Of a stretch of 64,000 nucleotides of DNA, positions 1-64,000 are shown piece by piece (position 1 is the first letter of the stretch; the number at the start of each line of letters is the position of its first letter). This stretch comes from Acetomicrobium flavidum (GTDB lineage Bacteria > Synergistota > Synergistia > Synergistales > Acetomicrobiaceae): the NCBI RefSeq assembly GCF_900129645.1, contig NZ_FSQZ01000001.1, positions 558,001 through 622,000 of the forward strand, in the 5' to 3' direction. The notes under the pieces were generated by a model. The model was given only the letters and a program-made list of their open reading frames with translations, had not been told where the DNA came from and ran no database searches. The position numbers were made by a program, and so were the translations under genes.

Positions 1-371
1 AATATCGGATGTATGGTCCTTGTGACACCGCTTTGCTTCCTAAAAAACTCCGTAAGTACCCCTACTGTAGAAGGTGAGGTTTCAGGACAATAAGTTTCGC
101 CCTTGGTAAAGCTGTAGGTGAAGGTAGGCATGATTATCGTTCCTTCTGAGCCAACCGCTTCTTTAAATGCATTCAATATCATGCCCAGGAATTTGTCCCT
201 ATCCCTTATATTTCCCAGCTTACCAAATACAGAGACATCGGAATGAACAAAGATGATATCGCCTTTTTCGATATTGGCACTGCACAAGGCATCGGCAATA
301 TCAGCGTAGTATATTTTTTCACTATCATCACAAATATATAAATAATCTTTTCCTCTTTCGTCACAATCCAT
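1..371 (-). CDS. AAC(3)-family N-acyltransferase (partial, cut by left edge)
   Basis: About 123 N-terminal residues are in the window and the frame stays open to base 1. Reading the minus strand from an ATG at 371 gives a protein with GDIIFVHSDVSVFGKL near residue 37, GTIIMPTFTYSF near residue 78, and SPSTVGVLTEFFRKQSGV followed by a T-x-HP motif, which is the pattern of the aminoglycoside 3-N-acetyltransferase family. Members move an acyl group from a thioester to a sugar amine. A GGGAG box lies 13 nt upstream of the ATG; an in-frame TTG at 374 would sit slightly better. It follows the FkbH-like gene by 54 nt and is probably the last seen gene of the sugar operon. In this setting I infer action on an amino sugar, not antibiotic resistance. 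The DNA here is AT-rich (17 G+C of 60 at 361-420). Confidence 0.8.
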   Translation of the reverse strand, partial: MDCDERGKDYLYICDDSEKIYYADIADALCSANIEKGDIIFVHSDVSVFGKLGNIRDRDKFLGMILNAFKEAVGSEGTIIMPTFTYSFTKGETYCPETSPSTVGVLTEFFRKQSGVTRTIHPI

Positions 372-425
372 CAATATAATATAATCTCCCGTTCATAAAA
401 ATCCTAAATTTTGAAGGAACCCTGC

Positions 426-2234
426 TTATATCTCTATATTTATCTTAAAATAGTCGGGACAAGATATCCCGGCCTCTTTAACGTTAAGACAATACCTGCC
501 GTCTATCTCGGTGAAACCCAAATTTCTGTAAAAGTCCTTCGCAGGCATGTTCTTTTTGGTGGGGATGTACTCACCCCAAACGGTTTCTATTCCGCTTTTT
601 AACGCCTGTTCGCAAACGAATGACATCATGGCATCTTCCACCTTCCTGTTCATCACCCTACAGCTGAGCAGGAAGGTATCGATAAACCATTCCCTGTCAT
701 TTAATTCCTCTATTATTACAAGGCCTACTATGCCGTAATCGCCAAACTTGTCCTTTACGTCAAAGGCATATATGCGATGTCTGCCGTCTTTTGCCATGGA
801 CCTTACGTCCTCTTCCGTGTATCTTCTGGTCGTAAGGTTGAACTGGTTGGTCTTTTGCGTAAGCTGGGATATCCTGGGGATGTAAAAGTCGCTCGCTCCC
901 TTTACGGTAATTACCATGTCAAGGTTTCTGTAAAAATCTTCCAGGCTTTCAAATTGGCTTTGAAGGCTTGCCCTCTTGATCTGGGCTCTGTACATGTTGG
1001 TCCTGTTCAAGTCTTCTTCCGTTATGTCCAGCTTTTCAAAGCAGTCGATGCCTCTTGCGAAATCGACAAACAGGGTTGGATCGTCGGGCATTAAATATGT
1101 CATTACCATTGGAAGCCTTTCTTTGACGAGCTCGCACTCTACGGGATTGTCGTCTATGAAGACCATGCTGTCGAGACCTATGTTAAGCTCGCGCGAGATC
1201 TCCAGGATGTTTGTTGCCTTATCGTTCCAGTTTATCTTGATGCAGGCAAAGTTTTCTTCCCTTAAGACCATGTCGGGGTGACCGTTTATGACCTCCATGG
1301 CATCGTCGTAGTTGTTCTTGCTGTTTACGGCAAGAATTACGCCCCTCTGGGTTAGCTTTAAAAGCTCCCTTTGGAAGTCCTTGTAACATTTGCCGGGGTA
1401 GCTTTCTCCAAGCTTTATGCCGTTAAATCCGTCCTCGCCCACGATACCGCCCCACAGGGTGTTGTCAAGGTCGAGGACGATGCATTTTTTTGCCATTCCG
1501 TAGATCGCCCTTATTATCTTTGCATATTCTTCAGCCAAACCCAGGTAGTAGTTGCTGTTATATGGATTTTTTGCCACATACCACATCCTTCGATCAAGTA
1601 AGTTGTCCAGGCCCTTTTTGGTTACCATGTAATCTACGTCGTTTATATATACCCCGGAGTAAATTTCCTTCAACTCAAGGAGTTTAAGGTTGATGTCTCT
1701 TACAAAGTTAAGGAGGCTTGATTTGGTCTGGTAGTCGTATATCCCAGCACCCGGAAATTCAGGCATGGCAAAGTTGTTTATGATGATGTTAGAAGCCGTT
1801 TTTTGCTTTATGGATTTAACAATTGATTCAATAGTATTAAGTACCTCAGACTCAATAAAGCTCAGCACATCCCTTTCAAGGATGGAGCTTTCAAAAAGCT
1901 TCGGCGCCATGTCCTCAAGCCTTAAGGCAATTATCACTATGTCCGGCCTGGAAGCGTAAAGCTCACTTGTATCGTTTAAGACATACTGAAGGTATTGATT
2001 GAAGCCGCCAAGCGTTATTTGAGCCAAAATGTCGCTGGCAAAGCACTTTGCCCTGAGCACGGGTATCAGGTTTTCTATGGTAAATGACCTTAGGGTAAAT
2101 ATGTTTATCCTTTTTATGTCTGACGTCTCGTCTGCGAGCTCGTCTATTTTGCTGTTGATGTTTAAAAAATCTCTCAACTTTTCAGCCTTAGCGATATCTT
2201 TCTTTATTGCATCAACTGCTGACACCTGCATCAC
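426..2234 (-). CDS. FkbH-like HAD-IIIC phosphatase / GNAT fusion
   Basis: A 602-residue FkbH-type protein. Residues about 50-245 form the usual N-terminal SGNH-like part. A HAD domain follows with DLDNT at 255-259 (catalytic Asp255 and Asp257), Ser305, Lys339 and the DD pair at 361-362. Residues about 440-590 resemble a GNAT acyltransferase fold. Known FkbH proteins take glycerate from 1,3-bisphosphoglycerate, remove the phosphate and load the glyceryl group on an acyl carrier protein. The ACP gene lies just upstream, so that role fits well here, though it is inferred. The start overlaps the end of the VOC gene by about 20 nt; GTG at 2234 and ATG at 2231 are both possible, and no strong ribosome-binding site decides between them. 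Confidence 0.88.
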   Translation of the reverse strand: MMQVSAVDAIKKDIAKAEKLRDFLNINSKIDELADETSDIKRINIFTLRSFTIENLIPVLRAKCFASDILAQITLGGFNQYLQYVLNDTSELYASRPDIVIIALRLEDMAPKLFESSILERDVLSFIESEVLNTIESIVKSIKQKTASNIIINNFAMPEFPGAGIYDYQTKSSLLNFVRDINLKLLELKEIYSGVYINDVDYMVTKKGLDNLLDRRMWYVAKNPYNSNYYLGLAEEYAKIIRAIYGMAKKCIVLDLDNTLWGGIVGEDGFNGIKLGESYPGKCYKDFQRELLKLTQRGVILAVNSKNNYDDAMEVINGHPDMVLREENFACIKINWNDKATNILEISRELNIGLDSMVFIDDNPVECELVKERLPMVMTYLMPDDPTLFVDFARGIDCFEKLDITEEDLNRTNMYRAQIKRASLQSQFESLEDFYRNLDMVITVKGASDFYIPRISQLTQKTNQFNLTTRRYTEEDVRSMAKDGRHRIYAFDVKDKFGDYGIVGLVIIEELNDREWFIDTFLLSCRVMNRKVEDAMMSFVCEQALKSGIETVWGEYIPTKKNMPAKDFYRNLGFTEIDGRYCLNVKEAGISCPDYFKINIEI

Positions 2235-2613
2235 CTGCCAGAAGCTCTATTATCGTGCCGTTTTTAAGCATAGCAAAGACGACCTTCCTGCCGTTAAAAG
2301 CAGGGGCCGTAATTTTGTCAGTAAAGATCTTGCCCAACCCTGCATCCTCAAAGGAAAAGATAGCATTATCCAAATCCTCTGCTTCATAACATATATGATG
2401 GTATCCTAGATTCCTTGGATTATAAACGGGAGATGAGCTATTAATGGGTTCGATTAGCTCTACAAGCAGTTCTCCGTTCTTAAGGAAAAGCAACCTGTTA
2501 TGCTGAACGTTATCTTCGATGATAGAGCCTACTTGCACGTATCCGAGGCCCCGATACAGTAAACAGGCCTTCTCGATATCCTTAACTACGATGCCTACAT
2601 GATGTACTTTCAT
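2212..2613 (-). CDS. VOC-fold protein, methylmalonyl-CoA epimerase-like
   Basis: This 133-residue protein has two beta-alpha-beta-beta-beta units of the vicinal oxygen chelate fold. It begins KVHHVGIVVKDIEKA, has VELIEP in the first half and YHHICYEAEDLD plus TIIELL in the second. These supply the His/Gln/His/Glu metal ligands expected of methylmalonyl-CoA epimerase relatives. Such enzymes shift a proton at the carbon next to a thioester or carbonyl. The gene overlaps the ACP stop codon by 4 nt and runs into the FkbH-like gene, so the three are almost surely translated together. I infer that it sets the stereochemistry of an ACP-bound acyl group; glyoxalase-like or dioxygenase-like roles cannot be excluded. 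Confidence 0.8.
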   Translation of the reverse strand: MKVHHVGIVVKDIEKACLLYRGLGYVQVGSIIEDNVQHNRLLFLKNGELLVELIEPINSSSPVYNPRNLGYHHICYEAEDLDNAIFSFEDAGLGKIFTDKITAPAFNGRKVVFAMLKNGTIIELLAGDAGVSS

Positions 2614-2846
2614 ATCGCAACTCCGTGTCTTTTAAGTACGTTAACCATGGATAAATAGCCGTTGTTCATCTCCATGATTTCGCTCGGATCTATCTTGATG
2701 CCATATTCTTCTTCAATCACAATAACCATGTTTAACAAGGCAAAGGAATCCCAGCTTTCTATGAAAGCAGCAGAAATTTTTTCATCAGGGTAATTTTCCA
2801 GGTCAACTTTCAGGATATCCGATAAGATTTGTTTTAAGCTGTTCAT
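2610..2846 (-). CDS. Acyl carrier protein
   Basis: A 78-residue acidic four-helix carrier protein. SWDSFALLNMV at residues 31-41 contains the Asp33-Ser34 pair, with Ser34 the expected 4'-phosphopantetheine attachment site (DSF here, where fatty-acid ACPs have DSL). EEEYGIKIDPSE is typical of helix III. I chose the ATG at 2846 because AGAGGTG lies 5 nt upstream; the GTG at 2855 falls inside that box. It is unlikely to be the housekeeping ACP, since it sits between pseI and VOC/FkbH-like genes and not near fab genes. Its likely partners are the FkbH-like loader and the AAC(3)-type transferase. Confidence 0.87.
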   Translation of the reverse strand: MNSLKQILSDILKVDLENYPDEKISAAFIESWDSFALLNMVIVIEEEYGIKIDPSEIMEMNNGYLSMVNVLKRHGVAI

Positions 2847-2902
2847 TAGGGGCACCTCTTGCTTATAACATTTTCGGGAAGCAACCGCTTTCGTATAATT
2901 AA

Positions 2903-2931
2903 ATTATAACCAAAGGTAAGGTTAATCACGA
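2903..2931 (-). promoter_or_regulatory. Possible internal promoter before the acyl module
   Basis: The 79-nt gap between pseI and the ACP gene is the longest within this operon after pseB. It has a perfect TATAAT at 2903-2908 with a poor -35 (TCGTGA, 3 of 6 matches) 17 nt upstream. The gap is AT-rich, so chance is a real alternative. Confidence 0.25.
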
Positions 2932-3978
2932 TATGCAATCCCACGAAAGCGGCGTTCCGCATTTTATGTCCCGTGCGGATTTTCGGCCTAAAACTTCCTT
3001 TAAAAATTTGGGAGGGAGACCATAGCCGGGGCGGATGGAACGTACGTTTTCTTCGGTAAAGGTTTCGCCGGCCTTCATGTCCTTTACCACAAACAAGGAT
3101 CGCCTAAAGACCCTGCTTTGCGTTTCCTTTTCGCTAACGCCGTAGTAGACCCTGCCCAAGGCCTTCTCGGCCGTCCTTACGGCATCGACCAAAGCCTTAA
3201 GCTCGTGAGGTTCTATGGAAAATGCCCTGTCAGGGCTTGGGATATCGCGAGACAATGTGAAATGCTTTTCTATTATGCAGGCTCCGACGGCAACGGCAGC
3301 AACGGGCACTTCTATGCCCAGGGTATGGTCGGACAGCCCTACGGGTACGCCAAAGCCCTCGGCCATGTGAGGTATCGTGCGCAAATTCATCTCCCCAGGG
3401 GGCGCCGGATATGCGCTGTTGCACTTAAGCAGAGCAATTTGCGTCGCTCCTGCCCCTTTGGCCGCAGTTACAGCTTCATCTATTTCAGCCAAAGTGGCCA
3501 TGCCGGTAGAAATTATCAAAGGCTTTCCCGTTTTGGCCATTTTTTCGATCAAGGGGATATCGACGATCTCAAAGGAAGCCACCTTATGGACGGGGACGTT
3601 CATTTCCTCCAAAAAATCCACGGCCTTCGGGTCGAAGGCGGTAGAAAACAGGTCAAGTCCCATATCGTTTGCTATCTCCTTTAGCTTGGGCTGCCATTCC
3701 CAGGGCATATAGGCTTCGGAATAAAGGTCGTAAAGGGATTTGCCCTCCCAAAGGCTGCCGGATTTATGACAAAACAAAGAGGAATCTGATTTAACGGTCA
3801 TGGTATCAGGCGTATAGGTTTGAAGCTTTATAGCGTCAGCTCCTGCCTCTTTGGCAGCGCGTACGGTTTTTGCGGCCTGCTCGAAAGACTGACTGTGGTT
3901 GGCCGACATCTCGGCAATTATGTAGGTAGGATAACCAGGCCCTATATCACGATTATTAATTGCAAAAGTTGCACCCAT
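2926..3978 (-). CDS. pseI: Pseudaminic acid synthase
   Basis: A 350-residue NeuB/PseI-family enzyme that condenses a 6-deoxy diacetamido hexose with phosphoenolpyruvate to form the nine-carbon acid. The TIM barrel carries YIIAEMSANHSQS near the N terminus, DAIKLQTYTPDTMT, a KVASFEI strand, IISTGMA and GLSDHTLGIEV. The C-terminal 60 residues form an antifreeze-like SAF domain (SRVFRRSLFVVKDMKAGE onward). Length and motifs fit PseI better than sialic or legionaminic acid synthases, mainly because pseB, pseC and pseG lie just upstream; the exact substrate is inferred. It is 26 nt after the ATP-grasp gene. Confidence 0.93.
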   Translation of the reverse strand: MGATFAINNRDIGPGYPTYIIAEMSANHSQSFEQAAKTVRAAKEAGADAIKLQTYTPDTMTVKSDSSLFCHKSGSLWEGKSLYDLYSEAYMPWEWQPKLKEIANDMGLDLFSTAFDPKAVDFLEEMNVPVHKVASFEIVDIPLIEKMAKTGKPLIISTGMATLAEIDEAVTAAKGAGATQIALLKCNSAYPAPPGEMNLRTIPHMAEGFGVPVGLSDHTLGIEVPVAAVAVGACIIEKHFTLSRDIPSPDRAFSIEPHELKALVDAVRTAEKALGRVYYGVSEKETQSRVFRRSLFVVKDMKAGETFTEENVRSIRPGYGLPPKFLKEVLGRKSARDIKCGTPLSWDCIS

Positions 3979-4004
3979 TTACCCCGGCTCCTTTCACATT
4001 TCAT

Positions 4005-4979
4005 CTATTCGATAAAATGCGCAATTTGTTTCATTTTATCTTCATCAACAAAGATATCATCAGTGTAGCGAAGCATATACAGATTATCCTTAAAATCTCC
4101 GACACAAGGTTTGACTTCTCTGCCTAAAACAAGGCGCACAAGCATTCGAGGCGTAAACGCACCGGCAGCGAAGCCAAGGTTTGCCGCTCCTCCGTAGCGG
4201 GGATTGACTTCTATGAACTTTACCTGTCCGTTATGCAAGAAACATTGAATAGTGTTATGGCCGATCAAATTTAAGGCTTTGGCTAAGCGCATCGATTCGT
4301 TAATTATATCCCAATTTTTGCACGTTCTGCCTATGAACGACTCACCGCCAAATATCGACAGTCGCTGACGGGGAACTACGCTCAATATATTACCCGCGAA
4401 ATCCGCAAACAGGTCAACAGTATATTCCGGCGCCTCAACATATTCCTGAACGATTGGATCCTTTAGGCGGTTTAAAAAGTAATCCAGTTCAGGTTTTGAA
4501 TTCACGCGAAACGCGCTCTTACTTCCTTTGCCAAACCTGTCCTTGACGAAAAGGGGAAAATCAAAAACTATATCCGTTTCTCTATAAGTTTTAGGCACTG
4601 AAAAGCCGTGTTTTAGGCAAAATTCAATAAACCGACGTTTATCCTGGCATATTTTAATCACAGTTGGGTCTGAAACCATCACACACACACCGATATCTTT
4701 CAGCCTTTCTCGCTCCCTGGCAAAAAAGGGCAGCTCTTCATCCCTCGTAGGTATGAGAAGTTTTATCTCGTTCTTAACACAAATATTCTGCACTATATCA
4801 CGAAAATTTTCGCCCAAACCTGCCGGGACAATGTATGCCTTATCCGCAAAATAAAGCGCTGCGGACTTTGGGCTTGCGTCAATTGCTATTACCTTTCCTC
4901 CGCCTTCTTCGCTTAAAGCCCGGCTAAAGGCTTTTACGAGCGATACCTTACGAGAGACGCTGGTGATTAGGACGTTCAT
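4005..4979 (-). CDS. ATP-grasp ligase of the nonulosonate locus
   Basis: A 324-residue protein of the carbamoyl-phosphate-synthase-like ATP-grasp group. The N-terminal pre-ATP-grasp fold starts MNVLITSVSRKVSLVKAF and includes the ALYFADKAYIVPA region. The ATP-grasp core has FPLFVKDRFGKGSKSAF, PIVQEYVEAPEYTVD and the metal-binding FIEVNPRYGG. The family joins a carboxylate to an amine or other nucleophile through an acyl phosphate. It lies between pseG and pseI (16 and 26 nt gaps), so it most likely works on the sugar acid or its acyl group, but no substrate can be read from the sequence. It is not one of the standard Pse enzymes. Confidence 0.85.
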   Translation of the reverse strand: MNVLITSVSRKVSLVKAFSRALSEEGGGKVIAIDASPKSAALYFADKAYIVPAGLGENFRDIVQNICVKNEIKLLIPTRDEELPFFARERERLKDIGVCVMVSDPTVIKICQDKRRFIEFCLKHGFSVPKTYRETDIVFDFPLFVKDRFGKGSKSAFRVNSKPELDYFLNRLKDPIVQEYVEAPEYTVDLFADFAGNILSVVPRQRLSIFGGESFIGRTCKNWDIINESMRLAKALNLIGHNTIQCFLHNGQVKFIEVNPRYGGAANLGFAAGAFTPRMLVRLVLGREVKPCVGDFKDNLYMLRYTDDIFVDEDKMKQIAHFIE

Positions 4980-4995
4980 CGAGTGTTGTCCTCAC

Positions 4996-6060
4996 TTAAC
5001 ATTCATAATTCACCATACTTTTGGTTAAAAGATTTACTATTCTTTTGGCACCGCTACCATCGATTGATACCTGCCCAAGCCAAGACATATCAATCCTACG
5101 TTTTTTATCTAGTAATAAATCCATGATTACTTCACTTAAACCTGACAGCGATATGTCACAATACCATCCCAAGTTCACGGCATAACCGAGATTGTCAAGA
5201 TATTCAGCTGCCGATCGTTGATTTTCTGCAAGAACTACAATAACGAACGGTACCCCCATAAACGCCAGCTCCCAACAGGTTGTGCCTCCTGCCGTTATAG
5301 CCACATCAGCCCAGGCCATCAGTTGGGACATATCTTTAACGTCTCTTTCGATGCGAACAGGCAAATTTGCGGTCTCGACAAAATCTTTTAAGGCACCATA
5401 ATGAGGATTGCTGCCGCCGACTACGCAAACGGCTTCAAAGCCGTCTATGTCGATATTCTTTAACGCCTGAAGCACCTTCAGCGTGACGTTTTGCGGGTCG
5501 CTTCCCCCCATCGTGACAAGCATCTTGCGGGCAATGTCCGGCATTTCCCGCCTGTAACCTTGCCACCTTAAAAACTCACGCCTTAAAAGCACGTAGCGGG
5601 TTCCAAGCAGAAGTTTTGTATAGGAAGCCCTGTTTCGGTAAAGATCTTCGTCGGCATGTATGTTTTGGTTTAAAACTATGTCGGCCGGGTAATAATCTGT
5701 ATGTCCGTAGTCGTCGATGAACAAAAGATTTAAGCCTGCTTCTTTTATGATCTTTTGATAATCTCCGTCAAAATGATATCCGTCAACAACGACCCATGAG
5801 GCCCCATATTTATGCGCCAGCTTCGTCGTCAAACGTGCATCCTCCGCACTGCCGGGCTTCGTGTTTATATGAAGGACCTCAAACCCCTCGGCGGTGAGTC
5901 TTGCCTCTGCGTTTGGTGATTTCGTTGCCAAGACAAATACCACATCCCCAGCGTCATCCTGCCAAGCCTGAGCCAGGGCAAGACAGCGCATTACATGGCC
6001 GCTGCCCATATTTATGCCGGAGTCGACGCGTACCAACAAAACACCATTATCTAAACTCAT
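4996..6060 (-). CDS. pseG: UDP-2,4-diacetamido-2,4,6-trideoxy-beta-L-altropyranose hydrolase
   Basis: A 354-residue GT-B-fold hydrolase of the PseG family. It removes UDP from the diacetamido altrose intermediate before the PseI step. The N-terminal GSGHVMRCLALAQ carries the conserved catalytic His22; KMLVTMGGSDPQNVT opens the second Rossmann domain, and AITAGGTTCWELAFMGVP is the nucleotide-diphosphate site. The start codon overlaps the pseF stop by 4 nt, indicating coupled translation. Confidence 0.93.
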   Translation of the reverse strand: MSLDNGVLLVRVDSGINMGSGHVMRCLALAQAWQDDAGDVVFVLATKSPNAEARLTAEGFEVLHINTKPGSAEDARLTTKLAHKYGASWVVVDGYHFDGDYQKIIKEAGLNLLFIDDYGHTDYYPADIVLNQNIHADEDLYRNRASYTKLLLGTRYVLLRREFLRWQGYRREMPDIARKMLVTMGGSDPQNVTLKVLQALKNIDIDGFEAVCVVGGSNPHYGALKDFVETANLPVRIERDVKDMSQLMAWADVAITAGGTTCWELAFMGVPFVIVVLAENQRSAAEYLDNLGYAVNLGWYCDISLSGLSEVIMDLLLDKKRRIDMSWLGQVSIDGSGAKRIVNLLTKSMVNYEC

Positions 6061-6773
6061 GGCAGTGTCTTTTGTACGATGTGTTTATTGATCTCAAGCC
6101 ATTCGGGGTGTTCTTTCAGCAAATCCAGCACCTCGCGCCACGAGAACAAATCGTGCCCAAAGTGGTCGTAAATGCGGCGGACGAATTCCAGGTCTTCCTG
6201 GGTGTCCACCGTCCAGCGCATGAAAGACAGATCTTCGTCGTTGCAAACGGCCTTTATGCTAAATTTTTCTGGATGGCGGTAAATGTAAGGCGTAACATGC
6301 TCGCGCCAGGCGGGATTTTTGTCCTCATGCCATATTCGCTCTAAAACGTCAAAGCTAAAGACCTCTGTATCAAGTCCGCGAGGATAATTACGGGTATGGG
6401 CATAATCCGGTTTTGTCTCGATGAATTCTTTAATCACCAAATCAGTAACTTCAGGCTCTATCAAAGGACAGTCCGATGTGATGCGAACGACCACATCGGC
6501 AGAAAACTGTTTTGCCGCCCTGTAATAGCGGTCCAACACATCCTCTTCACTTCCGCGAAACCAGGGCCAGCCTTCGCTTTTGCACAAATCTACCAGGACG
6601 TTGTCTCCGGGCTTTGTCGTGGTTGCCACGACGACCTCGTCCAGCAACTTAGCCCTTCGCACGCGGTTTACAACTCTGACAAGCATGGGTTTTCCTGCCA
6701 AATCCTTTAACACCTTGCCCGGTAGGCGCGTGCTTCCCATGTGGGCTTGAATTATAGCTACTATGCGAGTCAT
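6057..6773 (-). CDS. pseF: Pseudaminic acid cytidylyltransferase (SpsF/PseF type)
   Basis: About 238 residues of a nucleotidyltransferase that activates the nonulosonic acid as its CMP ester. The N-terminal IVAIIQAHMGSTRLPGKVLKDLAGKPML is the CTP-binding signature, followed by VVRITSDCPLIEPEV and DLSFMRWTVDTQEDLEFV. I chose the ATG at 6773, two codons inside the longest frame, because GGGGTG lies 7 nt before it; the ATG at 6779 almost abuts that box. The sequence is of the broader SpsF group, so the PseF name rests on its place between pseC and pseG. Confidence 0.87.
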   Translation of the reverse strand: MTRIVAIIQAHMGSTRLPGKVLKDLAGKPMLVRVVNRVRRAKLLDEVVVATTTKPGDNVLVDLCKSEGWPWFRGSEEDVLDRYYRAAKQFSADVVVRITSDCPLIEPEVTDLVIKEFIETKPDYAHTRNYPRGLDTEVFSFDVLERIWHEDKNPAWREHVTPYIYRHPEKFSIKAVCNDEDLSFMRWTVDTQEDLEFVRRIYDHFGHDLFSWREVLDLLKEHPEWLEINKHIVQKTLP

Positions 6774-6798
6774 GTCCATTCACCCCAAAATGCTTAAT

Positions 6799-8001
6799 TT
6801 ATTCAGCGTACGCGCTAAGCACTTTTTTAACTGCCCTAATGACATCCTCGGCGTCCCTGTCACTCATCGCAGGAAACAAGGGAAGCGTAACGATTTCTTC
6901 GTAAGCTTTCTCCGCCACAGGGCACAAACCTTTTCCGTAACCTAACTTATTGTAATAAGGATGCCAATAAACGGGAATATAGTGCACGTTAACGCCGACG
7001 TTTTCGGCTCGCAGGGCGACAAAGACCTGCAGGCGACTCGCGTTAAGCTTGCTTAAATTAAACCTAACTACGTAAAGATGATACGAAGACTTTCTGTCGT
7101 CCCGCTGGGCTAATGGAAAAAGTGCAGGCATATCGGCAAAGGCCGAGTCGTAAAGGGCAGCTATCTGCCTTCTTCTTGCCACGAATTTATCGAGTTTCTT
7201 TAATTGGCTTAATCCCAAGGCGCAGTTTATGTCGGGCAACCTGTAGTTGTAGCCCAGTTCGGCCATCTCGTAAAACCATGAGCCGTCGGCCTCGCGCTGC
7301 CTGTGGTCCGCAGTTATGCCGTGGTTTCTAAAGGCGCGCAATTTTACGGCAAAATCAGGATTATCTGTTACAACCATCCCGCCTTCGCCTGTAGTTATGT
7401 GCTTTACGGGATGAAAGCTAAAGACGGTCATATCGGCAAGCGTTCCAACCTTACGGTTTTTGTATGTAGCACCCAGCGCATGGCAGGCATCGGCTATAAG
7501 GATAAGACCGTGTTCATCGGAAAGTTTTTTTAAGGCGTCGTAATCGCAGGGTTGACCCGCGTAATCTACTGCTATTATGGCCTTCGTCTTGGGCGAGACC
7601 TTCGACTCCACCGAGGAAGGATCCAAAAGCAGCGTGTCGGCCTCAACATCGGCAAAGACGGGACGTCCCCCACAGTAAAGCACGCAGTTTGCGCTTGCAG
7701 CAAATGTCATAGGCGTCGTTATGACCTCGTCTCCCGGACCTATGCCTGCTGCAAAGGCTGCAGCATGAAGCGCTGCCGTGCCGCTGTTTACGGCGACGGC
7801 ATATTTAGCCCCGACCATTTCGGCAAAGCGCTTTTCAAACTCCACCACTTTGGGCCCTGTGGTCAGCCAATCCGAGCGCAGCACGTCGACGACCGCTTTT
7901 ATATCGTCCTCGTCTATGCACTGATGGCCGTAAGGCAGGAGAGTATTTCTTACGGGACTACCTCCCTCTACAGCTAAAGTATTTTTATCGTCCAAGCTCA
8001 A
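6799..8001 (-). CDS. pseC: UDP-4-amino-4,6-dideoxy-N-acetyl-beta-L-altrosamine transaminase
   Basis: A 400-residue PLP-dependent DegT/DnrJ/EryC1 aminotransferase that puts an amino group on C4 of the PseB product. Lys200 in FSFHPVKHITTGEGG is the expected Schiff-base lysine; VNSGTAALHAA and DACHALGATY bind the cofactor. The start overlaps the pseB stop by 4 nt. The amine it makes is normally acetylated by PseH, which is not visible in this window. Confidence 0.93.
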   Translation of the reverse strand: MSLDDKNTLAVEGGSPVRNTLLPYGHQCIDEDDIKAVVDVLRSDWLTTGPKVVEFEKRFAEMVGAKYAVAVNSGTAALHAAAFAAGIGPGDEVITTPMTFAASANCVLYCGGRPVFADVEADTLLLDPSSVESKVSPKTKAIIAVDYAGQPCDYDALKKLSDEHGLILIADACHALGATYKNRKVGTLADMTVFSFHPVKHITTGEGGMVVTDNPDFAVKLRAFRNHGITADHRQREADGSWFYEMAELGYNYRLPDINCALGLSQLKKLDKFVARRRQIAALYDSAFADMPALFPLAQRDDRKSSYHLYVVRFNLSKLNASRLQVFVALRAENVGVNVHYIPVYWHPYYNKLGYGKGLCPVAEKAYEEIVTLPLFPAMSDRDAEDVIRAVKKVLSAYAE

Positions 8002-9005
8002 TTCACCTTTCCTTGCTTTGCGTAATCGTCTAGGCTTTCGACCATGTTTTTAAGTTCTTCTCCCGTAAGCCACCAACCGTTGCTGTCGCTGGTATAGCAA
8101 AAACCGTCCGGCAAAGGTTTACCGCCGTCGCAGTCATCTTTCTTCCAAAAGGAATGCTCCGGTTCGATGACGTAAAAGCCGTCATATTCCCTGGCGTGTC
8201 TTGCCTCTTCTGCCGTAATCAGGCATTCATGAAGTTTTTCGCCTGGACGTATGCCTATGGTCTCCTTGCATATCCCCGGAGCCAAGACGTCAGCAAGGTC
8301 AACAAGGCGCATGCTTGGAATTTTGGGCACAAAAATCTCGCCGCCCTGCATCCTGCCGATGCAGTCGATGACGAAACGCACCCCCTGCTCCAGGGTGATC
8401 CAAAACCTGGTCATCCGTTCGTCGGTAAGCGTTATCCTGCCCTTTTCCCGCTGGGTTAAAAACAAAGGCACCACACTGCCCCTGCTTCCCACGACGTTCC
8501 CGTAGCGAACGACGCTGAATTTAGTCCTTCTGCTCCCCGTGTAGGCATTGGCCTGAACGAACAGCTTTTCCGCGACAAGCTTAGTGGCTCCGTAGAGATT
8601 GACGGGCTGCACGGCCTTGTCCGTACTTATGGCCATGACCCTTTCAACGCCGTTATCTATTGCGGCATCTATGACGTTTGCCGACCCGTCGATATTGGTC
8701 CTTACGGCTTCGATGGGGTTATACTCGCAGGTCGGAACCTGCTTTAAGGCGGCGGCGTGGACGACTATATCTACGCCGTTCATTGCACGGTATACGCGCT
8801 CCCTGTCTCTGACGTCTCCTATGAAAAACCTTAGCCTAAGGTCATCGTCGAACTCCTGGCGCATCTGGTACTGCAAATATTCTCCTCTAGAAAAGATCCT
8901 TACAGCCTTGGGGTTGTGGGTTTCAAGGAGCGTGCGGGTAAATTTTTTTCCAAACGATCCCGTCCCGCCGGTAAGTAAAATAACTTTGCCATCTATGTAC
9001 ATCAC
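7998..9005 (-). CDS. pseB: UDP-N-acetylglucosamine 4,6-dehydratase (inverting)
   Basis: A 335-residue short-chain dehydrogenase of the PseB/FlaA1 type, the first step of pseudaminic acid synthesis. LTGGTGSFGKKF at 11-22 is the NADP-binding loop. ISTDKAVQPVNLYGATK places Asp129, Lys130 and Tyr138 where the inverting dehydratases have their catalytic Asp-Lys-Tyr set. An AGGAGG box precedes both GTG 9005 (6 nt) and ATG 9002 (9 nt), so the exact start is open. It is the first gene of the operon, and a sigma28-like -10 box lies about 45 nt upstream. Confidence 0.95.
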   Translation of the reverse strand: MMYIDGKVILLTGGTGSFGKKFTRTLLETHNPKAVRIFSRGEYLQYQMRQEFDDDLRLRFFIGDVRDRERVYRAMNGVDIVVHAAALKQVPTCEYNPIEAVRTNIDGSANVIDAAIDNGVERVMAISTDKAVQPVNLYGATKLVAEKLFVQANAYTGSRRTKFSVVRYGNVVGSRGSVVPLFLTQREKGRITLTDERMTRFWITLEQGVRFVIDCIGRMQGGEIFVPKIPSMRLVDLADVLAPGICKETIGIRPGEKLHECLITAEEARHAREYDGFYVIEPEHSFWKKDDCDGGKPLPDGFCYTSDSNGWWLTGEELKNMVESLDDYAKQGKVN

Positions 9006-9051
9006 AGCTATCCTCCTGGGTTACGACTTGCGCATGTAAATTCTATATAAA

Positions 9052-9059
9052 TTATCGGC
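9052..9059 (-). promoter_or_regulatory. Sigma28-type -10 box upstream of pseB
   Basis: GCCGATAA on the minus strand is a perfect match to the flagellar sigma28 -10 and identical to the box before flgM. The matching -35 position reads TTATGAAA, which is poor compared with TAAAGYYY at flgM and the flagellin gene. Transcription from here would start about 40 nt before pseB. The box overlaps one arm of the 9057-9090 hairpin. Confidence 0.4.
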
Positions 9060-9090
9060 ACCGTTGCAATTTTTCATAAGCAACGGTGCC
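9057..9090 (-). terminator. Hairpin, possible terminator of the flagellin/flaG transcript
   Basis: Perfect 11-bp arms GGCACCGTTGC (9057-9067) and GCAACGGTGCC (9080-9090) with a 12-nt loop. On the minus strand it is followed by GATAATTTATATAG, which is AT-rich but not a clean U run. Its arm includes part of the pseB -10 box, so it may separate flagellin and sugar transcripts. Confidence 0.45.
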
Positions 9091-9159
9091 ACTCTTTCGT
9101 GTTCATAACACTATAAGAATTTGAGGACAAATATAAACTAAATACACCAACTTTCCAAG

Positions 9160-9212
9160 TTACTGCCAGCATCAAAGTAAGAGGAACCCTCCTTTGGGTG
9201 GGTTGGCAGTAA
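9160..9212. repeat. Inverted repeat with 9-bp arms
   Basis: TTACTGCCA at 9160-9168 and TGGCAGTAA at 9204-9212 are perfect complements, 35 nt apart. The inner part also has AACCC and GGGTT as a smaller possible stem. It may be the end of a small non-coding element; function unknown. Confidence 0.4.
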
Positions 9213-9382
9213 ATGACATGGTTTATCATATACAGAAAAGGATAACATCAGAACCACGTGCAGATCTAAGGTTACATGACGATTTTGTAACTTATCCATG
9301 GATATAAACACCAACTGGATGACTTACAACAGCATCAATATATTATTTGCGATCAGGTTAATACCTTAATTGACTTGACTAA

Positions 9383-9421
9383 CTAAAATTCAAGATTAAA
9401 GACCTGACCCCGGAATTTTAG
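9383..9421. repeat. Inverted repeat overlapping the flaG stop codon
   Basis: CTAAAATTC (9383-9391) and GAATTTTAG (9413-9421) are perfect 9-bp arms with a 21-nt spacer containing GACCTGACCCCGG. The flaG stop codon (9418-9420) lies inside one arm. It could be the edge of an inserted element or a structure at the 3' end of the transcript. Confidence 0.45.
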
Positions 9422-9804
9422 ACTTCGGTGTCGAACAGAGCGCCGAGCATTTCGTTGACGGCAGCGATGAAATGTACCAGTTCGTCGGGGGGGATTTTTC
9501 GAATGACCTTGTCGTTGTTGGCGTGGTCGATGACGTGGACCTGGTAGATGTTGGCTTCTTCTACGTACTTGAATTTAAGGCTTCGGTCAAAGATCATCGC
9601 CATTTGCTCGGCCTTGCGGATGGCGGATTTGATGTCCTCTTTGGAGTATTCCCGCAAATTTGTCACATTATTTGCTTTCACTTGCAACTTTTCCGAATTG
9701 ATGCCTTCTTTGTAAACAATGCTCCCAAGGTCAGTATCAGCTGCCTTTGGCATGCTGTTTCCCTGAGATAAGAAACCTGACCTGCCGATGCCGTCGACGC
9801 TCAT
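9418..9804 (-). CDS. flaG: FlaG-family flagellar protein
   Basis: A 128-residue protein whose last 80 residues match the FlaG fold: helix SKEDIKSAIRKAEQMAMIFDRSLKFKYVEEANIYQVHVID, then KVIRKIPPDELVHFIAAVNEMLGALFD with the conserved IPPDE. FlaG proteins affect filament length or export. I chose the ATG at 9804 because GAGGAGG lies about 8 nt before it; the longer frame from GTG 9924 would run through two strong hairpins. It follows the flagellin gene by 137 nt and probably shares its transcript. Confidence 0.85.
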   Translation of the reverse strand: MSVDGIGRSGFLSQGNSMPKAADTDLGSIVYKEGINSEKLQVKANNVTNLREYSKEDIKSAIRKAEQMAMIFDRSLKFKYVEEANIYQVHVIDHANNDKVIRKIPPDELVHFIAAVNEMLGALFDTEV

Positions 9805-9839
9805 AGAAGCCCCCTCCTCAAAGCGGAAACCCGCGCTTA

Positions 9840-9894
9840 AAACGGTAGCTCCGTTTAATCGCTTCGCAAGGGAGGAGACATCCTCCCTTGCGAA
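9840..9894 (-). promoter_or_regulatory. Tandem hairpins between flagellin and flaG
   Basis: The nearest to flagellin has perfect 14-bp arms (9863-9876 and 9881-9894) with a 4-nt loop; the second has 6-bp arms (9840-9845 and 9851-9856) with a 5-nt loop. A third, weaker stem follows near the flaG ribosome-binding site. No U run follows the strong stem, so 3'-end stabilisation or processing of the flagellin mRNA with reduced flaG read-through is more likely than full termination. Confidence 0.6.
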
Positions 9895-9941
9895 ATTTGG
9901 AACCAACGACTTATGCAGCGTCACTCATTGACGCTAAACTA

Positions 9942-12191
9942 CTACCGCAGCAACTGCAACACGGCCTGAGGCAGGGTGTTTGCCTGGGCAAGCATCGCGT
10001 TGCCGGCCTGCATCAAGATCTGCAGTTTTGTGAAGTTCATCATCTCCTGAGCCATGTCGAGGTCGCGGATGCGGCTTTCGGCAGCGGTCAGGTTCTGGGA
10101 CGCAGTGGTCAGGTTGTTTATGGTGTGCTCCAACCTGTTCTGGTAAGCACCGAGCTTTGCCCGTTGGTTGGAGACCTTGTCGATGGCTCCGTCGATGATC
10201 GTTATGGAGCGGGCCGCAGAGTCGCGGTCGGTGACCAACACTTTATTAATGCCAAGCGAACGCACCGACATGTTGCCAATGTCGATACCCATATCTTCGC
10301 CTTGGTTAGCGCCGATCTGGAAGACCGTGGAGTTATCTGCCAGGTGCAGATAAGTCTGATAGGTTGATTCAGTATTGTTAGAAAGTTTAAACAGTTTAGC
10401 GCTGCTGTCCCAAGCAACAGCCACATCTGCCATGGTATCAAACTCAACATCAACGTTGGGATGCACTATGCCGATCAATATGTTGCCGGTCACGTTTACG
10501 TTTTGTGCTATGGTTTCTCCGTTGTGAGCATCCTCCACGTTCACGGTAAAGACGTTTTCCTTCGAGGCCTGGATTTGACTCAAGCTCAAGGCCTTGAGGA
10601 CGTCTTCGTCGCCGGTGAAGGAGATCTCGCCGTTTTTGCCCGCCACGACGCTCCTTATGACTATTGTTCCCGTGACCGTCTCCGGGTCAAATCCTTCGGG
10701 AAGGTCGTTTTCTTCGTTCACGTAAGTAACAAAGTTATTGGCGCCTTCGCCCGAGACGTACTGTCCCTGGCCCAATTGGTCTCTGATGGCGGCATTGAGC
10801 TTCTCGACGACATCGCCAATGGTGTCGGTGGCATAAAGCGTCACCGTGGCCTTATTGCCGTCTCCCTGGATCATGGTGATGGTCTGGGGATCTTCGAGCA
10901 GGAACTTGCCGTTGGCGTCCCAGAAGCGGTCTATGTCGTGCAAACTGGCCCACTGGGGAGCCACGTCTCCAATGCCGGCCGTAACCGCCGGCTCGGAGCT
11001 GATAGTTATGTTTGGAGCCGTGACGTTGAAGGTTATACTATTAGTCGGATCTAAGTTAACACCCGTTTTAAATTGGACCTTAATCTTTCCGGCAGTATCA
11101 ATGTTAAATTCAGCGCTGGTACTCCCATTGGTTACTGGTACTGTCACTGATATTCCGTTCCACTTAAGAACAGCAGAAGACACATTAGTAGAACCAGCAG
11201 TGCTGGCCTTAAACGTCAGCGTATACTCCCCTTCCGGTACGACGCCGGTGATGGTGATTGGGTTATTTGTAGCCAAAATACTGGCAGAACCACCAATACC
11301 TACAACAAGGCTAGGAGTGTAAGTGAACGTCTGAGTCGCTTCGTCCCCTTCGCTGATGCTCGCCAGCACGTCGGGGTCGAGGTTGACCGTGATGGAATTG
11401 CTGGTCTCAATTTCGAACGTAGCGGTGTTATTGACTAGATCTATTGTTCCGTTTGTGGAGCTATTCGTACCCCAATTAAGCTTAGCAACGATATTGCCAT
11501 TACTAGTGGTTAACGTGACCGTGTATTCCCCTGCCTTTAAAGAGCCACTCGCGCCTACATTAACATCTACGTCGGTTATCATGGTCGTGGAAATATCGTG
11601 TTTCACCTTGAATATGTCGCTTTTCTGGATCTGGCCCTGGCCGGGGGTGGCCTCGATGGTGATCTTGAAGTTGCCCTCTGCGGCGGCCTTCTGGCCGAAC
11701 TGGTCGATCTGCCGCAGGCTGCCGCGCACGAAGGCCTTGGTCTCTAACTTGTCCGAGGACCAGAGCACCGAAGCGGAACCATCGAGCAGTTTTTTCTTGT
11801 TGAACTGCGTAGTGGAGGCTATGCGGTCCACTTCTTCCTTTAGCTGGTCGATTTCCGACTGGATGACCTGGCGGTCGTTTGCCGTCAGGGTATCGTTCGC
11901 TGCCTGCACGGCAAGCTCCCGCATCCTCTGCAATATGGAATGGGTCTCGTTTAGGGCACCCTCTGCGGTCTGGATCATGGATATGCCGTCCTGGGCGTTT
12001 CTTACGGCCATGTCCAGGCCTCTCACCTGGGCCCTCATCTTCTCGCTTATGGCGAGGCCTGCCGCGTCGTCGGCGGCCGTGTTGATCCTAAGCCCCGTCG
12101 ACAGCTTGTTGATGGACTTCTGCAGAGATTCGTTGGTGCTGTTCAATGCATTATAGGTAAATAACGCGGGAATATTGTGATACACTCTCAT
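9942..12191 (-). CDS. fliC: Flagellin, large form with expanded variable domain
   Basis: A 749-residue filament subunit. Residues 1-140 form the conserved N-terminal D0/D1 helices ([24 protein letters not shown], then [33 protein letters not shown]). Residues 655-749 form the C-terminal half ending [19 protein letters not shown]. Between them lie about 500 residues, far more than in a typical 270-500-residue flagellin. Residues 217-290 and 317-392 are two copies of a Ser/Thr-rich beta module (GEYTVTL... and GEYTLTF...), and 449-535 resembles a flagellin_IN motif. The gene has its own sigma28 promoter, a structured leader and GGAGGAGG 8 nt before the ATG. Adjacent Maf and pse genes suggest Ser/Thr glycosylation of the exposed domain. 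Confidence 0.96.
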
Positions 12192-12199
12192 GTAACATT

Positions 12200-12241
12200 C
12201 CTCCTCCGTGAGTCATGTTTTTCTGTCCGTCCTGACAGAAA
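12200..12241 (-). promoter_or_regulatory. Flagellin RBS with adjacent GGA-loop hairpin (CsrA-type site)
   Basis: The ribosome-binding site GGAGGAGG is at 12200-12207. Just upstream, perfect 8-bp arms TTTCTGTC and GACAGAAA (12220-12227 and 12234-12241) close a hexaloop reading AGGACG on the mRNA. A GGA in a hairpin loop plus a GGA overlapping the Shine-Dalgarno is the arrangement by which CsrA represses flagellin translation in Bacillus. No csrA or fliW lies in this window, so this is a prediction. Confidence 0.55.
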
Positions 12242-12263
12242 GCCTTCTGTTAAGAAAACAACC

Positions 12264-12296
12264 GCTTTACTCGAACCGACGACTAAACCCTAAAGC
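12264..12296 (-). promoter_or_regulatory. Second possible stem in the flagellin leader
   Basis: Arms GCTTTA and TAAAGC (12264-12269, 12291-12296) enclose 21 nt. The stem is short and may be chance, but it lies in the untranslated leader between the sigma28 promoter and the GGA-loop hairpin. Confidence 0.25.
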
Positions 12297-12324
12297 AACC
12301 ACCTCCCTTTTAGGCCTTCATTTA

Positions 12325-14874
12325 TTAATCGGCATTTGCGGGCTCAAACTTTATACTTATCCCGAAGGCATCAAAAAATTTTTCCTGAAATTTTTCCACA
12401 GGCATATCGGCATTCATGCACTCCCTCAATGTGCGCGTGGCAATGGATGCGACCCACGAACCTCCGCCCGTTCTAAGCACCGCCAGCGCCAGGGGGCTTT
12501 CTGCCTTAAACCTGTCGAGCAGCTTTGATATCTCGGACAAGTACTCCCTGCGCCTTCCCTCCCAGTAAAGGGCCTCGGCCTTGATGAGGTCGGCAAGAAG
12601 GGTCGAATCCTCGACCTGAACGGAGCCGCTTATTTGAACGAAGGGCGCCAGCGCCCTAAGCTGGGGCGCAAGAAGGGAGGCAAAAAGGGCAAGCCGGCTT
12701 TCGGACATCCCTGAAGACTTAAAAAACTGCTCCGCCCTGTGGTAGGAGCTTAAAAATGTCAGGTATTTGCCGAAGTTGGCGCGGTACAGGAGGTCGTACC
12801 ACCCTCTGCAAAGTCCGTAGAGCCACGGAGGTATTTGCTCCTTTAAGGCCTCTATCATCTGGTTTAGGGGGGCTTCCATGTAGGCGCCGTAGGCCTTCAC
12901 GACCAATTCAAGGAGGGCGTCGGGAGTAAATTTTTCGTCCAGAAAGCTGCTCCACCAAGGCTTGTCTCCAGATGAGGCCACGGCAAGCCAAAGCTCATGC
13001 ATGGGAGCTGGCTCCTCTTCGCTTAAATCTCGATCGACGACGTCTTTGTCCTTCAAAAGGGGCGAAAACATGCCCCAGATCCTCCTCACTTCCTTAAGGT
13101 AGGCCCGCGTAAACTCGACGTCCTCCAAGAGAAGCTCTGCGATCTCCCTGGCCTCGTGAACGGTGCTTATCGACAAATTATCTCCCAGCAGATCGCCGCT
13201 GCTGCTGAACCTTAGGGAGGTGATGACGCCACGCAGGTACTCGCAGTTGTAAAATATGTCCCTCCAGGCTTCCAAGGCGGCCCCGTAGGGCTTTTCCACT
13301 GATTTAAGCGACCTCGGAGAGGCCTTGAGCCTCCTTACCCTTACAAGCTCCTTTCTTATGTCTTCCGTCTCTTTAAGGACGCCGTTTATCTCCTTCAGCA
13401 TGCGGCGCTGATTATCAAGGGTAAGGCCTACGCCTTCCATATTTGCTCCCTTTAAAAAGGAGGGTGCGGGGTCGCTTGCGTGCAGCTTGAGCCTTTCTGC
13501 AAAGGGCACGTGTATGGCGCCGCTAATCCTTGCGCCGCCCTCGGTGCAGTTGTAAACGGGAACGGGAGAAGAGGCAATGGCATGCTCGAATATCTTAAGA
13601 AAGCCGTACCAGTGCCTGTTGGTCTTGACGGATCCAAGGCCGTCCCAGGAAGTGACCTCGATCTCAAGGTCCGTCGGAGCCGACCCCTCGGCAAATCCGC
13701 TGGAATGCGTCCTGCCCCCCTCGCCGTAGGCGAGGTCCTGGCCGACAAATATCACCTCCTTGGGACAGATGGCCTGAGCCAAATGGTAGCAGAAATGGGC
13801 GACGGAGGAGCCGACTTCCAAGTTATTAAAGCCAAGTATCTCGCAAGTTCTGGGGCCGACGGCGTCGGACTGATTGGGGAAAAGGGGGCCAGGCCATTCG
13901 TAAACGAGCTTAGGATATACCTTGCTTGCGAAGGCCAAGACGGGCCTGCGTTCATGGGCGGAAAGGGCCTTTATCGCCCTATGGAGCTTGTCGTAAACCA
14001 CGTGCGAGTAATCGAGGGCAGCTATGACGTGGGGCATGATGCCCTTTTCCATCAAATAATATGCGATGACGTCGTTTGCGACGATCACGCAGTGATGCTG
14101 GGCTTCCCCTAAAAGCTCGATCTGCCTGTCAAGCGAAGGCCCCGCCGAGACGACTACGGCGGGCTTTCCCCTCCAGTGTTCCTGCATTTCCTGCAGCGTT
14201 ACGACGCATCTGTCCTTGTATATGTAGGCGTTGAGGGCCGTCTGGACCGTCTCCACCAAATTTCTCGACAGCGGGATGGTGCTTGTGGAGACGGCAGAAA
14301 GGAGCATCCCCCTGTATTCGTTCAAGAACTGTTTCATCCTTGAGATGTCGCTTCCCGAATACTGCTTGTGTACGTATATGGAAGGCTCTATTTTGCCCAT
14401 GAGCCTTACCCAGGGAGATATCTTGCGCCACTGGGTGTCCCTTTCGGCCCTGTCCTTTCCAACGACGAAAAACAGCTTTCCCCTGGAGATGAGGTAGGAA
14501 AAATCGTGCAGATGAAATGCCCAGTAAAGAGAGGCGATCTCCAGCTCGCAGCAGATTATCCTGAGATTTTCTCCCCTTTCGGCGAAGGTGTTTAAAAATT
14601 GGTTGCCCAGGCCCAGCCCAAGCACTATGGCGCTTTTGCCTTCTGGGTTTTCGTTGACGCAGTTGTAACGTAACCCTGCATTTTCGATGAAGCACAGCTT
14701 ACCTTCGCCATCTCGAAGCTCGACGTAAGGGCCCTTGTAGCTCACCGTCCAAGAGGCAAAACCCAAGCTTGCCGCCGCCCGTTCAAGAAGCTCTATCAGG
14801 TAAGGTTGGGTAATTTCCAGGGCTTTTAAATTAGCCTTCCAGGTCAATTCCATTTCCTTAGTAGCTACGGACAT
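12325..14874 (-). CDS. maf: Maf-type motility-associated glycosyltransferase (DUF115)
   Basis: An 849-residue member of the motility accessory factor family, which transfers CMP-activated nonulosonic acid to flagellin. Around residue 235 RGKPAVVVSAGPSLDRQIELL marks the start of the MAF_flag10 domain; VIVANDVIAYYLMEKGIMPHVIAALDY and KEVIFVGQDLAYGEGGRTHSSGF are further conserved strands. The N-terminal 200 residues have a glycine-rich AIVLGLGLGNQFL segment typical of the family. AGAGGTG lies 7 nt before the ATG. It sits between flgL and the flagellin gene, close to its proposed target, and the pse locus would supply the donor. Confidence 0.93.
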   Translation of the reverse strand: MSVATKEMELTWKANLKALEITQPYLIELLERAAASLGFASWTVSYKGPYVELRDGEGKLCFIENAGLRYNCVNENPEGKSAIVLGLGLGNQFLNTFAERGENLRIICCELEIASLYWAFHLHDFSYLISRGKLFFVVGKDRAERDTQWRKISPWVRLMGKIEPSIYVHKQYSGSDISRMKQFLNEYRGMLLSAVSTSTIPLSRNLVETVQTALNAYIYKDRCVVTLQEMQEHWRGKPAVVVSAGPSLDRQIELLGEAQHHCVIVANDVIAYYLMEKGIMPHVIAALDYSHVVYDKLHRAIKALSAHERRPVLAFASKVYPKLVYEWPGPLFPNQSDAVGPRTCEILGFNNLEVGSSVAHFCYHLAQAICPKEVIFVGQDLAYGEGGRTHSSGFAEGSAPTDLEIEVTSWDGLGSVKTNRHWYGFLKIFEHAIASSPVPVYNCTEGGARISGAIHVPFAERLKLHASDPAPSFLKGANMEGVGLTLDNQRRMLKEINGVLKETEDIRKELVRVRRLKASPRSLKSVEKPYGAALEAWRDIFYNCEYLRGVITSLRFSSSGDLLGDNLSISTVHEAREIAELLLEDVEFTRAYLKEVRRIWGMFSPLLKDKDVVDRDLSEEEPAPMHELWLAVASSGDKPWWSSFLDEKFTPDALLELVVKAYGAYMEAPLNQMIEALKEQIPPWLYGLCRGWYDLLYRANFGKYLTFLSSYHRAEQFFKSSGMSESRLALFASLLAPQLRALAPFVQISGSVQVEDSTLLADLIKAEALYWEGRRREYLSEISKLLDRFKAESPLALAVLRTGGGSWVASIATRTLRECMNADMPVEKFQEKFFDAFGISIKFEPANAD
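12326..12353 (-). promoter_or_regulatory. Sigma28 promoter of the flagellin gene
   Basis: Minus strand: TAAAGTTT (12346-12353), 12 nt, GCCGATTA (12326-12333). Only one base differs from the TAAAGTTT/GCCGATAA consensus. It lies in the last codons of the maf gene, and gives a leader of about 125 nt. Spacing is identical to that of the flgM promoter. Confidence 0.85.
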
Positions 14875-14893
14875 GTTCTTACACCTCTATCTG

Positions 14894-17554
14894 TCACTGC
14901 AAAAAGTCCACCAGCGTGGGCTGGATTATCCTTGCTATGGTGGCCAGGCTTGCCTGGTATACGGATTGCGCCATGGCAAACTTGGTCGCCGCCTCGGCAA
15001 GGTCGGTATCCGACACCTTGCTGTAAAGCTCGTTGTAGTTCAAGTTCATCTGCTTTAGCCTCGAGCTTGACGTCTCGTACCTCTTCATCAGGGCACCCGC
15101 CTGGGTCCTGATTCGAAATACGCCGTCCATGGCCTCGTCGATCTTGGGCAGTATGGACTTGGATATGCCTTCCGCATCCCCTTGTTTTACCGCTTGAATA
15201 AGGTCATCAAGCAGGCCAAAGAAATCGGTATAGCCTATATCGGCCGAGGTCCTAGAGGCGACAGCCTGATTATAAGGCCCAACGCCGCCCCTTATGGGTG
15301 AACTTGCGGGTAACCCAGGGACGTCACCTTGAGCCTGAATGACGTATCCCTTTGGAGACCACAACACCAGCCGCAAGTCTCCGGTGTCGTTTTCTGCGAC
15401 CTCGGCCCTTACGTCGCCGCCCTGAAACCTGGCGTTTACGGTATTTACCAAATCATTTACATTCATGCCGTTGGTGTCTATGGTATGGGTATAGCCGTTT
15501 ACGGTGATGCTTAAAGGCCCGCTTCCTGTCCAACCTGATACATCGGTGGCGCTGCGTAAGGCAGTGTCTATTTGCAGAAAGCTGTTTGCGACATCCCCTT
15601 GAACATCATAAACGGCCAGAGGTGAGCCGTCCTTGGCCGCCAGTGAAATCCTTTGGCTTCCTGACGGGTCGCTTAAATTTTCGTCGTATAGGTTTACATC
15701 AAGCCAGGAACCTGACAATCCCTTTATCTTTTTTGCGATCTCCTCGGCAGTCTCTCCAGCCGAGACGGAAACGTCAACCGTGCTGCCGCCCGAACGGATG
15801 CGGATAACGCCGTCGCTTGGCGCGGTCGTCCCGTTAATTTCGTCTCCGGTAATGCCTGAATGAACCCTCAAGTTTGCGGCGATGCCTGACGTGTAATCGG
15901 AAAACTGCGGATCGCCGAAGGGAAGGTCGGTGACCTTTAGCGCCTGCCCCGTCTTTGAATAAAGGGCCACACGGCCGTCCTCAAGCTTTCGGTAGCCGAT
16001 CAAATCCTCACCGACTTGAGACTGTACGGCCTCGGCGACCTTTAGGGCATCCACGTTCCATGTGCCTCCCGAAAGGGTGCCTATCCGGTCGCGGTAAAGC
16101 TTTACGCTATAGCTTTGCCCTCCAACTTCGACGTTGATTAAGGCGGGCATGTTGAGATCAAGCCCGTCCAGGGGAAATACGGCATTTGCGTCATCCATGA
16201 CCAATGCCGTTTGCAAACCGAATTCGGCCGCTGAAGCGCTTGCTGTCGGATTTAGATCGTATATATTAAGTGCCTGGCCGTTCAGGGTGCGAAAGACTAA
16301 TTTTTGTGTTGGAGCTTCGTAATCGTCACCAGACGATTCTTCCCCGTCGCCTTGAACGACAACCTGCAACCAATCTCCCGCAGCGCTGTTGAGCCTGTCC
16401 GCCAGGTCCTGAAGGGAAAGCACAGGCCCGCCGTCTATGCGCACCTCTGCAAAGTCATCGCCGCTTTCAAGCCTCCAGTAAATTGGGCTGTTTGTGGGGT
16501 CTATGGCCTGACCCGTCGGAAATTCGACGCTTTTCAGCGAGGTCTCAATGCCCAAATAGGAGGCCAATCCTATGTGGCTGTGGTCTAAAGGCTTGCTGAC
16601 CTTTTCGTCGCTTGGAAGAGGCTCGAAGTCCGTGGCAGGCCATGAAGTGACCGACAGGGGTTCACCCGTATGGCTTTTTATTACGAGCCTTTGGACTCCG
16701 CGGTTCGTGTCCTTTTCGACGGACACGGACACAAGCTTTCCCACGTCTCCCATGGCAAGGCTTTCGTTTATGAGGCTTGCCAGTTCGTCTAAGCTGTAGC
16801 CCGTAAGCTCTCCCGGGTCTCGAAAGCCGTTCATATCGGACACGTCCTGTAAGCCGTCTTCGTCATCGTCGGACCATTTTTCGGGGATCGTAACCTTGGC
16901 AGTCCTGTCGCCCACTCGGACCTGGAGTACCTCGCTTCTGCCCGTCCAGGAAAAGGACAGGGGAACTTCGTAGCTTTCCAACGTATATTGTCGGTAGCCA
17001 ACGGGAAACACCTCGCGGCCGTGAAAGGAGACCTGGCTTTTTACGCCCCGCTCCATCTCGTATTCTACGTGCAGCTCGTTTCCCGCGTACACTATTTTTC
17101 CGCTGGAATCCCGCACGAAGGGCTTCTGTGAGGCGTTTAGTCCCGAAAAAAGATATCTGCCCTCCACGGAAAAGTCAGCGGTGTTCATCAGCTCCTCCTG
17201 AAGCTGAGATATCTCCTCTGCGACGGCCGCGTACTCTGTCTCGCTGAACGTGCCGTTTCCGGCATAGACGGTCAGCTCCCTGATGCGCTGCATTACGTCG
17301 GTAATTTGATTTAAAGCTGCATCGGTGTTGGATAACCACATGATGCCGTCGTCAAGGTTTTTTTGGTACTGCTCGTTTTCAAATATGGTGGTAGAAAGAG
17401 ATAATTCCCTTCCCACAGCCAAGGGGTCGTCTGAAGGGTGTTGATGCAGCTTTCCCGTGGACATCTGCCGCTGCATCTGCAGCATGCGGGTCAAATTGTT
17501 GTGCATATCGGCCAAAAAGACCTGGTTCATCATGGAGTTGGTGACACGGCTCAT
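14894..17554 (-). CDS. flgL: Flagellar hook-associated protein 3, very long form
   Basis: An 886-residue hook-filament junction protein; usual FlgL is near 300 residues. The ends are standard: MSRVTNSMMNQVFLADMHNN and QMSTGKLHQHPSDDPLAVGR at the start, and KVSDTDLAEAATKFAMAQS and LATIARIIQPTLVDFLQ at the end. The middle holds about five related modules of 65-100 residues (approximately 205-305, 360-433, 475-545, 590-652, 682-748), each with a helix resembling LADRLN and a strand pair resembling RLVLxSxxGxxLxVxD. I chose ATG 17554 (GGAGG 7 nt upstream); the longest frame starts at 17575 inside flgK. It is separated from maf by 19 nt. Confidence 0.93.
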   Translation of the reverse strand: MSRVTNSMMNQVFLADMHNNLTRMLQMQRQMSTGKLHQHPSDDPLAVGRELSLSTTIFENEQYQKNLDDGIMWLSNTDAALNQITDVMQRIRELTVYAGNGTFSETEYAAVAEEISQLQEELMNTADFSVEGRYLFSGLNASQKPFVRDSSGKIVYAGNELHVEYEMERGVKSQVSFHGREVFPVGYRQYTLESYEVPLSFSWTGRSEVLQVRVGDRTAKVTIPEKWSDDDEDGLQDVSDMNGFRDPGELTGYSLDELASLINESLAMGDVGKLVSVSVEKDTNRGVQRLVIKSHTGEPLSVTSWPATDFEPLPSDEKVSKPLDHSHIGLASYLGIETSLKSVEFPTGQAIDPTNSPIYWRLESGDDFAEVRIDGGPVLSLQDLADRLNSAAGDWLQVVVQGDGEESSGDDYEAPTQKLVFRTLNGQALNIYDLNPTASASAAEFGLQTALVMDDANAVFPLDGLDLNMPALINVEVGGQSYSVKLYRDRIGTLSGGTWNVDALKVAEAVQSQVGEDLIGYRKLEDGRVALYSKTGQALKVTDLPFGDPQFSDYTSGIAANLRVHSGITGDEINGTTAPSDGVIRIRSGGSTVDVSVSAGETAEEIAKKIKGLSGSWLDVNLYDENLSDPSGSQRISLAAKDGSPLAVYDVQGDVANSFLQIDTALRSATDVSGWTGSGPLSITVNGYTHTIDTNGMNVNDLVNTVNARFQGGDVRAEVAENDTGDLRLVLWSPKGYVIQAQGDVPGLPASSPIRGGVGPYNQAVASRTSADIGYTDFFGLLDDLIQAVKQGDAEGISKSILPKIDEAMDGVFRIRTQAGALMKRYETSSSRLKQMNLNYNELYSKVSDTDLAEAATKFAMAQSVYQASLATIARIIQPTLVDFLQ

Positions 17555-17571
17555 CTTTATCCCTCCAAAGG

Positions 17572-20049
17572 TCACCTTCCGACGGTGCCCATGCGATTTA
17601 TGATGGTATCAAGCATCTCGTCAATGGTCGTAATATAACGCGCCATGGCGCCAAAGGCCTGCTGAAACTTGATTATGTCCATCATCTCCTCGTCGATGTT
17701 GACGCCCATGACGGACTGTCTCTGCGCGTTGATCTGATCGGTCAGTGATCTCTGGTTTTCTGCCATGGTCGTCGTCCTCTGTCCCTGCGCTCCCAAGCGT
17801 GCCATGAAGCTCAGGTAAAATTCCTCAAAGCTCTGGCTTCCTCCCGACATGACCTTGTTTTGCTTGAGCTGTGCGAGCGCAAGCGCCTTGGTGCCATCGC
17901 CGCTGCCTAACGTCTTGCCCGTACCGTCGTCTCCTGCAGCGGCGATTAAGCTTGAGTCCTCTTCGACCAGGGGGTTAACCTCAAGTCCGGCGGCTGCTCC
18001 GTCGCGTTTGGCCATGGGGCTAAAGAAGGCCGTCCCCGTCACGTCAGCGTTTTCGCCCATGCCGTGGCCCGAATAGTGAAGGGCGTTCATCTCCAGGGCC
18101 AGCCTGTAAGCCAGCTCGTCAAAGGAGGCAAGGTGAGACAGGATCACATCATCGCGAGCCTCCATGGTTGCATAGATCTTGCCGCCCTGCACGTGATGGT
18201 CGACGGTTATGGAGGCCTTTCCCGTTCCTCTTAGCTTTAGAAATATGCCCTTCGATATCTCGCTCATCTTATCGGCGGCGTAGCCGTCGGAGGGCGTAAT
18301 GAGCCTACCGCTTGAAAAATCGTTGACCGATGAGATGTAGCTTGCACCGTCGAAGGAGATCAGGGCATCTTCCGCCGTCGTCATGAAGTTGGTGGTCCCG
18401 TTATCCCTTAAAAGGCCAAGGCTTTTTGCCACGTAAAGCCCGCCGTTTTCGTCGCCTAAAACGTTAATCCTTTGGGCTTCGCCTATGACCTGGCTTTCAA
18501 GGGTCAGATAATAAGTGCCGTCAGAGGCTTGTTCGACGGAAGCCCTAAGCCAATCTTCGGGCTTAGACGGTCCTCCTTCGCTCATGTAGGAACCGTTTAT
18601 CTTATTTGCTATGGTGTTCAACGTGTCTTCTTCGGTGACGTCTATGGATACGGTCTCTGCTTGGTCGGCAATGCCCATGGTATCTGTCAGGTTGCCCTTG
18701 ATATCGACAAGGGAGATCAAATGCCCCTCCGACGAGGCTATGGTAAGGCGGTTATCGGATGTGACTGACGCGTTCAAATACGAAGAATAGTTTGCGTTTA
18801 TAAAGTCGGATAAATCCTGCAGGGAAAGGGAAGGAGCGGCAGCCTGCAGAGTGTTCCCGGAAATATCGCTTATATCCCACCGAGAGGCACTGGCATTCCA
18901 AACTACGGAAATGACGCTTTCAAATCCGCCGGAAGCCAGGCGAAAGCTGTACTGCTGCGGGTCGCCTGCTGCCGGAGGCGGCAACACGCCGCCAGAAAAT
19001 TGGGCGGAGGTCTTAACTACCCCGCCTGAACTTACCTGAAGGGAAAAGGCGCCGTGAAGGTTCAGCGCCTGGTCGGGACTGACTGCGTTTGACAGGCTGC
19101 CCGGAAAACCTACCTTCCAGGCGGTCTCGCTTGCAAGTCTGCTTACGATGACCGAATGCACTGATTTTGATGCTTCCTGTTCAATCCTGGCCAAAATGAC
19201 GTCGCTGTTGTCAACGACGCTAAACAAATTGTCCTCCACCTGGACGTCGTAAAAGCCGTCGTTTCCGGGCACTGGAACGAGCACCAGGTGCCTCGTGTTT
19301 GTGCCCTGCACAAGGACCTTGCCGTGGAGGTCTATCTTGTAGTCTCCATCTTCTTCCTGAACGGGAGTGGACACGGATATGTCCACAAGCTCGCTCAGCT
19401 TCTCGGTGAGCAGGTCGCGCCTGTCAAGCAGGTCGTTGGGGTTGCCGCCCACGCCCTTGACCTGTGCGATCTTTTCGTTCAGGGCAGCTATCTGGTCAAT
19501 CAGGGAGTTGGCCTCCGTAACGAGCGATCCTAAGTCCTGGTTTAGAGACGTCCTGTACTGTTCGTAGTTCTTGGACAGCTGCCCCAAAAATACGGTGAGG
19601 TTCTTGGCGTTTTGAATCACGCCCTCTCGGGCGGCAGCATTGTCGGGCCGTTTGGACAACTCTTCAAGGGAGGACCAGAAATTATCCAATGCCGTCTTAA
19701 GCCCCTCACCGGCAGGCTCGTTTACGAAGAGCTCTATGTTGTTTACGGCCTCCTCCATCGTTTCCCAATACCCCAAGGTAGACATCTCCTCGCGGTACTG
19801 AGCGTCAAGGAAGGCATCCCGCAACCTCCTTATCGCCTCTATCTGCACGCCCGTGCCGATTTGGCCCGGCGTGGCGGGGCGGTTAAGTGCAGGATCAGCA
19901 AAAGGAGCTGAGCTTCCAGCCTCGACCCTTTGCCTGGAGTAGCCGTCGACGTCGGCGTTGGATATATTGTGTCCGGCCGTCTCCATTCCCCTTCTGAAAT
20001 AGTCTAATGCCCTTCGGCCCATCTCCAAGCCAAAGAAGGAATTGATCAT
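17572..20049 (-). CDS. flgK: Flagellar hook-associated protein 1
   Basis: An 825-residue junction protein. The N-terminal rod-like motif (FFGLEMGRRALDYFRRGMETAGHNISNADVDGYSRQR) and the C-terminal QSVMGVNIDEEMMDIIKFQQAFGAMARYITTIDEML are diagnostic. It is longer than the usual 450-650 residues, with an internal region carrying at least two modules like those in the neighbouring FlgL (for example LSLQDLSDFINANYSSYL followed by RLTIASSEGHLISLVDI). FlgN, its likely chaperone, is encoded 12 nt upstream. Confidence 0.95.
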   Translation of the reverse strand: MINSFFGLEMGRRALDYFRRGMETAGHNISNADVDGYSRQRVEAGSSAPFADPALNRPATPGQIGTGVQIEAIRRLRDAFLDAQYREEMSTLGYWETMEEAVNNIELFVNEPAGEGLKTALDNFWSSLEELSKRPDNAAAREGVIQNAKNLTVFLGQLSKNYEQYRTSLNQDLGSLVTEANSLIDQIAALNEKIAQVKGVGGNPNDLLDRRDLLTEKLSELVDISVSTPVQEEDGDYKIDLHGKVLVQGTNTRHLVLVPVPGNDGFYDVQVEDNLFSVVDNSDVILARIEQEASKSVHSVIVSRLASETAWKVGFPGSLSNAVSPDQALNLHGAFSLQVSSGGVVKTSAQFSGGVLPPPAAGDPQQYSFRLASGGFESVISVVWNASASRWDISDISGNTLQAAAPSLSLQDLSDFINANYSSYLNASVTSDNRLTIASSEGHLISLVDIKGNLTDTMGIADQAETVSIDVTEEDTLNTIANKINGSYMSEGGPSKPEDWLRASVEQASDGTYYLTLESQVIGEAQRINVLGDENGGLYVAKSLGLLRDNGTTNFMTTAEDALISFDGASYISSVNDFSSGRLITPSDGYAADKMSEISKGIFLKLRGTGKASITVDHHVQGGKIYATMEARDDVILSHLASFDELAYRLALEMNALHYSGHGMGENADVTGTAFFSPMAKRDGAAAGLEVNPLVEEDSSLIAAAGDDGTGKTLGSGDGTKALALAQLKQNKVMSGGSQSFEEFYLSFMARLGAQGQRTTTMAENQRSLTDQINAQRQSVMGVNIDEEMMDIIKFQQAFGAMARYITTIDEMLDTIINRMGTVGR

Positions 20050-20061
20050 CGCTCTTCTCCC

Positions 20062-20523
20062 CTATCCCCTCACGCTAAAGCCGCTGCCCGTCAGGCCTCG
20101 CAGCTGAGACAACACCAGATCACCCAACTTTTTCGATTCATCAAGCAGTCGGGAGGTGATCTCAAACTCCGATTTCAAGCCCTTTATGGAACGCTGCAGC
20201 CTGTCTGCGGCATCGACCAAGGGCTTTGAGGCTTCTTCTTCCAGGTTTGAAGCTATCTCGGACATCTTCGGATCGCAGCCAAGGACGCAAGCCAGCTGCC
20301 CTGCCAGGCGGTCGCGTTCGGCCTCAAGGCCCAAAAAATCCGACACGCTCCTTTCAAGCTCCTTCAGCAGGGACTGCAATGAGGCGTAGTCCTTGCCGGC
20401 CAAAAGAAGGCGCTCATTCTTAAGCAGGCCGGCCGTACCTTCAAGCTTGAGCGCCATCGCCTCAATAACGTCGGCCAACTTTCGGGCCGACTCTCTAAAT
20501 GTCAAATCGCCTTCGACGATCAA
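20062..20523 (-). CDS. flgN: FlgN-family export chaperone
   Basis: A 153-residue mostly helical protein with a weak FlgN pattern: LADVIEAMALKLEGTAGLLKNERLLLAGKDYASLQSLLKELERSVSDFLGLEAERDRLAGQLA and a C-terminal coiled-coil helix. FlgN escorts FlgK and FlgL to the export gate. Sequence alone is weakly conserved in this family; the location between flgM and flgK makes the call. Confidence 0.82.
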   Translation of the reverse strand: MIVEGDLTFRESARKLADVIEAMALKLEGTAGLLKNERLLLAGKDYASLQSLLKELERSVSDFLGLEAERDRLAGQLACVLGCDPKMSEIASNLEEEASKPLVDAADRLQRSIKGLKSEFEITSRLLDESKKLGDLVLSQLRGLTGSGFSVRG

Positions 20524-20530
20524 GGCAGAG

Positions 20531-20809
20531 TCATCCCTTTAGGCCTGCTTTTTGCAGTATTCGGGCCAAGGCGTCAAGGTCGGGCTTGTAGCTACCGTCG
20601 GCTATCTTCTGCTTTATTAGCTCCACCTTGTCGGTCCTCACTTCCGGGATCTTTTTTGCCTCCTCAACTGCCTTTTGCAGAACTTTGGCAATGTAGCTTA
20701 CCTGGAATTGGTCGCCTTCGCTCAGCCTTGAATCTTTAAAATTCAAACGAACCTTCTTTACAGGCTCCGCTTCGTGTGCCCTCTTTATCGGTTCGACGGG
20801 TTCAACCAT
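20531..20809 (-). CDS. flgM: Anti-sigma28 factor
   Basis: A 92-residue protein with a disordered basic N-terminal part and the FlgM C-terminal signature (VRTDKVELIKQKIADGSYKPDLDALARILQKAG). FlgM holds sigma28 inactive until it is exported through the finished hook. I chose ATG 20809, with GAGAGG 8 nt upstream; GTG 20818 lies within that box. A sigma28 promoter directly precedes it, giving the usual feedback loop. Confidence 0.92.
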   Translation of the reverse strand: MVEPVEPIKRAHEAEPVKKVRLNFKDSRLSEGDQFQVSYIAKVLQKAVEEAKKIPEVRTDKVELIKQKIADGSYKPDLDALARILQKAGLKG

Positions 20810-20830
20810 GGCCATCACCTCTCATTAAGT

Positions 20831-20858
20831 TTATCGGCAAAAAAATAAAGGAGCTTTA
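20831..20858 (-). promoter_or_regulatory. Sigma28 promoter of flgM-flgN-flgK-flgL-maf
   Basis: Minus strand: TAAAGCTC (20851-20858), 12 nt, GCCGATAA (20831-20838). The -35 box overlaps the comF stop codon. Perfect -10 and the same spacing as the flagellin promoter. Confidence 0.82.
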
Positions 20859-21518
20859 CTTTTTGCCCTTGGCCAAAGTGAAGCTCGCGGACCCCAAGAC
20901 CTGCAGCCCTCCTTTGGCCAAGGTCTCGGCTGCCCCAAGTATGGTGGCTCCGGTGGTGCACACGTCGTCACAGATCATTACGGTCCTAATGCCTGCTTTT
21001 AACCTACGTTCGTCAAGCTTAAAGGCACCTTCGGGAAGCTTGCTTCTAGCGTACGACTTGGTCAGCGCCCGCGGATGGATCCTCACGTTCCAGGAAAGGC
21101 AATTCATGACGGGCACGCCAAGCTCAAGGGACAAACCCTGAGCGATCTTCTCGGATTGGTTGAAAAACCTGGGGCTTTCGTTGTGAAGCGGTATCGGCAC
21201 AAGGGCATCCGGCAAAGGAAAACTTAAGCAGGCAGCCAAGGCTCTTCCCATGGATATGCCCAGTGCACCGTGGTGTCCATACTTTAGGAGGTGAATCAAT
21301 TGCCTTGCGGGGCCTTTGTGAGTGGCGCCGAAATAATGGGGAAAGGCCAATGTGTGCCTGTCGCAGGGATAACAGTTCAGGCATTCGATACACACAGGGC
21401 CGCTTGGGGATAGCACTCCCTTTATGCAACCGAGACAACCCGTTGAGCCCGCCCTTCCGCAAACCGGACAGGCTACGGGAAAAAGGACGTGCCAAAACAG
21501 AGACGCTATCCCCGCCAT
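20856..21518 (-). CDS. comF: ComF-family phosphoribosyltransferase-like protein
   Basis: A 220-residue ComF/GntX-type protein. The N terminus has zinc-finger cysteines (CPVCG at 17-21, C28, C31, and the CIECLNCYPC run at 43-52). The C-terminal half is a type I phosphoribosyltransferase fold with LVPIPLH and the PRPP loop VMICDDVCTTGATI. ComF is needed for DNA uptake in several bacteria; here it could be that or an uncharacterised homologue. The longest frame (to 21584) overlaps metK by 49 nt, so I prefer ATG 21518, 17 nt after metK, although no good ribosome-binding site is visible. Confidence 0.85.
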   Translation of the reverse strand: MAGIASLFWHVLFPVACPVCGRAGSTGCLGCIKGVLSPSGPVCIECLNCYPCDRHTLAFPHYFGATHKGPARQLIHLLKYGHHGALGISMGRALAACLSFPLPDALVPIPLHNESPRFFNQSEKIAQGLSLELGVPVMNCLSWNVRIHPRALTKSYARSKLPEGAFKLDERRLKAGIRTVMICDDVCTTGATILGAAETLAKGGLQVLGSASFTLAKGKK

Positions 21519-21535
21519 GACCGAAAAATCAGAAG

Positions 21536-22735
21536 CTACACAGCGGCCTTTTTTAATTCCTCGGCCTTGTCGGTCCTTTCCCATGCGGGAAGGGGATTTA
21601 AGTCGATCCTTCCCATGTGGCCGTAGGCTGCCAGGGGCAAATACTGCGGCCTTCTAAGGTCGAGGTCCCTAATGATGGCGGCAGGCCTGAAGTCAAAATG
21701 CTCTCTTATCAGCTCGGTTATCCTGTCGTCCGGGATCACGCCGGTGCCGTAGGTCTCAACTGAAATGGAAACGGGCCTTGCCACGCCTATTGCGTAAGCC
21801 ACCTGTATCTGACATTTGCGCGCAAGGCCTGCGGCCACCACGTTTTTAGCCGCGTACCTTGCCATGTATGCACCGGAGCGGTCCACCTTGGTCGGGTCCT
21901 TGCCGGAGAAACACCCACCGCCGTGGGGCACAACGCCGCCGTAGGTATCTACAATTATCTTGCGACCAGTAAGGCCCGTGTCTGCCAGGGGTCCTCCCAA
22001 GACGAACCTCCCCGTGGGGTTGACCAAGACCTTCGGGGAGTCCTGCATGAGCTCCGGAGGCACTACGGGATTTATGACGTGCTCTATTATGTCGGCCTTT
22101 ATCTGGTCCTGTTCCACGGAAGGGTGATGTTGGGCGGAAACTATGATCGTATCCACCCTCACGGGCTTGTCGTCGTCGTATTCTATCGTCACCTGGGTCT
22201 TGCCGTCCGGACGAAGGTAGGGAAGTATCTTCTCTCGTCTGACGTAGGCAAGGCGCCTGGCAAGCTTATGGGCCAAGGATATGGGCAAGGGAAGCAGCTC
22301 ATCCGTCTCGTCGCAGGCATAACCTATCATCATGCCCTGATCGCCGGCACCTATCCTGTCTATCTCGTCATCGGTCATGTTGGACTCCCTCACTTCCAGG
22401 GCCCTGTTGACGCCCTGGGCAATATCGGGAGACTGTTCGTCTATGGCAGTTATGACGGCACAGGTGTCGCCGTCAAATCCGTATTTGGCCCGCGTATAAC
22501 CGATGTCTTTTACTATGCCTCTGACCAGCCTTGGGATGTCGACGTAGCAGCTGGTCGTTATCTCGCCGGCGACCATGACAAGGCCCGTCGTAACCAGGGT
22601 CTCGCAGGCCACCCTTCCCATGGGATCCCGGGCAAGAATGGCATCCAAGATCCCGTCGGATATCTGATCGGCCAGTTTATCGGGATGTCCCTCGGTCACC
22701 GACTCCGACGTAAGCAACATTCGCTCTTTTGGCAT
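21536..22735 (-). CDS. metK: S-adenosylmethionine synthetase
   Basis: A 399-residue enzyme making S-adenosylmethionine from ATP and methionine in the cytosol. Signatures: [18 protein letters not shown] near the N terminus, [16 protein letters not shown], and the P-loop-like [23 protein letters not shown] (Cys where Ala is common). GGAGGTGG lies 5 nt before the ATG. It has its own promoter and an 88-nt leader with a strong hairpin. Confidence 0.97.
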
Positions 22736-22763
22736 CTATTCCACCTCCGGATATCAAAATATT

Positions 22764-22801
22764 GGACCCCGATGCCAAAGCTGGATAAAGCATCAGGGCC
22801 C
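22764..22801 (-). promoter_or_regulatory. metK leader hairpin
   Basis: Twelve-bp arms GGGCCCTGATGC (22790-22801) and GCATCGGGGTCC (22764-22775) pair on the mRNA with two G-U wobbles and a 14-nt loop. The next bases, AATATTTTGATATCC, form a weak U-rich tail just before the ribosome-binding site. It may act as an attenuator. I could not match it to known SAM riboswitch cores. Confidence 0.5.
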
Positions 22802-22829
22802 CTATGGGCATAAGACAAAGGCGCATGTT

Positions 22830-22859
22830 CTTATAACCCGCAATTGACCTTTCTGTCAA
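22830..22859 (-). promoter_or_regulatory. Sigma70-type promoter of metK
   Basis: Minus strand: TTGACA (22854-22859), 18 nt, TATAAG (22830-22835). A perfect -35 and five of six -10 bases. It begins just after the stop codon of the GNAT gene. Confidence 0.75.
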
Positions 22860-22869
22860 GTCCAATTTT

Positions 22870-23292
22870 TCAAGAATATTCGATCGGGCTTCGCAAGAGC
22901 AACACTGCTCCGGGCAACTGCTCGAAGCCCCATTTCTCCAAAAATGGATAAAGATCGCTGGTGTAAGTTATTATGAGCGGTATGTCCTTGATGGCCGGAT
23001 GTCCGAGCGCGTAGTTCATCAGGGCCGTCCCCAAGCCCTGCCCCTGATGGTCCGGATGGATGATGATGTCCCATAGCGACGCTCTATAGACGAAGTCGGT
23101 TATGATGCGACAGAAGCCGACCAACTGTCCCTTATAGCGCACGGAAAAACACATGCTACTGTTGTCAAGCATGCGAACTATGCCCTCGTCCGTGCGACTT
23201 TTACCCCACCATATGAACCTGTAAAGCGCCTTCACTTCGTGCGGGGCGATCGCAAGCTTGTTGTCGTAAAAGGTGTATTCGCTTAAATCCAT
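22870..23292 (-). CDS. GNAT-family N-acetyltransferase
   Basis: A 140-residue single-domain GNAT protein. VGFCRIITDFVYRASLWDIIIHPDHQGQGLGTALMNYAL contains the acetyl-CoA loop (QGQGLG), and LYPFLEKWGFEQLP is the usual end strand. Similar small proteins are often annotated as YitI/YjcF-like. The substrate cannot be inferred. It follows the zinc-ribbon gene by 3 nt and forms part of a DUF3084/zinc-ribbon/GNAT run. Confidence 0.87.
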   Translation of the reverse strand: MDLSEYTFYDNKLAIAPHEVKALYRFIWWGKSRTDEGIVRMLDNSSMCFSVRYKGQLVGFCRIITDFVYRASLWDIIIHPDHQGQGLGTALMNYALGHPAIKDIPLIITYTSDLYPFLEKWGFEQLPGAVLLLRSPIEYS

Positions 23293-23295
23293 GTC

Positions 23296-23526
23296 TTAGC
23301 CGCGGTTGACTATGGAGACGTACTCGCCCGAAGAAGAGTGAACCGACATGCCTCGCAGTATCTTCCTCAGATCCAGGCCTCTGGCGTCATGGCTGACAGG
23401 CAACTGAACGAGTTGTCCCGTACCGCACTTGGAGCAAATCCACGTAGCCCTGGCCATGCCGTCGTAGTCCGGATCTCCGGCTAAGACCTTTATTTCTCCG
23501 CACACCTGACATTCCACTATGAGCAT
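23296..23526 (-). CDS. Small zinc-ribbon protein
   Basis: A 76-residue protein not assigned to a named family. Cys6/Cys9 and Cys31/Cys34 form two CxxC knuckles, separated by a loop with GDPDYDGMARATW, so it should bind one zinc. The C-terminal half (LDLRKILRGMSVHSSSGEYVSIVNRG) has no cysteine. It lies 30 nt after the DUF3084 gene and 3 nt before the GNAT gene. Confidence 0.75.
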   Translation of the reverse strand: MLIVECQVCGEIKVLAGDPDYDGMARATWICSKCGTGQLVQLPVSHDARGLDLRKILRGMSVHSSSGEYVSIVNRG

Positions 23527-23556
23527 GGATCAAGCGCCTCCCCATTACTGTTTCCG

Positions 23557-24768
23557 TCAGTCAATTTCTATTTTAACGCGAACCGGCCCTTCTGTGTAGA
23601 TATCGGAGTCAGCAATGACGCTTATGGTGAAAGGAGGTTTTGCCTCGCTAAGGCCGTCTACAACGTCAAAAAATTCCGTGGCCTCGATGTTGCCGACCGT
23701 GCCGGTTATGGGGTCCGGTATCACGCCGTCCCTTTGAGCCTTGAGATTGACCTGCCTGAGCAGGTTGTAAAGTGCCTGCTCGGCCTCGGCCTCGTTTAAG
23801 GACTTGGCGACGAACTCACTTGCCAGCACCTCGCCCTTCCTGTAGACCAGGACGCTGTCGTGCACCTCTATCTTGCAGTCTATCCTCTCGCCGATCACTG
23901 CATTGGAGGCAACCTCCAACCTGATGACCTTACGCGTTTTAGTTTCCTTTATTTTCCGCAAGGCTCTATCCAGTTCTTCGGGACTTATGAAGATCTCTAT
24001 CCTTTCGGGACGAAGGCCCGTTCGCACCGAGAGGGCCAATTTGGCGTTGGCCTTGAGCTTATCGAGGATGCCTTTAACTTCCTCTTCCGTCAGCCCGGAA
24101 GGATCCACCGGCATCTGCATCAAAAGCTCGCCAGCCAGGACTAAAATTTTTCCTTCCTTCATCTTTTCCAAATTTGCCCTCAATTCATCGGCTTGAGCCT
24201 TGAGGTCGGCAATTTGGGCTTCCAGGCTATCCCTTTCCTTTCTCATGGCCTCAAGCTCCTTGCTCAGCCTTTCGCGGTCACGCTCCAGGGTTTGTGCCCT
24301 CTTGGCAAGCCTCGCCACTTCTGCTTCGACCTTCTTTAACTTTGCCAAATTTTCGGCCAAACTCGACTCCACCTCGCGAAGCTGGCTTTCCTTGGCCAAA
24401 AGCTCCGATTGGCTCTTAAACAGATCCGTCTGAAGGGACTCAAGCTCGCCCCTGCTTTTGCTCAACTCGTCGGTTAAGGTGGATATCTCGCGCTGGATGT
24501 ATTTCATGTTAAAGAGGGCCACTCTCACCGTGTCGGACGCCATGGCCATGACGAACAGCGTGACCAGGGTTATCAATATACCCGTCACCACGGTGATGAA
24601 ACGAGATGTGTATTTTGGCCTCATACCAAAGAGGCTGATCCTCCGCTTGCCTAGCTTCATGCCCAAGATATCGCCTATGTAGGCAACTAGGGCGCTTATG
24701 ACGACCAAGGAGACGACCAGCTCCCAGTTGAGCTCGCTCAGTCCGTATTGCAAGGGCCCACCCCCCAT
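23557..24768 (-). CDS. DUF3084 membrane-anchored coiled-coil protein
   Basis: A 403-residue protein with two predicted membrane helices (about 15-38 and 58-80), then a long coiled coil (about 85-215, heptads rich in E, K, L, S) and a C-terminal globular part with GVIPDPITGTVG and PFTISVIADSDIYTEGPVRVKIEI. This is the layout of DUF3084 proteins known from cyanobacteria and some Firmicutes; their role is unknown. The short loop ILGMKLGKRRISLFGMRPKYTSR between the helices looks positively charged and cytoplasmic. The start could be ATG 24768 or TTG 24753, the latter having a G-rich box directly before it. Confidence 0.82.
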   Translation of the reverse strand: MGGGPLQYGLSELNWELVVSLVVISALVAYIGDILGMKLGKRRISLFGMRPKYTSRFITVVTGILITLVTLFVMAMASDTVRVALFNMKYIQREISTLTDELSKSRGELESLQTDLFKSQSELLAKESQLREVESSLAENLAKLKKVEAEVARLAKRAQTLERDRERLSKELEAMRKERDSLEAQIADLKAQADELRANLEKMKEGKILVLAGELLMQMPVDPSGLTEEEVKGILDKLKANAKLALSVRTGLRPERIEIFISPEELDRALRKIKETKTRKVIRLEVASNAVIGERIDCKIEVHDSVLVYRKGEVLASEFVAKSLNEAEAEQALYNLLRQVNLKAQRDGVIPDPITGTVGNIEATEFFDVVDGLSEAKPPFTISVIADSDIYTEGPVRVKIEID

Positions 24769-24811
24769 TAGAACATATCACTTAAGCTCAAAATTTGCCA
24801 CAGGAAAACTT

Positions 24812-24840
24812 AAAAAAGGCGGGTCGTAACCCGCCTTTTT
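24812..24840 (-). terminator. Rho-independent terminator after lat
   Basis: Seven-bp stem GGCGGGT/ACCCGCC (24818-24824, 24829-24835) with a CGTA loop, six A on one side and five T on the other. On the minus strand the stem is followed by six U, ideal for ending the lat transcript; it could work both ways. Confidence 0.93.
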
Positions 24841-24867
24841 GCCTTCAAAGTAAGTTTCAAAAGGGAT

Positions 24868-26235
24868 TTAAATTTCCTTGCTTATCTCGGCCAATGCTTC
24901 CCTCGCCAGGGAAAGTCCGCGATCTATCTCCTCGGGGGCAATGTTTAAAGCCGGACGGAACCTCACCGAACGGGTCCCGCAGGGGAGGATCAGGACGTGT
25001 TTTTCCTGCATCTTCTTTAAGAACTTTGCCCTTATGTCGGCGCAGGGGAAGTCGAAGGCGCACATAAGGCCCTTGCCGCGCACGTTGGATACGAGGTTGG
25101 GAAACTCGGCGCCAATGGCCTGAAGCCCGTTAAAAAGCTGAGGCCCTGCAACAGTTGCCACATAGTGCAGGACGTTATCGTCGCGGTAGATCTCGAGGTA
25201 ACGGGTGGACCTTACCATATCGCATATGTTGCCGCCCCAGGTGGAATTGATGCGGCTAGATACGGTAAAGCAGTTTTCCGGGACCTCGTCGACCTTGGGG
25301 CCGACCATGATGCCGCAGACCTGGGCCTTCTTGCCGAAGGCAACTATGTCGGGGGTGACCCCGTGATGCTCGAAGGCCCACATCTTTCCCGTGATCCCCA
25401 TGCCGCACTGGACCTCGTCGAAGATGAGCATGAGGTCATATTCGTCGCAAATCTTTCGAAGCTTCTTGAAGAACTCGGTCCTGAAGTGGTTGTCTCCGCC
25501 CTCGCCCTGGATGGTCTCTATGATTATTGCGCAGTAGGCGTCGGGGTCATCCCAGAGGTGCTTTAATATCTGGCTTTCCGAGACCTCCTCCTCCCACCTT
25601 ACGGCCTCTATGTGCTGCTCAAGCGGCCAGGTTATCTTGGGATTGAGCACCCTGGGCCAATCGTATTTGGCGAAGTACTGATGCTTGTTGGGATCGGCGG
25701 TATTGGTCAGGGAAAGGGTGTAGCCGCTCCTTCCGTGGAAGGCATCCCTGAAGTGTATTACCTTGGTCCCCTTCTTGCCGTCCATGGCCGCACCTTTGGT
25801 GATCTTGCCCTGGGCCAACAACTTCCTTACCTTCCAGTCCATGGCCACCTTTAAGGCGTTTTCTATGGCCAGGGTGCCGTAATCTATGAAAAATAGGTGG
25901 TTGAAGCCCTTTGGCACCGCTACCTCGGAGAAGGTCTTCACGAACTCGGCCATCTCAACGGTGTAGATGTCGGAATTTGCCACCTTGTTTATGGCAGCCC
26001 TGAAGATCTTTTCCTTGAACTCATCTGTCGTAAGTTTAGGATGGTTCATGCCGAAAGGAGCCGAGGCAAAGAAGGTGTAAAAATCCAGCCACTTTTCTCC
26101 GGTTCGCGCATCTACAATCCAACTTCCCTGAGATTTTTCCATATCGATGACTATGTTAAAGCCGTCGCGAAGGATCCACCTCTCCAACACCGGAAAAACC
26201 TCTTCTGGGGTAACCGCCCATCTGACATTAGCCAT
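24868..26235 (-). CDS. lat: L-lysine 6-transaminase
   Basis: A 455-residue class III aminotransferase that moves the epsilon-amino group of lysine to 2-oxoglutarate, giving allysine. AFGKKAQVCG at about 299-308 holds the PLP lysine, IFDEVQCGMG gives the pyridine-binding Asp273, and IIIETIQGEGGDNHFR and SRINSTWGGNICDMVR match the lysine-specific subgroup rather than ornithine or GABA transaminases. It has its own 115-nt upstream gap with a 12-bp palindrome and a strong terminator, so it is a single-gene unit. A role in lysine fermentation or catabolism is inferred. Confidence 0.92.
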   Translation of the reverse strand: MANVRWAVTPEEVFPVLERWILRDGFNIVIDMEKSQGSWIVDARTGEKWLDFYTFFASAPFGMNHPKLTTDEFKEKIFRAAINKVANSDIYTVEMAEFVKTFSEVAVPKGFNHLFFIDYGTLAIENALKVAMDWKVRKLLAQGKITKGAAMDGKKGTKVIHFRDAFHGRSGYTLSLTNTADPNKHQYFAKYDWPRVLNPKITWPLEQHIEAVRWEEEVSESQILKHLWDDPDAYCAIIIETIQGEGGDNHFRTEFFKKLRKICDEYDLMLIFDEVQCGMGITGKMWAFEHHGVTPDIVAFGKKAQVCGIMVGPKVDEVPENCFTVSSRINSTWGGNICDMVRSTRYLEIYRDDNVLHYVATVAGPQLFNGLQAIGAEFPNLVSNVRGKGLMCAFDFPCADIRAKFLKKMQEKHVLILPCGTRSVRFRPALNIAPEEIDRGLSLAREALAEISKEI

Positions 26236-26256
26236 ACCTAACGCCTCCCGTTATTG

Positions 26257-26268
26257 TAATGATCATTA
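26257..26268. promoter_or_regulatory. Perfect palindrome upstream of lat
   Basis: TAATGATCATTA is a perfect 12-bp palindrome 22 bp upstream of the lat start. It sits where a repressor would block transcription or early elongation. The surrounding gap is AT-rich, and no clear -35/-10 pair could be fixed. Confidence 0.35.
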
Positions 26269-26350
26269 ACTCACAAATAGCACAAGTTTATATTTACATT
26301 CTAACGCCAAGGAGGAATATATACAAGCAAATTAGGCATGGGTAACTTAA

Positions 26351-26779
26351 TCAAAGGCCCAAGGGGGAAGCCTGGGCCAACAGGCTTTCTATGATCTCGG
26401 GAGGCCAAAATTTGCCCTCTCCTATGCCGGGACACCTGCTTGACTCAAGTTTCCAGCTGCGAGGGCTTGCAAGTAATGAAGGCCAAAAGGGATACAGCCT
26501 GCATTGAAGAGGCCTTGCCTCGTAGACCCTGCACCTTCCGGCCTCCAAGAGCACGCAATCCCCATTTTCCTTCTCCTTTAGGCTTATGCGGCCAAATACG
26601 TTGCGGGTATAGCCTCGCAAAAACACATCGACGTCCAACCCCAGGAGGAGGGCGATCCTTTTGGCCTCGACCCTATTTAACCACACAAAGCCGGGCTGTC
26701 CGCCACAGCAGGCGGCACAACCCTTGCATGAAAAATATAAACCGTCTTTCCACCATCGTTTATTTTCTTGTTTGATCAC
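26351..26779 (-). CDS. YkgJ-type cysteine-cluster protein
   Basis: A 142-residue member of the YkgJ/Fli-B-like zinc or iron-chelating family. FSCKGCAACCGGQPGFVWLN gives Cys18, Cys21, Cys24 and Cys25; GDCVLLEAGRCRVYEARPLQCRLYPFWP provides the second cluster with the RPxxCRxYPF motif. FliB-like relatives methylate flagellin lysines, but this short form has only the cysteine domain. It overlaps the end of flgJ by 20 nt, so it is co-expressed with the rod/ring genes. Confidence 0.85.
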   Translation of the reverse strand: MIKQENKRWWKDGLYFSCKGCAACCGGQPGFVWLNRVEAKRIALLLGLDVDVFLRGYTRNVFGRISLKEKENGDCVLLEAGRCRVYEARPLQCRLYPFWPSLLASPRSWKLESSRCPGIGEGKFWPPEIIESLLAQASPLGL

Positions 26780-27068
26780 CTTGTTTCACGATCTCCTCAT
26801 ACAGAAACTTCCACAGGCCCACGCCGCCAAGGCGAGACAGTTGATCGCTCGCCATTTCAAGGGCGACGTCTTCCATTTGATGGAAGGGCTCCTCTGCGCC
26901 GGGGCCCAAGGCCTTGGCCGCCGCCAGCTGATGCTTCCATACCTGTGCCAACAGCAAAGCCTCAAAGGACTGACAGGCTTTTTGCAGCTTTTCTCTGTCA
27001 CGCAGGGCCTCATCCGCCTTTCCTGCGTAAATGCCTTTATCGAAGGAAAGGTGATCTACAGTCGACAT
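26760..27068 (-). CDS. flgJ: Rod-binding protein (FlgJ N-terminal type)
   Basis: A 102-residue protein equal to the rod-binding domain of FlgJ (LQKACQSFEALLLAQVWKHQ, EDVALEMASDQLSRLGGVGLWKFLYEEI). The muramidase domain of proteobacterial FlgJ is absent, so another enzyme must open the peptidoglycan. It starts 1 nt after the flgI stop. Confidence 0.9.
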   Translation of the reverse strand: MSTVDHLSFDKGIYAGKADEALRDREKLQKACQSFEALLLAQVWKHQLAAAKALGPGAEEPFHQMEDVALEMASDQLSRLGGVGLWKFLYEEIVKQGDQTRK

Positions 27069-27069
27069 T

Positions 27070-28191
27070 CTACATCACCACCAGTTCGCCGTGAAGGGCA
27101 CCGGCATCGTTGATCGCCTGAAGAATGGTTATTATATCCCGCGGCGTGGCACCTATGGAATTCAAGGCGTTGACAAGATCTTCGACCGATGAGCTTGCCG
27201 GCATCGACACCACCTGTCCCTTTTGTTCCTCCACCGCGACCTGGGTGCGCGGTACCACTGCCGTCTGTCCTCCTGCAAAGGGCTCCGGTTGAACGACCTT
27301 CGGCGCTTCGGCGACGGCAACGGTCAAATTGCCGTGAGACACGGCGACGGCGCTTATCTTCACGTTCCCGCCCATGACTACGGTGCCCGTCCGCTCGTTT
27401 ATAACAACCCTTGCCGTCATGTCCGGCCTAAGCTGAAGCTGCTCCAGGGATGCCACGAAACTCGCGGGACTTTGGGAGTAGGCAGGAGGAAAGGCGACCT
27501 CGACCCTACCCGCATCCACAGGCATGGCTACCTGGCCGAACTTGGCGTTTATGGAAGAGGCAAGCCTTTGGGCCGTCGTGAAGTCGGGCTGACGAAGGAG
27601 CAGAGTCAGTTTGGAACCGTCGGCAAATTCCATGGAGACGTCTTTTTCGATTATGGCTCCGCCGGGAATCCTGCCGGTTGTGGTGATGTTCTTTGATACC
27701 TGCGCAGCCGCTCCACCGGCAGAAAAACCACCTGTAGTGACAGGGCCCTGCGCCGCAGCGTAAACCTGGCCGTTTGCGGCCTTAAGTGGCGTCTGAAGCA
27801 GTACGCCCCCCTCCAGGCTTCTGGCATCACCAAGCGCGCTGACCAATACATCGACGCTTTGCCCTGACCTTGCAAAGGCAGGAAGATTGCAGACCACGGA
27901 AACGGCGGCAACGTTACGCGAGCGGATGTCCTTGGTATCGAGCGCAAGGCCGTACTGTTCGGCCATGTTTCTGATCATGCGCATTGCTATTCCCGTCCTG
28001 TCTCCCGTGCCGGGCAAGCCGACGACGAGGCCCATGCCCGTCAATTGGTTAGCCCTGACGCCTTCAACGGCTGCTATGTCTTTAACTCGAACAACGGGAG
28101 AAAGGGCCTGTTCCGCAGCTAATGCAGGAAGACAAAAAGACGCGGCAAGCGCAAAAGACAACACGGAAATTGCGGCAAATCGCTTAAACAT
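27070..28191 (-). CDS. flgI: Flagellar P-ring protein
   Basis: A 373-residue periplasmic protein with a signal peptide (FAAISVLSFALAASFCLPALA, cleavage near residue 26). VRVKDIAAVEGVRANQLTGMGLVVGLPGTGDRTG is the FlgI signature; RVVINERTGTVVMGGNVKI and the C-terminal LVNALNSIGATPRDIITILQAINDAGALHGELVVM are standard. It forms the ring in the peptidoglycan layer and implies a diderm envelope. Confidence 0.97.
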   Translation of the reverse strand: MFKRFAAISVLSFALAASFCLPALAAEQALSPVVRVKDIAAVEGVRANQLTGMGLVVGLPGTGDRTGIAMRMIRNMAEQYGLALDTKDIRSRNVAAVSVVCNLPAFARSGQSVDVLVSALGDARSLEGGVLLQTPLKAANGQVYAAAQGPVTTGGFSAGGAAAQVSKNITTTGRIPGGAIIEKDVSMEFADGSKLTLLLRQPDFTTAQRLASSINAKFGQVAMPVDAGRVEVAFPPAYSQSPASFVASLEQLQLRPDMTARVVINERTGTVVMGGNVKISAVAVSHGNLTVAVAEAPKVVQPEPFAGGQTAVVPRTQVAVEEQKGQVVSMPASSSVEDLVNALNSIGATPRDIITILQAINDAGALHGELVVM

Positions 28192-28207
28192 GACTACACA
28201 CCTCTTT

Positions 28208-28789
28208 TTAAAACAGTGCCTGAAGTATCTGGGTTATAAGCCCTGGTTTTTGCACCCTGGACAGGGAGCCCTTGCCTTCGACAAGAAGCTCGGGGTTTGC
28301 CACCTTGGTGCTGGATATGGTGTTGTCGTAGGATACATCCCGAGGCCTTATGACGCCCCTGAGCGTGAGCTTCAGGTTTTCGTCGTGAGTCTTAAGGTCC
28401 CTATAGCCTTCTATCACCAGGTTGCCGTTGTCCTGCACCTCGGTAACTATACAGCTGACCCTGGTCTTTAGGGAATACGTCCTTGTGGAGCTGCTGTCTC
28501 CGGACATGTCGGTATTGGCCTCGACGCCAAATTTGCGGATGAAATCAAATATGCCCGTACCATCGTCTACCTCATGTTCTATGTCCTTCGTGAGGTCGGT
28601 CTTGGCCTTGTCGCTGGCGCCAATGCTTTCTTCGACTATCACCGTGACGATGTCCCCCACTCCGGAAGGCTTGGGATCGGCATACAGGTTTGAGCCGTCC
28701 TGCCAGAGGGACTGAGCCCTTGCCTGCCCGCCAAGGCATGCCAAAAGCAAAATAAGGAATACAACTACAATTACAATATGTCTTTTCAT
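28208..28789 (-). CDS. flgH: Flagellar L-ring protein
   Basis: A 193-residue protein with a hydrophobic signal segment ending LLACLGGQARAQS. LLAC at residues 15-18 could be a lipobox, as in enteric FlgH, but ARA-Q is an equally good ordinary cleavage site. Core motifs are VGDIVTVIVEESIGASDKAKTD, NGNLVIEGYRDLK and LRGVIRPRDVSYDNTISSTKVANPELLVEGKG. It builds the outer-membrane ring. It overlaps flgA by 4 nt. Confidence 0.95.
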   Translation of the reverse strand: MKRHIVIVVVFLILLLACLGGQARAQSLWQDGSNLYADPKPSGVGDIVTVIVEESIGASDKAKTDLTKDIEHEVDDGTGIFDFIRKFGVEANTDMSGDSSSTRTYSLKTRVSCIVTEVQDNGNLVIEGYRDLKTHDENLKLTLRGVIRPRDVSYDNTISSTKVANPELLVEGKGSLSRVQKPGLITQILQALF

Positions 28790-29694
28790 GAGTTTTCCTC
28801 CTTAGCCATGACTACCCCTTCGCCTACGACCTGACCCGTGATCACCTTGCGGCTGTCCGGGTTGACGACCCTTATCACGTCGTTTAGGGCTCCTGAATCT
28901 AGGGCCTTGGCGATCGTCTCGATGGTCACCGTCCCTGCCCTGGAATAGAAGCGCACTTTTTCTCCCCTCTTTACCAAAAAGACGGGCTCGACGTCGCATC
29001 CACATATGGGTTCACCCGCCTCAAGGGGCCTTTTAAGCCTTCGGCCGTATAAGTCATCAGCAGAACCGGGGATCCTCTCGTCGCGACAGGGAGAAGTCAT
29101 AAAGCTTACGTCGTCCGGCTCCAATATCTTGCCGAATTCAAGCTGGCGTGCCGCCGTAAACATGGGCGCGATCCATCGAAGCTGGAAACGTTTGTAGCGC
29201 ACGGACCCGTCCTTGGTGCGCACCTTGACGGATACGTTCTTGATCCCGACTTTGACCCTGGAGACGTCAAGTATTTCTCCGTCTATTTTATCGCATGATT
29301 TGGCCTCAAGCTTCCACGGCCAGGCTATCTGGCTGCGAATAGCGTTTAGGTAGGGGTCTTCAGCTGCGACCTTCATGTCGCCCGGAAAGATCACGGAGAT
29401 GGTGAAGTCCTTCAACCCGCAGGATTTAATGGACTGCAGGATGAGGCCCTTTGTAACGTTGGAATTTGACGGCACAATTGGTACATTTGCCACAGCCATG
29501 CAATGCCTGGGATCTCCTGATATGTTCGATATGGCACCAAGCTTTACGGCAGAGGAAGAGGGCAATACCACGACTTGGTCGATTTTCACCATCACGTCAG
29601 GCGCTGCAAGGGCCGCTCTAGCAACGATGAAGCCCAGGGCGGACGCAAAGAGGATGCAAAATAAAACATCAAAAACCGCTTTGCGCCGCGGCAT
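28786..29694 (-). CDS. flgA: P-ring assembly chaperone
   Basis: A 302-residue exported protein with a signal segment (VLFCILFASALGFIVARAALA). The C-terminal SAF/FlgA domain has LEFGKILEPDDVSFM, LKRPLEAGEPI, VKRGEKVRFYSRAGTVTIETIAKALDSG and NPDSRKVITGQVVGEG. The N-terminal part is longer than in enteric FlgA (about 220 residues). It helps FlgI polymerise in the periplasm. Confidence 0.93.
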   Translation of the reverse strand: MPRRKAVFDVLFCILFASALGFIVARAALAAPDVMVKIDQVVVLPSSSAVKLGAISNISGDPRHCMAVANVPIVPSNSNVTKGLILQSIKSCGLKDFTISVIFPGDMKVAAEDPYLNAIRSQIAWPWKLEAKSCDKIDGEILDVSRVKVGIKNVSVKVRTKDGSVRYKRFQLRWIAPMFTAARQLEFGKILEPDDVSFMTSPCRDERIPGSADDLYGRRLKRPLEAGEPICGCDVEPVFLVKRGEKVRFYSRAGTVTIETIAKALDSGALNDVIRVVNPDSRKVITGQVVGEGVVMAKEENS

Positions 29695-29697
29695 GAA

Positions 29698-30486
29698 TTA
29701 TCGCCTCAGGTTATTTGCAATTTGAAGCAGCTCGTCGGCCGTCTGTATCGTCTTGGAATTGGCTTCGTAGGCTCGTTGGGTGACTATCATGGCCACCATC
29801 TCTTCGACGACCTGGACGTTTGACATCTCAAGGGTGCTCTGGCGAAGAGTGCCCAAGCCCTCTTCGCCCGGCTGTCCCAGTATGGGAAATCCGCTAGCCG
29901 GAGTCTCCAGGAAGAGGTTTTTGCCCATGGCCCTTAACCCCTGGGGGTTGACAAAACGGGCCAGCTCGATCTGGCCGATTTGGTTTGGCTCCACATCGCC
30001 CGGCTGTCTGACGTAGACCTCGCCAGTCGGGCTTATGGTGAGCTCCACGGTATCCTCGGGGATTGTGATCTGTGGCTCCAGGAGGTAGCCGTCGGAAGTG
30101 ACTATCTGTCCGTCTCCATCCAGATGCCAACTGCCGTCTCGAGTGTAGGCGATGGTGCCGTCAGGCAGGGTCACCTGAAAGAATCCGTCCCCCTCTATGG
30201 ATATGTCCAAGGGATTGTCCGTGACCTGCAGGTTGCCCGGGCTCATTATGCGACCGGTACCAACGAGCCTGGTGCCCAAACCCACCTGGATGCCCGTAGG
30301 TATCATTGAATCGGGCTCTACGGGTGCTCCCGGTTCCCTCGCCACCTGATACATGAGGTCCTCAAACTCCGCCCTCATCTTCTTGTATCCCGTGGTGTTG
30401 ACGTTTGCAAGGTTATTGGAGATGACGTCAAGGTTTGATTGCTGGGCGATCATCCCCGTAGCTCCTGACCATAAGGCGCGTATCAT
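29698..30486 (-). CDS. flgG: Distal rod protein
   Basis: A 262-residue axial protein. [35 protein letters not shown] and the ending [31 protein letters not shown] pattern identify FlgG. I chose ATG 30486 with AGAGG about 8 nt upstream; the GTG at 30495 lies in that box. Confidence 0.95.
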
Positions 30487-30515
30487 TCCTATCACCTCTT
30501 GCTAAAAATCGAGAA

Positions 30516-31289
30516 TCACGACCTGCCGAAGGTCGTTATCAAGGATCCCGTCTGTTCATCCTGAATGCTCAAACTGCGTGCGGCCGCCTCGTATGCCCTT
30601 TGGCCTTCTATAAGACGTACCATCTCGTATACCACGTTGACGTTTGATCTCTCAAGCGCCCTTGGCACAAGCCTGGCTGCCCCCACAGGTTGGGCTCCTC
30701 CGGATTCGGCGCTTGCCTGGAGCAAGCTCTTCCCCACATTCCTCAAGTACGTGGGATTTTGAAAGGTAACAACCCCAACCCGGCCCACCACATTGCCGTC
30801 GGCTATCACGGACCCTCCTTCGTCGATCTCCACGAAGGAAACGTTGGCCACACTGATCGGAGCTCCGTTTCTGCCCAAAACGTTAAGCCCTTCCTGGGTG
30901 ACCAGGTTGCCGCGCGAATCAAGGGCAAAGTTGCCGGCCCTGGTGTAAAAGACGTTGCCGGCCCTGTCGCCTACGACGAAAAAACCGTCTCCTGAAATGG
31001 CGACGTCCAGGGGGTTGCCAGTCACCTCGATCGCACCCTCGGAAGTATCCATAGCAGTCTGCGAAAGCACCACGTTTAGGCCCGAAAGGCCGATGGGCTG
31101 ATACGACGCCCCCTCAAAGGGAGCCAAGGATTCCCTGCGCTGTATCAACACCTCGGGAAAGGTCTTTTCGACCGAGATGCGCCTTCTAAAGCCCACGGTA
31201 TCGACGTTGGCCAAGTTGTTGGACACCACGTCGATAGTCTTTTCCTGAACCAGCATTGCCGATGAGGCGCCGTATATGCCGCGATACAT
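30516..31289 (-). CDS. flgF: Flagellar basal-body rod protein (FlgF/FlhO type)
   Basis: A 257-residue rod protein with MYRGIYGASSAMLVQEKTIDVVSNNLANVDTVGFRR at the start and VYEMVRLIEGQRAYEAAARSLSIQDE at the end. GGTGGA precedes the ATG. It follows mreB by 31 nt, as flhO follows mbl in Bacillus, and so is best viewed as the FlgF/FlhO equivalent. Confidence 0.92.
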   Translation of the reverse strand: MYRGIYGASSAMLVQEKTIDVVSNNLANVDTVGFRRRISVEKTFPEVLIQRRESLAPFEGASYQPIGLSGLNVVLSQTAMDTSEGAIEVTGNPLDVAISGDGFFVVGDRAGNVFYTRAGNFALDSRGNLVTQEGLNVLGRNGAPISVANVSFVEIDEGGSVIADGNVVGRVGVVTFQNPTYLRNVGKSLLQASAESGGAQPVGAARLVPRALERSNVNVVYEMVRLIEGQRAYEAAARSLSIQDEQTGSLITTFGRS

Positions 31290-31320
31290 CCGGGAAGTCC
31301 ACCTTTCTTTTTTTGAGATT

Positions 31321-32361
31321 CTAGCGGCTCGAAACTCTCTTAATGGAGGAATAGACTGCTCCCGCTTCCTTCAAGGCGCTAAGCTCCTCAAGCGCCTTGC
31401 CGGTGCCTAAGGCTACGCACTCCAAGGGCGATTCGGCCACGTAAGTGTTTATCCCCGTCTGTTCAAAGATTAGCTCTGGAAGTCCCTGGAGCAACGCTCC
31501 TCCTCCGGTCAAAACTATCCCTCTGTCAATAATATCGGCAGAAAGTTCCGCCGGCGTTAGCTCCAAAACGCGCCTTATGCTCCTGATTATCGACGAGACT
31601 ATCTCCGAAATCGCTTCCTGTACGTCGTTCGTCGTCAACTCTACCTGCCTTGGCAGGCCCAAGATGATGTCTCGGCCCTTCACGACCATGGACTTCAGCT
31701 CGTCTCCTGAGACCTTGCGGCAATTTCCTATGGATATCTTCAAAAGCTCGGCGGTCTGGGAACCTATCTCGAGGTTGTACTTCTTGCGGACATACCTTAT
31801 TATCGCCTCGTCCATGGCGTCGCCTCCAAGACGCAGGGATTCTGCAACCACAAGGCCACCCAAGGATATGACGGCTATGTCGGAGGTGCCTCCGCCTACG
31901 TCCACTACCATGTTGCCCCGCGGTTCTTCCACCGGAAGTCCGGCACCTATGGCAGCTGCCATTGGTTCCTCTATGAGGTAGGCCTCCTTTGCACCCACTT
32001 CCAGGGCTGCTTCGAGGACAGCCCTTCTTTCCACGTCGGTGGCACCCGACGGCACGCCGATCATCACGCGATGCCGCAACAGCCGATTGACGCCCGACAT
32101 GATCTTTTTGAGGAAATGGCGTATCATGGCTTCCGTCATCGTGTAGTTTGCTATGACCCCGCTTTGAAGCGGACGCACGGCAATGACGTTGCCGGGCGTG
32201 CGCCCCAACATCCTCTTGGCCTCGGAACCGACGGCCAGAATTTTATTCGTGTTCTGGTCTATGGCCACCACTGACGGTTCCGTCATCACTACTCCCTTTC
32301 CCTTGATGTAAATCAATATCGTTGCAGTGCCCAAATCTATGCCTATATCCAATCCCAACAC
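31321..32361 (-). CDS. mreB: Rod-shape actin homologue MreB/Mbl
   Basis: A 346-residue actin-like protein that guides side-wall growth. The phosphate-1 motif LGLDIGIDLGTATILIYIKGKG, VDVGGGTSDIAVISLGG, EEPMAAAIGAGLPVEEP and GIVLTGGGALLQGLPEL are all present. I choose GTG 32361: AGGAGG lies 8-9 nt before it and the actin fold begins directly, whereas the longest frame to 32412 adds 17 unrelated residues. Its start overlaps the truA end by 19 nt. Confidence 0.93.
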   Translation of the reverse strand: MLGLDIGIDLGTATILIYIKGKGVVMTEPSVVAIDQNTNKILAVGSEAKRMLGRTPGNVIAVRPLQSGVIANYTMTEAMIRHFLKKIMSGVNRLLRHRVMIGVPSGATDVERRAVLEAALEVGAKEAYLIEEPMAAAIGAGLPVEEPRGNMVVDVGGGTSDIAVISLGGLVVAESLRLGGDAMDEAIIRYVRKKYNLEIGSQTAELLKISIGNCRKVSGDELKSMVVKGRDIILGLPRQVELTTNDVQEAISEIVSSIIRSIRRVLELTPAELSADIIDRGIVLTGGGALLQGLPELIFEQTGINTYVAESPLECVALGTGKALEELSALKEAGAVYSSIKRVSSR

Positions 32362-33128
32362 AAAGGGTAACCTCCTTTCGTCCATGGCGAGGGGTCGTAT
32401 TTTACTTCCCACAAAAACAGGGCATTGGCCGGCACAGTCGGCCCGGCCTCCTCGCGGGAGCCGCTTTTCAAAAGAAGCTCCACTTCAGGCAAACTCCTTC
32501 GCCCCGCAGCAACCTCATCCATTGTACCGATGATGATCCTCACCATGTTCGTCAAAAATGACCTACCTATTATAGTCACCTTTATCATGTGACCGATATT
32601 TTCCAGTTTGGCATCAATTATAGTACGCCACGCATTGTCCGGGAGATCGGCCTTTCTACAGAAGGCGCTGAAATCGTGATGGCCCTTTATCATCGACAAA
32701 AAGGCCCTTGCCTTCTGCATGTCCCAGGGCTTTCCGTTTCGCCAAAGGTGTTCGTCCAGGTGGGGAAGCCTGCAATCACCCTTCCATATGAAATAGGCGT
32801 ACTTTCGCCAAAGGGCGCTTTTTCTTGCATCGAAGCCCTCATCCACGGGAACCACTTCAAAGACCCCTATGGAGGACGGCAAATTAGCCTCCAGGGCTTT
32901 CCTTAAAGCATCCGGGCCATGGGGCCAAAACATGTCGAAAGAAACGACCTGACCAAGGGCATGAACGCCGCGGTCAGTCCTGCCGGCTCCGGTCACCCTG
33001 ACCATCCCCTTGTTCAAGAGGCTCAAAGCATCTTCCAAGGCCTCCTGCACGGTCGGTAAACCCCTTTGCCTCTGAAAGCCGTGAAAAGCAGAACCGTCAT
33101 AGGATATCAGCGCGGCGTATCTCGTCAA
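32343..33128 (-). CDS. truA: tRNA pseudouridine(38-40) synthase
   Basis: About 261 residues. YAALISYDGSAFHGFQRQRG opens the domain, and GAGRTDRGVHALGQ contains the catalytic Asp52; FLTNMVRIIIGTMDEVAAGR is the usual C-terminal motif. Length fits TruA only from TTG 33128 (overlapping the ecfT stop as TTGA) or GTG 33137. The long upstream extension to 33254 runs within ecfT and has no family similarity. Confidence 0.9.
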   Translation of the reverse strand: MTRYAALISYDGSAFHGFQRQRGLPTVQEALEDALSLLNKGMVRVTGAGRTDRGVHALGQVVSFDMFWPHGPDALRKALEANLPSSIGVFEVVPVDEGFDARKSALWRKYAYFIWKGDCRLPHLDEHLWRNGKPWDMQKARAFLSMIKGHHDFSAFCRKADLPDNAWRTIIDAKLENIGHMIKVTIIGRSFLTNMVRIIIGTMDEVAAGRRSLPEVELLLKSGSREEAGPTVPANALFLWEVKYDPSPWTKGGYPLCWDWI

Positions 33129-33937
33129 GATATCCACCGGTCTAACACCACGCCGCCAATACAAATCATCGATACCACGACCAGGGAAAATGAGTCCCTT
33201 GAAGCCCAATGCAGGGGTTTCATCCTGCTTCGCCCGATGCCGCCGCGGTAACACCTTGCCTCCATGGCCACGGCCAGCTCGTCGGCCCTTTGAAATACTA
33301 TGACAAAAAGCGGCACCAATACGGGTATGAAGGCCTTAAGCCTCTTTGCGATTCCGCCGCTGTCCAGATCTGCCCCGCGCGCCAGCTGGGCCTTCATTAT
33401 CCTGTCCGTCTCCTCAAGCAAGGTGGGTATGAAGCGCAAGGCAATAGTCATCATCATGGCAAATTCGTGAGCAGGCACGCCAAATCGCCTGAAGGGAGAA
33501 AGCAGCGATTCTATGCCGTCCGACAGCTCCAAAGGGCTTGTGGTCATCATGGTCATGTTGGCAAATAAGATCAAAAAGTAGAGCCGGAGGCCCATCTTGA
33601 TGCCGGTCAAAAGACCTTCCCGGGTAATCGATATGAAAGAAATCCTGATCAATTCTTCCCCTTCGGCAAAAAACATGTTCACGATAACGGTAAAGAGGAC
33701 CAACAGGAGCGCCGGCCTCGTGGAAGCCAACACGTTCTTCAAAGAAAGCCCGCTTAAGATGCACAAAAAAACGACCAAGGCGCTCCAAACCAGGTAAGGC
33801 CAGGGGGAGGCGTTTGCCAGGAATACGGACGTTATAAGAGCCATAGTGCCGAGGATCTTGCACCTTGGATCCAGGGAATGCACGAAGGAATTGAGCGGGA
33901 CGTATTGTCCCAGCGTAAGATGATCTAAGAAAGGCAT
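33125..33937 (-). CDS. ecfT: ECF transporter transmembrane subunit
   Basis: A 270-residue membrane protein with several hydrophobic helices and the two coupling motifs of EcfT: AQLARGADLDSGG and AMEARCYRGGIGRS. EFAMMMTIALRFIPTLLEE is conserved. It joins the two ATPases with a vitamin- or metal-binding S component that is not encoded here, so this is a shared (group II) energising module. The start overlaps ecfA2 by 13 nt. Confidence 0.93.
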   Translation of the reverse strand: MPFLDHLTLGQYVPLNSFVHSLDPRCKILGTMALITSVFLANASPWPYLVWSALVVFLCILSGLSLKNVLASTRPALLLVLFTVIVNMFFAEGEELIRISFISITREGLLTGIKMGLRLYFLILFANMTMMTTSPLELSDGIESLLSPFRRFGVPAHEFAMMMTIALRFIPTLLEETDRIMKAQLARGADLDSGGIAKRLKAFIPVLVPLFVIVFQRADELAVAMEARCYRGGIGRSRMKPLHWASRDSFSLVVVSMICIGGVVLDRWIS

Positions 33938-34776
33938 GAAGATACCTCTTTTTCAATATCCCTGATCAACCTTTCCTCACTCCAGGTGAGTGAGACATTG
34001 AGCCCTGCCCTGCGAAGGCGCAGTGCCATCTCCAACACGTCGGGAAGGACCAGCCCCTTGGCCGGATGATCGGCCAGCTCCTCCACGACATGAGCGGGAG
34101 GCCCCCACGACCTCCTCCTGCCCTCCTCCAACACCAGTAACCTGTCGCAATGATCTAATACCATCTCGATATCATGGGTGATTTGAATCACGCCCGTGCC
34201 ATTGTCCCTAAATGTCCTTAGCATAGAAAGCAATGCTTCCTGCCCCTTCCAGTCCAATCCTGCCGTCGGTTCGTCCAATACCAGGTAGTGAGGTTCCGTC
34301 ACCACTATGGACGCCAATGCCACCTTCCTCTTCTGCCCCCCTGACAGCTCAAAGGGGTTCTTCGAGAGGATCCCTTCGTCCAGCTCAAAGGCCTTCAAAA
34401 CGCGCTTTATCTTTTCCATGGCTTCGTCCTCGGGAATGGCGAAATTTCGCGGGGCATACATAAGCTCCTCCAAGACGGTCTCGGCGAAAAGCTGATGTTC
34501 GGGGTATTGAAAGACCAGACCCACCTTGCGCCGCACCGATTTCAGATGAGGAGCTTTCGGGTAAAGCTTCAAGCCGTCCACTATGACCTCTCCGCTGCTT
34601 GGAAAGATCAAGCCGTTCAACATCTGAGCCAGGGTCGTCTTTCCGCTCCCCGTATGGCCCACCACGGCAACCCATTCTCCGGGCTCCACCCTGAAGGAAA
34701 CGTCGCTTAAGGACTTAGTCTCCAGGGGAGTATCTTTGTGATATATAAAACTGACGCTGCAAACCTCTAAAGACAT
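33925..34776 (-). CDS. ecfA2: ECF transporter ATPase A2
   Basis: A 283-residue ABC ATPase: Walker A GHTGSGKTT, Q-loop VFQYPEHQLFAETVLEEL, signature LSGGQKRKVALAS, Walker B LVLDEPTAGLD and H-loop ITHD. It overlaps ecfA1 by 10 nt. Assignment as A2 follows the usual A1-A2-T order. Confidence 0.93.
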   Translation of the reverse strand: MSLEVCSVSFIYHKDTPLETKSLSDVSFRVEPGEWVAVVGHTGSGKTTLAQMLNGLIFPSSGEVIVDGLKLYPKAPHLKSVRRKVGLVFQYPEHQLFAETVLEELMYAPRNFAIPEDEAMEKIKRVLKAFELDEGILSKNPFELSGGQKRKVALASIVVTEPHYLVLDEPTAGLDWKGQEALLSMLRTFRDNGTGVIQITHDIEMVLDHCDRLLVLEEGRRRSWGPPAHVVEELADHPAKGLVLPDVLEMALRLRRAGLNVSLTWSEERLIRDIEKEVSSCLS

Positions 34777-35603
34777 ATCTTCTCCACCAGGTTTTCAGCC
34801 ATATCCTCTGCCCTCGGCAATACACGATCGTCGATCAGGCCCCTGCCTTTGAGCTCACGCCACAACCTGAACGATGAGGGCTCCCTTATGCCCAGCTTTG
34901 AAAGCGTCGATCCGCTCAACACCTCGTTCAGATCACCGTAAAAGGCCAACTTGCCCCTGCTGAGCACTGCGACATGGTCGGAAAGCAGAAGCTCTTCGGT
35001 CCTGTGGGTAATAGAGACCACCGTCATGCCCTCCTCGTGCAGGCGTTTGAGCACACCCGTAAGCTCCCTTCTGCCCTCGGGGTCAAGCATGCTCGTCGCC
35101 TCATCCAGCACGATGCATTTGGGCCGCATTGCAAGGGCCCCGGCAAGGGCCAGCCGCTGCTTTTGCCCTCCCGATAGGGCGTAGGTAGGCTTTTTTGCAA
35201 ATTCCGAAAGGCCGGTTACCCCCAAGGCCCACCTGACGCGCATGGTGATGTCCTCACTTGGCAAGCCGAGGTTCTCCGGGCCGAAGGCCACCTCCTCCTC
35301 CACGACGGAGGCCACAATTTGGTTCTCGGGGTTTTGAAATACCATACATACGTCTTTTCTGATGTCCCACTGTACAGCCGGGTCTCGGGTATCCCTGCCC
35401 AATACGTAACAAACGCCCCGCGTCGGTATAAGCAGGGCGTTCAAGATCTTCGCCAGGGTAGACTTGCCAGATCCGTTATCGCCGACAATTGTAACCCACC
35501 ATCCCACGTTTATATCCATAGTTATCCCCGAGATGGCAGGTTCGTCGTTGCCGGGATAGCAAAAAGCTATATCCCGCAAAGAAAAGATTCTGTCTTCCGC
35601 CAT
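34767..35603 (-). CDS. ecfA1: ECF transporter ATPase A1
   Basis: A 278-residue ABC ATPase: Walker A GDNGSGKST, Q-loop VFQNPENQIVASVVEEEVAFGPENLG, signature LSGGQKQRLALAG and Walker B IVLDEATSMLD with ITHR. It starts 6 nt after rplQ, so the transporter module is probably read through from the ribosomal operon. Confidence 0.93.
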   Translation of the reverse strand: MAEDRIFSLRDIAFCYPGNDEPAISGITMDINVGWWVTIVGDNGSGKSTLAKILNALLIPTRGVCYVLGRDTRDPAVQWDIRKDVCMVFQNPENQIVASVVEEEVAFGPENLGLPSEDITMRVRWALGVTGLSEFAKKPTYALSGGQKQRLALAGALAMRPKCIVLDEATSMLDPEGRRELTGVLKRLHEEGMTVVSITHRTEELLLSDHVAVLSRGKLAFYGDLNEVLSGSTLSKLGIREPSSFRLWRELKGRGLIDDRVLPRAEDMAENLVEKICL

Positions 35604-35609
35604 ATCGGG

Positions 35610-35963
35610 TTACTTGACAAACTCAACGATGGCCTTGGGGGCAGCGTCTCCCTTGCGATATCCGAGTTTCACTATCCTGGTATAGCCTCCTGGACGATTG
35701 GCGTAACGGGGTGCCAGTTCGTTGAATAGCTTTAATGTGGCCTCCTTGTTTCTCAACCTGGAGATCACTATCCTCCTGTCATGAAGGCTTCCGCCCTTGG
35801 CTCGTGTGACGAGCTTTTCCACGTAGCTTCTGAGCTCCTTCGCCCTTATCAGGGTGGTCTCTATGCTTTCATGGATTATAAGGCTGGCAGCCATGTTCAT
35901 GAGCATCGCATTCCTGTGAGCGCTATATCGCCCGAGCGTCCTAGAGCGTACCTGATGCCTCAT
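35610..35963 (-). CDS. rplQ: Ribosomal protein L17
   Basis: A 117-residue bacterial L17. Its N terminus MRHQVRSRTLGRYSAHRNAM and the RAKELRSYVEKLVTRAK helix are typical, and the end GGYTRIVKLGYRKGDAAPKAIVEFV is complete. It lies 3 nt after rpoA as the last ribosomal gene of the alpha operon. Confidence 0.97.
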   Translation of the reverse strand: MRHQVRSRTLGRYSAHRNAMLMNMAASLIIHESIETTLIRAKELRSYVEKLVTRAKGGSLHDRRIVISRLRNKEATLKLFNELAPRYANRPGGYTRIVKLGYRKGDAAPKAIVEFVK

Positions 35964-35966
35964 GGT

Positions 35967-37016
35967 CTATTCCTCCTTGTCGTCGTTCTCGTCTAAATCG
36001 TATTCTTCGTCGTCCTCTTGCCCCTTCTCCTTCTTCGCTGAAATTTTTGACGAACTCAGAGAGAGGCCAAAGGCCTGAAGTTTTTCCTCTATCTCCTTCA
36101 ACGAAATCTTCCCCAAATTGCGGATCTTAAGGAGATCGTCCCGCGAGTACTGGATCAAATCGCCAATCGTGCGTATTCCCGCCCGAAGCAGACAGTTTTC
36201 GCTCCTGATCGACAGCTCCAGGTCGCGGATGGGACGGGCCAAGAGAGGATCCTCCTCAACCTTGACTTCGACCGGTGCCTGCAGCGCCTCGACTTCTTGA
36301 GGCACTTTCGGCTCTTTGAGCAGAAGCGAAGCAATATGACTGAAATATTGGTTCAATATCTTGATCGCCTCGAGAAAGGCCTTTATAGGCGTTACCGTCT
36401 CATTTGTCCACAGTTCAAGGAGCAAGCTTTCATAATCCGTCCGCTGGCCAACCCTAGCGGCACCTATACTGTAGTTCACTCGCAATACGGGCGAAAATAT
36501 GGCATCTATCAATAAGACGTCCACGGGCAAGTAACTTGGCCTGGGCCTATCCATGGTCAGATAGCCGACACCTCGTTCCACGTAAAGGTCCATGCCGAGC
36601 TTATGACCCTCCTCCAGGGTGCATATATAGGCATCCGGATTGGGGAATTCTATTTCGCTATCGGGAGCTATATCGGCTGCGGTCACTTCTTTCGGTCCTT
36701 GAGCTTCCAGCCTGAGGACTCTAACTTCGTCGCTATGCGATACCACCGCAAGTTTTTTGATGTTCAGTATTATTTCCAGGACATCCTCCATTACGCCGGG
36801 CACGGTGCTGAATTCGTGCAGCACGCCATCTATTCTTATGGCGGAAACGGCAGCTCCAGGAATGGACGACAGCAATACACGTCTTATGGCGTTCCCCAAG
36901 GTTACACCGTAACCCCTGTCCAAGGGCTCTATCCTTATACGTCCATAGCCCGAAGTGCATTCTTCTACATTGATATCCGGCACAACACGTTCCAAACTGA
37001 TCCTCTCCTTAGACAA
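35967..37016 (-). CDS. rpoA: RNA polymerase alpha subunit
   Basis: A 349-residue subunit. The N-terminal dimer domain has GYGVTLGNAIRRVLLSSIPGAAVSAIRIDGVLHEF; the C-terminal domain that binds UP elements and activators has LRAGIRTIGDLIQYSRDDLLKIRNLGKISLKEIEEKL. It ends with an acidic tail of about 20 residues rich in D and E, longer than in E. coli (329 residues). It directly follows rpsD. Confidence 0.97.
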   Translation of the reverse strand: MSKERISLERVVPDINVEECTSGYGRIRIEPLDRGYGVTLGNAIRRVLLSSIPGAAVSAIRIDGVLHEFSTVPGVMEDVLEIILNIKKLAVVSHSDEVRVLRLEAQGPKEVTAADIAPDSEIEFPNPDAYICTLEEGHKLGMDLYVERGVGYLTMDRPRPSYLPVDVLLIDAIFSPVLRVNYSIGAARVGQRTDYESLLLELWTNETVTPIKAFLEAIKILNQYFSHIASLLLKEPKVPQEVEALQAPVEVKVEEDPLLARPIRDLELSIRSENCLLRAGIRTIGDLIQYSRDDLLKIRNLGKISLKEIEEKLQAFGLSLSSSKISAKKEKGQEDDEEYDLDENDDKEE

Positions 37017-37643
37017 TTATCGAGCGTAGAACTCGACGATTAGCTGCTCGTTAACAGGAACGTCAATCTGCTCCCGAGACGGAAGGGATATTACTCTGCC
37101 CTCCATCCGTTCCGGCTGCAATTCAAGCCATTCCGGGATGCTCCTGGCCGAGGCAACTTCCATGTTTTCCCTGATTACGGGAATGTCCTTGCTTCCGGGC
37201 GCGACGGCTACGACGTCACCCACTCTTACCAGGGCACTGGGTATGTCAAGCTTTCTGCCGTTTACCGTTATGTGGCCGTGAGCGACAAGCTGTCTGGCCT
37301 GAGCTCTGCTTGATGCAAAGCCCAAACGGTAAACGACGTTATCTAAGCGCCGCTCGAGCAGCTGCAGGAAGTTATGTCCCTTTTGTCCCGGCATCCTGGA
37401 TGCCTTCTCAAAAAACCTCTCGAACTGCCTTTCGGTCATGCCGTAAATCCTTCTAAGCTTCTGCTTCTCGTGCAACCTTAGCCCGTATTCGCTGAATTTG
37501 CCGCGTCTTTGGGTGTGCTGTCCAGGAACGGTATTCCTACGAGCCATGGCACACTTTTCCGAATAACATCTGTCTCCCTTTAAGAACAACTTTGCTCCTG
37601 CCCTGCGACACAATCTGCAGGAAGGGCCTGTATATCTGCTCAT
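37017..37643 (-). CDS. rpsD: Ribosomal protein S4 (zinc-binding form)
   Basis: A 208-residue small-subunit assembly protein. Cys9, Cys12, Cys26 and Cys31 form a zinc site, so this is the C+ form. [38 protein letters not shown] is the S4 RNA-binding domain. S4 often represses its own operon by mRNA binding; no leader for that was identified here. Confidence 0.97.
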
Positions 37644-37683
37644 GTCGAGTCTTTTCCCTCCTTCTAAATCTTCAATCTCTCAA

Positions 37684-38076
37684 CTACACGCGTCGCCGCT
37701 TCGGAGGACGGCACCCGTTGTGCGGAATGGGCGTAGCATCCTTGATCATGTTTATCTGCAAACCCGCTGCCTGAAGGCTCCTTATGGCAGACTCCCTTCC
37801 GGGCCCGGGGCCCTTGACGACTACATCCACCTCGACCACTCCATGGTCTTGCGCCTGCTTGGCAGCTACTTGAGCTGCCATCTGTGCGGCGTAGGGAGTG
37901 GATTTACGGGTTCCCTTAAAACCTACCGTTCCGCCCGATGCCCAACCGATGACGGCTCCCTGCTTATCGGTTATGCTTATTATCGTGTTGTTAAAAGTAG
38001 AGTGGATGTGGGCAACCGCATAATTTATGTTCTTTTTTTCCTTTCTTCTTGTGCGCCTTTTAGTGCTTTTAGCCAC
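37684..38076 (-). CDS. rpsK: Ribosomal protein S11
   Basis: A 130-residue S11 with [30 protein letters not shown] and the C-terminal [26 protein letters not shown]. The basic N terminus is complete. It lies 36 nt after rpsM in the usual S13-S11-S4 order. Confidence 0.97.
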
Positions 38077-38112
38077 TATAAATTTCCCTCCTTAAAAAGA
38101 ATATAACCTGCA

Positions 38113-38496
38113 CTACTTCTTCATCGTGGCCTTCTTCTTGCCGGCTATGGTCTTTTTCGGTCCCTTTCTGGTACGAGCGTTCGTCTTGGTGCGCTGCCCC
38201 CTGACGGGAAGGCCCAATTTATGTCTCAACCCTCGATAGCAGCCTATGTCTATCAAGCGCTTGATGTTGGCGCTCACCTCTCGCCTAAGGTCACCTTCGA
38301 CCTTGTAATTGTTCTCAATTTCCTTCTGCAACTTGTTGATCTCATCCTCGGTAAGGTCCTTGACTCTTGTATCCGGGTTAACTCCGGTGGCAGCCAATAT
38401 CTTCCTCGCCGAAGGAAGCCCTATACCGTAAATGTAGGTCAACGCTATCTCGATTCTCTTATCCCTGGGCAGATCGATACCCGCTATTCGAGCCAT
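38113..38496 (-). CDS. rpsM: Ribosomal protein S13
   Basis: A 127-residue S13 starting [26 protein letters not shown] and with [28 protein letters not shown] before a basic Lys-rich tail. Its ribosome-binding site AGGAGG lies in the last codons of rpmJ, so the two are coupled. Confidence 0.97.
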
Positions 38497-38502
38497 GCCC
38501 GA

Positions 38503-38628
38503 CTACCTCCTTGCACCCTGTCTTTGTTTATGTTTCGGATCCCTCTTGCATATAATCCAAACTTTTCCATGACGCCTAATGACCTGGCAATGTTCGCAAA
38601 TAGGTTTAACGGAAGGCCTGACCTTCAT
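38503..38628 (-). CDS. rpmJ: Ribosomal protein L36
   Basis: A 41-residue zinc-binding L36. It reads [20 protein letters not shown], then [21 protein letters not shown], with the Cys11, Cys14, Cys27, His33 zinc ligands. The C terminus is three or four residues longer than the usual 37-38. GGGGAAG lies a few bases before the ATG. Confidence 0.95.
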
Positions 38629-38649
38629 TGTTTGCTTCCCCCTTTAAAG

Positions 38650-38868
38650 CTATTTATATCTATATACAATTCGTCCTCTTGTCAAGTCGTAAGGAGAGAC
38701 TTGAACCAGGACTTTATCGCCGGGCAGGATACGAATGAAGTGCATGCGCATCTTGCCCGAGACATGAGCCAATAAAATGTGCCCGTTTTCAAGTTGTACC
38801 TTAAACATAGCATTAGGTAACGGCTCCAGAACTGTGCCCCGCAATTCAATGACATCTTCCCTCGCCAT
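38650..38868 (-). CDS. infA: Translation initiation factor IF-1
   Basis: A 72-residue OB-fold factor that blocks the A site during initiation. I chose ATG 38868 ([22 protein letters not shown]); the longer frame to 38919 adds 17 residues outside the family and overlaps the KOW gene. It contains [19 protein letters not shown] and ends [15 protein letters not shown]. Confidence 0.97.
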
Positions 38869-38888
38869 GCGCGCTGACCTACCCCCTC

Positions 38889-39173
38889 TTAAATTGAAGA
38901 CAATCGTTGGCGTATCCACTCATCGTCGATCTTGCGATCGCCTTCAAGGCGTTCGCGCAGTTCCGGAAAAGACCAGTTCGTAAGCTGTAAATGCCTCGGA
39001 TTCTTCTTCTTGGGTCGTGCGATCTTTCTGCTTTTTCCATCGGCAACATAAACCCTGTTGCTCGATTCATCCTTCCCGACGACCACGTAGAACGCCCCTT
39101 TATCCTTTCCCCTCTTGGACATGACGACTCTTCCTATATCGAAATCATCAAGATCCAAGGCCGTCACTCCCAA
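38889..39173 (-). CDS. KOW-domain RNA-binding protein
   Basis: A 94-residue protein. The KOW motif is [39 protein letters not shown], followed by [14 protein letters not shown], like the L14e/L6e-type proteins found at this site between map and infA in many Firmicutes. A role in ribosome function is inferred. It overlaps the map stop by 10 nt. Confidence 0.88.
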
Positions 39174-39937
39174 GGCGTGAGTATCGCTCCGCCCTCTTCC
39201 GCGATCAACACGGTATGCTCAAAGTGGGCTGCATCGGAATGGTCAGCCGTCACGACAGTCCAGCCGTTGTCGGCTACCACTACCTTCTCATTTTTACCAG
39301 CTATTACCATCGGCTCGATGGCGATGGTAAAGCCCCTCTTTAAGGTTATGCCGTCCCCCTGCCTCCCAAAATTGGGAACCTGAGGGGCCTCGTGAAGGTG
39401 CTTTCCTATGCCGTGTCCAGCGTAGTCCCTAACCAGCCCGTAACCGTGCAAGGTCACGTAATGCTCTACGGCATATCCCACATCGCCCAAGGTGTTGCCA
39501 TCTTTGGCGGTGTTTATGGCAAGATACAACGACTCTTTGGTCACCTCAAGCAACCTGGCTCTTTCTAGGCTCACCTTTCCAACGGGGTAGGTGCAGGCCG
39601 CATCGCCGAAATACCCATCAAAGCAGGCACCGACATCTATGCTCACGATGTCCCCTTCGGCCAATATCCTCTTCGGATCCGGAATGCCGTGAACTATCTC
39701 GTCGTTTATGGAGACGCAGATGCTTCCCGGAAAAGGGTAAGGCGCACCGAGGAAAGAGTAACCCTTAAAAGCGGGAATGGCCCCGCTTTTGGTTATAATC
39801 TCCTCTGCCCTGTCATCCAACGTCTTTGTATCGACTCCGGGCTTTATAAGGTCGTTCATGAGCTTCAGCACATCGGCCACTATGGATCCCGCCCGCTTCA
39901 TCTTCTCGATTTCCCAATCTTTTTTAATTCGGATCAT
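39164..39937 (-). CDS. map: Methionine aminopeptidase
   Basis: A 257-residue type I enzyme removing N-terminal methionine. SIDVGACFDGYFGDAACTYPVG holds the two metal-binding Asp residues; GHGIGKHLHEAPQVPNFG, FTIAIEPM and AAHFEHTVLI supply the His and Glu ligands. I chose ATG 39937 with GGAGG 5 nt upstream; the longer frame to 40066 runs inside adk. It overlaps the adk end by 14 nt. Confidence 0.96.
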   Translation of the reverse strand: MIRIKKDWEIEKMKRAGSIVADVLKLMNDLIKPGVDTKTLDDRAEEIITKSGAIPAFKGYSFLGAPYPFPGSICVSINDEIVHGIPDPKRILAEGDIVSIDVGACFDGYFGDAACTYPVGKVSLERARLLEVTKESLYLAINTAKDGNTLGDVGYAVEHYVTLHGYGLVRDYAGHGIGKHLHEAPQVPNFGRQGDGITLKRGFTIAIEPMVIAGKNEKVVVADNGWTVVTADHSDAAHFEHTVLIAEEGGAILTPWE

Positions 39938-40583
39938 TTTTACCTCCGCACAGCTCTTCAATGGCGCGCAATACTTCGCCGCTATCCGACGACGCATCGA
40001 CGGTAACCAGGTTTCCCCTGCCTTTATAGTAGGCCAGCAAGGGGGCCGTATCCTTTCGGTACACATCGAGACGCTGTCTTACGACCTCCGGCCTATCGTC
40101 GTCGCGCTGTATCAGCTTGGCGCCGCAATTTCTGCAGTGCCCGTCCTCGGGGTAGTCTGCGTTATACACATTGTAGATGGCATTGCAATTAAGACATATT
40201 CGTCTCCCCGAGAGGCGCCGTACCAGCGTCTCCTCGTCCACATCCAAGAACACCACTGCATCCAGCTTTATCCCCTCGGACTCCAAAAGCTCGTCTAAAG
40301 CCTCCGCCTGTTTCACTGTCCTCGGGAAACCGTCCAATATAAAGCCCCTTTTGGCATCGTCTTCCCTAAGCCTTTTTTTAACCATCTCTATGATGAGCTC
40401 ATCGGGCACCAGGCGACCGGAGTCCATGTACGATTTAGCCTGTTTGCCCAGGTCTGTCTCGCTTTTTACGTGCTCGCGCAACATGTCGCCTGTCGATATG
40501 TGAGCTATCCCGTACTTGGCTGCCAGCTTGACGGCCTGCGTTCCCTTTCCGGCGCCAGGCGGTCCGAGAAATATCATACGCAA
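39924..40583 (-). CDS. adk: Adenylate kinase (zinc-lid form)
   Basis: A 219-residue long-form kinase interconverting AMP, ADP and ATP. The P-loop GPPGAGKGT is at 7-15, and FILDGFPRT binds AMP. The lid has Cys130, Cys133, Cys150 and Cys153, a complete zinc site as in Gram-positive and thermophilic enzymes. It lies between secY and map, the common spc-operon position. Confidence 0.97.
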   Translation of the reverse strand: MRMIFLGPPGAGKGTQAVKLAAKYGIAHISTGDMLREHVKSETDLGKQAKSYMDSGRLVPDELIIEMVKKRLREDDAKRGFILDGFPRTVKQAEALDELLESEGIKLDAVVFLDVDEETLVRRLSGRRICLNCNAIYNVYNADYPEDGHCRNCGAKLIQRDDDRPEVVRQRLDVYRKDTAPLLAYYKGRGNLVTVDASSDSGEVLRAIEELCGGKNDPN

Positions 40584-40599
40584 TTTTCTTCCCCCTTAA

Positions 40600-41892
40600 T
40601 TACAGTCGAAGTATTCCGCCAGCTTTGCCCTTTCGCCTTACCAACCCTTCGTAATGGCGCATTAAAAGCTGGGCTTCTATCTGCTGAACGGTCTCAAGCG
40701 CAACGCCTACGACGATCAGTACGGCGGTACCGCCAAAATAAAAGGTCGTTATGCCGAGCATTTGCGTCAATAGCGAGGGCAATATGGCGATGGCTGCAAG
40801 GAAAACTGCTCCCCCCAAGGTAACCCTGGACAGGACCTTTTCGATGTAGTCCGCCGTTGGACGCCCAGGCCTTATGCCGGGGATGAAGCCCCCGTATTTT
40901 TTAAGGTTATTTGCCACATCGGCGGGGTTAAACACCACGGCAGTATAAAAATATGTGAAAAATATGATCAGCAGCACGTAAAGAACCATGTAAAGAGGAC
41001 TGCTGGGAGAAAGCAACTTGGATATTGCCTGTGCAAATCCCCCCGAGAAGAACCTCGCAATAGTGCTGGGAAACAAAAGGACCGATGAGGCAAATATTAT
41101 CGGAATAACCCCGGCGCTATTGACCCTTAAAGGGATAAACGTGGTCTGTCCGCCGTACACCTTGGTCCCCACGACCCTCTTGGCGTATTGGACAGGCAGG
41201 CGCCTTTGTCCTTCCTGAAGCAGGATGCATCCTGCTATGACGATCACCATGATGATGAGGGCCAACAGCAGCGTAATGAGATTCAGCTCGCCCGTCCTCA
41301 AAAGCTTAAACGTTCGCGTGATCGACTCGGGGATGCGCGCAACGATTCCCGCGAAGATCAAAAGCGATATGCCGTTTCCGATGCCGTGGTCGGAGATCAT
41401 CTCCCCCAGCCACATCACTGCAATGGATCCCGCCACGAGGGTGACGATGGCTACAAATACTGAAATGCCACCCACATATATGACGTTCATGCTCCTCAGC
41501 CAAAGGACCATCCCCACAGCCTGTATGGCAGAAAAGAGTATCGTCGATATCCTGGTGTACTGAACGATCTTGCGCCTTCCCTCTTCGCCTTCCTTCTGCA
41601 TCTTCTCGACGGCCGGTATGACAACGGCTAAAAGCTGCATGACGATGCTTGCGTTTATGTAGGGGGTTACGCCAAGAGCGAATATGCTGAATCTACGTAG
41701 CGCACCGCCTGCAAAGAGGTCAAACAGGTTTAAAACGCCCCCCTGCTCAAAGAGGCTAGCCATAGCCTTTGCATCCACTCCAGGCGTAGGGATATGTGCT
41801 CCCAGACGGAATACCAGCAAGATCCCCAGCACAAACAAGATCCTGCTTTTCAGATCCGGCAGGCGAAACACGTCACGCAAGGCGCTAAACAC
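40600..41892 (-). CDS. secY: Preprotein translocase SecY
   Basis: A 430-residue ten-helix channel protein. LGVTPYINASIVMQLL, GNGISLLIFAGIVARIP and KKYGGFIPGIRPGRPTADYI are family motifs; the last cytosolic loop and the end HYEGLVRRKGKAGGILRL are complete. It begins on the base after the rplO stop. Confidence 0.97.
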   Translation of the reverse strand: MFSALRDVFRLPDLKSRILFVLGILLVFRLGAHIPTPGVDAKAMASLFEQGGVLNLFDLFAGGALRRFSIFALGVTPYINASIVMQLLAVVIPAVEKMQKEGEEGRRKIVQYTRISTILFSAIQAVGMVLWLRSMNVIYVGGISVFVAIVTLVAGSIAVMWLGEMISDHGIGNGISLLIFAGIVARIPESITRTFKLLRTGELNLITLLLALIIMVIVIAGCILLQEGQRRLPVQYAKRVVGTKVYGGQTTFIPLRVNSAGVIPIIFASSVLLFPSTIARFFSGGFAQAISKLLSPSSPLYMVLYVLLIIFFTYFYTAVVFNPADVANNLKKYGGFIPGIRPGRPTADYIEKVLSRVTLGGAVFLAAIAILPSLLTQMLGITTFYFGGTAVLIVVGVALETVQQIEAQLLMRHYEGLVRRKGKAGGILRL

Positions 41893-42339
41893 CTAAATCA
41901 CCTCTGCCCTGCCGCCGGCCGATTCGATCTTGCTCTTTGCGCTTGCGCTGAACATGTGCGCCTTAACGGTGAGCGGGATTGTCATCTCGCCATTGCCCAG
42001 CACCTTGACGGGCGTAAAGGCATCCCCAATGAGGCCTGCTTCACGCATCTGCTCCGGTCCAACTGTGCTGCCGGGCTCAAACCTTCCCTCCAGGGCAGAT
42101 ACGTTTATGTATTGATACGCCTTGGCAAAGCGGGCATTATTAAATCCCCTCTTGGGTATCCTTCTGACAAGGGGCATCTGCCCTCCCTCAAAACTGGCAG
42201 GGATGCTGGCACCGGTCCTGGATTTTTGTCCTTTATGTCCACGTGTAGCAGTGCCTCCGTGACCACTTCCCTTGCCTCGACCTATTCTCTTGGGATCCTT
42301 TTTGGCGCCCATAGGGGCGCGCAAATCGTGTATGCGCAT
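41893..42339 (-). CDS. rplO: Ribosomal protein L15
   Basis: A 148-residue L15 with KDPKRIGRGKGSGHGGTATRGHKGQKSRTGASIPASFEGGQMPLVRRIPKRGF, the glycine-rich N-terminal extension that enters the large subunit. The C-terminal LTVKAHMFSASAKSKIESAGG is complete. Confidence 0.97.
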   Translation of the reverse strand: MRIHDLRAPMGAKKDPKRIGRGKGSGHGGTATRGHKGQKSRTGASIPASFEGGQMPLVRRIPKRGFNNARFAKAYQYINVSALEGRFEPGSTVGPEQMREAGLIGDAFTPVKVLGNGEMTIPLTVKAHMFSASAKSKIESAGGRAEVI

Positions 42340-42355
42340 TTTAATTCCCTCCCGA

Positions 42356-42538
42356 CTAGTCGACGATGTCCCATTCTACCAGATGTGCAACGGCACGTAT
42401 CATCCCTCGAATTTGAGGCGTATCGTCGTGTATCACGCTATGGTTCAACTTCTTGAGCCCCAAAGCTCTAATGCACCTACGCTGTCTTTCCGGATGGCTT
42501 ATGGTGCTTTTCTTCCATGTAATGCGAATCCTGGACAT
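42356..42538 (-). CDS. rpmD: Ribosomal protein L30
   Basis: A 60-residue L30: RIRITWKKSTISHPERQRRC, then GLKKLNHSVIHDDTPQIRGMIRAVAHLVEW. Complete, in the standard S5-L30-L15 order. Confidence 0.96.
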   Translation of the reverse strand: MSRIRITWKKSTISHPERQRRCIRALGLKKLNHSVIHDDTPQIRGMIRAVAHLVEWDIVD

Positions 42539-42553
42539 GATATCATCCCTCCG

Positions 42554-43051
42554 TTAAGCTTGTTCGCTTTTGCCCCGTAATTTCATGACCTCATCCGGAC
42601 TGCGCAGAGCTTTGACCGCCTCGAGAGTGGCATAGGCAACGTTGATGGGATTTGACGTCCTGCCTATGACCTTGGTCAAGACGTCTTTTACTCCGCCAAG
42701 CTCCATGATGGCTCGCACAACCGCTCCCGCTATAACTCCCGTTCCGGGAGCAGCCGGCCTAAGCAATACCTCTGCCGCCCCGAAACTCGCTATTACGGGA
42801 TGAGGAATGGTATTTCCGACCTTTTTGACCTCTACAAGGTTTTTTTTGGCCTTTTCGATGCCCTTGCGTACAGCTTCGGGTATTTCCCTTGCCTTGCCCA
42901 ATCCCACGCCTATATAGCGCTCGCCATCGCCTACCACTACGAGGACGCTGAACTTAAACCTTTTTCCGCCCTTTACCACCTTGCTGACCCTGTTTATAGC
43001 TATAACCCTCTCGGTTAACTCTACGCCCTTCGGTATCGTTATCCTGACCAT
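42554..43051 (-). CDS. rpsE: Ribosomal protein S5
   Basis: A 165-residue S5. [30 protein letters not shown] is the double-stranded-RNA-binding part, and [41 protein letters not shown] is conserved. Complete and in spc-operon order. Confidence 0.97.
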
Positions 43052-43066
43052 GCAAAGATTCCCCCC

Positions 43067-43435
43067 TTACAGCTTCAATCCGGCTTCGCGAGCAGCATCG
43101 GCAAGCGCCTTGACCTTACCGTGATAGGCGTGGCCGCCGCGATCGAAGACGACTTCCTTGATGCCCAGCTCAAGCGCTCTTTTAGCCACAAGCTCACCGA
43201 CCGCTTTGGCCGCTGCGACGGAGCCGGTGCTCAGCTGAAGGGGCTTGAGCTCTTTGTCCAAGGTGGATGCGGAAACCAGCGTATGTCCCCGCTCGTCATC
43301 GATGACCTGCGCGTATATATGCTTGAGGCTCCTGAAGACACAAAGCCGCGGCTTATCGGAAGTGCCGTATATCCTCTTTCTGATCCTTTCGTGTCGAAGA
43401 AGGCGCATCTCATTACGCGATTTATGTTTGATCAA
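43067..43435 (-). CDS. rplR: Ribosomal protein L18
   Basis: A 122-residue 5S-RNA-binding protein: [34 protein letters not shown], then [27 protein letters not shown]. Complete. Confidence 0.97.
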
Positions 43436-43450
43436 AGTTGTCCACCTCCA

Positions 43451-43990
43451 CTATTTAGCGCTAGCCTTGCCGGTCTTGCGCTTAACCACTTCGCCGACAT
43501 ATCTGATTCCCTTGCCCTTATAAGGCTCAGGCGCCCTAAAGGACCTTATTATGGCGGCCACTTGACCTACGGTCTGTTTGTCTATTCCCGAGACCTTGAT
43601 CTTCGTAGGTCCGTCAGTCGTAACGGTTATGCCCTTCGGCGGCACGTATTCGACAGGGTTAGAGTAGCCCAGGTTCAACACCAGCTTTTGCCCCTGCATC
43701 TGTGCCCTGTATCCGACTCCCACGATCTCGAGATCCTTCTCGAAACCAGCGGTCACGCCGGTCACGAGGTTGTTAAGCATTGCCCTGGTGAGCCCGTGAA
43801 AGGCTCTTGTCTTTTTGTCGTCCTCTCTTCGAGTTACCTTTATATGCTCGTCAGTCAGCTCTACGTCTATGTTCGGGAGCAATTCAAAGCTCAACTCCCC
43901 CTTGGGACCCTTTACCTTGACGGTCCTTCCGCTCAAGGTAACGCTTACCCCTTTGGGGATTGGTATTGGTTTCCGTCCAATCCTAGACAA
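43451..43990 (-). CDS. rplF: Ribosomal protein L6 (TTG start)
   Basis: A 179-residue L6. The family N terminus SRIGRKPIPIPKGVSVTLSGRTVKVKGPKGELS follows directly after a TTG at 43990, with GGGGGAGAGG upstream; the longest frame (to 44059) adds 23 residues that run within rpsH. The C-terminal PEPYKGKGIRYVGEVVKRKTGKA is standard. Confidence 0.95.
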   Translation of the reverse strand: MSRIGRKPIPIPKGVSVTLSGRTVKVKGPKGELSFELLPNIDVELTDEHIKVTRREDDKKTRAFHGLTRAMLNNLVTGVTAGFEKDLEIVGVGYRAQMQGQKLVLNLGYSNPVEYVPPKGITVTTDGPTKIKVSGIDKQTVGQVAAIIRSFRAPEPYKGKGIRYVGEVVKRKTGKASAK

Positions 43991-44003
43991 CTTCCTCTCC
44001 CCC

Positions 44004-44408
44004 TTACCACACGTAGCAAAGGACTTCTCCGCCGAGGCCCTTTTTCCTTGCCTCGACATCGGTCATCAGTCCGCTCGAAGTAGATATTATCGCGATTCCA
44101 AGACCGCCCATGACCTTGGGCAGATCTCTGCTGTTAACGTATATGCGCCTTCCTGGCTTGCTCACTCGACGCAAACCCTGAATTACGCGTTCCCTATTTG
44201 GCCCGTAGTTCAAATATATCCGCAATATCTGATAAGGTTTCCCGGGGTCGCTTATCACTTTAAAATTCTTGATGTAACCCTCGTCCTTCAACACTCGCGC
44301 TATGCGATGCTTCATGTTGCTCATGGGTATATCGACTATCTCGTGATAGGCCATGTTTGCATTGCGTATGCGCGTTAACATATCAGCAATCGGATCTGTA
44401 ACATACAT
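44004..44408 (-). CDS. rpsH: Ribosomal protein S8
   Basis: A 134-residue S8: [21 protein letters not shown] at the start and [31 protein letters not shown] at the end. S8 can repress the spc operon in other bacteria; no site for this was recognised. Confidence 0.97.
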
Positions 44409-44434
44409 CGCCGATCCTCCTTTGTTTCATAGGG

Positions 44435-44620
44435 CTACCAACTCGATTTGACGACTCCAGGTATTTTACCCTGTCGCGCCAAATCCCTAAAACAGCACCT
44501 ACACATGTTAAATTTCCGCATAAAAGCCCTGGGTCGTCCGCAAAGCGGACATCTATTGTACTTTCTCACTTTGAATTTAGGCTCCCTTTGGGCTTTTATC
44601 TCAAGAGCTTTCCTCGACAT
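44435..44620 (-). CDS. rpsN: Ribosomal protein S14 (zinc form)
   Basis: A 61-residue S14 of the short type. [38 protein letters not shown] gives the two CxxC zinc pairs that distinguish it from the about 100-residue zinc-free form. Confidence 0.97.
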
Positions 44621-44638
44621 CTGATCGCAACCTCCTCA

Positions 44639-45181
44639 TCACTGCCTAAAGGGCATGCCCAGCTCTTTAAGCAGACCATAAGCTTCCTCGTCCGTTTTGG
44701 CCGTCGTCGTGATGCTAACGTTCATGCCTCGGATACGGGCAACGCTGTCGTAGTCTATTTCGGGGAAGATCAACTGCTCCCTTAAGCCCAAGTTGTAATT
44801 CCCGCGTCCGTCAAGGCCTTTACGCGATATGCCCTGAAAGTCCTTTATCCTCGGCAGCGCAAGGGATATGAGCCTATCAAGGAACTCCCACATCTTCGGG
44901 CCCCTGAGCGTCACGCAACAGGCAACCGGCATGCCCTTTCTGACCTTAAACCCTGCGACCGATTTCCTTGCCCTCTTAAGCACGGGTCTTTGTCCCGTGA
45001 TCGTGGCAAGCTCGTTCATGGCCGCATCAAGATACTTTATGTCCTGTTTTGCTTCGCTAACACCTATATTCACGACGACCTTCTCGATCCTCGGCACCTG
45101 CATGACATTTTTATAATTGAACTCCTTAATCATGCGCGGAACAACTTCGTTTCTGTATTTTTCAAGCAATCGCGGAACCAT
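44639..45181 (-). CDS. rplE: Ribosomal protein L5
   Basis: A 180-residue 5S-RNA-binding protein. I chose ATG 45181 ([21 protein letters not shown]) with GAGGAGG 8-9 nt upstream; the longer frame to 45214 overlaps rplX. Conserved parts are [41 protein letters not shown] and [21 protein letters not shown]. Confidence 0.96.
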
Positions 45182-45200
45182 TTGCCTGTTCCTCCTCAAC

Positions 45201-45527
45201 CTAAAGCTTGTCAACTATCTCGCCACATTTCTTGCAGAGGCGAACCTTACGCCCATCCTCCAAAAAGGCACGAGACACTCGCGTCGCCTTGCCACAGGCA
45301 GGGCAAACCAGCATCACCTTATCAGCATGAATGGGAGCTTCCTGTCGCATGATCCCGCCCTGGGGGTTCTTCTGTGAGGGGCGCGTATGTTTGGCTACGA
45401 CGTTCACGCCCTCGACCAATAGCATCCCCTCTGAAGGAATGCGACGCAAAACCTTCCCTTCCTTGCCTTTATCCTTACCGGAGATTACGCGGACGAGATC
45501 TCCCTTTTTAATTCGCATCTTAGTCAT
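45201..45527 (-). CDS. rplX: Ribosomal protein L24 (with zinc motif)
   Basis: A 108-residue L24. The KOW motif is [23 protein letters not shown]. The C terminus has [10 protein letters not shown] and LCKKCGE, a pair of CxxC knuckles seen in the C+ form of L24. GGGAGG lies about 9 nt before the ATG. Confidence 0.96.
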
Positions 45528-45542
45528 ACGTCATCCGCCTCC

Positions 45543-45911
45543 CTAGACGACCTCGGGGGCCAACGACACTATGCGCGTGTAGCCCCTGTCGCGCAATTCC
45601 CTGGCAACAGGGCCAAATATGCGCGTCCCTCGAGGGTTTCCCTGATTGTCAATTATCACAGCTGCATTATCGTCAAAGCGAACATAAGACCCGTCGCGTC
45701 GCCTCAGTTCCTTCCGCACGCGCACGATAACGGCACGAACGACGTCGCCCTTCTTTATATTGCTGTTGGGTATGGCCTCCTTGACGGATGCGACGATTAC
45801 GTCGCCAATCGTGCCATATCGCCTATAGCTTCCTCCCATTACCTGAATGCATCTGATCTTCTTCGCACCCGAATTATCGGCCACGTTCAACATCGTATGT
45901 AACTGTATCAT
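45543..45911 (-). CDS. rplN: Ribosomal protein L14
   Basis: A 122-residue L14: [56 protein letters not shown] and [30 protein letters not shown]. Complete. Confidence 0.98.
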
Positions 45912-45916
45912 GGCCT

Positions 45917-46210
45917 CTATTCCTCCTCGATCGACTCAGTGTATTCCATAAGAGGAGCACGCTCCAAGATTTTAACGACCTTCCATCTCTTTCTCTTGGA
46001 AAGCGGTCTCGTCTCCTCTATCAGCACTTTATCGCCTATGGAACAAGCGTTTTCCTCGTCATGAGCCATGAACTTCTTGCTCTTCAAGACGGGCTTGTCG
46101 TAAAGGGCGTGCTTTGCCATCCGGTCCACCCTGACCACGACGGTCTTGTCCATCTTATTGCTGACGACAATACCCCTTCTTACCTTCCTTTGAGCTTTAC
46201 GCTCCTCCAT
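45917..46210 (-). CDS. rpsQ: Ribosomal protein S17
   Basis: A 97-residue S17: [27 protein letters not shown], then [27 protein letters not shown]. It has a slightly longer acidic C terminus than usual. Confidence 0.97.
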
Positions 46211-46223
46211 CGAACTCCCTCCT

Positions 46224-46439
46224 TTAACTCAGCACCGAGGAGCGGTCTCGCCCGGTTTCTTTCTCGCGCATAATGGTAAGTATCCTGGCAATCGTCCGCT
46301 TCACTTCGGTGATCCTGGCAGTATTGGAGAGCTGACCAATGGCGTGTTGAAAGCGAAGATTGTACAGTTCTTTCTTGTATTCTTTATGCTTTTCCTTCAA
46401 TTCATCAATGGTCAGGTCGCGCAACTCTTTAGGTTTCAT
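46224..46439 (-). CDS. rpmC: Ribosomal protein L29
   Basis: A 71-residue helical L29: [56 protein letters not shown]. Its start codon touches the rplP stop. Confidence 0.96.
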
Positions 46440-46864
46440 TATGCTTCACCACCCAATTCTTCCCTTTCGATCACTCGGACCTTTATGGGCAATTTATGTG
46501 CTGCAGAACGGAAGGCTTCCTCCATGACTTCCCTCGGGACGCCCGCCACTTCAAACAGCACTCGCCCTCTCTTGACTGGAGCTACCCAAAACTCCGGGGC
46601 GCCCTTGCCCTTTCCCATCCTCGTCTCTAACGGCTTTTTCGTGTAGGCGACATCGGGAAAGATCCTTATCCAAAGCTTACCGCCCTTCTTCATCTTTCGG
46701 GTAATGGCTACACGAGCAGCCTCGATCTGTCGTGCGGTCAACCAGACGTTTTCAAGGGCCTGCAATCCGTAGTCTCCAAATGCCACCGTTGCGCCACCCT
46801 TAGTTCTTCCTCGCAAAGGCCTGCGAAAGGGTTTTCTATATTTCACTCTCTTTGGCATTAACAT
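46439..46864 (-). CDS. rplP: Ribosomal protein L16
   Basis: A 141-residue L16: [55 protein letters not shown]. The ATG at 46864 has GAGGAGG 8-9 nt upstream and so is preferred over the second ATG two codons later. Confidence 0.97.
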
Positions 46865-46871
46865 GATCGAT

Positions 46872-47546
46872 TCACCTCCTCTCGCCCGTTACCTCGTCTT
46901 GAGGTTTCTGTGTGAGCGAGGGCAATACATCTCCGTTGTAAATCCACACCTTAACGCCGATTACGCCATACATGGTCTTGGCCTCGGCAAATCCATAATC
47001 TATGTCCGCCCTCAAAGTCGACAGCGGCAGCCTGCCCTCCAGGTACCACTCCCGCCTGGCTATCTCGGCACCTCCCAAACGACCGGAACACTGAGTCTTT
47101 ATGCCCAAAGCGCCGGCCTTCATGGCACGAAATATGCCCTGCTTCATGGCTCGCCTGAAGGAGACCCTTCGCTCCAACGCAGAGGCAATGCCCTCGGCGA
47201 CTATTTGGGCGTTTCTGTCGGGGTTTTTGATCTCCTGCACGTTTATCATGACCCTTGATCCGGTCATCTTTTGAAGCTCATCGCGAACCTCCTGAATTTC
47301 GCTTCCGCCCTTGCCTATTACGACACCGGGCCTGGCCGTCCAAATCGTAAAGCGGATCACGTTTCCTATCCTCTCTATCTCGACGGAAGAGATGCCGGCG
47401 TGACCCCATCTCTCCTTGATCCACTTGCGCAACTTTATGTCCTCGTGAAGCTGCCTTGCAAAGTTCTTTTTATCGGCATACCATCGCGACTCCCAGTCGC
47501 GGACAACACCCAGACGATAACCAACGGGATGAACTTTCTGTCCCAT
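46872..47546 (-). CDS. rpsC: Ribosomal protein S3
   Basis: A 224-residue S3: [28 protein letters not shown], the KH motif [20 protein letters not shown], and [38 protein letters not shown] lies 7 nt before the ATG. Confidence 0.98.
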
Positions 47547-47548
47547 CT

Positions 47549-47890
47549 CTATACCTCCTTGCCTTCCGCAACAACTATGGTAATATGACAGGTTCGATGG
47601 TTGAAGGGGTGAGCCCTTCCCATTGATACTGGCTTAAACCTCTTTAAGGTAGGGCCTTCATCCGCGACCGCCTTGACCACGTACAGCTCGTCAACGCTCA
47701 AGCCAAAATTATGGTCAGCGTTGGCGATAGCGCTATTCAGCGTCTTTTCGATATAGCGCGCCGCCTTTTTGGGACAGTAGCGCAAGATCAAGAGTGCTTC
47801 GCCCGCCTTTTTGCCCCTTATTAAGGACAGTACCTGTCGCGCCTTAAAGGGTGAAATTCTAACCTGTTTAGACACAGCTCTTACTTCCAT
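47549..47890 (-). CDS. rplV: Ribosomal protein L22
   Basis: A 113-residue L22: [78 protein letters not shown]. The loop reaching the exit tunnel is intact. Confidence 0.97.
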
Positions 47891-47902
47891 CCTCGTTCAC
47901 CC

Positions 47903-48184
47903 CTACCTTACCTTGGTGGCACGCTCTTGTCCTGCGTGTCCTCCAAATTTGCGCGTCGGAGCAAATTCGCCAAGTTTATGGCCCACCATGTTCTCGCTTA
48001 TGTAGATCGGTATATGAGTGCGTCCGTTGTGGACTGCAATCGTATGCCCGATCATGCCGGGAACGATCGTAGATCTCCTAGACCAAGTTTTGATCACGCG
48101 CTTCGTTCCTGTCGCGTTCATCTCCTCGATCCTCTTTAGCAACTTTGAGTCCACGTAGGGACCCTTTTTTACTGAACGGGGCAT
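47903..48184 (-). CDS. rpsS: Ribosomal protein S19
   Basis: A 93-residue S19: [82 protein letters not shown] precedes the ATG. Confidence 0.98.
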
Positions 48185-48200
48185 GAATTAACTACCTCCC

Positions 48201-49034
48201 TTATGAAGCGTTTCTGCGACGAACGATATACTTGCTCGATGCCTTCTTGGGCCTGCGGGTCTTATACCCCTTGGCCGGAACTCCCGTGGCAGAAACCGGA
48301 TGCTTGTTGGACTTGGTCCTGCCTTCGCCGCCACCGAGCGGATGGTCGACAGGGTTCATCGCTATAGGCCTGGTGCGAGGCTTTCTGCCAAGCCACCTCT
48401 TCCTACCGGCCTTTCCATGAACTTCATTTTCGTGTTCCACGTTGCCCACCTGGCCGACGGTAGCCATGCAATCCTGCAAGACGTACCTTATCTCACCGCT
48501 GGGCATCCTGAGCAGTACATATTTTCCCTCTTTGGCCATGATCTGAACTTGAGCGCCTGCAGAACGGGCCATGACGCCACCGCGACCGGGCTGGAGCTCG
48601 ACGTTGTGGACAAATGTGCCAACCGGTATATCTCGAAGCTTTAAGGCATTGCCCGGTTTTATGTCAGCACCCTCGCCGGCCATGACCGTATCGCCTACGT
48701 TCAATCCTACAGGGGCCAGAATATAGCGCTTCTCGCCGTCCAGATAATGTATGAGCGCTATCCTTGAGGACCTGTTAGGATCGTACTCTATGGCAGCTAC
48801 CTTGCCGGGAACGCCGAATTTATCCCGCTTGAAGTCTACGACCCGGTATAACCTCTTGTGTCCGCCCCCACGATGGTTTGCCGTAATCCTTCCGAAGTTA
48901 TTCCTCCCGGCCGAATTCTTCTTCAACGAGACTACTAAGCTTTTTTCGGCTTCGTCTCTCGTGATATCGGAAAAATCCGAAACGGCCATTTGACGTCTCC
49001 CGGGAGTAGTGGGTTTATATTTTTTGATTCCCAT
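48201..49034 (-). CDS. rplB: Ribosomal protein L2
   Basis: A 277-residue L2 near the peptidyl-transferase centre. Conserved parts include [35 protein letters not shown] and [16 protein letters not shown] with the functionally important His. Complete. Confidence 0.98.
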
Positions 49035-49047
49035 TGAACTTCCTCCT

Positions 49048-49344
49048 TTACGTCCTTACGCCCTCAAAAAACTCGATGCGCTCGCCGGGAGCCAATGTGA
49101 CGATAGCTTTTTTCCACCCTTTCGAGCGTCCTAAAAATCGACCAAGGCGCTTAGGTTTTGGCTTCATGTTTACGGTATGTACCTTGTCGACCTTGACCGA
49201 AAATATCTCTTCTATAGCCTTCTTGATCTCCACCTTATTGGCATCGGGATGCACCTCAAAGGTGTACTTGTTGTAGGCCATATGCCTGTTGCTCTTCTCC
49301 GTTATGATGGGCCGTAAAATGATATCGTAGGCAGTTAAATTCAT
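49048..49344 (-). CDS. rplW: Ribosomal protein L23
   Basis: A 98-residue L23 at the tunnel exit: [58 protein letters not shown]. It overlaps the rplD stop by 4 nt. Confidence 0.97.
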
Positions 49345-49967
49345 GCCGAGTACACCTCCTCCAGCCTTTGAGCCGCATCTTTTGTCAAGATCAGATGCTC
49401 ATGGTTTAGGATCTCATACACGTTGATGCCATCCACGTGCAAGACCTTCATGCCCGGTATATTCTGAGAAGCCATGTAGACGGATGGCATGGACTCGTGG
49501 ATCACCATCAACGGTTTATCCTGAGCATTGACATTTGCCAAAAAGGCACACATATCCTTCGTCTTGTAGGACAGCGATTCGATGCCCTCGACCAAGAGCA
49601 ATTTATTTTCCTTTAGCTTCAGGCTCAAGGCGCTTCTCATGGCCAGGCGTCTTACTTTTTTGTTGACCTTCTGATCGTAAGAGCGCGGCTTTGGACCATG
49701 CGCAACTCCTCCTTTGATCCACAGAGGAGAGCGTATACTTCCCTGCCTTGCCCGTCCGGTGTGCTTTTGCCTCCAGGGCTTCCTCCCGCCACCGCGGACT
49801 TCTCCTCTCGTCTTCGTGGAATGTGTCCCCTGTCTTTGTGCCGCCAGGTAAGCCACTACGACCTGATGCATGGCAGGCACATGTATCCTGGATGCAAAGA
49901 CCTCATCGGCAAGGGCAACTTCGCCCACCTTTTGTCCATCGATCCCAATTACGTCGACAGTAGGCAT
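49341..49967 (-). CDS. rplD: Ribosomal protein L4
   Basis: A 208-residue L4: [72 protein letters not shown]. It often autoregulates the S10 operon; no leader was identified. Confidence 0.97.
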
Positions 49968-49969
49968 GA

Positions 49970-50599
49970 CTAGCCCTCCTTCTTGCGCACCACGACAAGG
50001 CCGTTGCGCGGCCCCGGAATGGCACCTTTGATCAATAAGAGATTGTTCTCTTTGTCTATGGCCACGATAGAAAGGTTTTTGACGGTTACCCTTTCATTTC
50101 CCATACGACCGGGCATCGTCTTGCCCTTGAAGACATGGCTGGGGAAGCTGTTTGCTCCCGATGACCCCGATCTCCTGTGAAACAGGGAAGCACCGTGGCT
50201 TGCAGGACCTCCGCCGAAACCGTGTCGCTTCATGACGCCCGCATAACCCTTACCCTTACTGGTACCGGTGACGTCAACGACCTCGCCTACTTCAAAGATG
50301 GAGACGTCAATGGTCTGCCCAACTTCAAAGCCTGCCACGTCGTCCACGCGAAATTCACGCAACCAACGCTTCGGCTCCACGCCGGCACTTTTAAATACTC
50401 CCTGCAAGGGCTTGTTCAACCTGCTTGGCTTAACCTTCCCGAAACCCAATACCAAGGCCGTATATTTTTCAATTTCCGGCCTTCTCAAGGCAACGACAGT
50501 ACAGGGACCTGCTTCTACTACGGTCACCGGTATCGCTATGCCCTGATCGTCATATATTTGGGTCATTCCCACTTTCAAGCCTAATATCCCTAAACTCAT
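49970..50599 (-). CDS. rplC: Ribosomal protein L3
   Basis: A 209-residue L3: GILGLKVGMTQIYDDQGIAIPVTVVEAGPC, GKGYAGVMKRHGFGGGPASHG and GRMGNERVTVKNLSIVAIDKENNLLLIKGAIPGPRNGLV. The Gln that PrmB methylates in some bacteria is not at the expected place in the GGPASHG loop. Confidence 0.97.
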   Translation of the reverse strand: MSLGILGLKVGMTQIYDDQGIAIPVTVVEAGPCTVVALRRPEIEKYTALVLGFGKVKPSRLNKPLQGVFKSAGVEPKRWLREFRVDDVAGFEVGQTIDVSIFEVGEVVDVTGTSKGKGYAGVMKRHGFGGGPASHGASLFHRRSGSSGANSFPSHVFKGKTMPGRMGNERVTVKNLSIVAIDKENNLLLIKGAIPGPRNGLVVVRKKEG

Positions 50600-50631
50600 C
50601 CAGACTTCTCTCCTTTCAGCTCAGAGCTCCC

Positions 50632-50937
50632 TTAGAGTTGTATCTGTATATCCACTCCTGAAGGGAGGTTCAGCTGCATCAGCGCTTCCATGGTCTTCTG
50701 CGTGGGATCTATTATATCTATCAGGCGCTTATGAGTGCGCACTTCAAACTGTTCCCTCGCATCCTTATCTTTATGTGGTGACTTTAGCACCGTGTACTTG
50801 TTGATCACCGTAGGCAAAGGTATAGGACCGGATACCTTTGCCCCTGTCCTTTTAGCCGTGTCCGCGATCTGTAACGCTGATGCGTCTAAAACCCTATGAT
50901 CAAAGGCCTTTAATTTAATCCTTATGTTTTGAGCCAT
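50632..50937 (-). CDS. rpsJ: Ribosomal protein S10
   Basis: A 101-residue S10: [75 protein letters not shown] chose ATG 50937 with GGAGG 7 nt upstream; GTG 50943 lies within the same box region. It follows tuf by 31 nt. Confidence 0.97.
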
Positions 50938-50968
50938 CTTCACACCTCCCCTTTCATCTTTTAGGGGA

Positions 50969-52174
50969 TTACTTATCCAGTATATCGGTCACTACGCCGG
51001 CACCTACCGTACGACCGCCTTCCCTTATGGCAAACCTCAAGCCCTTCTCCAGGGCTACGGGGACTATCAGCTTTACCTCTATGTTGGCGTTGTCGCCGGG
51101 CATGACCATCTCGACTCCCTCGGGAAGGGTTATCTCGCCGGTGACGTCGGTGGTCCTGAAGTAGAACTGCGGCTTATATCCGTTGAAGAAGGGGGTGTGC
51201 CTTCCGCCTTCCTCCTTCTTCAAGACGTATATCTCCGCCTTGAAGTGCTTGTGAGGGGTTATGGTGCCGGGCTTTGCGACGACCTGTCCTCTTTCAACGT
51301 CCTCCTTGTCGACGCCCCTCAAAAGTATCCCTATGTTGTCTCCGGCTATGGCCTCGTCCAAGACCTTCCTGAACATCTCGAGCGAAGTGGCCACGGTCTT
51401 TATCTTGTCCTCCCTCATCCCCACGATCTCTACTTCCTCGCCGGGGGTTATCCTTCCGCGCTCAACCCTGCCGGTCACGACGGTGCCGCGGCCCGTTATG
51501 GAGAATACGTCCTCTATGGGCATCAGGAAGGGCTGATCCACCGGTCGCTCGGGAAGAGGTATGTAGCTGTCGCAGGCGTCCATGAGCTCCCATATCTTTC
51601 CGCACCAGGGGCAATCCCTCTTGCCGCAACCGCACTCGAGGGCCTTCAATGCAGAGCCCCTTATCACGGGCACTTCGTCTCCGGGAAATCCGTAGCTTGA
51701 AAGCAGCTCCCTTACCTCCATCTCGACCAGGTCGAGCAATTCCTCGTCGTCAACCATGTCCACCTTGTTCATGAAGACCACTATTACGGGGACGTTTACC
51801 TGCCTTGCCAGAAGGACGTGTTCCCTCGTCTGGGGCATGGGGCCGTCTGCGGCAGATACGACGAGTATGGCTCCATCCATCTGGGCTGCTCCGGTGATCA
51901 TGTTCTTTATGTAGTCGGCGTGTCCGGGGCAGTCGATGTGGGCGTAATGCCTGTGTTCGGTCTGATACTCCACGTGGGATATGCTAATGGTTATGCCTCT
52001 TTCCCTCTCCTCAGGGGCCTTGTCTATCTGGTCGAAGGGGGTGAAGTCGGCAAACCCTGCCGTGGACAGTACCCTCGTTATGGCTGCGGTCAAGGTGGTC
52101 TTGCCGTGGTCGATATGTCCTATGGTTCCTATGTTTAGATGCGGTTTTACCCTTTCAAACTTAGACTTTGCCAT
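50969..52174 (-). CDS. tuf: Elongation factor Tu (with four-Cys insertion)
   Basis: A 401-residue GTPase that brings aminoacyl-tRNA to the ribosome. G1 [10 protein letters not shown]3 DCPGHADY and G4 NKVD are intact, and the end [13 protein letters not shown] is normal. At the end of domain 1, residues 181-191 read [11 protein letters not shown] where many EF-Tu proteins have an acidic helix; Cys181, Cys183, Cys188 and Cys191 could bind zinc. I recall similar inserts in some Chloroflexi-like EF-Tu sequences. Its own promoter lies in the fus-tuf gap. Confidence 0.98.
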
Positions 52175-52195
52175 GCTTGTCAGCCTCCCTTAAAA

Positions 52196-52224
52196 ATTAA
52201 ATTAGCTCAAATTTCATTTCTCAA
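52196..52224 (-). promoter_or_regulatory. Sigma70-type promoter of tuf
   Basis: Minus strand: TTGAGA (52219-52224), 17 nt, TTTAAT (52196-52201), each with five of six consensus bases, in the 60-nt gap between fusA and tuf. It would boost EF-Tu and the S10 operon over read-through alone. Confidence 0.6.
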
Positions 52225-52234
52225 CGGCGAGCAC

Positions 52235-54310
52235 CTAAGATGCTGACGCCAAGAGTTTTTCGGCCACTTCGGCCGGCACTTCCTCGTAGTGGCTGAACTT
52301 CATCGTAAACGTCGCCCTACCGGAAGTCTTATTCCTAAGCGCGCTTGCGTATCCGAACATCTCGGCCAACGGAACATAAGCCTTTACGACCTTGGCTCCC
52401 GACCTTGTGGTCATGCCCTCAATTCTGCCCCTTCTCGAGGATAGGTCTCCCATCACATCGCCCAGGTATTCCTCGGGGGTTACGACCTCAACCTCCATTA
52501 TCGGCTCCATCAAAACGGGATTGGCCTTTCTCATGGCCTCCTTAAATGCCATGGAGGCAGCTATCTTGAAGGCCATCTCGGAGCTGTCCACTTCATGAAA
52601 GCTTCCGTCAACCAGGGAGACCTTGACTCCAATCACGGGGAATCCCCCAACGATACCGCTGGTAAGGGCTTCCTCCACTCCCTTTTGGACAGCCGGTATG
52701 AACTCCTTGGGTATGACGCCGCCGACGATCTTGTCCTCGAACTCGTAACCGGAGTGCCCTGGAAGCGGCTCTACCTCCAGCACGACATGCCCGTACTGGC
52801 CACGGCCGCCGGACTGGCGTATGAACTTACCCTCTCCCTTGGCGGGCTTCTTTATGGCCTCGCGATAAGCCACCTGTGGCTTACCTACCCTGACATCGAC
52901 GCCGAATTCCCTTCTTAGTCTGTCGACTATGATCTCGAGGTGCAGCTCGCCCATGCCGGAAATAATGGTCTGACCGGTCTCATGATCTATTGCCACCCTA
53001 AACGTCGGGTCTTCCTCCGAAAGGGCAGCCAACCCCTTGGACAACTTGACCTGATCGGCCTTGCTCGCCGGCTCTATGGCCAAGGAGATTACGGGTTCGG
53101 GGATGTTCATTCCCTCTAGCACTATTGGCTCCTTTTCATCGCACAGCGTATCTCCCGTCCTGGTACCCTTAAGCCCCGGGATGGCAATTATGGTGCCGGC
53201 AAAGGCAGAATCGATATCTTCACGCTTGTTGGCATGGATCCTCAAGATTCTGCCGACGCGTTCCTTGCGCCCGGTCGTGGCATTGAGCACTGACATGCCC
53301 GTATGCAACGTACCGCAGTATATCCTGGTGTAGACGACCCGTCCAACGTAAGGATCGACCAGGACCTTAAAGGCCAGAGCCGTAAGCGGTCCCTCTGGAT
53401 CCGTATGGCGCACGACCTCCTCGCCCGTTAAGGGATTAACGCCCTTGATGGGAGGAATGTCGAGCGGAGACGGCAAATAATCGATGACCGCATCCAGCAA
53501 CAGCTGAATGCCCTTATTTTTAAGGGCAGATCCGCAAAGAAGCGGAACCAGCTTTAAGTTTATGGTCCCGAAACGCAAAGCCTCTTTGATCTTCTCGCGA
53601 GAGACTTCCTTGCCGTCAAGGTAAGCTTCCATGATTTCGTCATCCACCTCGGCCAGGGACTCTACGAGGCGCTCGCGCCATTTTTGCGCTTCATCGACGT
53701 AAGCTTGCGGAATTTCTTCCAGCTCCATTCGAGTGCCCAGCTCATCGGTATACTCTATGGCCCTCATCTCGACGAGATCTATTATACCTGCAAAGGCCTC
53801 CTCGCAACCCATGGGAAGCTGGATTGGCACAGGAGTTGCACCCAAGCGTTCCTCTATCTGCGACATAACGTCGAAGAAGTTGGCCCCGACCCTGTCCATC
53901 TTGTTCACAAAGGCGATCCTCGGTACCTTATACTTGTCAAGTTGACGCCACACCGTCTCGGATTGAGGTTCAACACCGCCAACGGCACAGAACACCGCAA
54001 CGGCCCCATCCAACACCCTGAGCGAGCGTTCAACCTCCATCGTAAAATCCACGTGCCCGGGTGTATCAATTAGGTTGATCATATGATTTTTCCAATAACA
54101 CGTTGTGGCCGCCGACGATATGGTTATGCCGCGTTCCCGCTCCTGCTCCATGAAGTCCATGGTAGCAGCGCCTTCATGAACTTCACCTATTTTGTGAATC
54201 TTTCCCGTATAAAACAATATTCGCTCCGAAGTCGTAGTCTTACCTGCATCTATATGGGCAGCTATGCCTATGTTACGAATGCTTCGGATATCTATCCCGC
54301 CATCGCTCAT
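52235..54310 (-). CDS. fusA: Elongation factor G
   Basis: A 691-residue translocase. [47 protein letters not shown] and [12 protein letters not shown] are the G motifs. Domains III-V follow with [35 protein letters not shown] and [33 protein letters not shown]. Normal length, in the S12-S7-EF-G-EF-Tu order. Confidence 0.98.
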
Positions 54311-54342
54311 GCCTTACAAATCACCACCTATGCAATATAACC

Positions 54343-54813
54343 TTACCAACGATAGTGAGCGAATGCCCTGTTGGCCTCGGCCATCTTATGCGTATCTTCT
54401 CTTTTCTTTACTGCTGCACCTTCTCCTTTGTAGGCATCCACGAACTCCCTGGCCAAACGCTCGGTCATGGGGATACCCTTACGGGATCTGGCGCTATTTA
54501 TGATCCATCGAATTGCCAAGGCCTGCGCGCGATCCGGAGCAACCTCCACGGGAACTTGGTAAGTGGCTCCGCCTACGCGTCTGGGCCTGACCTCGATCAA
54601 TGGCTTAACGTTTTCCAAGGCCTTATCGAATACCTCATCGGGATTTACGTTAAGCCTCTTGGCAGCTTGCTGTAAAGCTCCATAGACAATCCGCTCGGCA
54701 ACGCTCTTCTTGCCATCATACATTACGGAGTGGATGAACTTGGTTATTGCCTCACTCCTGAACATCGGATCCGGACTGACCTTCCTTTTAGTCACATGCC
54801 CCTTTCGCGGCAT
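54343..54813 (-). CDS. rpsG: Ribosomal protein S7
   Basis: A 156-residue S7: [64 protein letters not shown] and the end [15 protein letters not shown] precedes the ATG. Confidence 0.98.
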
Positions 54814-54843
54814 TATGTCGACCTCCTCGCTTACCCGTCTCTA

Positions 54844-55218
54844 TTAGGACTTAGGCTTCCTCACGCCGTACTTGGATCTGCCCTGGCGGCGATTTTCTAC
54901 CCCGCCGCAATCGAGTGCTCCGCGTATGATATGATAACGGACACCGGGCAAGTCCTTGACACGTCCGCCTCGAACCAACACTACCGAGTGTTCCTGGAGG
55001 TTGTGCCCTATGCCCGGAATATAGGCCGTAACCTCTATTCCGTTCGTCAACCTAACGCGGGCGACCTTCCTCAAGGCGGAGTTAGGCTTCTTCGGGGTAA
55101 CGGTATATACCCTGGTACAAACCCCTCTCTTTTGAGGATTCCCCTGCAACGCAGGAGCTCCGGAACGTTTTTTCTTCTCTTCACGCCCTTGGCGTATCAA
55201 CTGATTTATGGTAGCCAC
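54844..55218 (-). CDS. rpsL: Ribosomal protein S12 (GTG start)
   Basis: A 124-residue decoding-centre protein: [59 protein letters not shown], then [29 protein letters not shown]. The lysines linked to streptomycin response (TPKKPNS and GRVKDLPG) are wild-type. The start is GTG at 55218, after a GGGGGGA box. Confidence 0.97.
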
Positions 55219-55239
55219 AAAAGTCCCCCCTTCAATTAT

Positions 55240-55503
55240 CTAGGCTTCCTTTGCCTGCCTACATTTCAACAAGCCCGCAACTGCTGCAGGTCTCTCTATA
55301 ACACATGCCCTACCCAGGACCTTGGAACTGTCGACCCATTCCACCGGTATCTTTCTAATCTCCGCTTCCCTCAAGACCGGCTCACTGACCTCGGCATCGG
55401 CATCGCGGGCAATGAATACTTTTTCGATTTCCGACCTCAACATCCTGCGAAGGACACTCTTGGCTCCCACGACGCGATCGCCTTCTATAAGCTCCTGTAA
55501 AGG
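55240..55503 (-). CDS. L7Ae/L30e-family RNA-binding protein
   Basis: An 87-residue protein like Bacillus YbxF: LIEGDRVVGAKSVLRRMLRSEIEKVFIARDADAEVSEPVLREAEIRKIPVEWVDSSKVLGRACVIERPAAVAGLL. Such proteins bind kink-turn RNA. I chose ATG 55503 (MPLQELIEGD) with GAGGG upstream; the longer frame to 55551 would begin in the promoter region. First gene after the str promoter. Confidence 0.9.
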   Translation of the reverse strand, partial: PLQELIEGDRVVGAKSVLRRMLRSEIEKVFIARDADAEVSEPVLREAEIRKIPVEWVDSSKVLGRACVIERPAAVAGLLKCRQAKEA

Positions 55504-55541
55504 CATGACAAACCACCCTCTTGCGACATGAGCACCGAGGA

Positions 55542-55570
55542 ATGATATCAACGCCGGCGCTTTATGTCAA
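55542..55570 (-). promoter_or_regulatory. Sigma70-type promoter of the L7Ae-rpsL operon
   Basis: Minus strand: TTGACA (55565-55570), 17 nt, TATCAT (55542-55547). A perfect -35 with ideal spacing and five of six -10 bases, about 40 nt before the L7Ae gene start. Confidence 0.8.
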
Positions 55571-55579
55571 GTAGACTCC

Positions 55580-55608
55580 TATGGGGCCTGCCCTAGGCAA
55601 GCCCCATA
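55580..55608 (-). terminator. Strong hairpin after rpoC
   Basis: Thirteen-bp arms (55580-55592 and 55596-55608) with a 3-nt loop; on the minus-strand RNA all pairs form, one as G-U. No U run follows: GGAGTCTACTTGACA leads straight into the str promoter. It may end or slow rpoBC transcripts or protect their 3' ends. Confidence 0.55.
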
Positions 55609-55626
55609 AAATGATTATATCGCAAT

Positions 55627-58600
55627 TTACCTGGCACGTTCAGCGGAAACCGGCAAATGAGCGACCTCTTCTTCAACCTCCACGACATCAAAGTTCCTAT
55701 TGGGAGTTGCTCCAGTGCCAGCCGGGATCAGATGACCTATTATTACGTTTTCCTTCAGGCCTCTGAGGTAGTCTATTTCGCCTCTGACGGCAGCAGAGGC
55801 AAGGGCCTGGGCTGTCTGCTGGAAGGATGCTGCAGACATAAAACTGTCCGTCGCCAAAGCCGCCTTGGTGATGCCGAGCAATACCGGCTTCCATATGGGT
55901 TCCTGGCGAAGCTTTCGCACAAAGGTCACCCTTTGGATCAACTTCTCGACTTGAGAGAGAGCGAGTATCGGTCTTACCACTATCTTCGTCGGTTCAAGCT
56001 CTATAAGCCGCTCGAGGACTTGCTGATTTATCTCGGTTCCCGCAGGGATAATGACGTCACCAAGGCGATCCCTTACGGGTTCCAGCAAGACCTTGCCGTA
56101 AATTTTATCGGTCATAACGCTGTGCAATATCCTTTGCCTGGAATAGATCTCCCCGTCGGCCTCGATGGCGGTTATCTTGCCTTCGATTATACCCCTAACA
56201 ATACCTCCATCAACGATGGGGGGGATATCTTCAAGCTCGTTGCCGTTCGAATCTATTGCCCTACTTAAAGGCCGACCCCATATTTTGCTGATGAGGTATT
56301 CCTGGATGGCGTCAGGCAAATCGACGGTCTCCGGAGCCTTCCATACCTTAATCTCCTTTACCGATTTCTCCTTTAACTTCAAAGCTATGTCCTTTGTCAA
56401 AAGACCGTCCTTGGGGGCTATGACCATTCCATCGCAAACTACGTCTTCGGCCAGATAGGTGACATCGCAAAGGGTAAGGAGTTTCTCCGTATCCATTACC
56501 TGCAGCGGCCTGCGCAAATCCTGGGTAACCAGTGCAAGCTGCTTAATGCTCAGGGGCACGCCTGCCTCTATGCGTACGCCGTTGCCGCCCTCATAGGGTT
56601 CAACCAGCTCCAACCCATCGAGTTCCCTCCTGAACAGCGACTCTCCCACTATTACGCGAACCTGCTCTCCCTGGTCTTCGACGACGAGCTCGGAAAGCAC
56701 CGTGCCCGGCTGAAGAAGGATCTTTATTGCCTGTTCGTCCAAGATTTCTCCCTTATATTGCGCTGCGTGCTCCAACGAACCCTTGCCGATCACGTCTTTG
56801 AGGACCTTGCCCTTCAGCAAGGCGACAGAATCGTCCATGCATCGCCTATTATGGCTCCTAATTTCCTCTATTTCCCTTTCCAGCTCGTCCAGCCATACTA
56901 TTTCGCCGACCACGTAAGAGGTATCTCCTTCGTCGGCTATGCGCACCTTATTAACAGGGGCAACCTTGCGCAAGATTACCTCGATGTGCTTGTTGTTTAT
57001 GGAAACGCCTTGAGACTTGTAGACCTCTTGAATGCCATCGACAAGGTACCTTTGAACGGCCTCTATGCCCTTAACATCCAGCAGTTGCTGAGGATCGATG
57101 TAACCCTCCGTCAAGACCTGACCCTTCGTCACCTCATCTCCCTCTTCAACAAGAAGCAGTTGGGCGGAAGGCACGTTGAACGTCACCTTCTCGTCGGCGT
57201 TTTCACTGGACTGGATGACGATCTTCCTCTTGCCTTCCATCTCCCGAATCTCGACGACCGTGCCGTCGATCTCGGAAAGAAGGGCTGTCTTTTTGGGCTT
57301 CCTGATCTCGAAAAGCTGCTCGACACGAGGCAGACCCTGAGTGATATCCTCTCCTGTAATCCTGACGCCGCCGGTATGGAACGTCCTCATAGTAAGCTGC
57401 GTTCCCGGCTCTCCGATCGACTGGGCTGCCACTATGCCCACTGCCTCGCCAATTGACACGGGCTTTCTTGAGGAAAGATCCAAACCGTAGCACTTTTGGC
57501 ATACGCCGTTACGTAGCCCGCAAGTCATCGGGCTTCTCACCCATACACCTTCTACGCCTGCAGCTTCTATGGCATCGGCTTTCTCCTGATCGATGATATC
57601 TCCGGCCTTTACCATAATTGTCCCATCTCCGGGGTGACGCACATCCTCAAGGGCAGTTCTTCCGTATATCCTTTCGCTTAGGGAAATGACGACCTTGCCG
57701 TCTTGAAGCAGCGGAGTCATGAATACCCCCTTATCCGTCCCGCAATCTTCATCGATGACGATCAAGTCTTGCGATACATCGACGAGACGCCTCGTTAAAT
57801 ATCCGGACTTGGCAGTCCTCAAGGCCGTATCGGCGAGCCCCTTCCTTGCTCCGTGAGTCGAAATGAAGTATTCCAACATGTTCAGGCCTTCCCTGAAGTT
57901 GGAAATAATCGGGTAATCTATGACTTTACCCGAAGGATCGGCCATGACTCCCCGGATGCCGGCCATCTGCGAGACCTGGCTCTTGCTACCGCGAGCTCCC
58001 GAGTCGACCATCATCCTCAAGGGGTTAAACTCATCCATATGCTGCAATATACAGTCGGCGATCTTCGAGGCCGCCTCAGTCCAAAGCAACTCCGTCTGTC
58101 TCAGGTATTCGTCCTCGGTCAGGATGCCCATGCCATACTGAACGTTGAGCTCGCTCTCCTTATCGAGGACCTCCTTCACTATCTCCTCCTTCTCGGGAGG
58201 AATGACAACGGAGTCTATATTTAGGGAGATGCCGCTCTTAGTGAACCACTTATATCCCAATAGCTTGATGTCATCCAGCATCTTTACCAGATCTTCATGT
58301 TCAATCTTGTCAAAAGCCAAATCGAGCAAAGCACCTAAATCCTTTTTGGCAATCTGCCTGTTTATATATCTGAGAGATGGATGCAAGACGCTGTTGAACA
58401 AAGCTCTGCCGGGAGAAGTTTCTATAAACTCCCCGTTCCAGCGCATCTTCACTCTCGCATTGGGGTGAACGACCCCGTGGTCAAGGGCTATCAGCGCGTC
58501 CTCTATGTCCCTGAAGAGCATGCCCTCCCCCTTGCGTCCATCGGCCATGGCAGTCAGGTAATATATGCCGAGCACGACATCCTGGGTCGGCGTCACAATG

Positions 58601-60588
58601 GGACGTCCGTGCGCGGGCGACAACAAGTTGTGTCCGGCTAGCATCAGGACCCTGGATTCCGCCTGTGATTCCAGCGATAAGGGAACGTGCACGGCCATCT
58701 GGTCTCCGTCGAAGTCGGCGTTAAAGGCGGTGCAGACAAGGGGGTGCAGCCTGATGGCCTTACCCTCCATTAGGAGCGGTTCGAAGGCCTGGATGCCCAG
58801 GCGGTGAAGGGTTGGCGCCCTGTTGAGCATGACCGGGTGGTCCTTTATGATCTCTTCCAGGGCCTCCCAAACCTCATCCCTTCTGCGCTCTATTATGCGC
58901 TTTGCCCCCTTCACGTTTGAGGCTATGCCCTTTTCGATCAACTTATGCATGACGAAGGGGCGAAATAATTCCAGTGCCATTTCCTTGGGCAAACCGCACT
59001 GATAAAGCTTTAACTCCGGTCCTATGACTATGACGGACCTTCCCGAATAGTCCACGCGCTTGCCGAGAAGGTTTTGGCGGAAACGCCCTTTCTTTCCCCT
59101 TAGCAGGTCGGTCAAGCTCTTAAGAGGGCGGTTCCCGGCGCCCAATACGGCCTTGCCCACCCTGCCGTTATCAATGAGGGCGTCAACCGCCTCCTGGAGC
59201 ATTCTTTTTTCGTTTCTTATTATCATGTCAGGAGCATTCAGCTCCTGCAGCTTCTTCAGACGATTGTTCCTATTGATGACACGCCTGTAAAGATCGTTCA
59301 AGTCGGATGTGGCAAACCTTCCGCCGTCAAGCTGGACCATGGGTCGAAGATCAGGTGGAATGACCGGCAAAACGGTCAAGATCATCCACTCGGGCTTGCT
59401 GTCTCCCTTTCTGAAGTCCTCCACGACCTGCAGCCGCTTTATGAGCTTTCGCTTCTTCTGGCCGGTAGAGTTGGCTATCTCCTCGCGAAGCAATATGGCA
59501 AGCTCATCTATGTCTATGCGCCTGAGCAGTTCAAGAAGGCTTTCGGCCCCGATTCCTGCCATAAAATCCTTGTCGTAGGCACGGCACAGCTTATGTTCCC
59601 TTTCCACTATAATGTCACACTGTTCAAAGGGAGAATTGCTGCCCTCTATGACTATGTACGACGGATCCTCGATGGCAATTGTCTCCTGCTGAGAGTTGAA
59701 CCTGCCGGGATAGTTTTTCATGTAAAGCTGCAGCTCCGAGGCGGACAAAATGTCGTCCTTTGCGAAGGGAAGACGAACGGCAGCTATCACCATGAAGGCT
59801 TCCTGATTTTTGATGGCAGTCCTCTCAAACTCTACCTTTATGCCCTGTTTCTTGAGCCTATCTATGTCACCTTGGCTCACTATATCCCCGGCCTTAAACT
59901 GAGCGCCCTCCTCGATCTCCGTTATCGTGTAGGCCGGCTCCACCTTGAAGAGGTCGTCTCCGTACTCCGTACGATAGCGGGAGACCTGTTGAGCGGAAAG
60001 GATGTCCCCTTCCTTTAGGGGCAGGTCGTCGACGCTGGTAATGCGATAGGCCTCTTCGGCTTTGAACTTGGGATCGTAATGCCTGTGGATGCGCTCCTCG
60101 CATGCCGGGATCAAGTCTCCTTTTTTGACTAAGTCGGGCCTCTTGCCTTCCATCACGACCTTGTACAGCAACTCCCTCCGCCTAAGGGGAGCAAAGTAGA
60201 CGACCCTTTCCAGGTCCTTGGAGGTCGTTCCCAAAAACAGGCTGAGCCTGCTGGGAATTCCGCGCAGATACCATATATGCACCACAGGGCAGGCAAGCTC
60301 GATATGCCCCATCCTCTCGCGCCTCACCTTGCTGTCGGTCACTTCCACGCCGCAACGATCGCACACTATGCCCTTAAATTTAGGGCCATTGCGCTTGTAT
60401 TTTCCGCAGGCGCATTCGTAGCTCCTCACGGGACCGAATATGCGCTCACAAAAAAGACCGTCCTTCTCTGGCCTAAGGGTCCTGTAGTTTATCGTCTCGG
60501 GCCGCTTCACTTCGCCGCTCGACAATTCCCTTATCCTCTCCGGACTTGCAAGTCGGATACGAACGCCCACGATCTCGCGTTTGTCCAT
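55627..60588 (-). CDS. rpoC: RNA polymerase beta' subunit (long form)
   Basis: A 1653-residue subunit, longer than in Bacillus (about 1200) or E. coli (about 1400). Cys59, Cys61, Cys76 and Cys79 form the N-terminal zinc site; NADFDGDQ at 623-630 holds the catalytic Mg-binding aspartates; a second zinc site includes [13 protein letters not shown]. Between the zinc site and the core, residues about 181-342 hold four related units (YRITSVDD..., YTITEIEE..., FMVIAAV..., YIVIEGS...), each containing a (G/D)DI(L/V/I) turn. Large insertions here are also known in Thermus and Thermotoga. It starts on the base after the rpoB stop. Confidence 0.98.

Positions 60589-64000
<3,412 letters not shown>

Follow-up and report, generated by a model that had tools for sequence, protein, structure and literature searches.

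Why should a protein of the hook-filament junction be nearly three times its usual size, and what would the additional mass do at the joint? The question is raised by an flgL gene in a stretch of 64,000 nucleotides from the Acetomicrobium flavidum genome (hereafter the window). The preliminary description of this DNA had proposed that the protein carries about five tandem modules, which would form a surface collar matching a giant flagellin. We consider it rather probable that the explanation as a whole is an ordinary FlgL core with five inserted modules resembling the D2 domain of the filament cap protein FliD, which would build an outer sleeve around the joint.

Identity and genomic setting of flgL

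The coordinates previously given for the gene, 14894-17554, are right, and we add the strand, which was absent from the preliminary description. The open reading frame lies on the minus strand and runs from an ATG at 17554 to a stop at 14894, encoding 886 residues, while the plus strand of the same interval has stops throughout. An alternative GTG start at 17575 would lengthen the protein by 7 residues. The protein has no cysteine. It is 2.8 times longer than Salmonella FlgL (9go6_L, 317 residues), in line with the size ratio claimed earlier.

The FlgL model TIGR02550 matched the protein at 267 bits, against a curated cut-off of 127.2, and in the genome search its positions 1-185 and 270-387 were covered in two stretches. 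Flagellin_N and Flagellin_C (Pfam) were both above cut-off. The N-terminal D0/D1 helical core comprises residues 1-190 (16985..17554, minus strand), where Flagellin_N matched residues 6-140 and Salmonella FlgL aligned over residues 3-183. The C-terminal D1/D0 helical core comprises residues 780-886 and the stop (14894..15217, minus strand), with Flagellin_C at residues 804-883 (34.4 bits, cut-off 23).

The gene directly follows flgK in a late flagellar run ordered FlgM-FlgN-FlgK-FlgL-Maf-FliC-FlaG. The flgK gene (17572..20049, minus strand, 825 residues; TIGR02492 326 bits, cut-off 170.75) is separated from the flgL ATG by 17 bases, and farther upstream lie FlgM and an FlgN-like gene, the latter at 28.6 bits, below its cut-off of 30.5. 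Because TIGR02550 is well above its cut-off and FlgM, the FlgN-like gene and FlgK lie upstream, the protein is identified as FlgL; it is ordinary in its core, where its two helical ends form the D0/D1 tube. Its nearest named relative is the FlgL of Acetomicrobium hydrogeniformans, with 85% identity across the protein. A scan of viral contigs returned no relative, and a plasmid search matched 52 records, none of which spanned 80% of the query; these matches and three plasmid stretches were set aside. Elsewhere in the window, two large adjacent minus-strand open reading frames of 1653 and 1111 residues occupy 55627-63924.

Five homologous modules

The outer insert (residues 197-770) consists of five modules of ~95-145 residues each. 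Units were marked by eye first, and their bounds were then set by HMM. All five lie on the minus strand and are supported by HMM and profile-profile comparison. M1 is an HMM match at residues 197-311, extended to residue 340 by a closing segment read from the alignment (16535..16966); it is followed by M2 (residues 342-456; 16187..16531), M3 (463-570; 15845..16168), M4 (575-676; 15527..15832) and M5 (674-770; 15245..15535).

Profiles of each module were built from 15 FlgLs of similar length and compared with one another against 20 column-permuted controls. All ten pairs exceeded the best of their controls, with hhalign probabilities of 99% for M2-M4, 96% for M1-M2 and 92% for M2-M3. Even the weakest pair, M4-M5 (probability 9%), scored 21.4, with no control above 14.6. 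When the modules were compared with the N- or C-terminal helical regions, eight of ten comparisons fell inside the control range, and two slightly exceeded it, both with the N-terminal region: M4 (18.6, with controls reaching 14.8; probability 1.9%) and M3 (16.7, with controls reaching 14.2; probability 0.9%). Since the module pairs beat their permuted controls, M1 to M5 are, on profile comparison, homologous to one another beyond chance, and the earlier estimate of about five tandem modules becomes five.

Self-alignment of the single sequence, which the preliminary description had put forward as a check, went only part of the way. Three of the ten pairs reached p<0.05 in 500 shuffles (M1-M5 and M2-M4, both 0.002; M1-M3, 0.024) and the other seven did not, and we rejected this approach as proof of repeats because it is too weak. 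A strand motif occurs once per module, at residues 289, 418, 528, 635 and 728, and no more than twice in any of 5000 shuffles; it was composed post hoc from the window sequence and is thus descriptive only. Relatives have 0 to 4 occurrences each, and we regard the motif, as read from these sequences, as a signature of the window sequence more than of the family.

Module fold and resemblance to FliD

Structure prediction had also been suggested as a check on the repeats. An AlphaFold2 (AF2) model of M4, computed from an alignment of 15 module rows from the window and two relatives, has the order beta-beta-alpha-beta-beta-beta, with a mean pLDDT of 69.1 and a pTM of 0.65; of the seven ten-residue blocks spanning positions 11 to 80, five have a pLDDT of 80-89. 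In the full-length model the M4-like order of elements appears five times, with additional short elements in M1 and M3, and to this extent the prediction agrees with a repeated fold; the model itself is poor (pLDDT 46.9, pTM 0.25) and unusable for packing. Most of the Foldseek rows listed for this poor model are flagellar proteins.

Several searches with M4 led to FliD. The M4 profile (17 rows) matched FliD entries 6sih (E 2.1e-4) and 9gsx_W (E 4.4e-4); six polyubiquitin rows stood above FliD in this search, and the three displayed sum nine matches of less than 6 bits each. Foldseek with the M4 model listed first a chain from 9gsx, a complex that contains FliD, and FliD 6sih, with a best E of 0.039 and no match at E 0.001. 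VIA-align superposed M4 on FliD 6sih with Z 7.1 (2.8 A, 92 residues), on Campylobacter FlgK with Z 6.9 and on Pseudomonas flagellin D2/D3 with Z 6.7; a phage tail protein equalled FliD at Z 7.1, and no row reached Z 8, below which, as the tool warns, a common arrangement is possible. We claim no kinship with phage sheath or tail proteins, whose Foldseek and VIA scores are similar to the flagellar ones.

The Pfam family PF07196 (Flagellin_IN) gave 18.0 bits on M4 of the window FlgL, below the cut-off of 22.7 for formal membership. On M4 of related FlgLs it matched in nine of 17 at E up to 1, the best at 3.6e-5, and on a FliD_C-family frame of the window genome it scored 27.8 bits, above cut-off. 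Among flagellar proteins, the best profile and fold matches of M4 are FliD D2/D3 (6sih, 9gsx, 5h5t) and PF07196. Taken together, these results make the module FliD-D2-like, D2 of the cap protein being what the modules resemble most. The two proteins differ in that FliD is a cap protein, whereas the window FlgL is a junction protein with a PF07196 score below cut-off.

Distribution and history of the array in Synergistota

A search of 166 Synergistota genomes found a match above the FlgL cut-off in 101, and in 118 at E up to 0.001 when flagellin matches are included. From these we assembled 40 complete FlgLs (the window protein and 39 others), one per genome, picked by rank and contig completeness and not at random, with protein starts assigned by a simple rule. 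The survey of lengths in relatives, also proposed previously, bears out an enlarged FlgL with five or more modules. The 36 FlgLs of the same order have 886-1397 residues, the window's being the shortest, and by HMM all 36 carry the succession M1-M2-M3-M4-M5, in some cases with additional modules between or after these. The number of modules within the order ranges from 5 to 8; two FlgLs in which M1 was matched in two pieces were scored as having eight modules, not nine. In 33 of the 36, M1 and M2 are separated by one more module, Mx, which is absent from the FlgLs of the window, A. hydrogeniformans and L100. In FlgLs of ~1000 residues, the alignment places Mx after the last strand of M1 and ahead of the LGMET-like segment that closes M1, so that Mx is nested in M1 there. 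An apparent FlgL of 1787 residues (L065) was dismissed as a frame artefact with a real length of ~1197: its first ~590 residues match neither FlgL nor FlgK of the window, and FlgL starts after them.

The remaining four FlgLs (L085-L088), from two other families of the phylum, have 402-404 residues. They are the same protein as the window FlgL with one module in place of five or more. The single module, at ~residues 198-290 in all four, has M4 as its best HMM and aligns to M4. A module tree was built from 92 modules, those of 15 FlgLs of 886-1113 residues and of the four short ones; it carries a few-columns warning. In it, M1, M2, M3 and M5 each formed one group (15 of 15 rows; bootstrap 99-100). 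Mx was grouped with support of 80/84, and M4 was divided between two clades that neighbour Mx and M2. The modules from the four short FlgLs fell, with weak support, in the half holding M1, M3 and M5 and not with M4. As M1, M2, M3 and M5 each group across FlgLs in the module tree, the five-module array, by this phylogenetic evidence, predates the split of the lineages examined and has been kept since.

In a tree of the core only, a single branch with support of 100 separates the long FlgLs (35) from the short ones (4); this tree was rooted at its midpoint only and carries a long-branch warning. Because of this rooting, growth of the array from one module is something we infer on the assumption that the single module is the older state. 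Within the genus, an FlgL match is absent from two of six genomes (G010 and G013; the window's genome is included in the six), which suggests that flagella have been lost within it, less surely for G010, which is 87% complete.

Selection on the modules

Between the window FlgL and that of A. hydrogeniformans (L003:6001-8667), the five modules have pN/pS values of 0.15-0.25 and the helical ends values of 0.12-0.16; the modules are under purifying selection. These values bear on the idea that the array is near-neutral, with modules multiplying and decaying on an exposed side of the junction that is not constrained. Such drift would fit the variation in module number within the order and the absence of Mx from three of 36 FlgLs, but it is quite unlikely given that the M1-M5 order is retained in every one of the 36 and that purifying selection is seen in each module of the two species compared. 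In the same comparison, pS is lower in the modules (0.28-0.53) than in the ends (0.68-0.75), a hint of possible recombination in the outer part of FlgL.

FlgL size is unrelated to flagellin size

The enlarged FlgL had been explained as matching the thick filament of a giant flagellin. Giant flagellins have over a thousand residues, according to the available part of PMC6248924. The window genome has none above 1000 residues among those found: its sole flagellin (9942..12191, minus strand; Flagellin_N and Flagellin_C) has 749 residues, against the 886 of FlgL, and a weak module HMM match at residues 425-496 (E 1e-4). Separately, we noted by eye two similar beta-rich stretches (GEYTVTL... and GEYTLTF...) that look like a repeat in its outer region, residues ~217-400.

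Lengths were then compared over 32 genomes, using open frames, which overstate lengths, for all but the window's own lengths. The main flagellin was the one beside flgL where present; it lay ~50-60 kb away in three genomes (G161, G110, G008) and on a separate contig in a fourth (G155). For G097, whose flagellin near flgL is cut at 68 residues, a 1963-residue frame was used. Flagellin-like frames of 247-259 residues (G001-G004) were left out. FlgL length was associated neither with the main flagellin (rho 0.04, p 0.83) nor with the longest one (rho 0.24, p 0.19). Giant flagellins do exist in this order, as the giant-flagellin reading would welcome, with flagellin-like frames of 1840-1983 residues in seven of the 32 genomes, but the median FlgL there is 1031 residues against 1019 in the 21 other genomes with long FlgLs (p 0.44). 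In the four genomes with short FlgLs, the flagellins adjoining flgL have 761-841 residues and are longer than the window's 749. Counted as an open frame (756), the window flagellin is the shortest main one, the 30 others having 761-1014 with G097 set aside; a second flagellin copy in G100, with a frame of 714, is shorter. A match between FlgL and a giant flagellin thus fails in the window and across the genomes compared, and we find this explanation hardly credible. FlgL and flagellin sizes need not go together.

Module-like sequence is not confined to FlgL. The flagellins of the four genomes with short FlgLs have two to three weak module matches each (E 1e-2 to 4e-9). Among nine flagellins of the window's order (two of them cut), seven have one match, one has two and one has none. 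Judging by these matches, the module may have moved between the two proteins, FlgL and flagellin. Two of the giant frames, L116 and L117 (G023:C44 and G097:C2), resemble flagellin at their ends and match the module weakly in a few places. FlgK of the window contains weak module-like stretches at residues 381-465 (E 6e-4) and 455-490 (E 4e-3). FlgL and FlgK lengths are correlated over 29 genomes (rho 0.83); we do not put forward coupled growth of the two, as the link is gone under phylogenetic contrasts (r 0.14, p 0.48, 28 contrasts), which are crude and based on a midpoint root.

Adjoining genes and glycan display

The gene between flgL and fliC (12325..14874, minus strand) is a candidate Maf/PseD-like flagellin glycosyltransferase. 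Its MptE-like domain (PF01973, 112 bits) is above cut-off; the Maf N-terminal domain PF20157 is below cut-off, and NF050051 scored 123.5 bits against a cut-off of 670. The downstream order is this gene, flagellin, FlaG and then sugar-nucleotide genes: an epimerase (7998-9005), a DegT aminotransferase (6799-8001), a cytidylyltransferase (6057-6779) and a glycosyltransferase-28-like gene (4996-6060). Together (4996-9005) they are compatible with synthesis of a pseudaminic-type sugar. The modules might be a platform for glycan display, decorated by the adjoining transferase as flagellin would be, so that the array would concern surface chemistry and not mechanics. The start of the Maf/MptE-like gene 19 bases past the flgL stop and the presumed sugar pathway beyond flagellin and FlaG both fit this proposal, but identical genes would be expected for flagellin alone, and we judge it unlikely.

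A possible outer sleeve at the hook-filament joint

In the solved junctions, as described in the accessible part of PMC12221982, 11 FlgL subunits make up the layer beneath the filament, D0 lying inside and D2 on the exposed side. If the window FlgL assembles with 11 subunits, as in Salmonella and Campylobacter, ~55 modules would surround the joint, and by this analogy the joint probably has a thick outer ring. The modules would contact one another sideways to form an outer sleeve, which would brace and shield the D0/D1 tube at the hook-filament joint and provide a wide base on which the first FliD cap could sit. The ring of ~55 modules follows from homology with the solved junctions only; as packing cannot be read from the full-length AF2 model, neither the ring, its width nor the side contacts draw support from it. 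Bracing the joint and seating the first cap is in our view the likeliest role of the sleeve, a guess from position and fold that we hold at well below even confidence.

A broader proposal is a little less secure still and must be called doubtful. The joint throughout the order would be sheathed by 55 to ~90 FliD-type modules, exceeding the number per subunit in its flagellins, and the module would be distributed among FlgK, FlgL, flagellin and FliD by lineage, loaded onto FlgL here and onto flagellin where FlgL is short.

The modules could also make an adhesive or cell-contact surface of the flagellum. That D2 is exposed in solved junctions, and that some Synergistales live syntrophically, would suit such a function, but no adhesion family was matched in Pfam and a ring located where the filament begins would be poorly placed for contact. 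We regard adhesion as very improbable, and the sleeve remains the reading that we prefer.

Comparison with known junction proteins

Outer domains of FlgL are already known. The FlgL of Xanthomonas campestris (5ziz, 5zj0), according to the available part of PMC6155364, has a D1 core and, as an insert in its helical domain, one D2 of beta-sandwich fold; its chain has 323 residues and one outer domain, against five in the window FlgL. Bacillus FlgL is without an outer domain. Campylobacter jejuni FlgL (9gsx chain A, 750 residues; labelled Flagellin in the entry and assigned to FlgL by its 11 copies and PMC12221982) resembles the window protein in that it far exceeds 300 residues and has a bulky outer D2, which may limit FliD placement, as far as the accessible part of PMC12221982 describes it. 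It differs in that the best sequence match between the two proteins covers only the helical part at the N-terminus (profile 22-198) and that the same portion of PMC12221982 describes no five-fold repeat; this comparison is by sequence and published description.

Among the matches listed from a search of the open PMC literature (titles and abstract starts), no paper on a multi-module FlgL was found. Within those listings, 5-8 FliD-type modules in FlgL as a fixed trait of an order would be new. A parallel in another axial protein is that of the giant flagellins, which are likewise enlarged through an outer insert and also occur in Synergistetes, as reported in the available part of PMC6248924; in the window it is FlgL that is enlarged and not flagellin, which is not giant. 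Alongside these systems, an order-wide FlgL of ~890-1400 residues with a conserved array constitutes a natural test of the role of the junction's outer surface.
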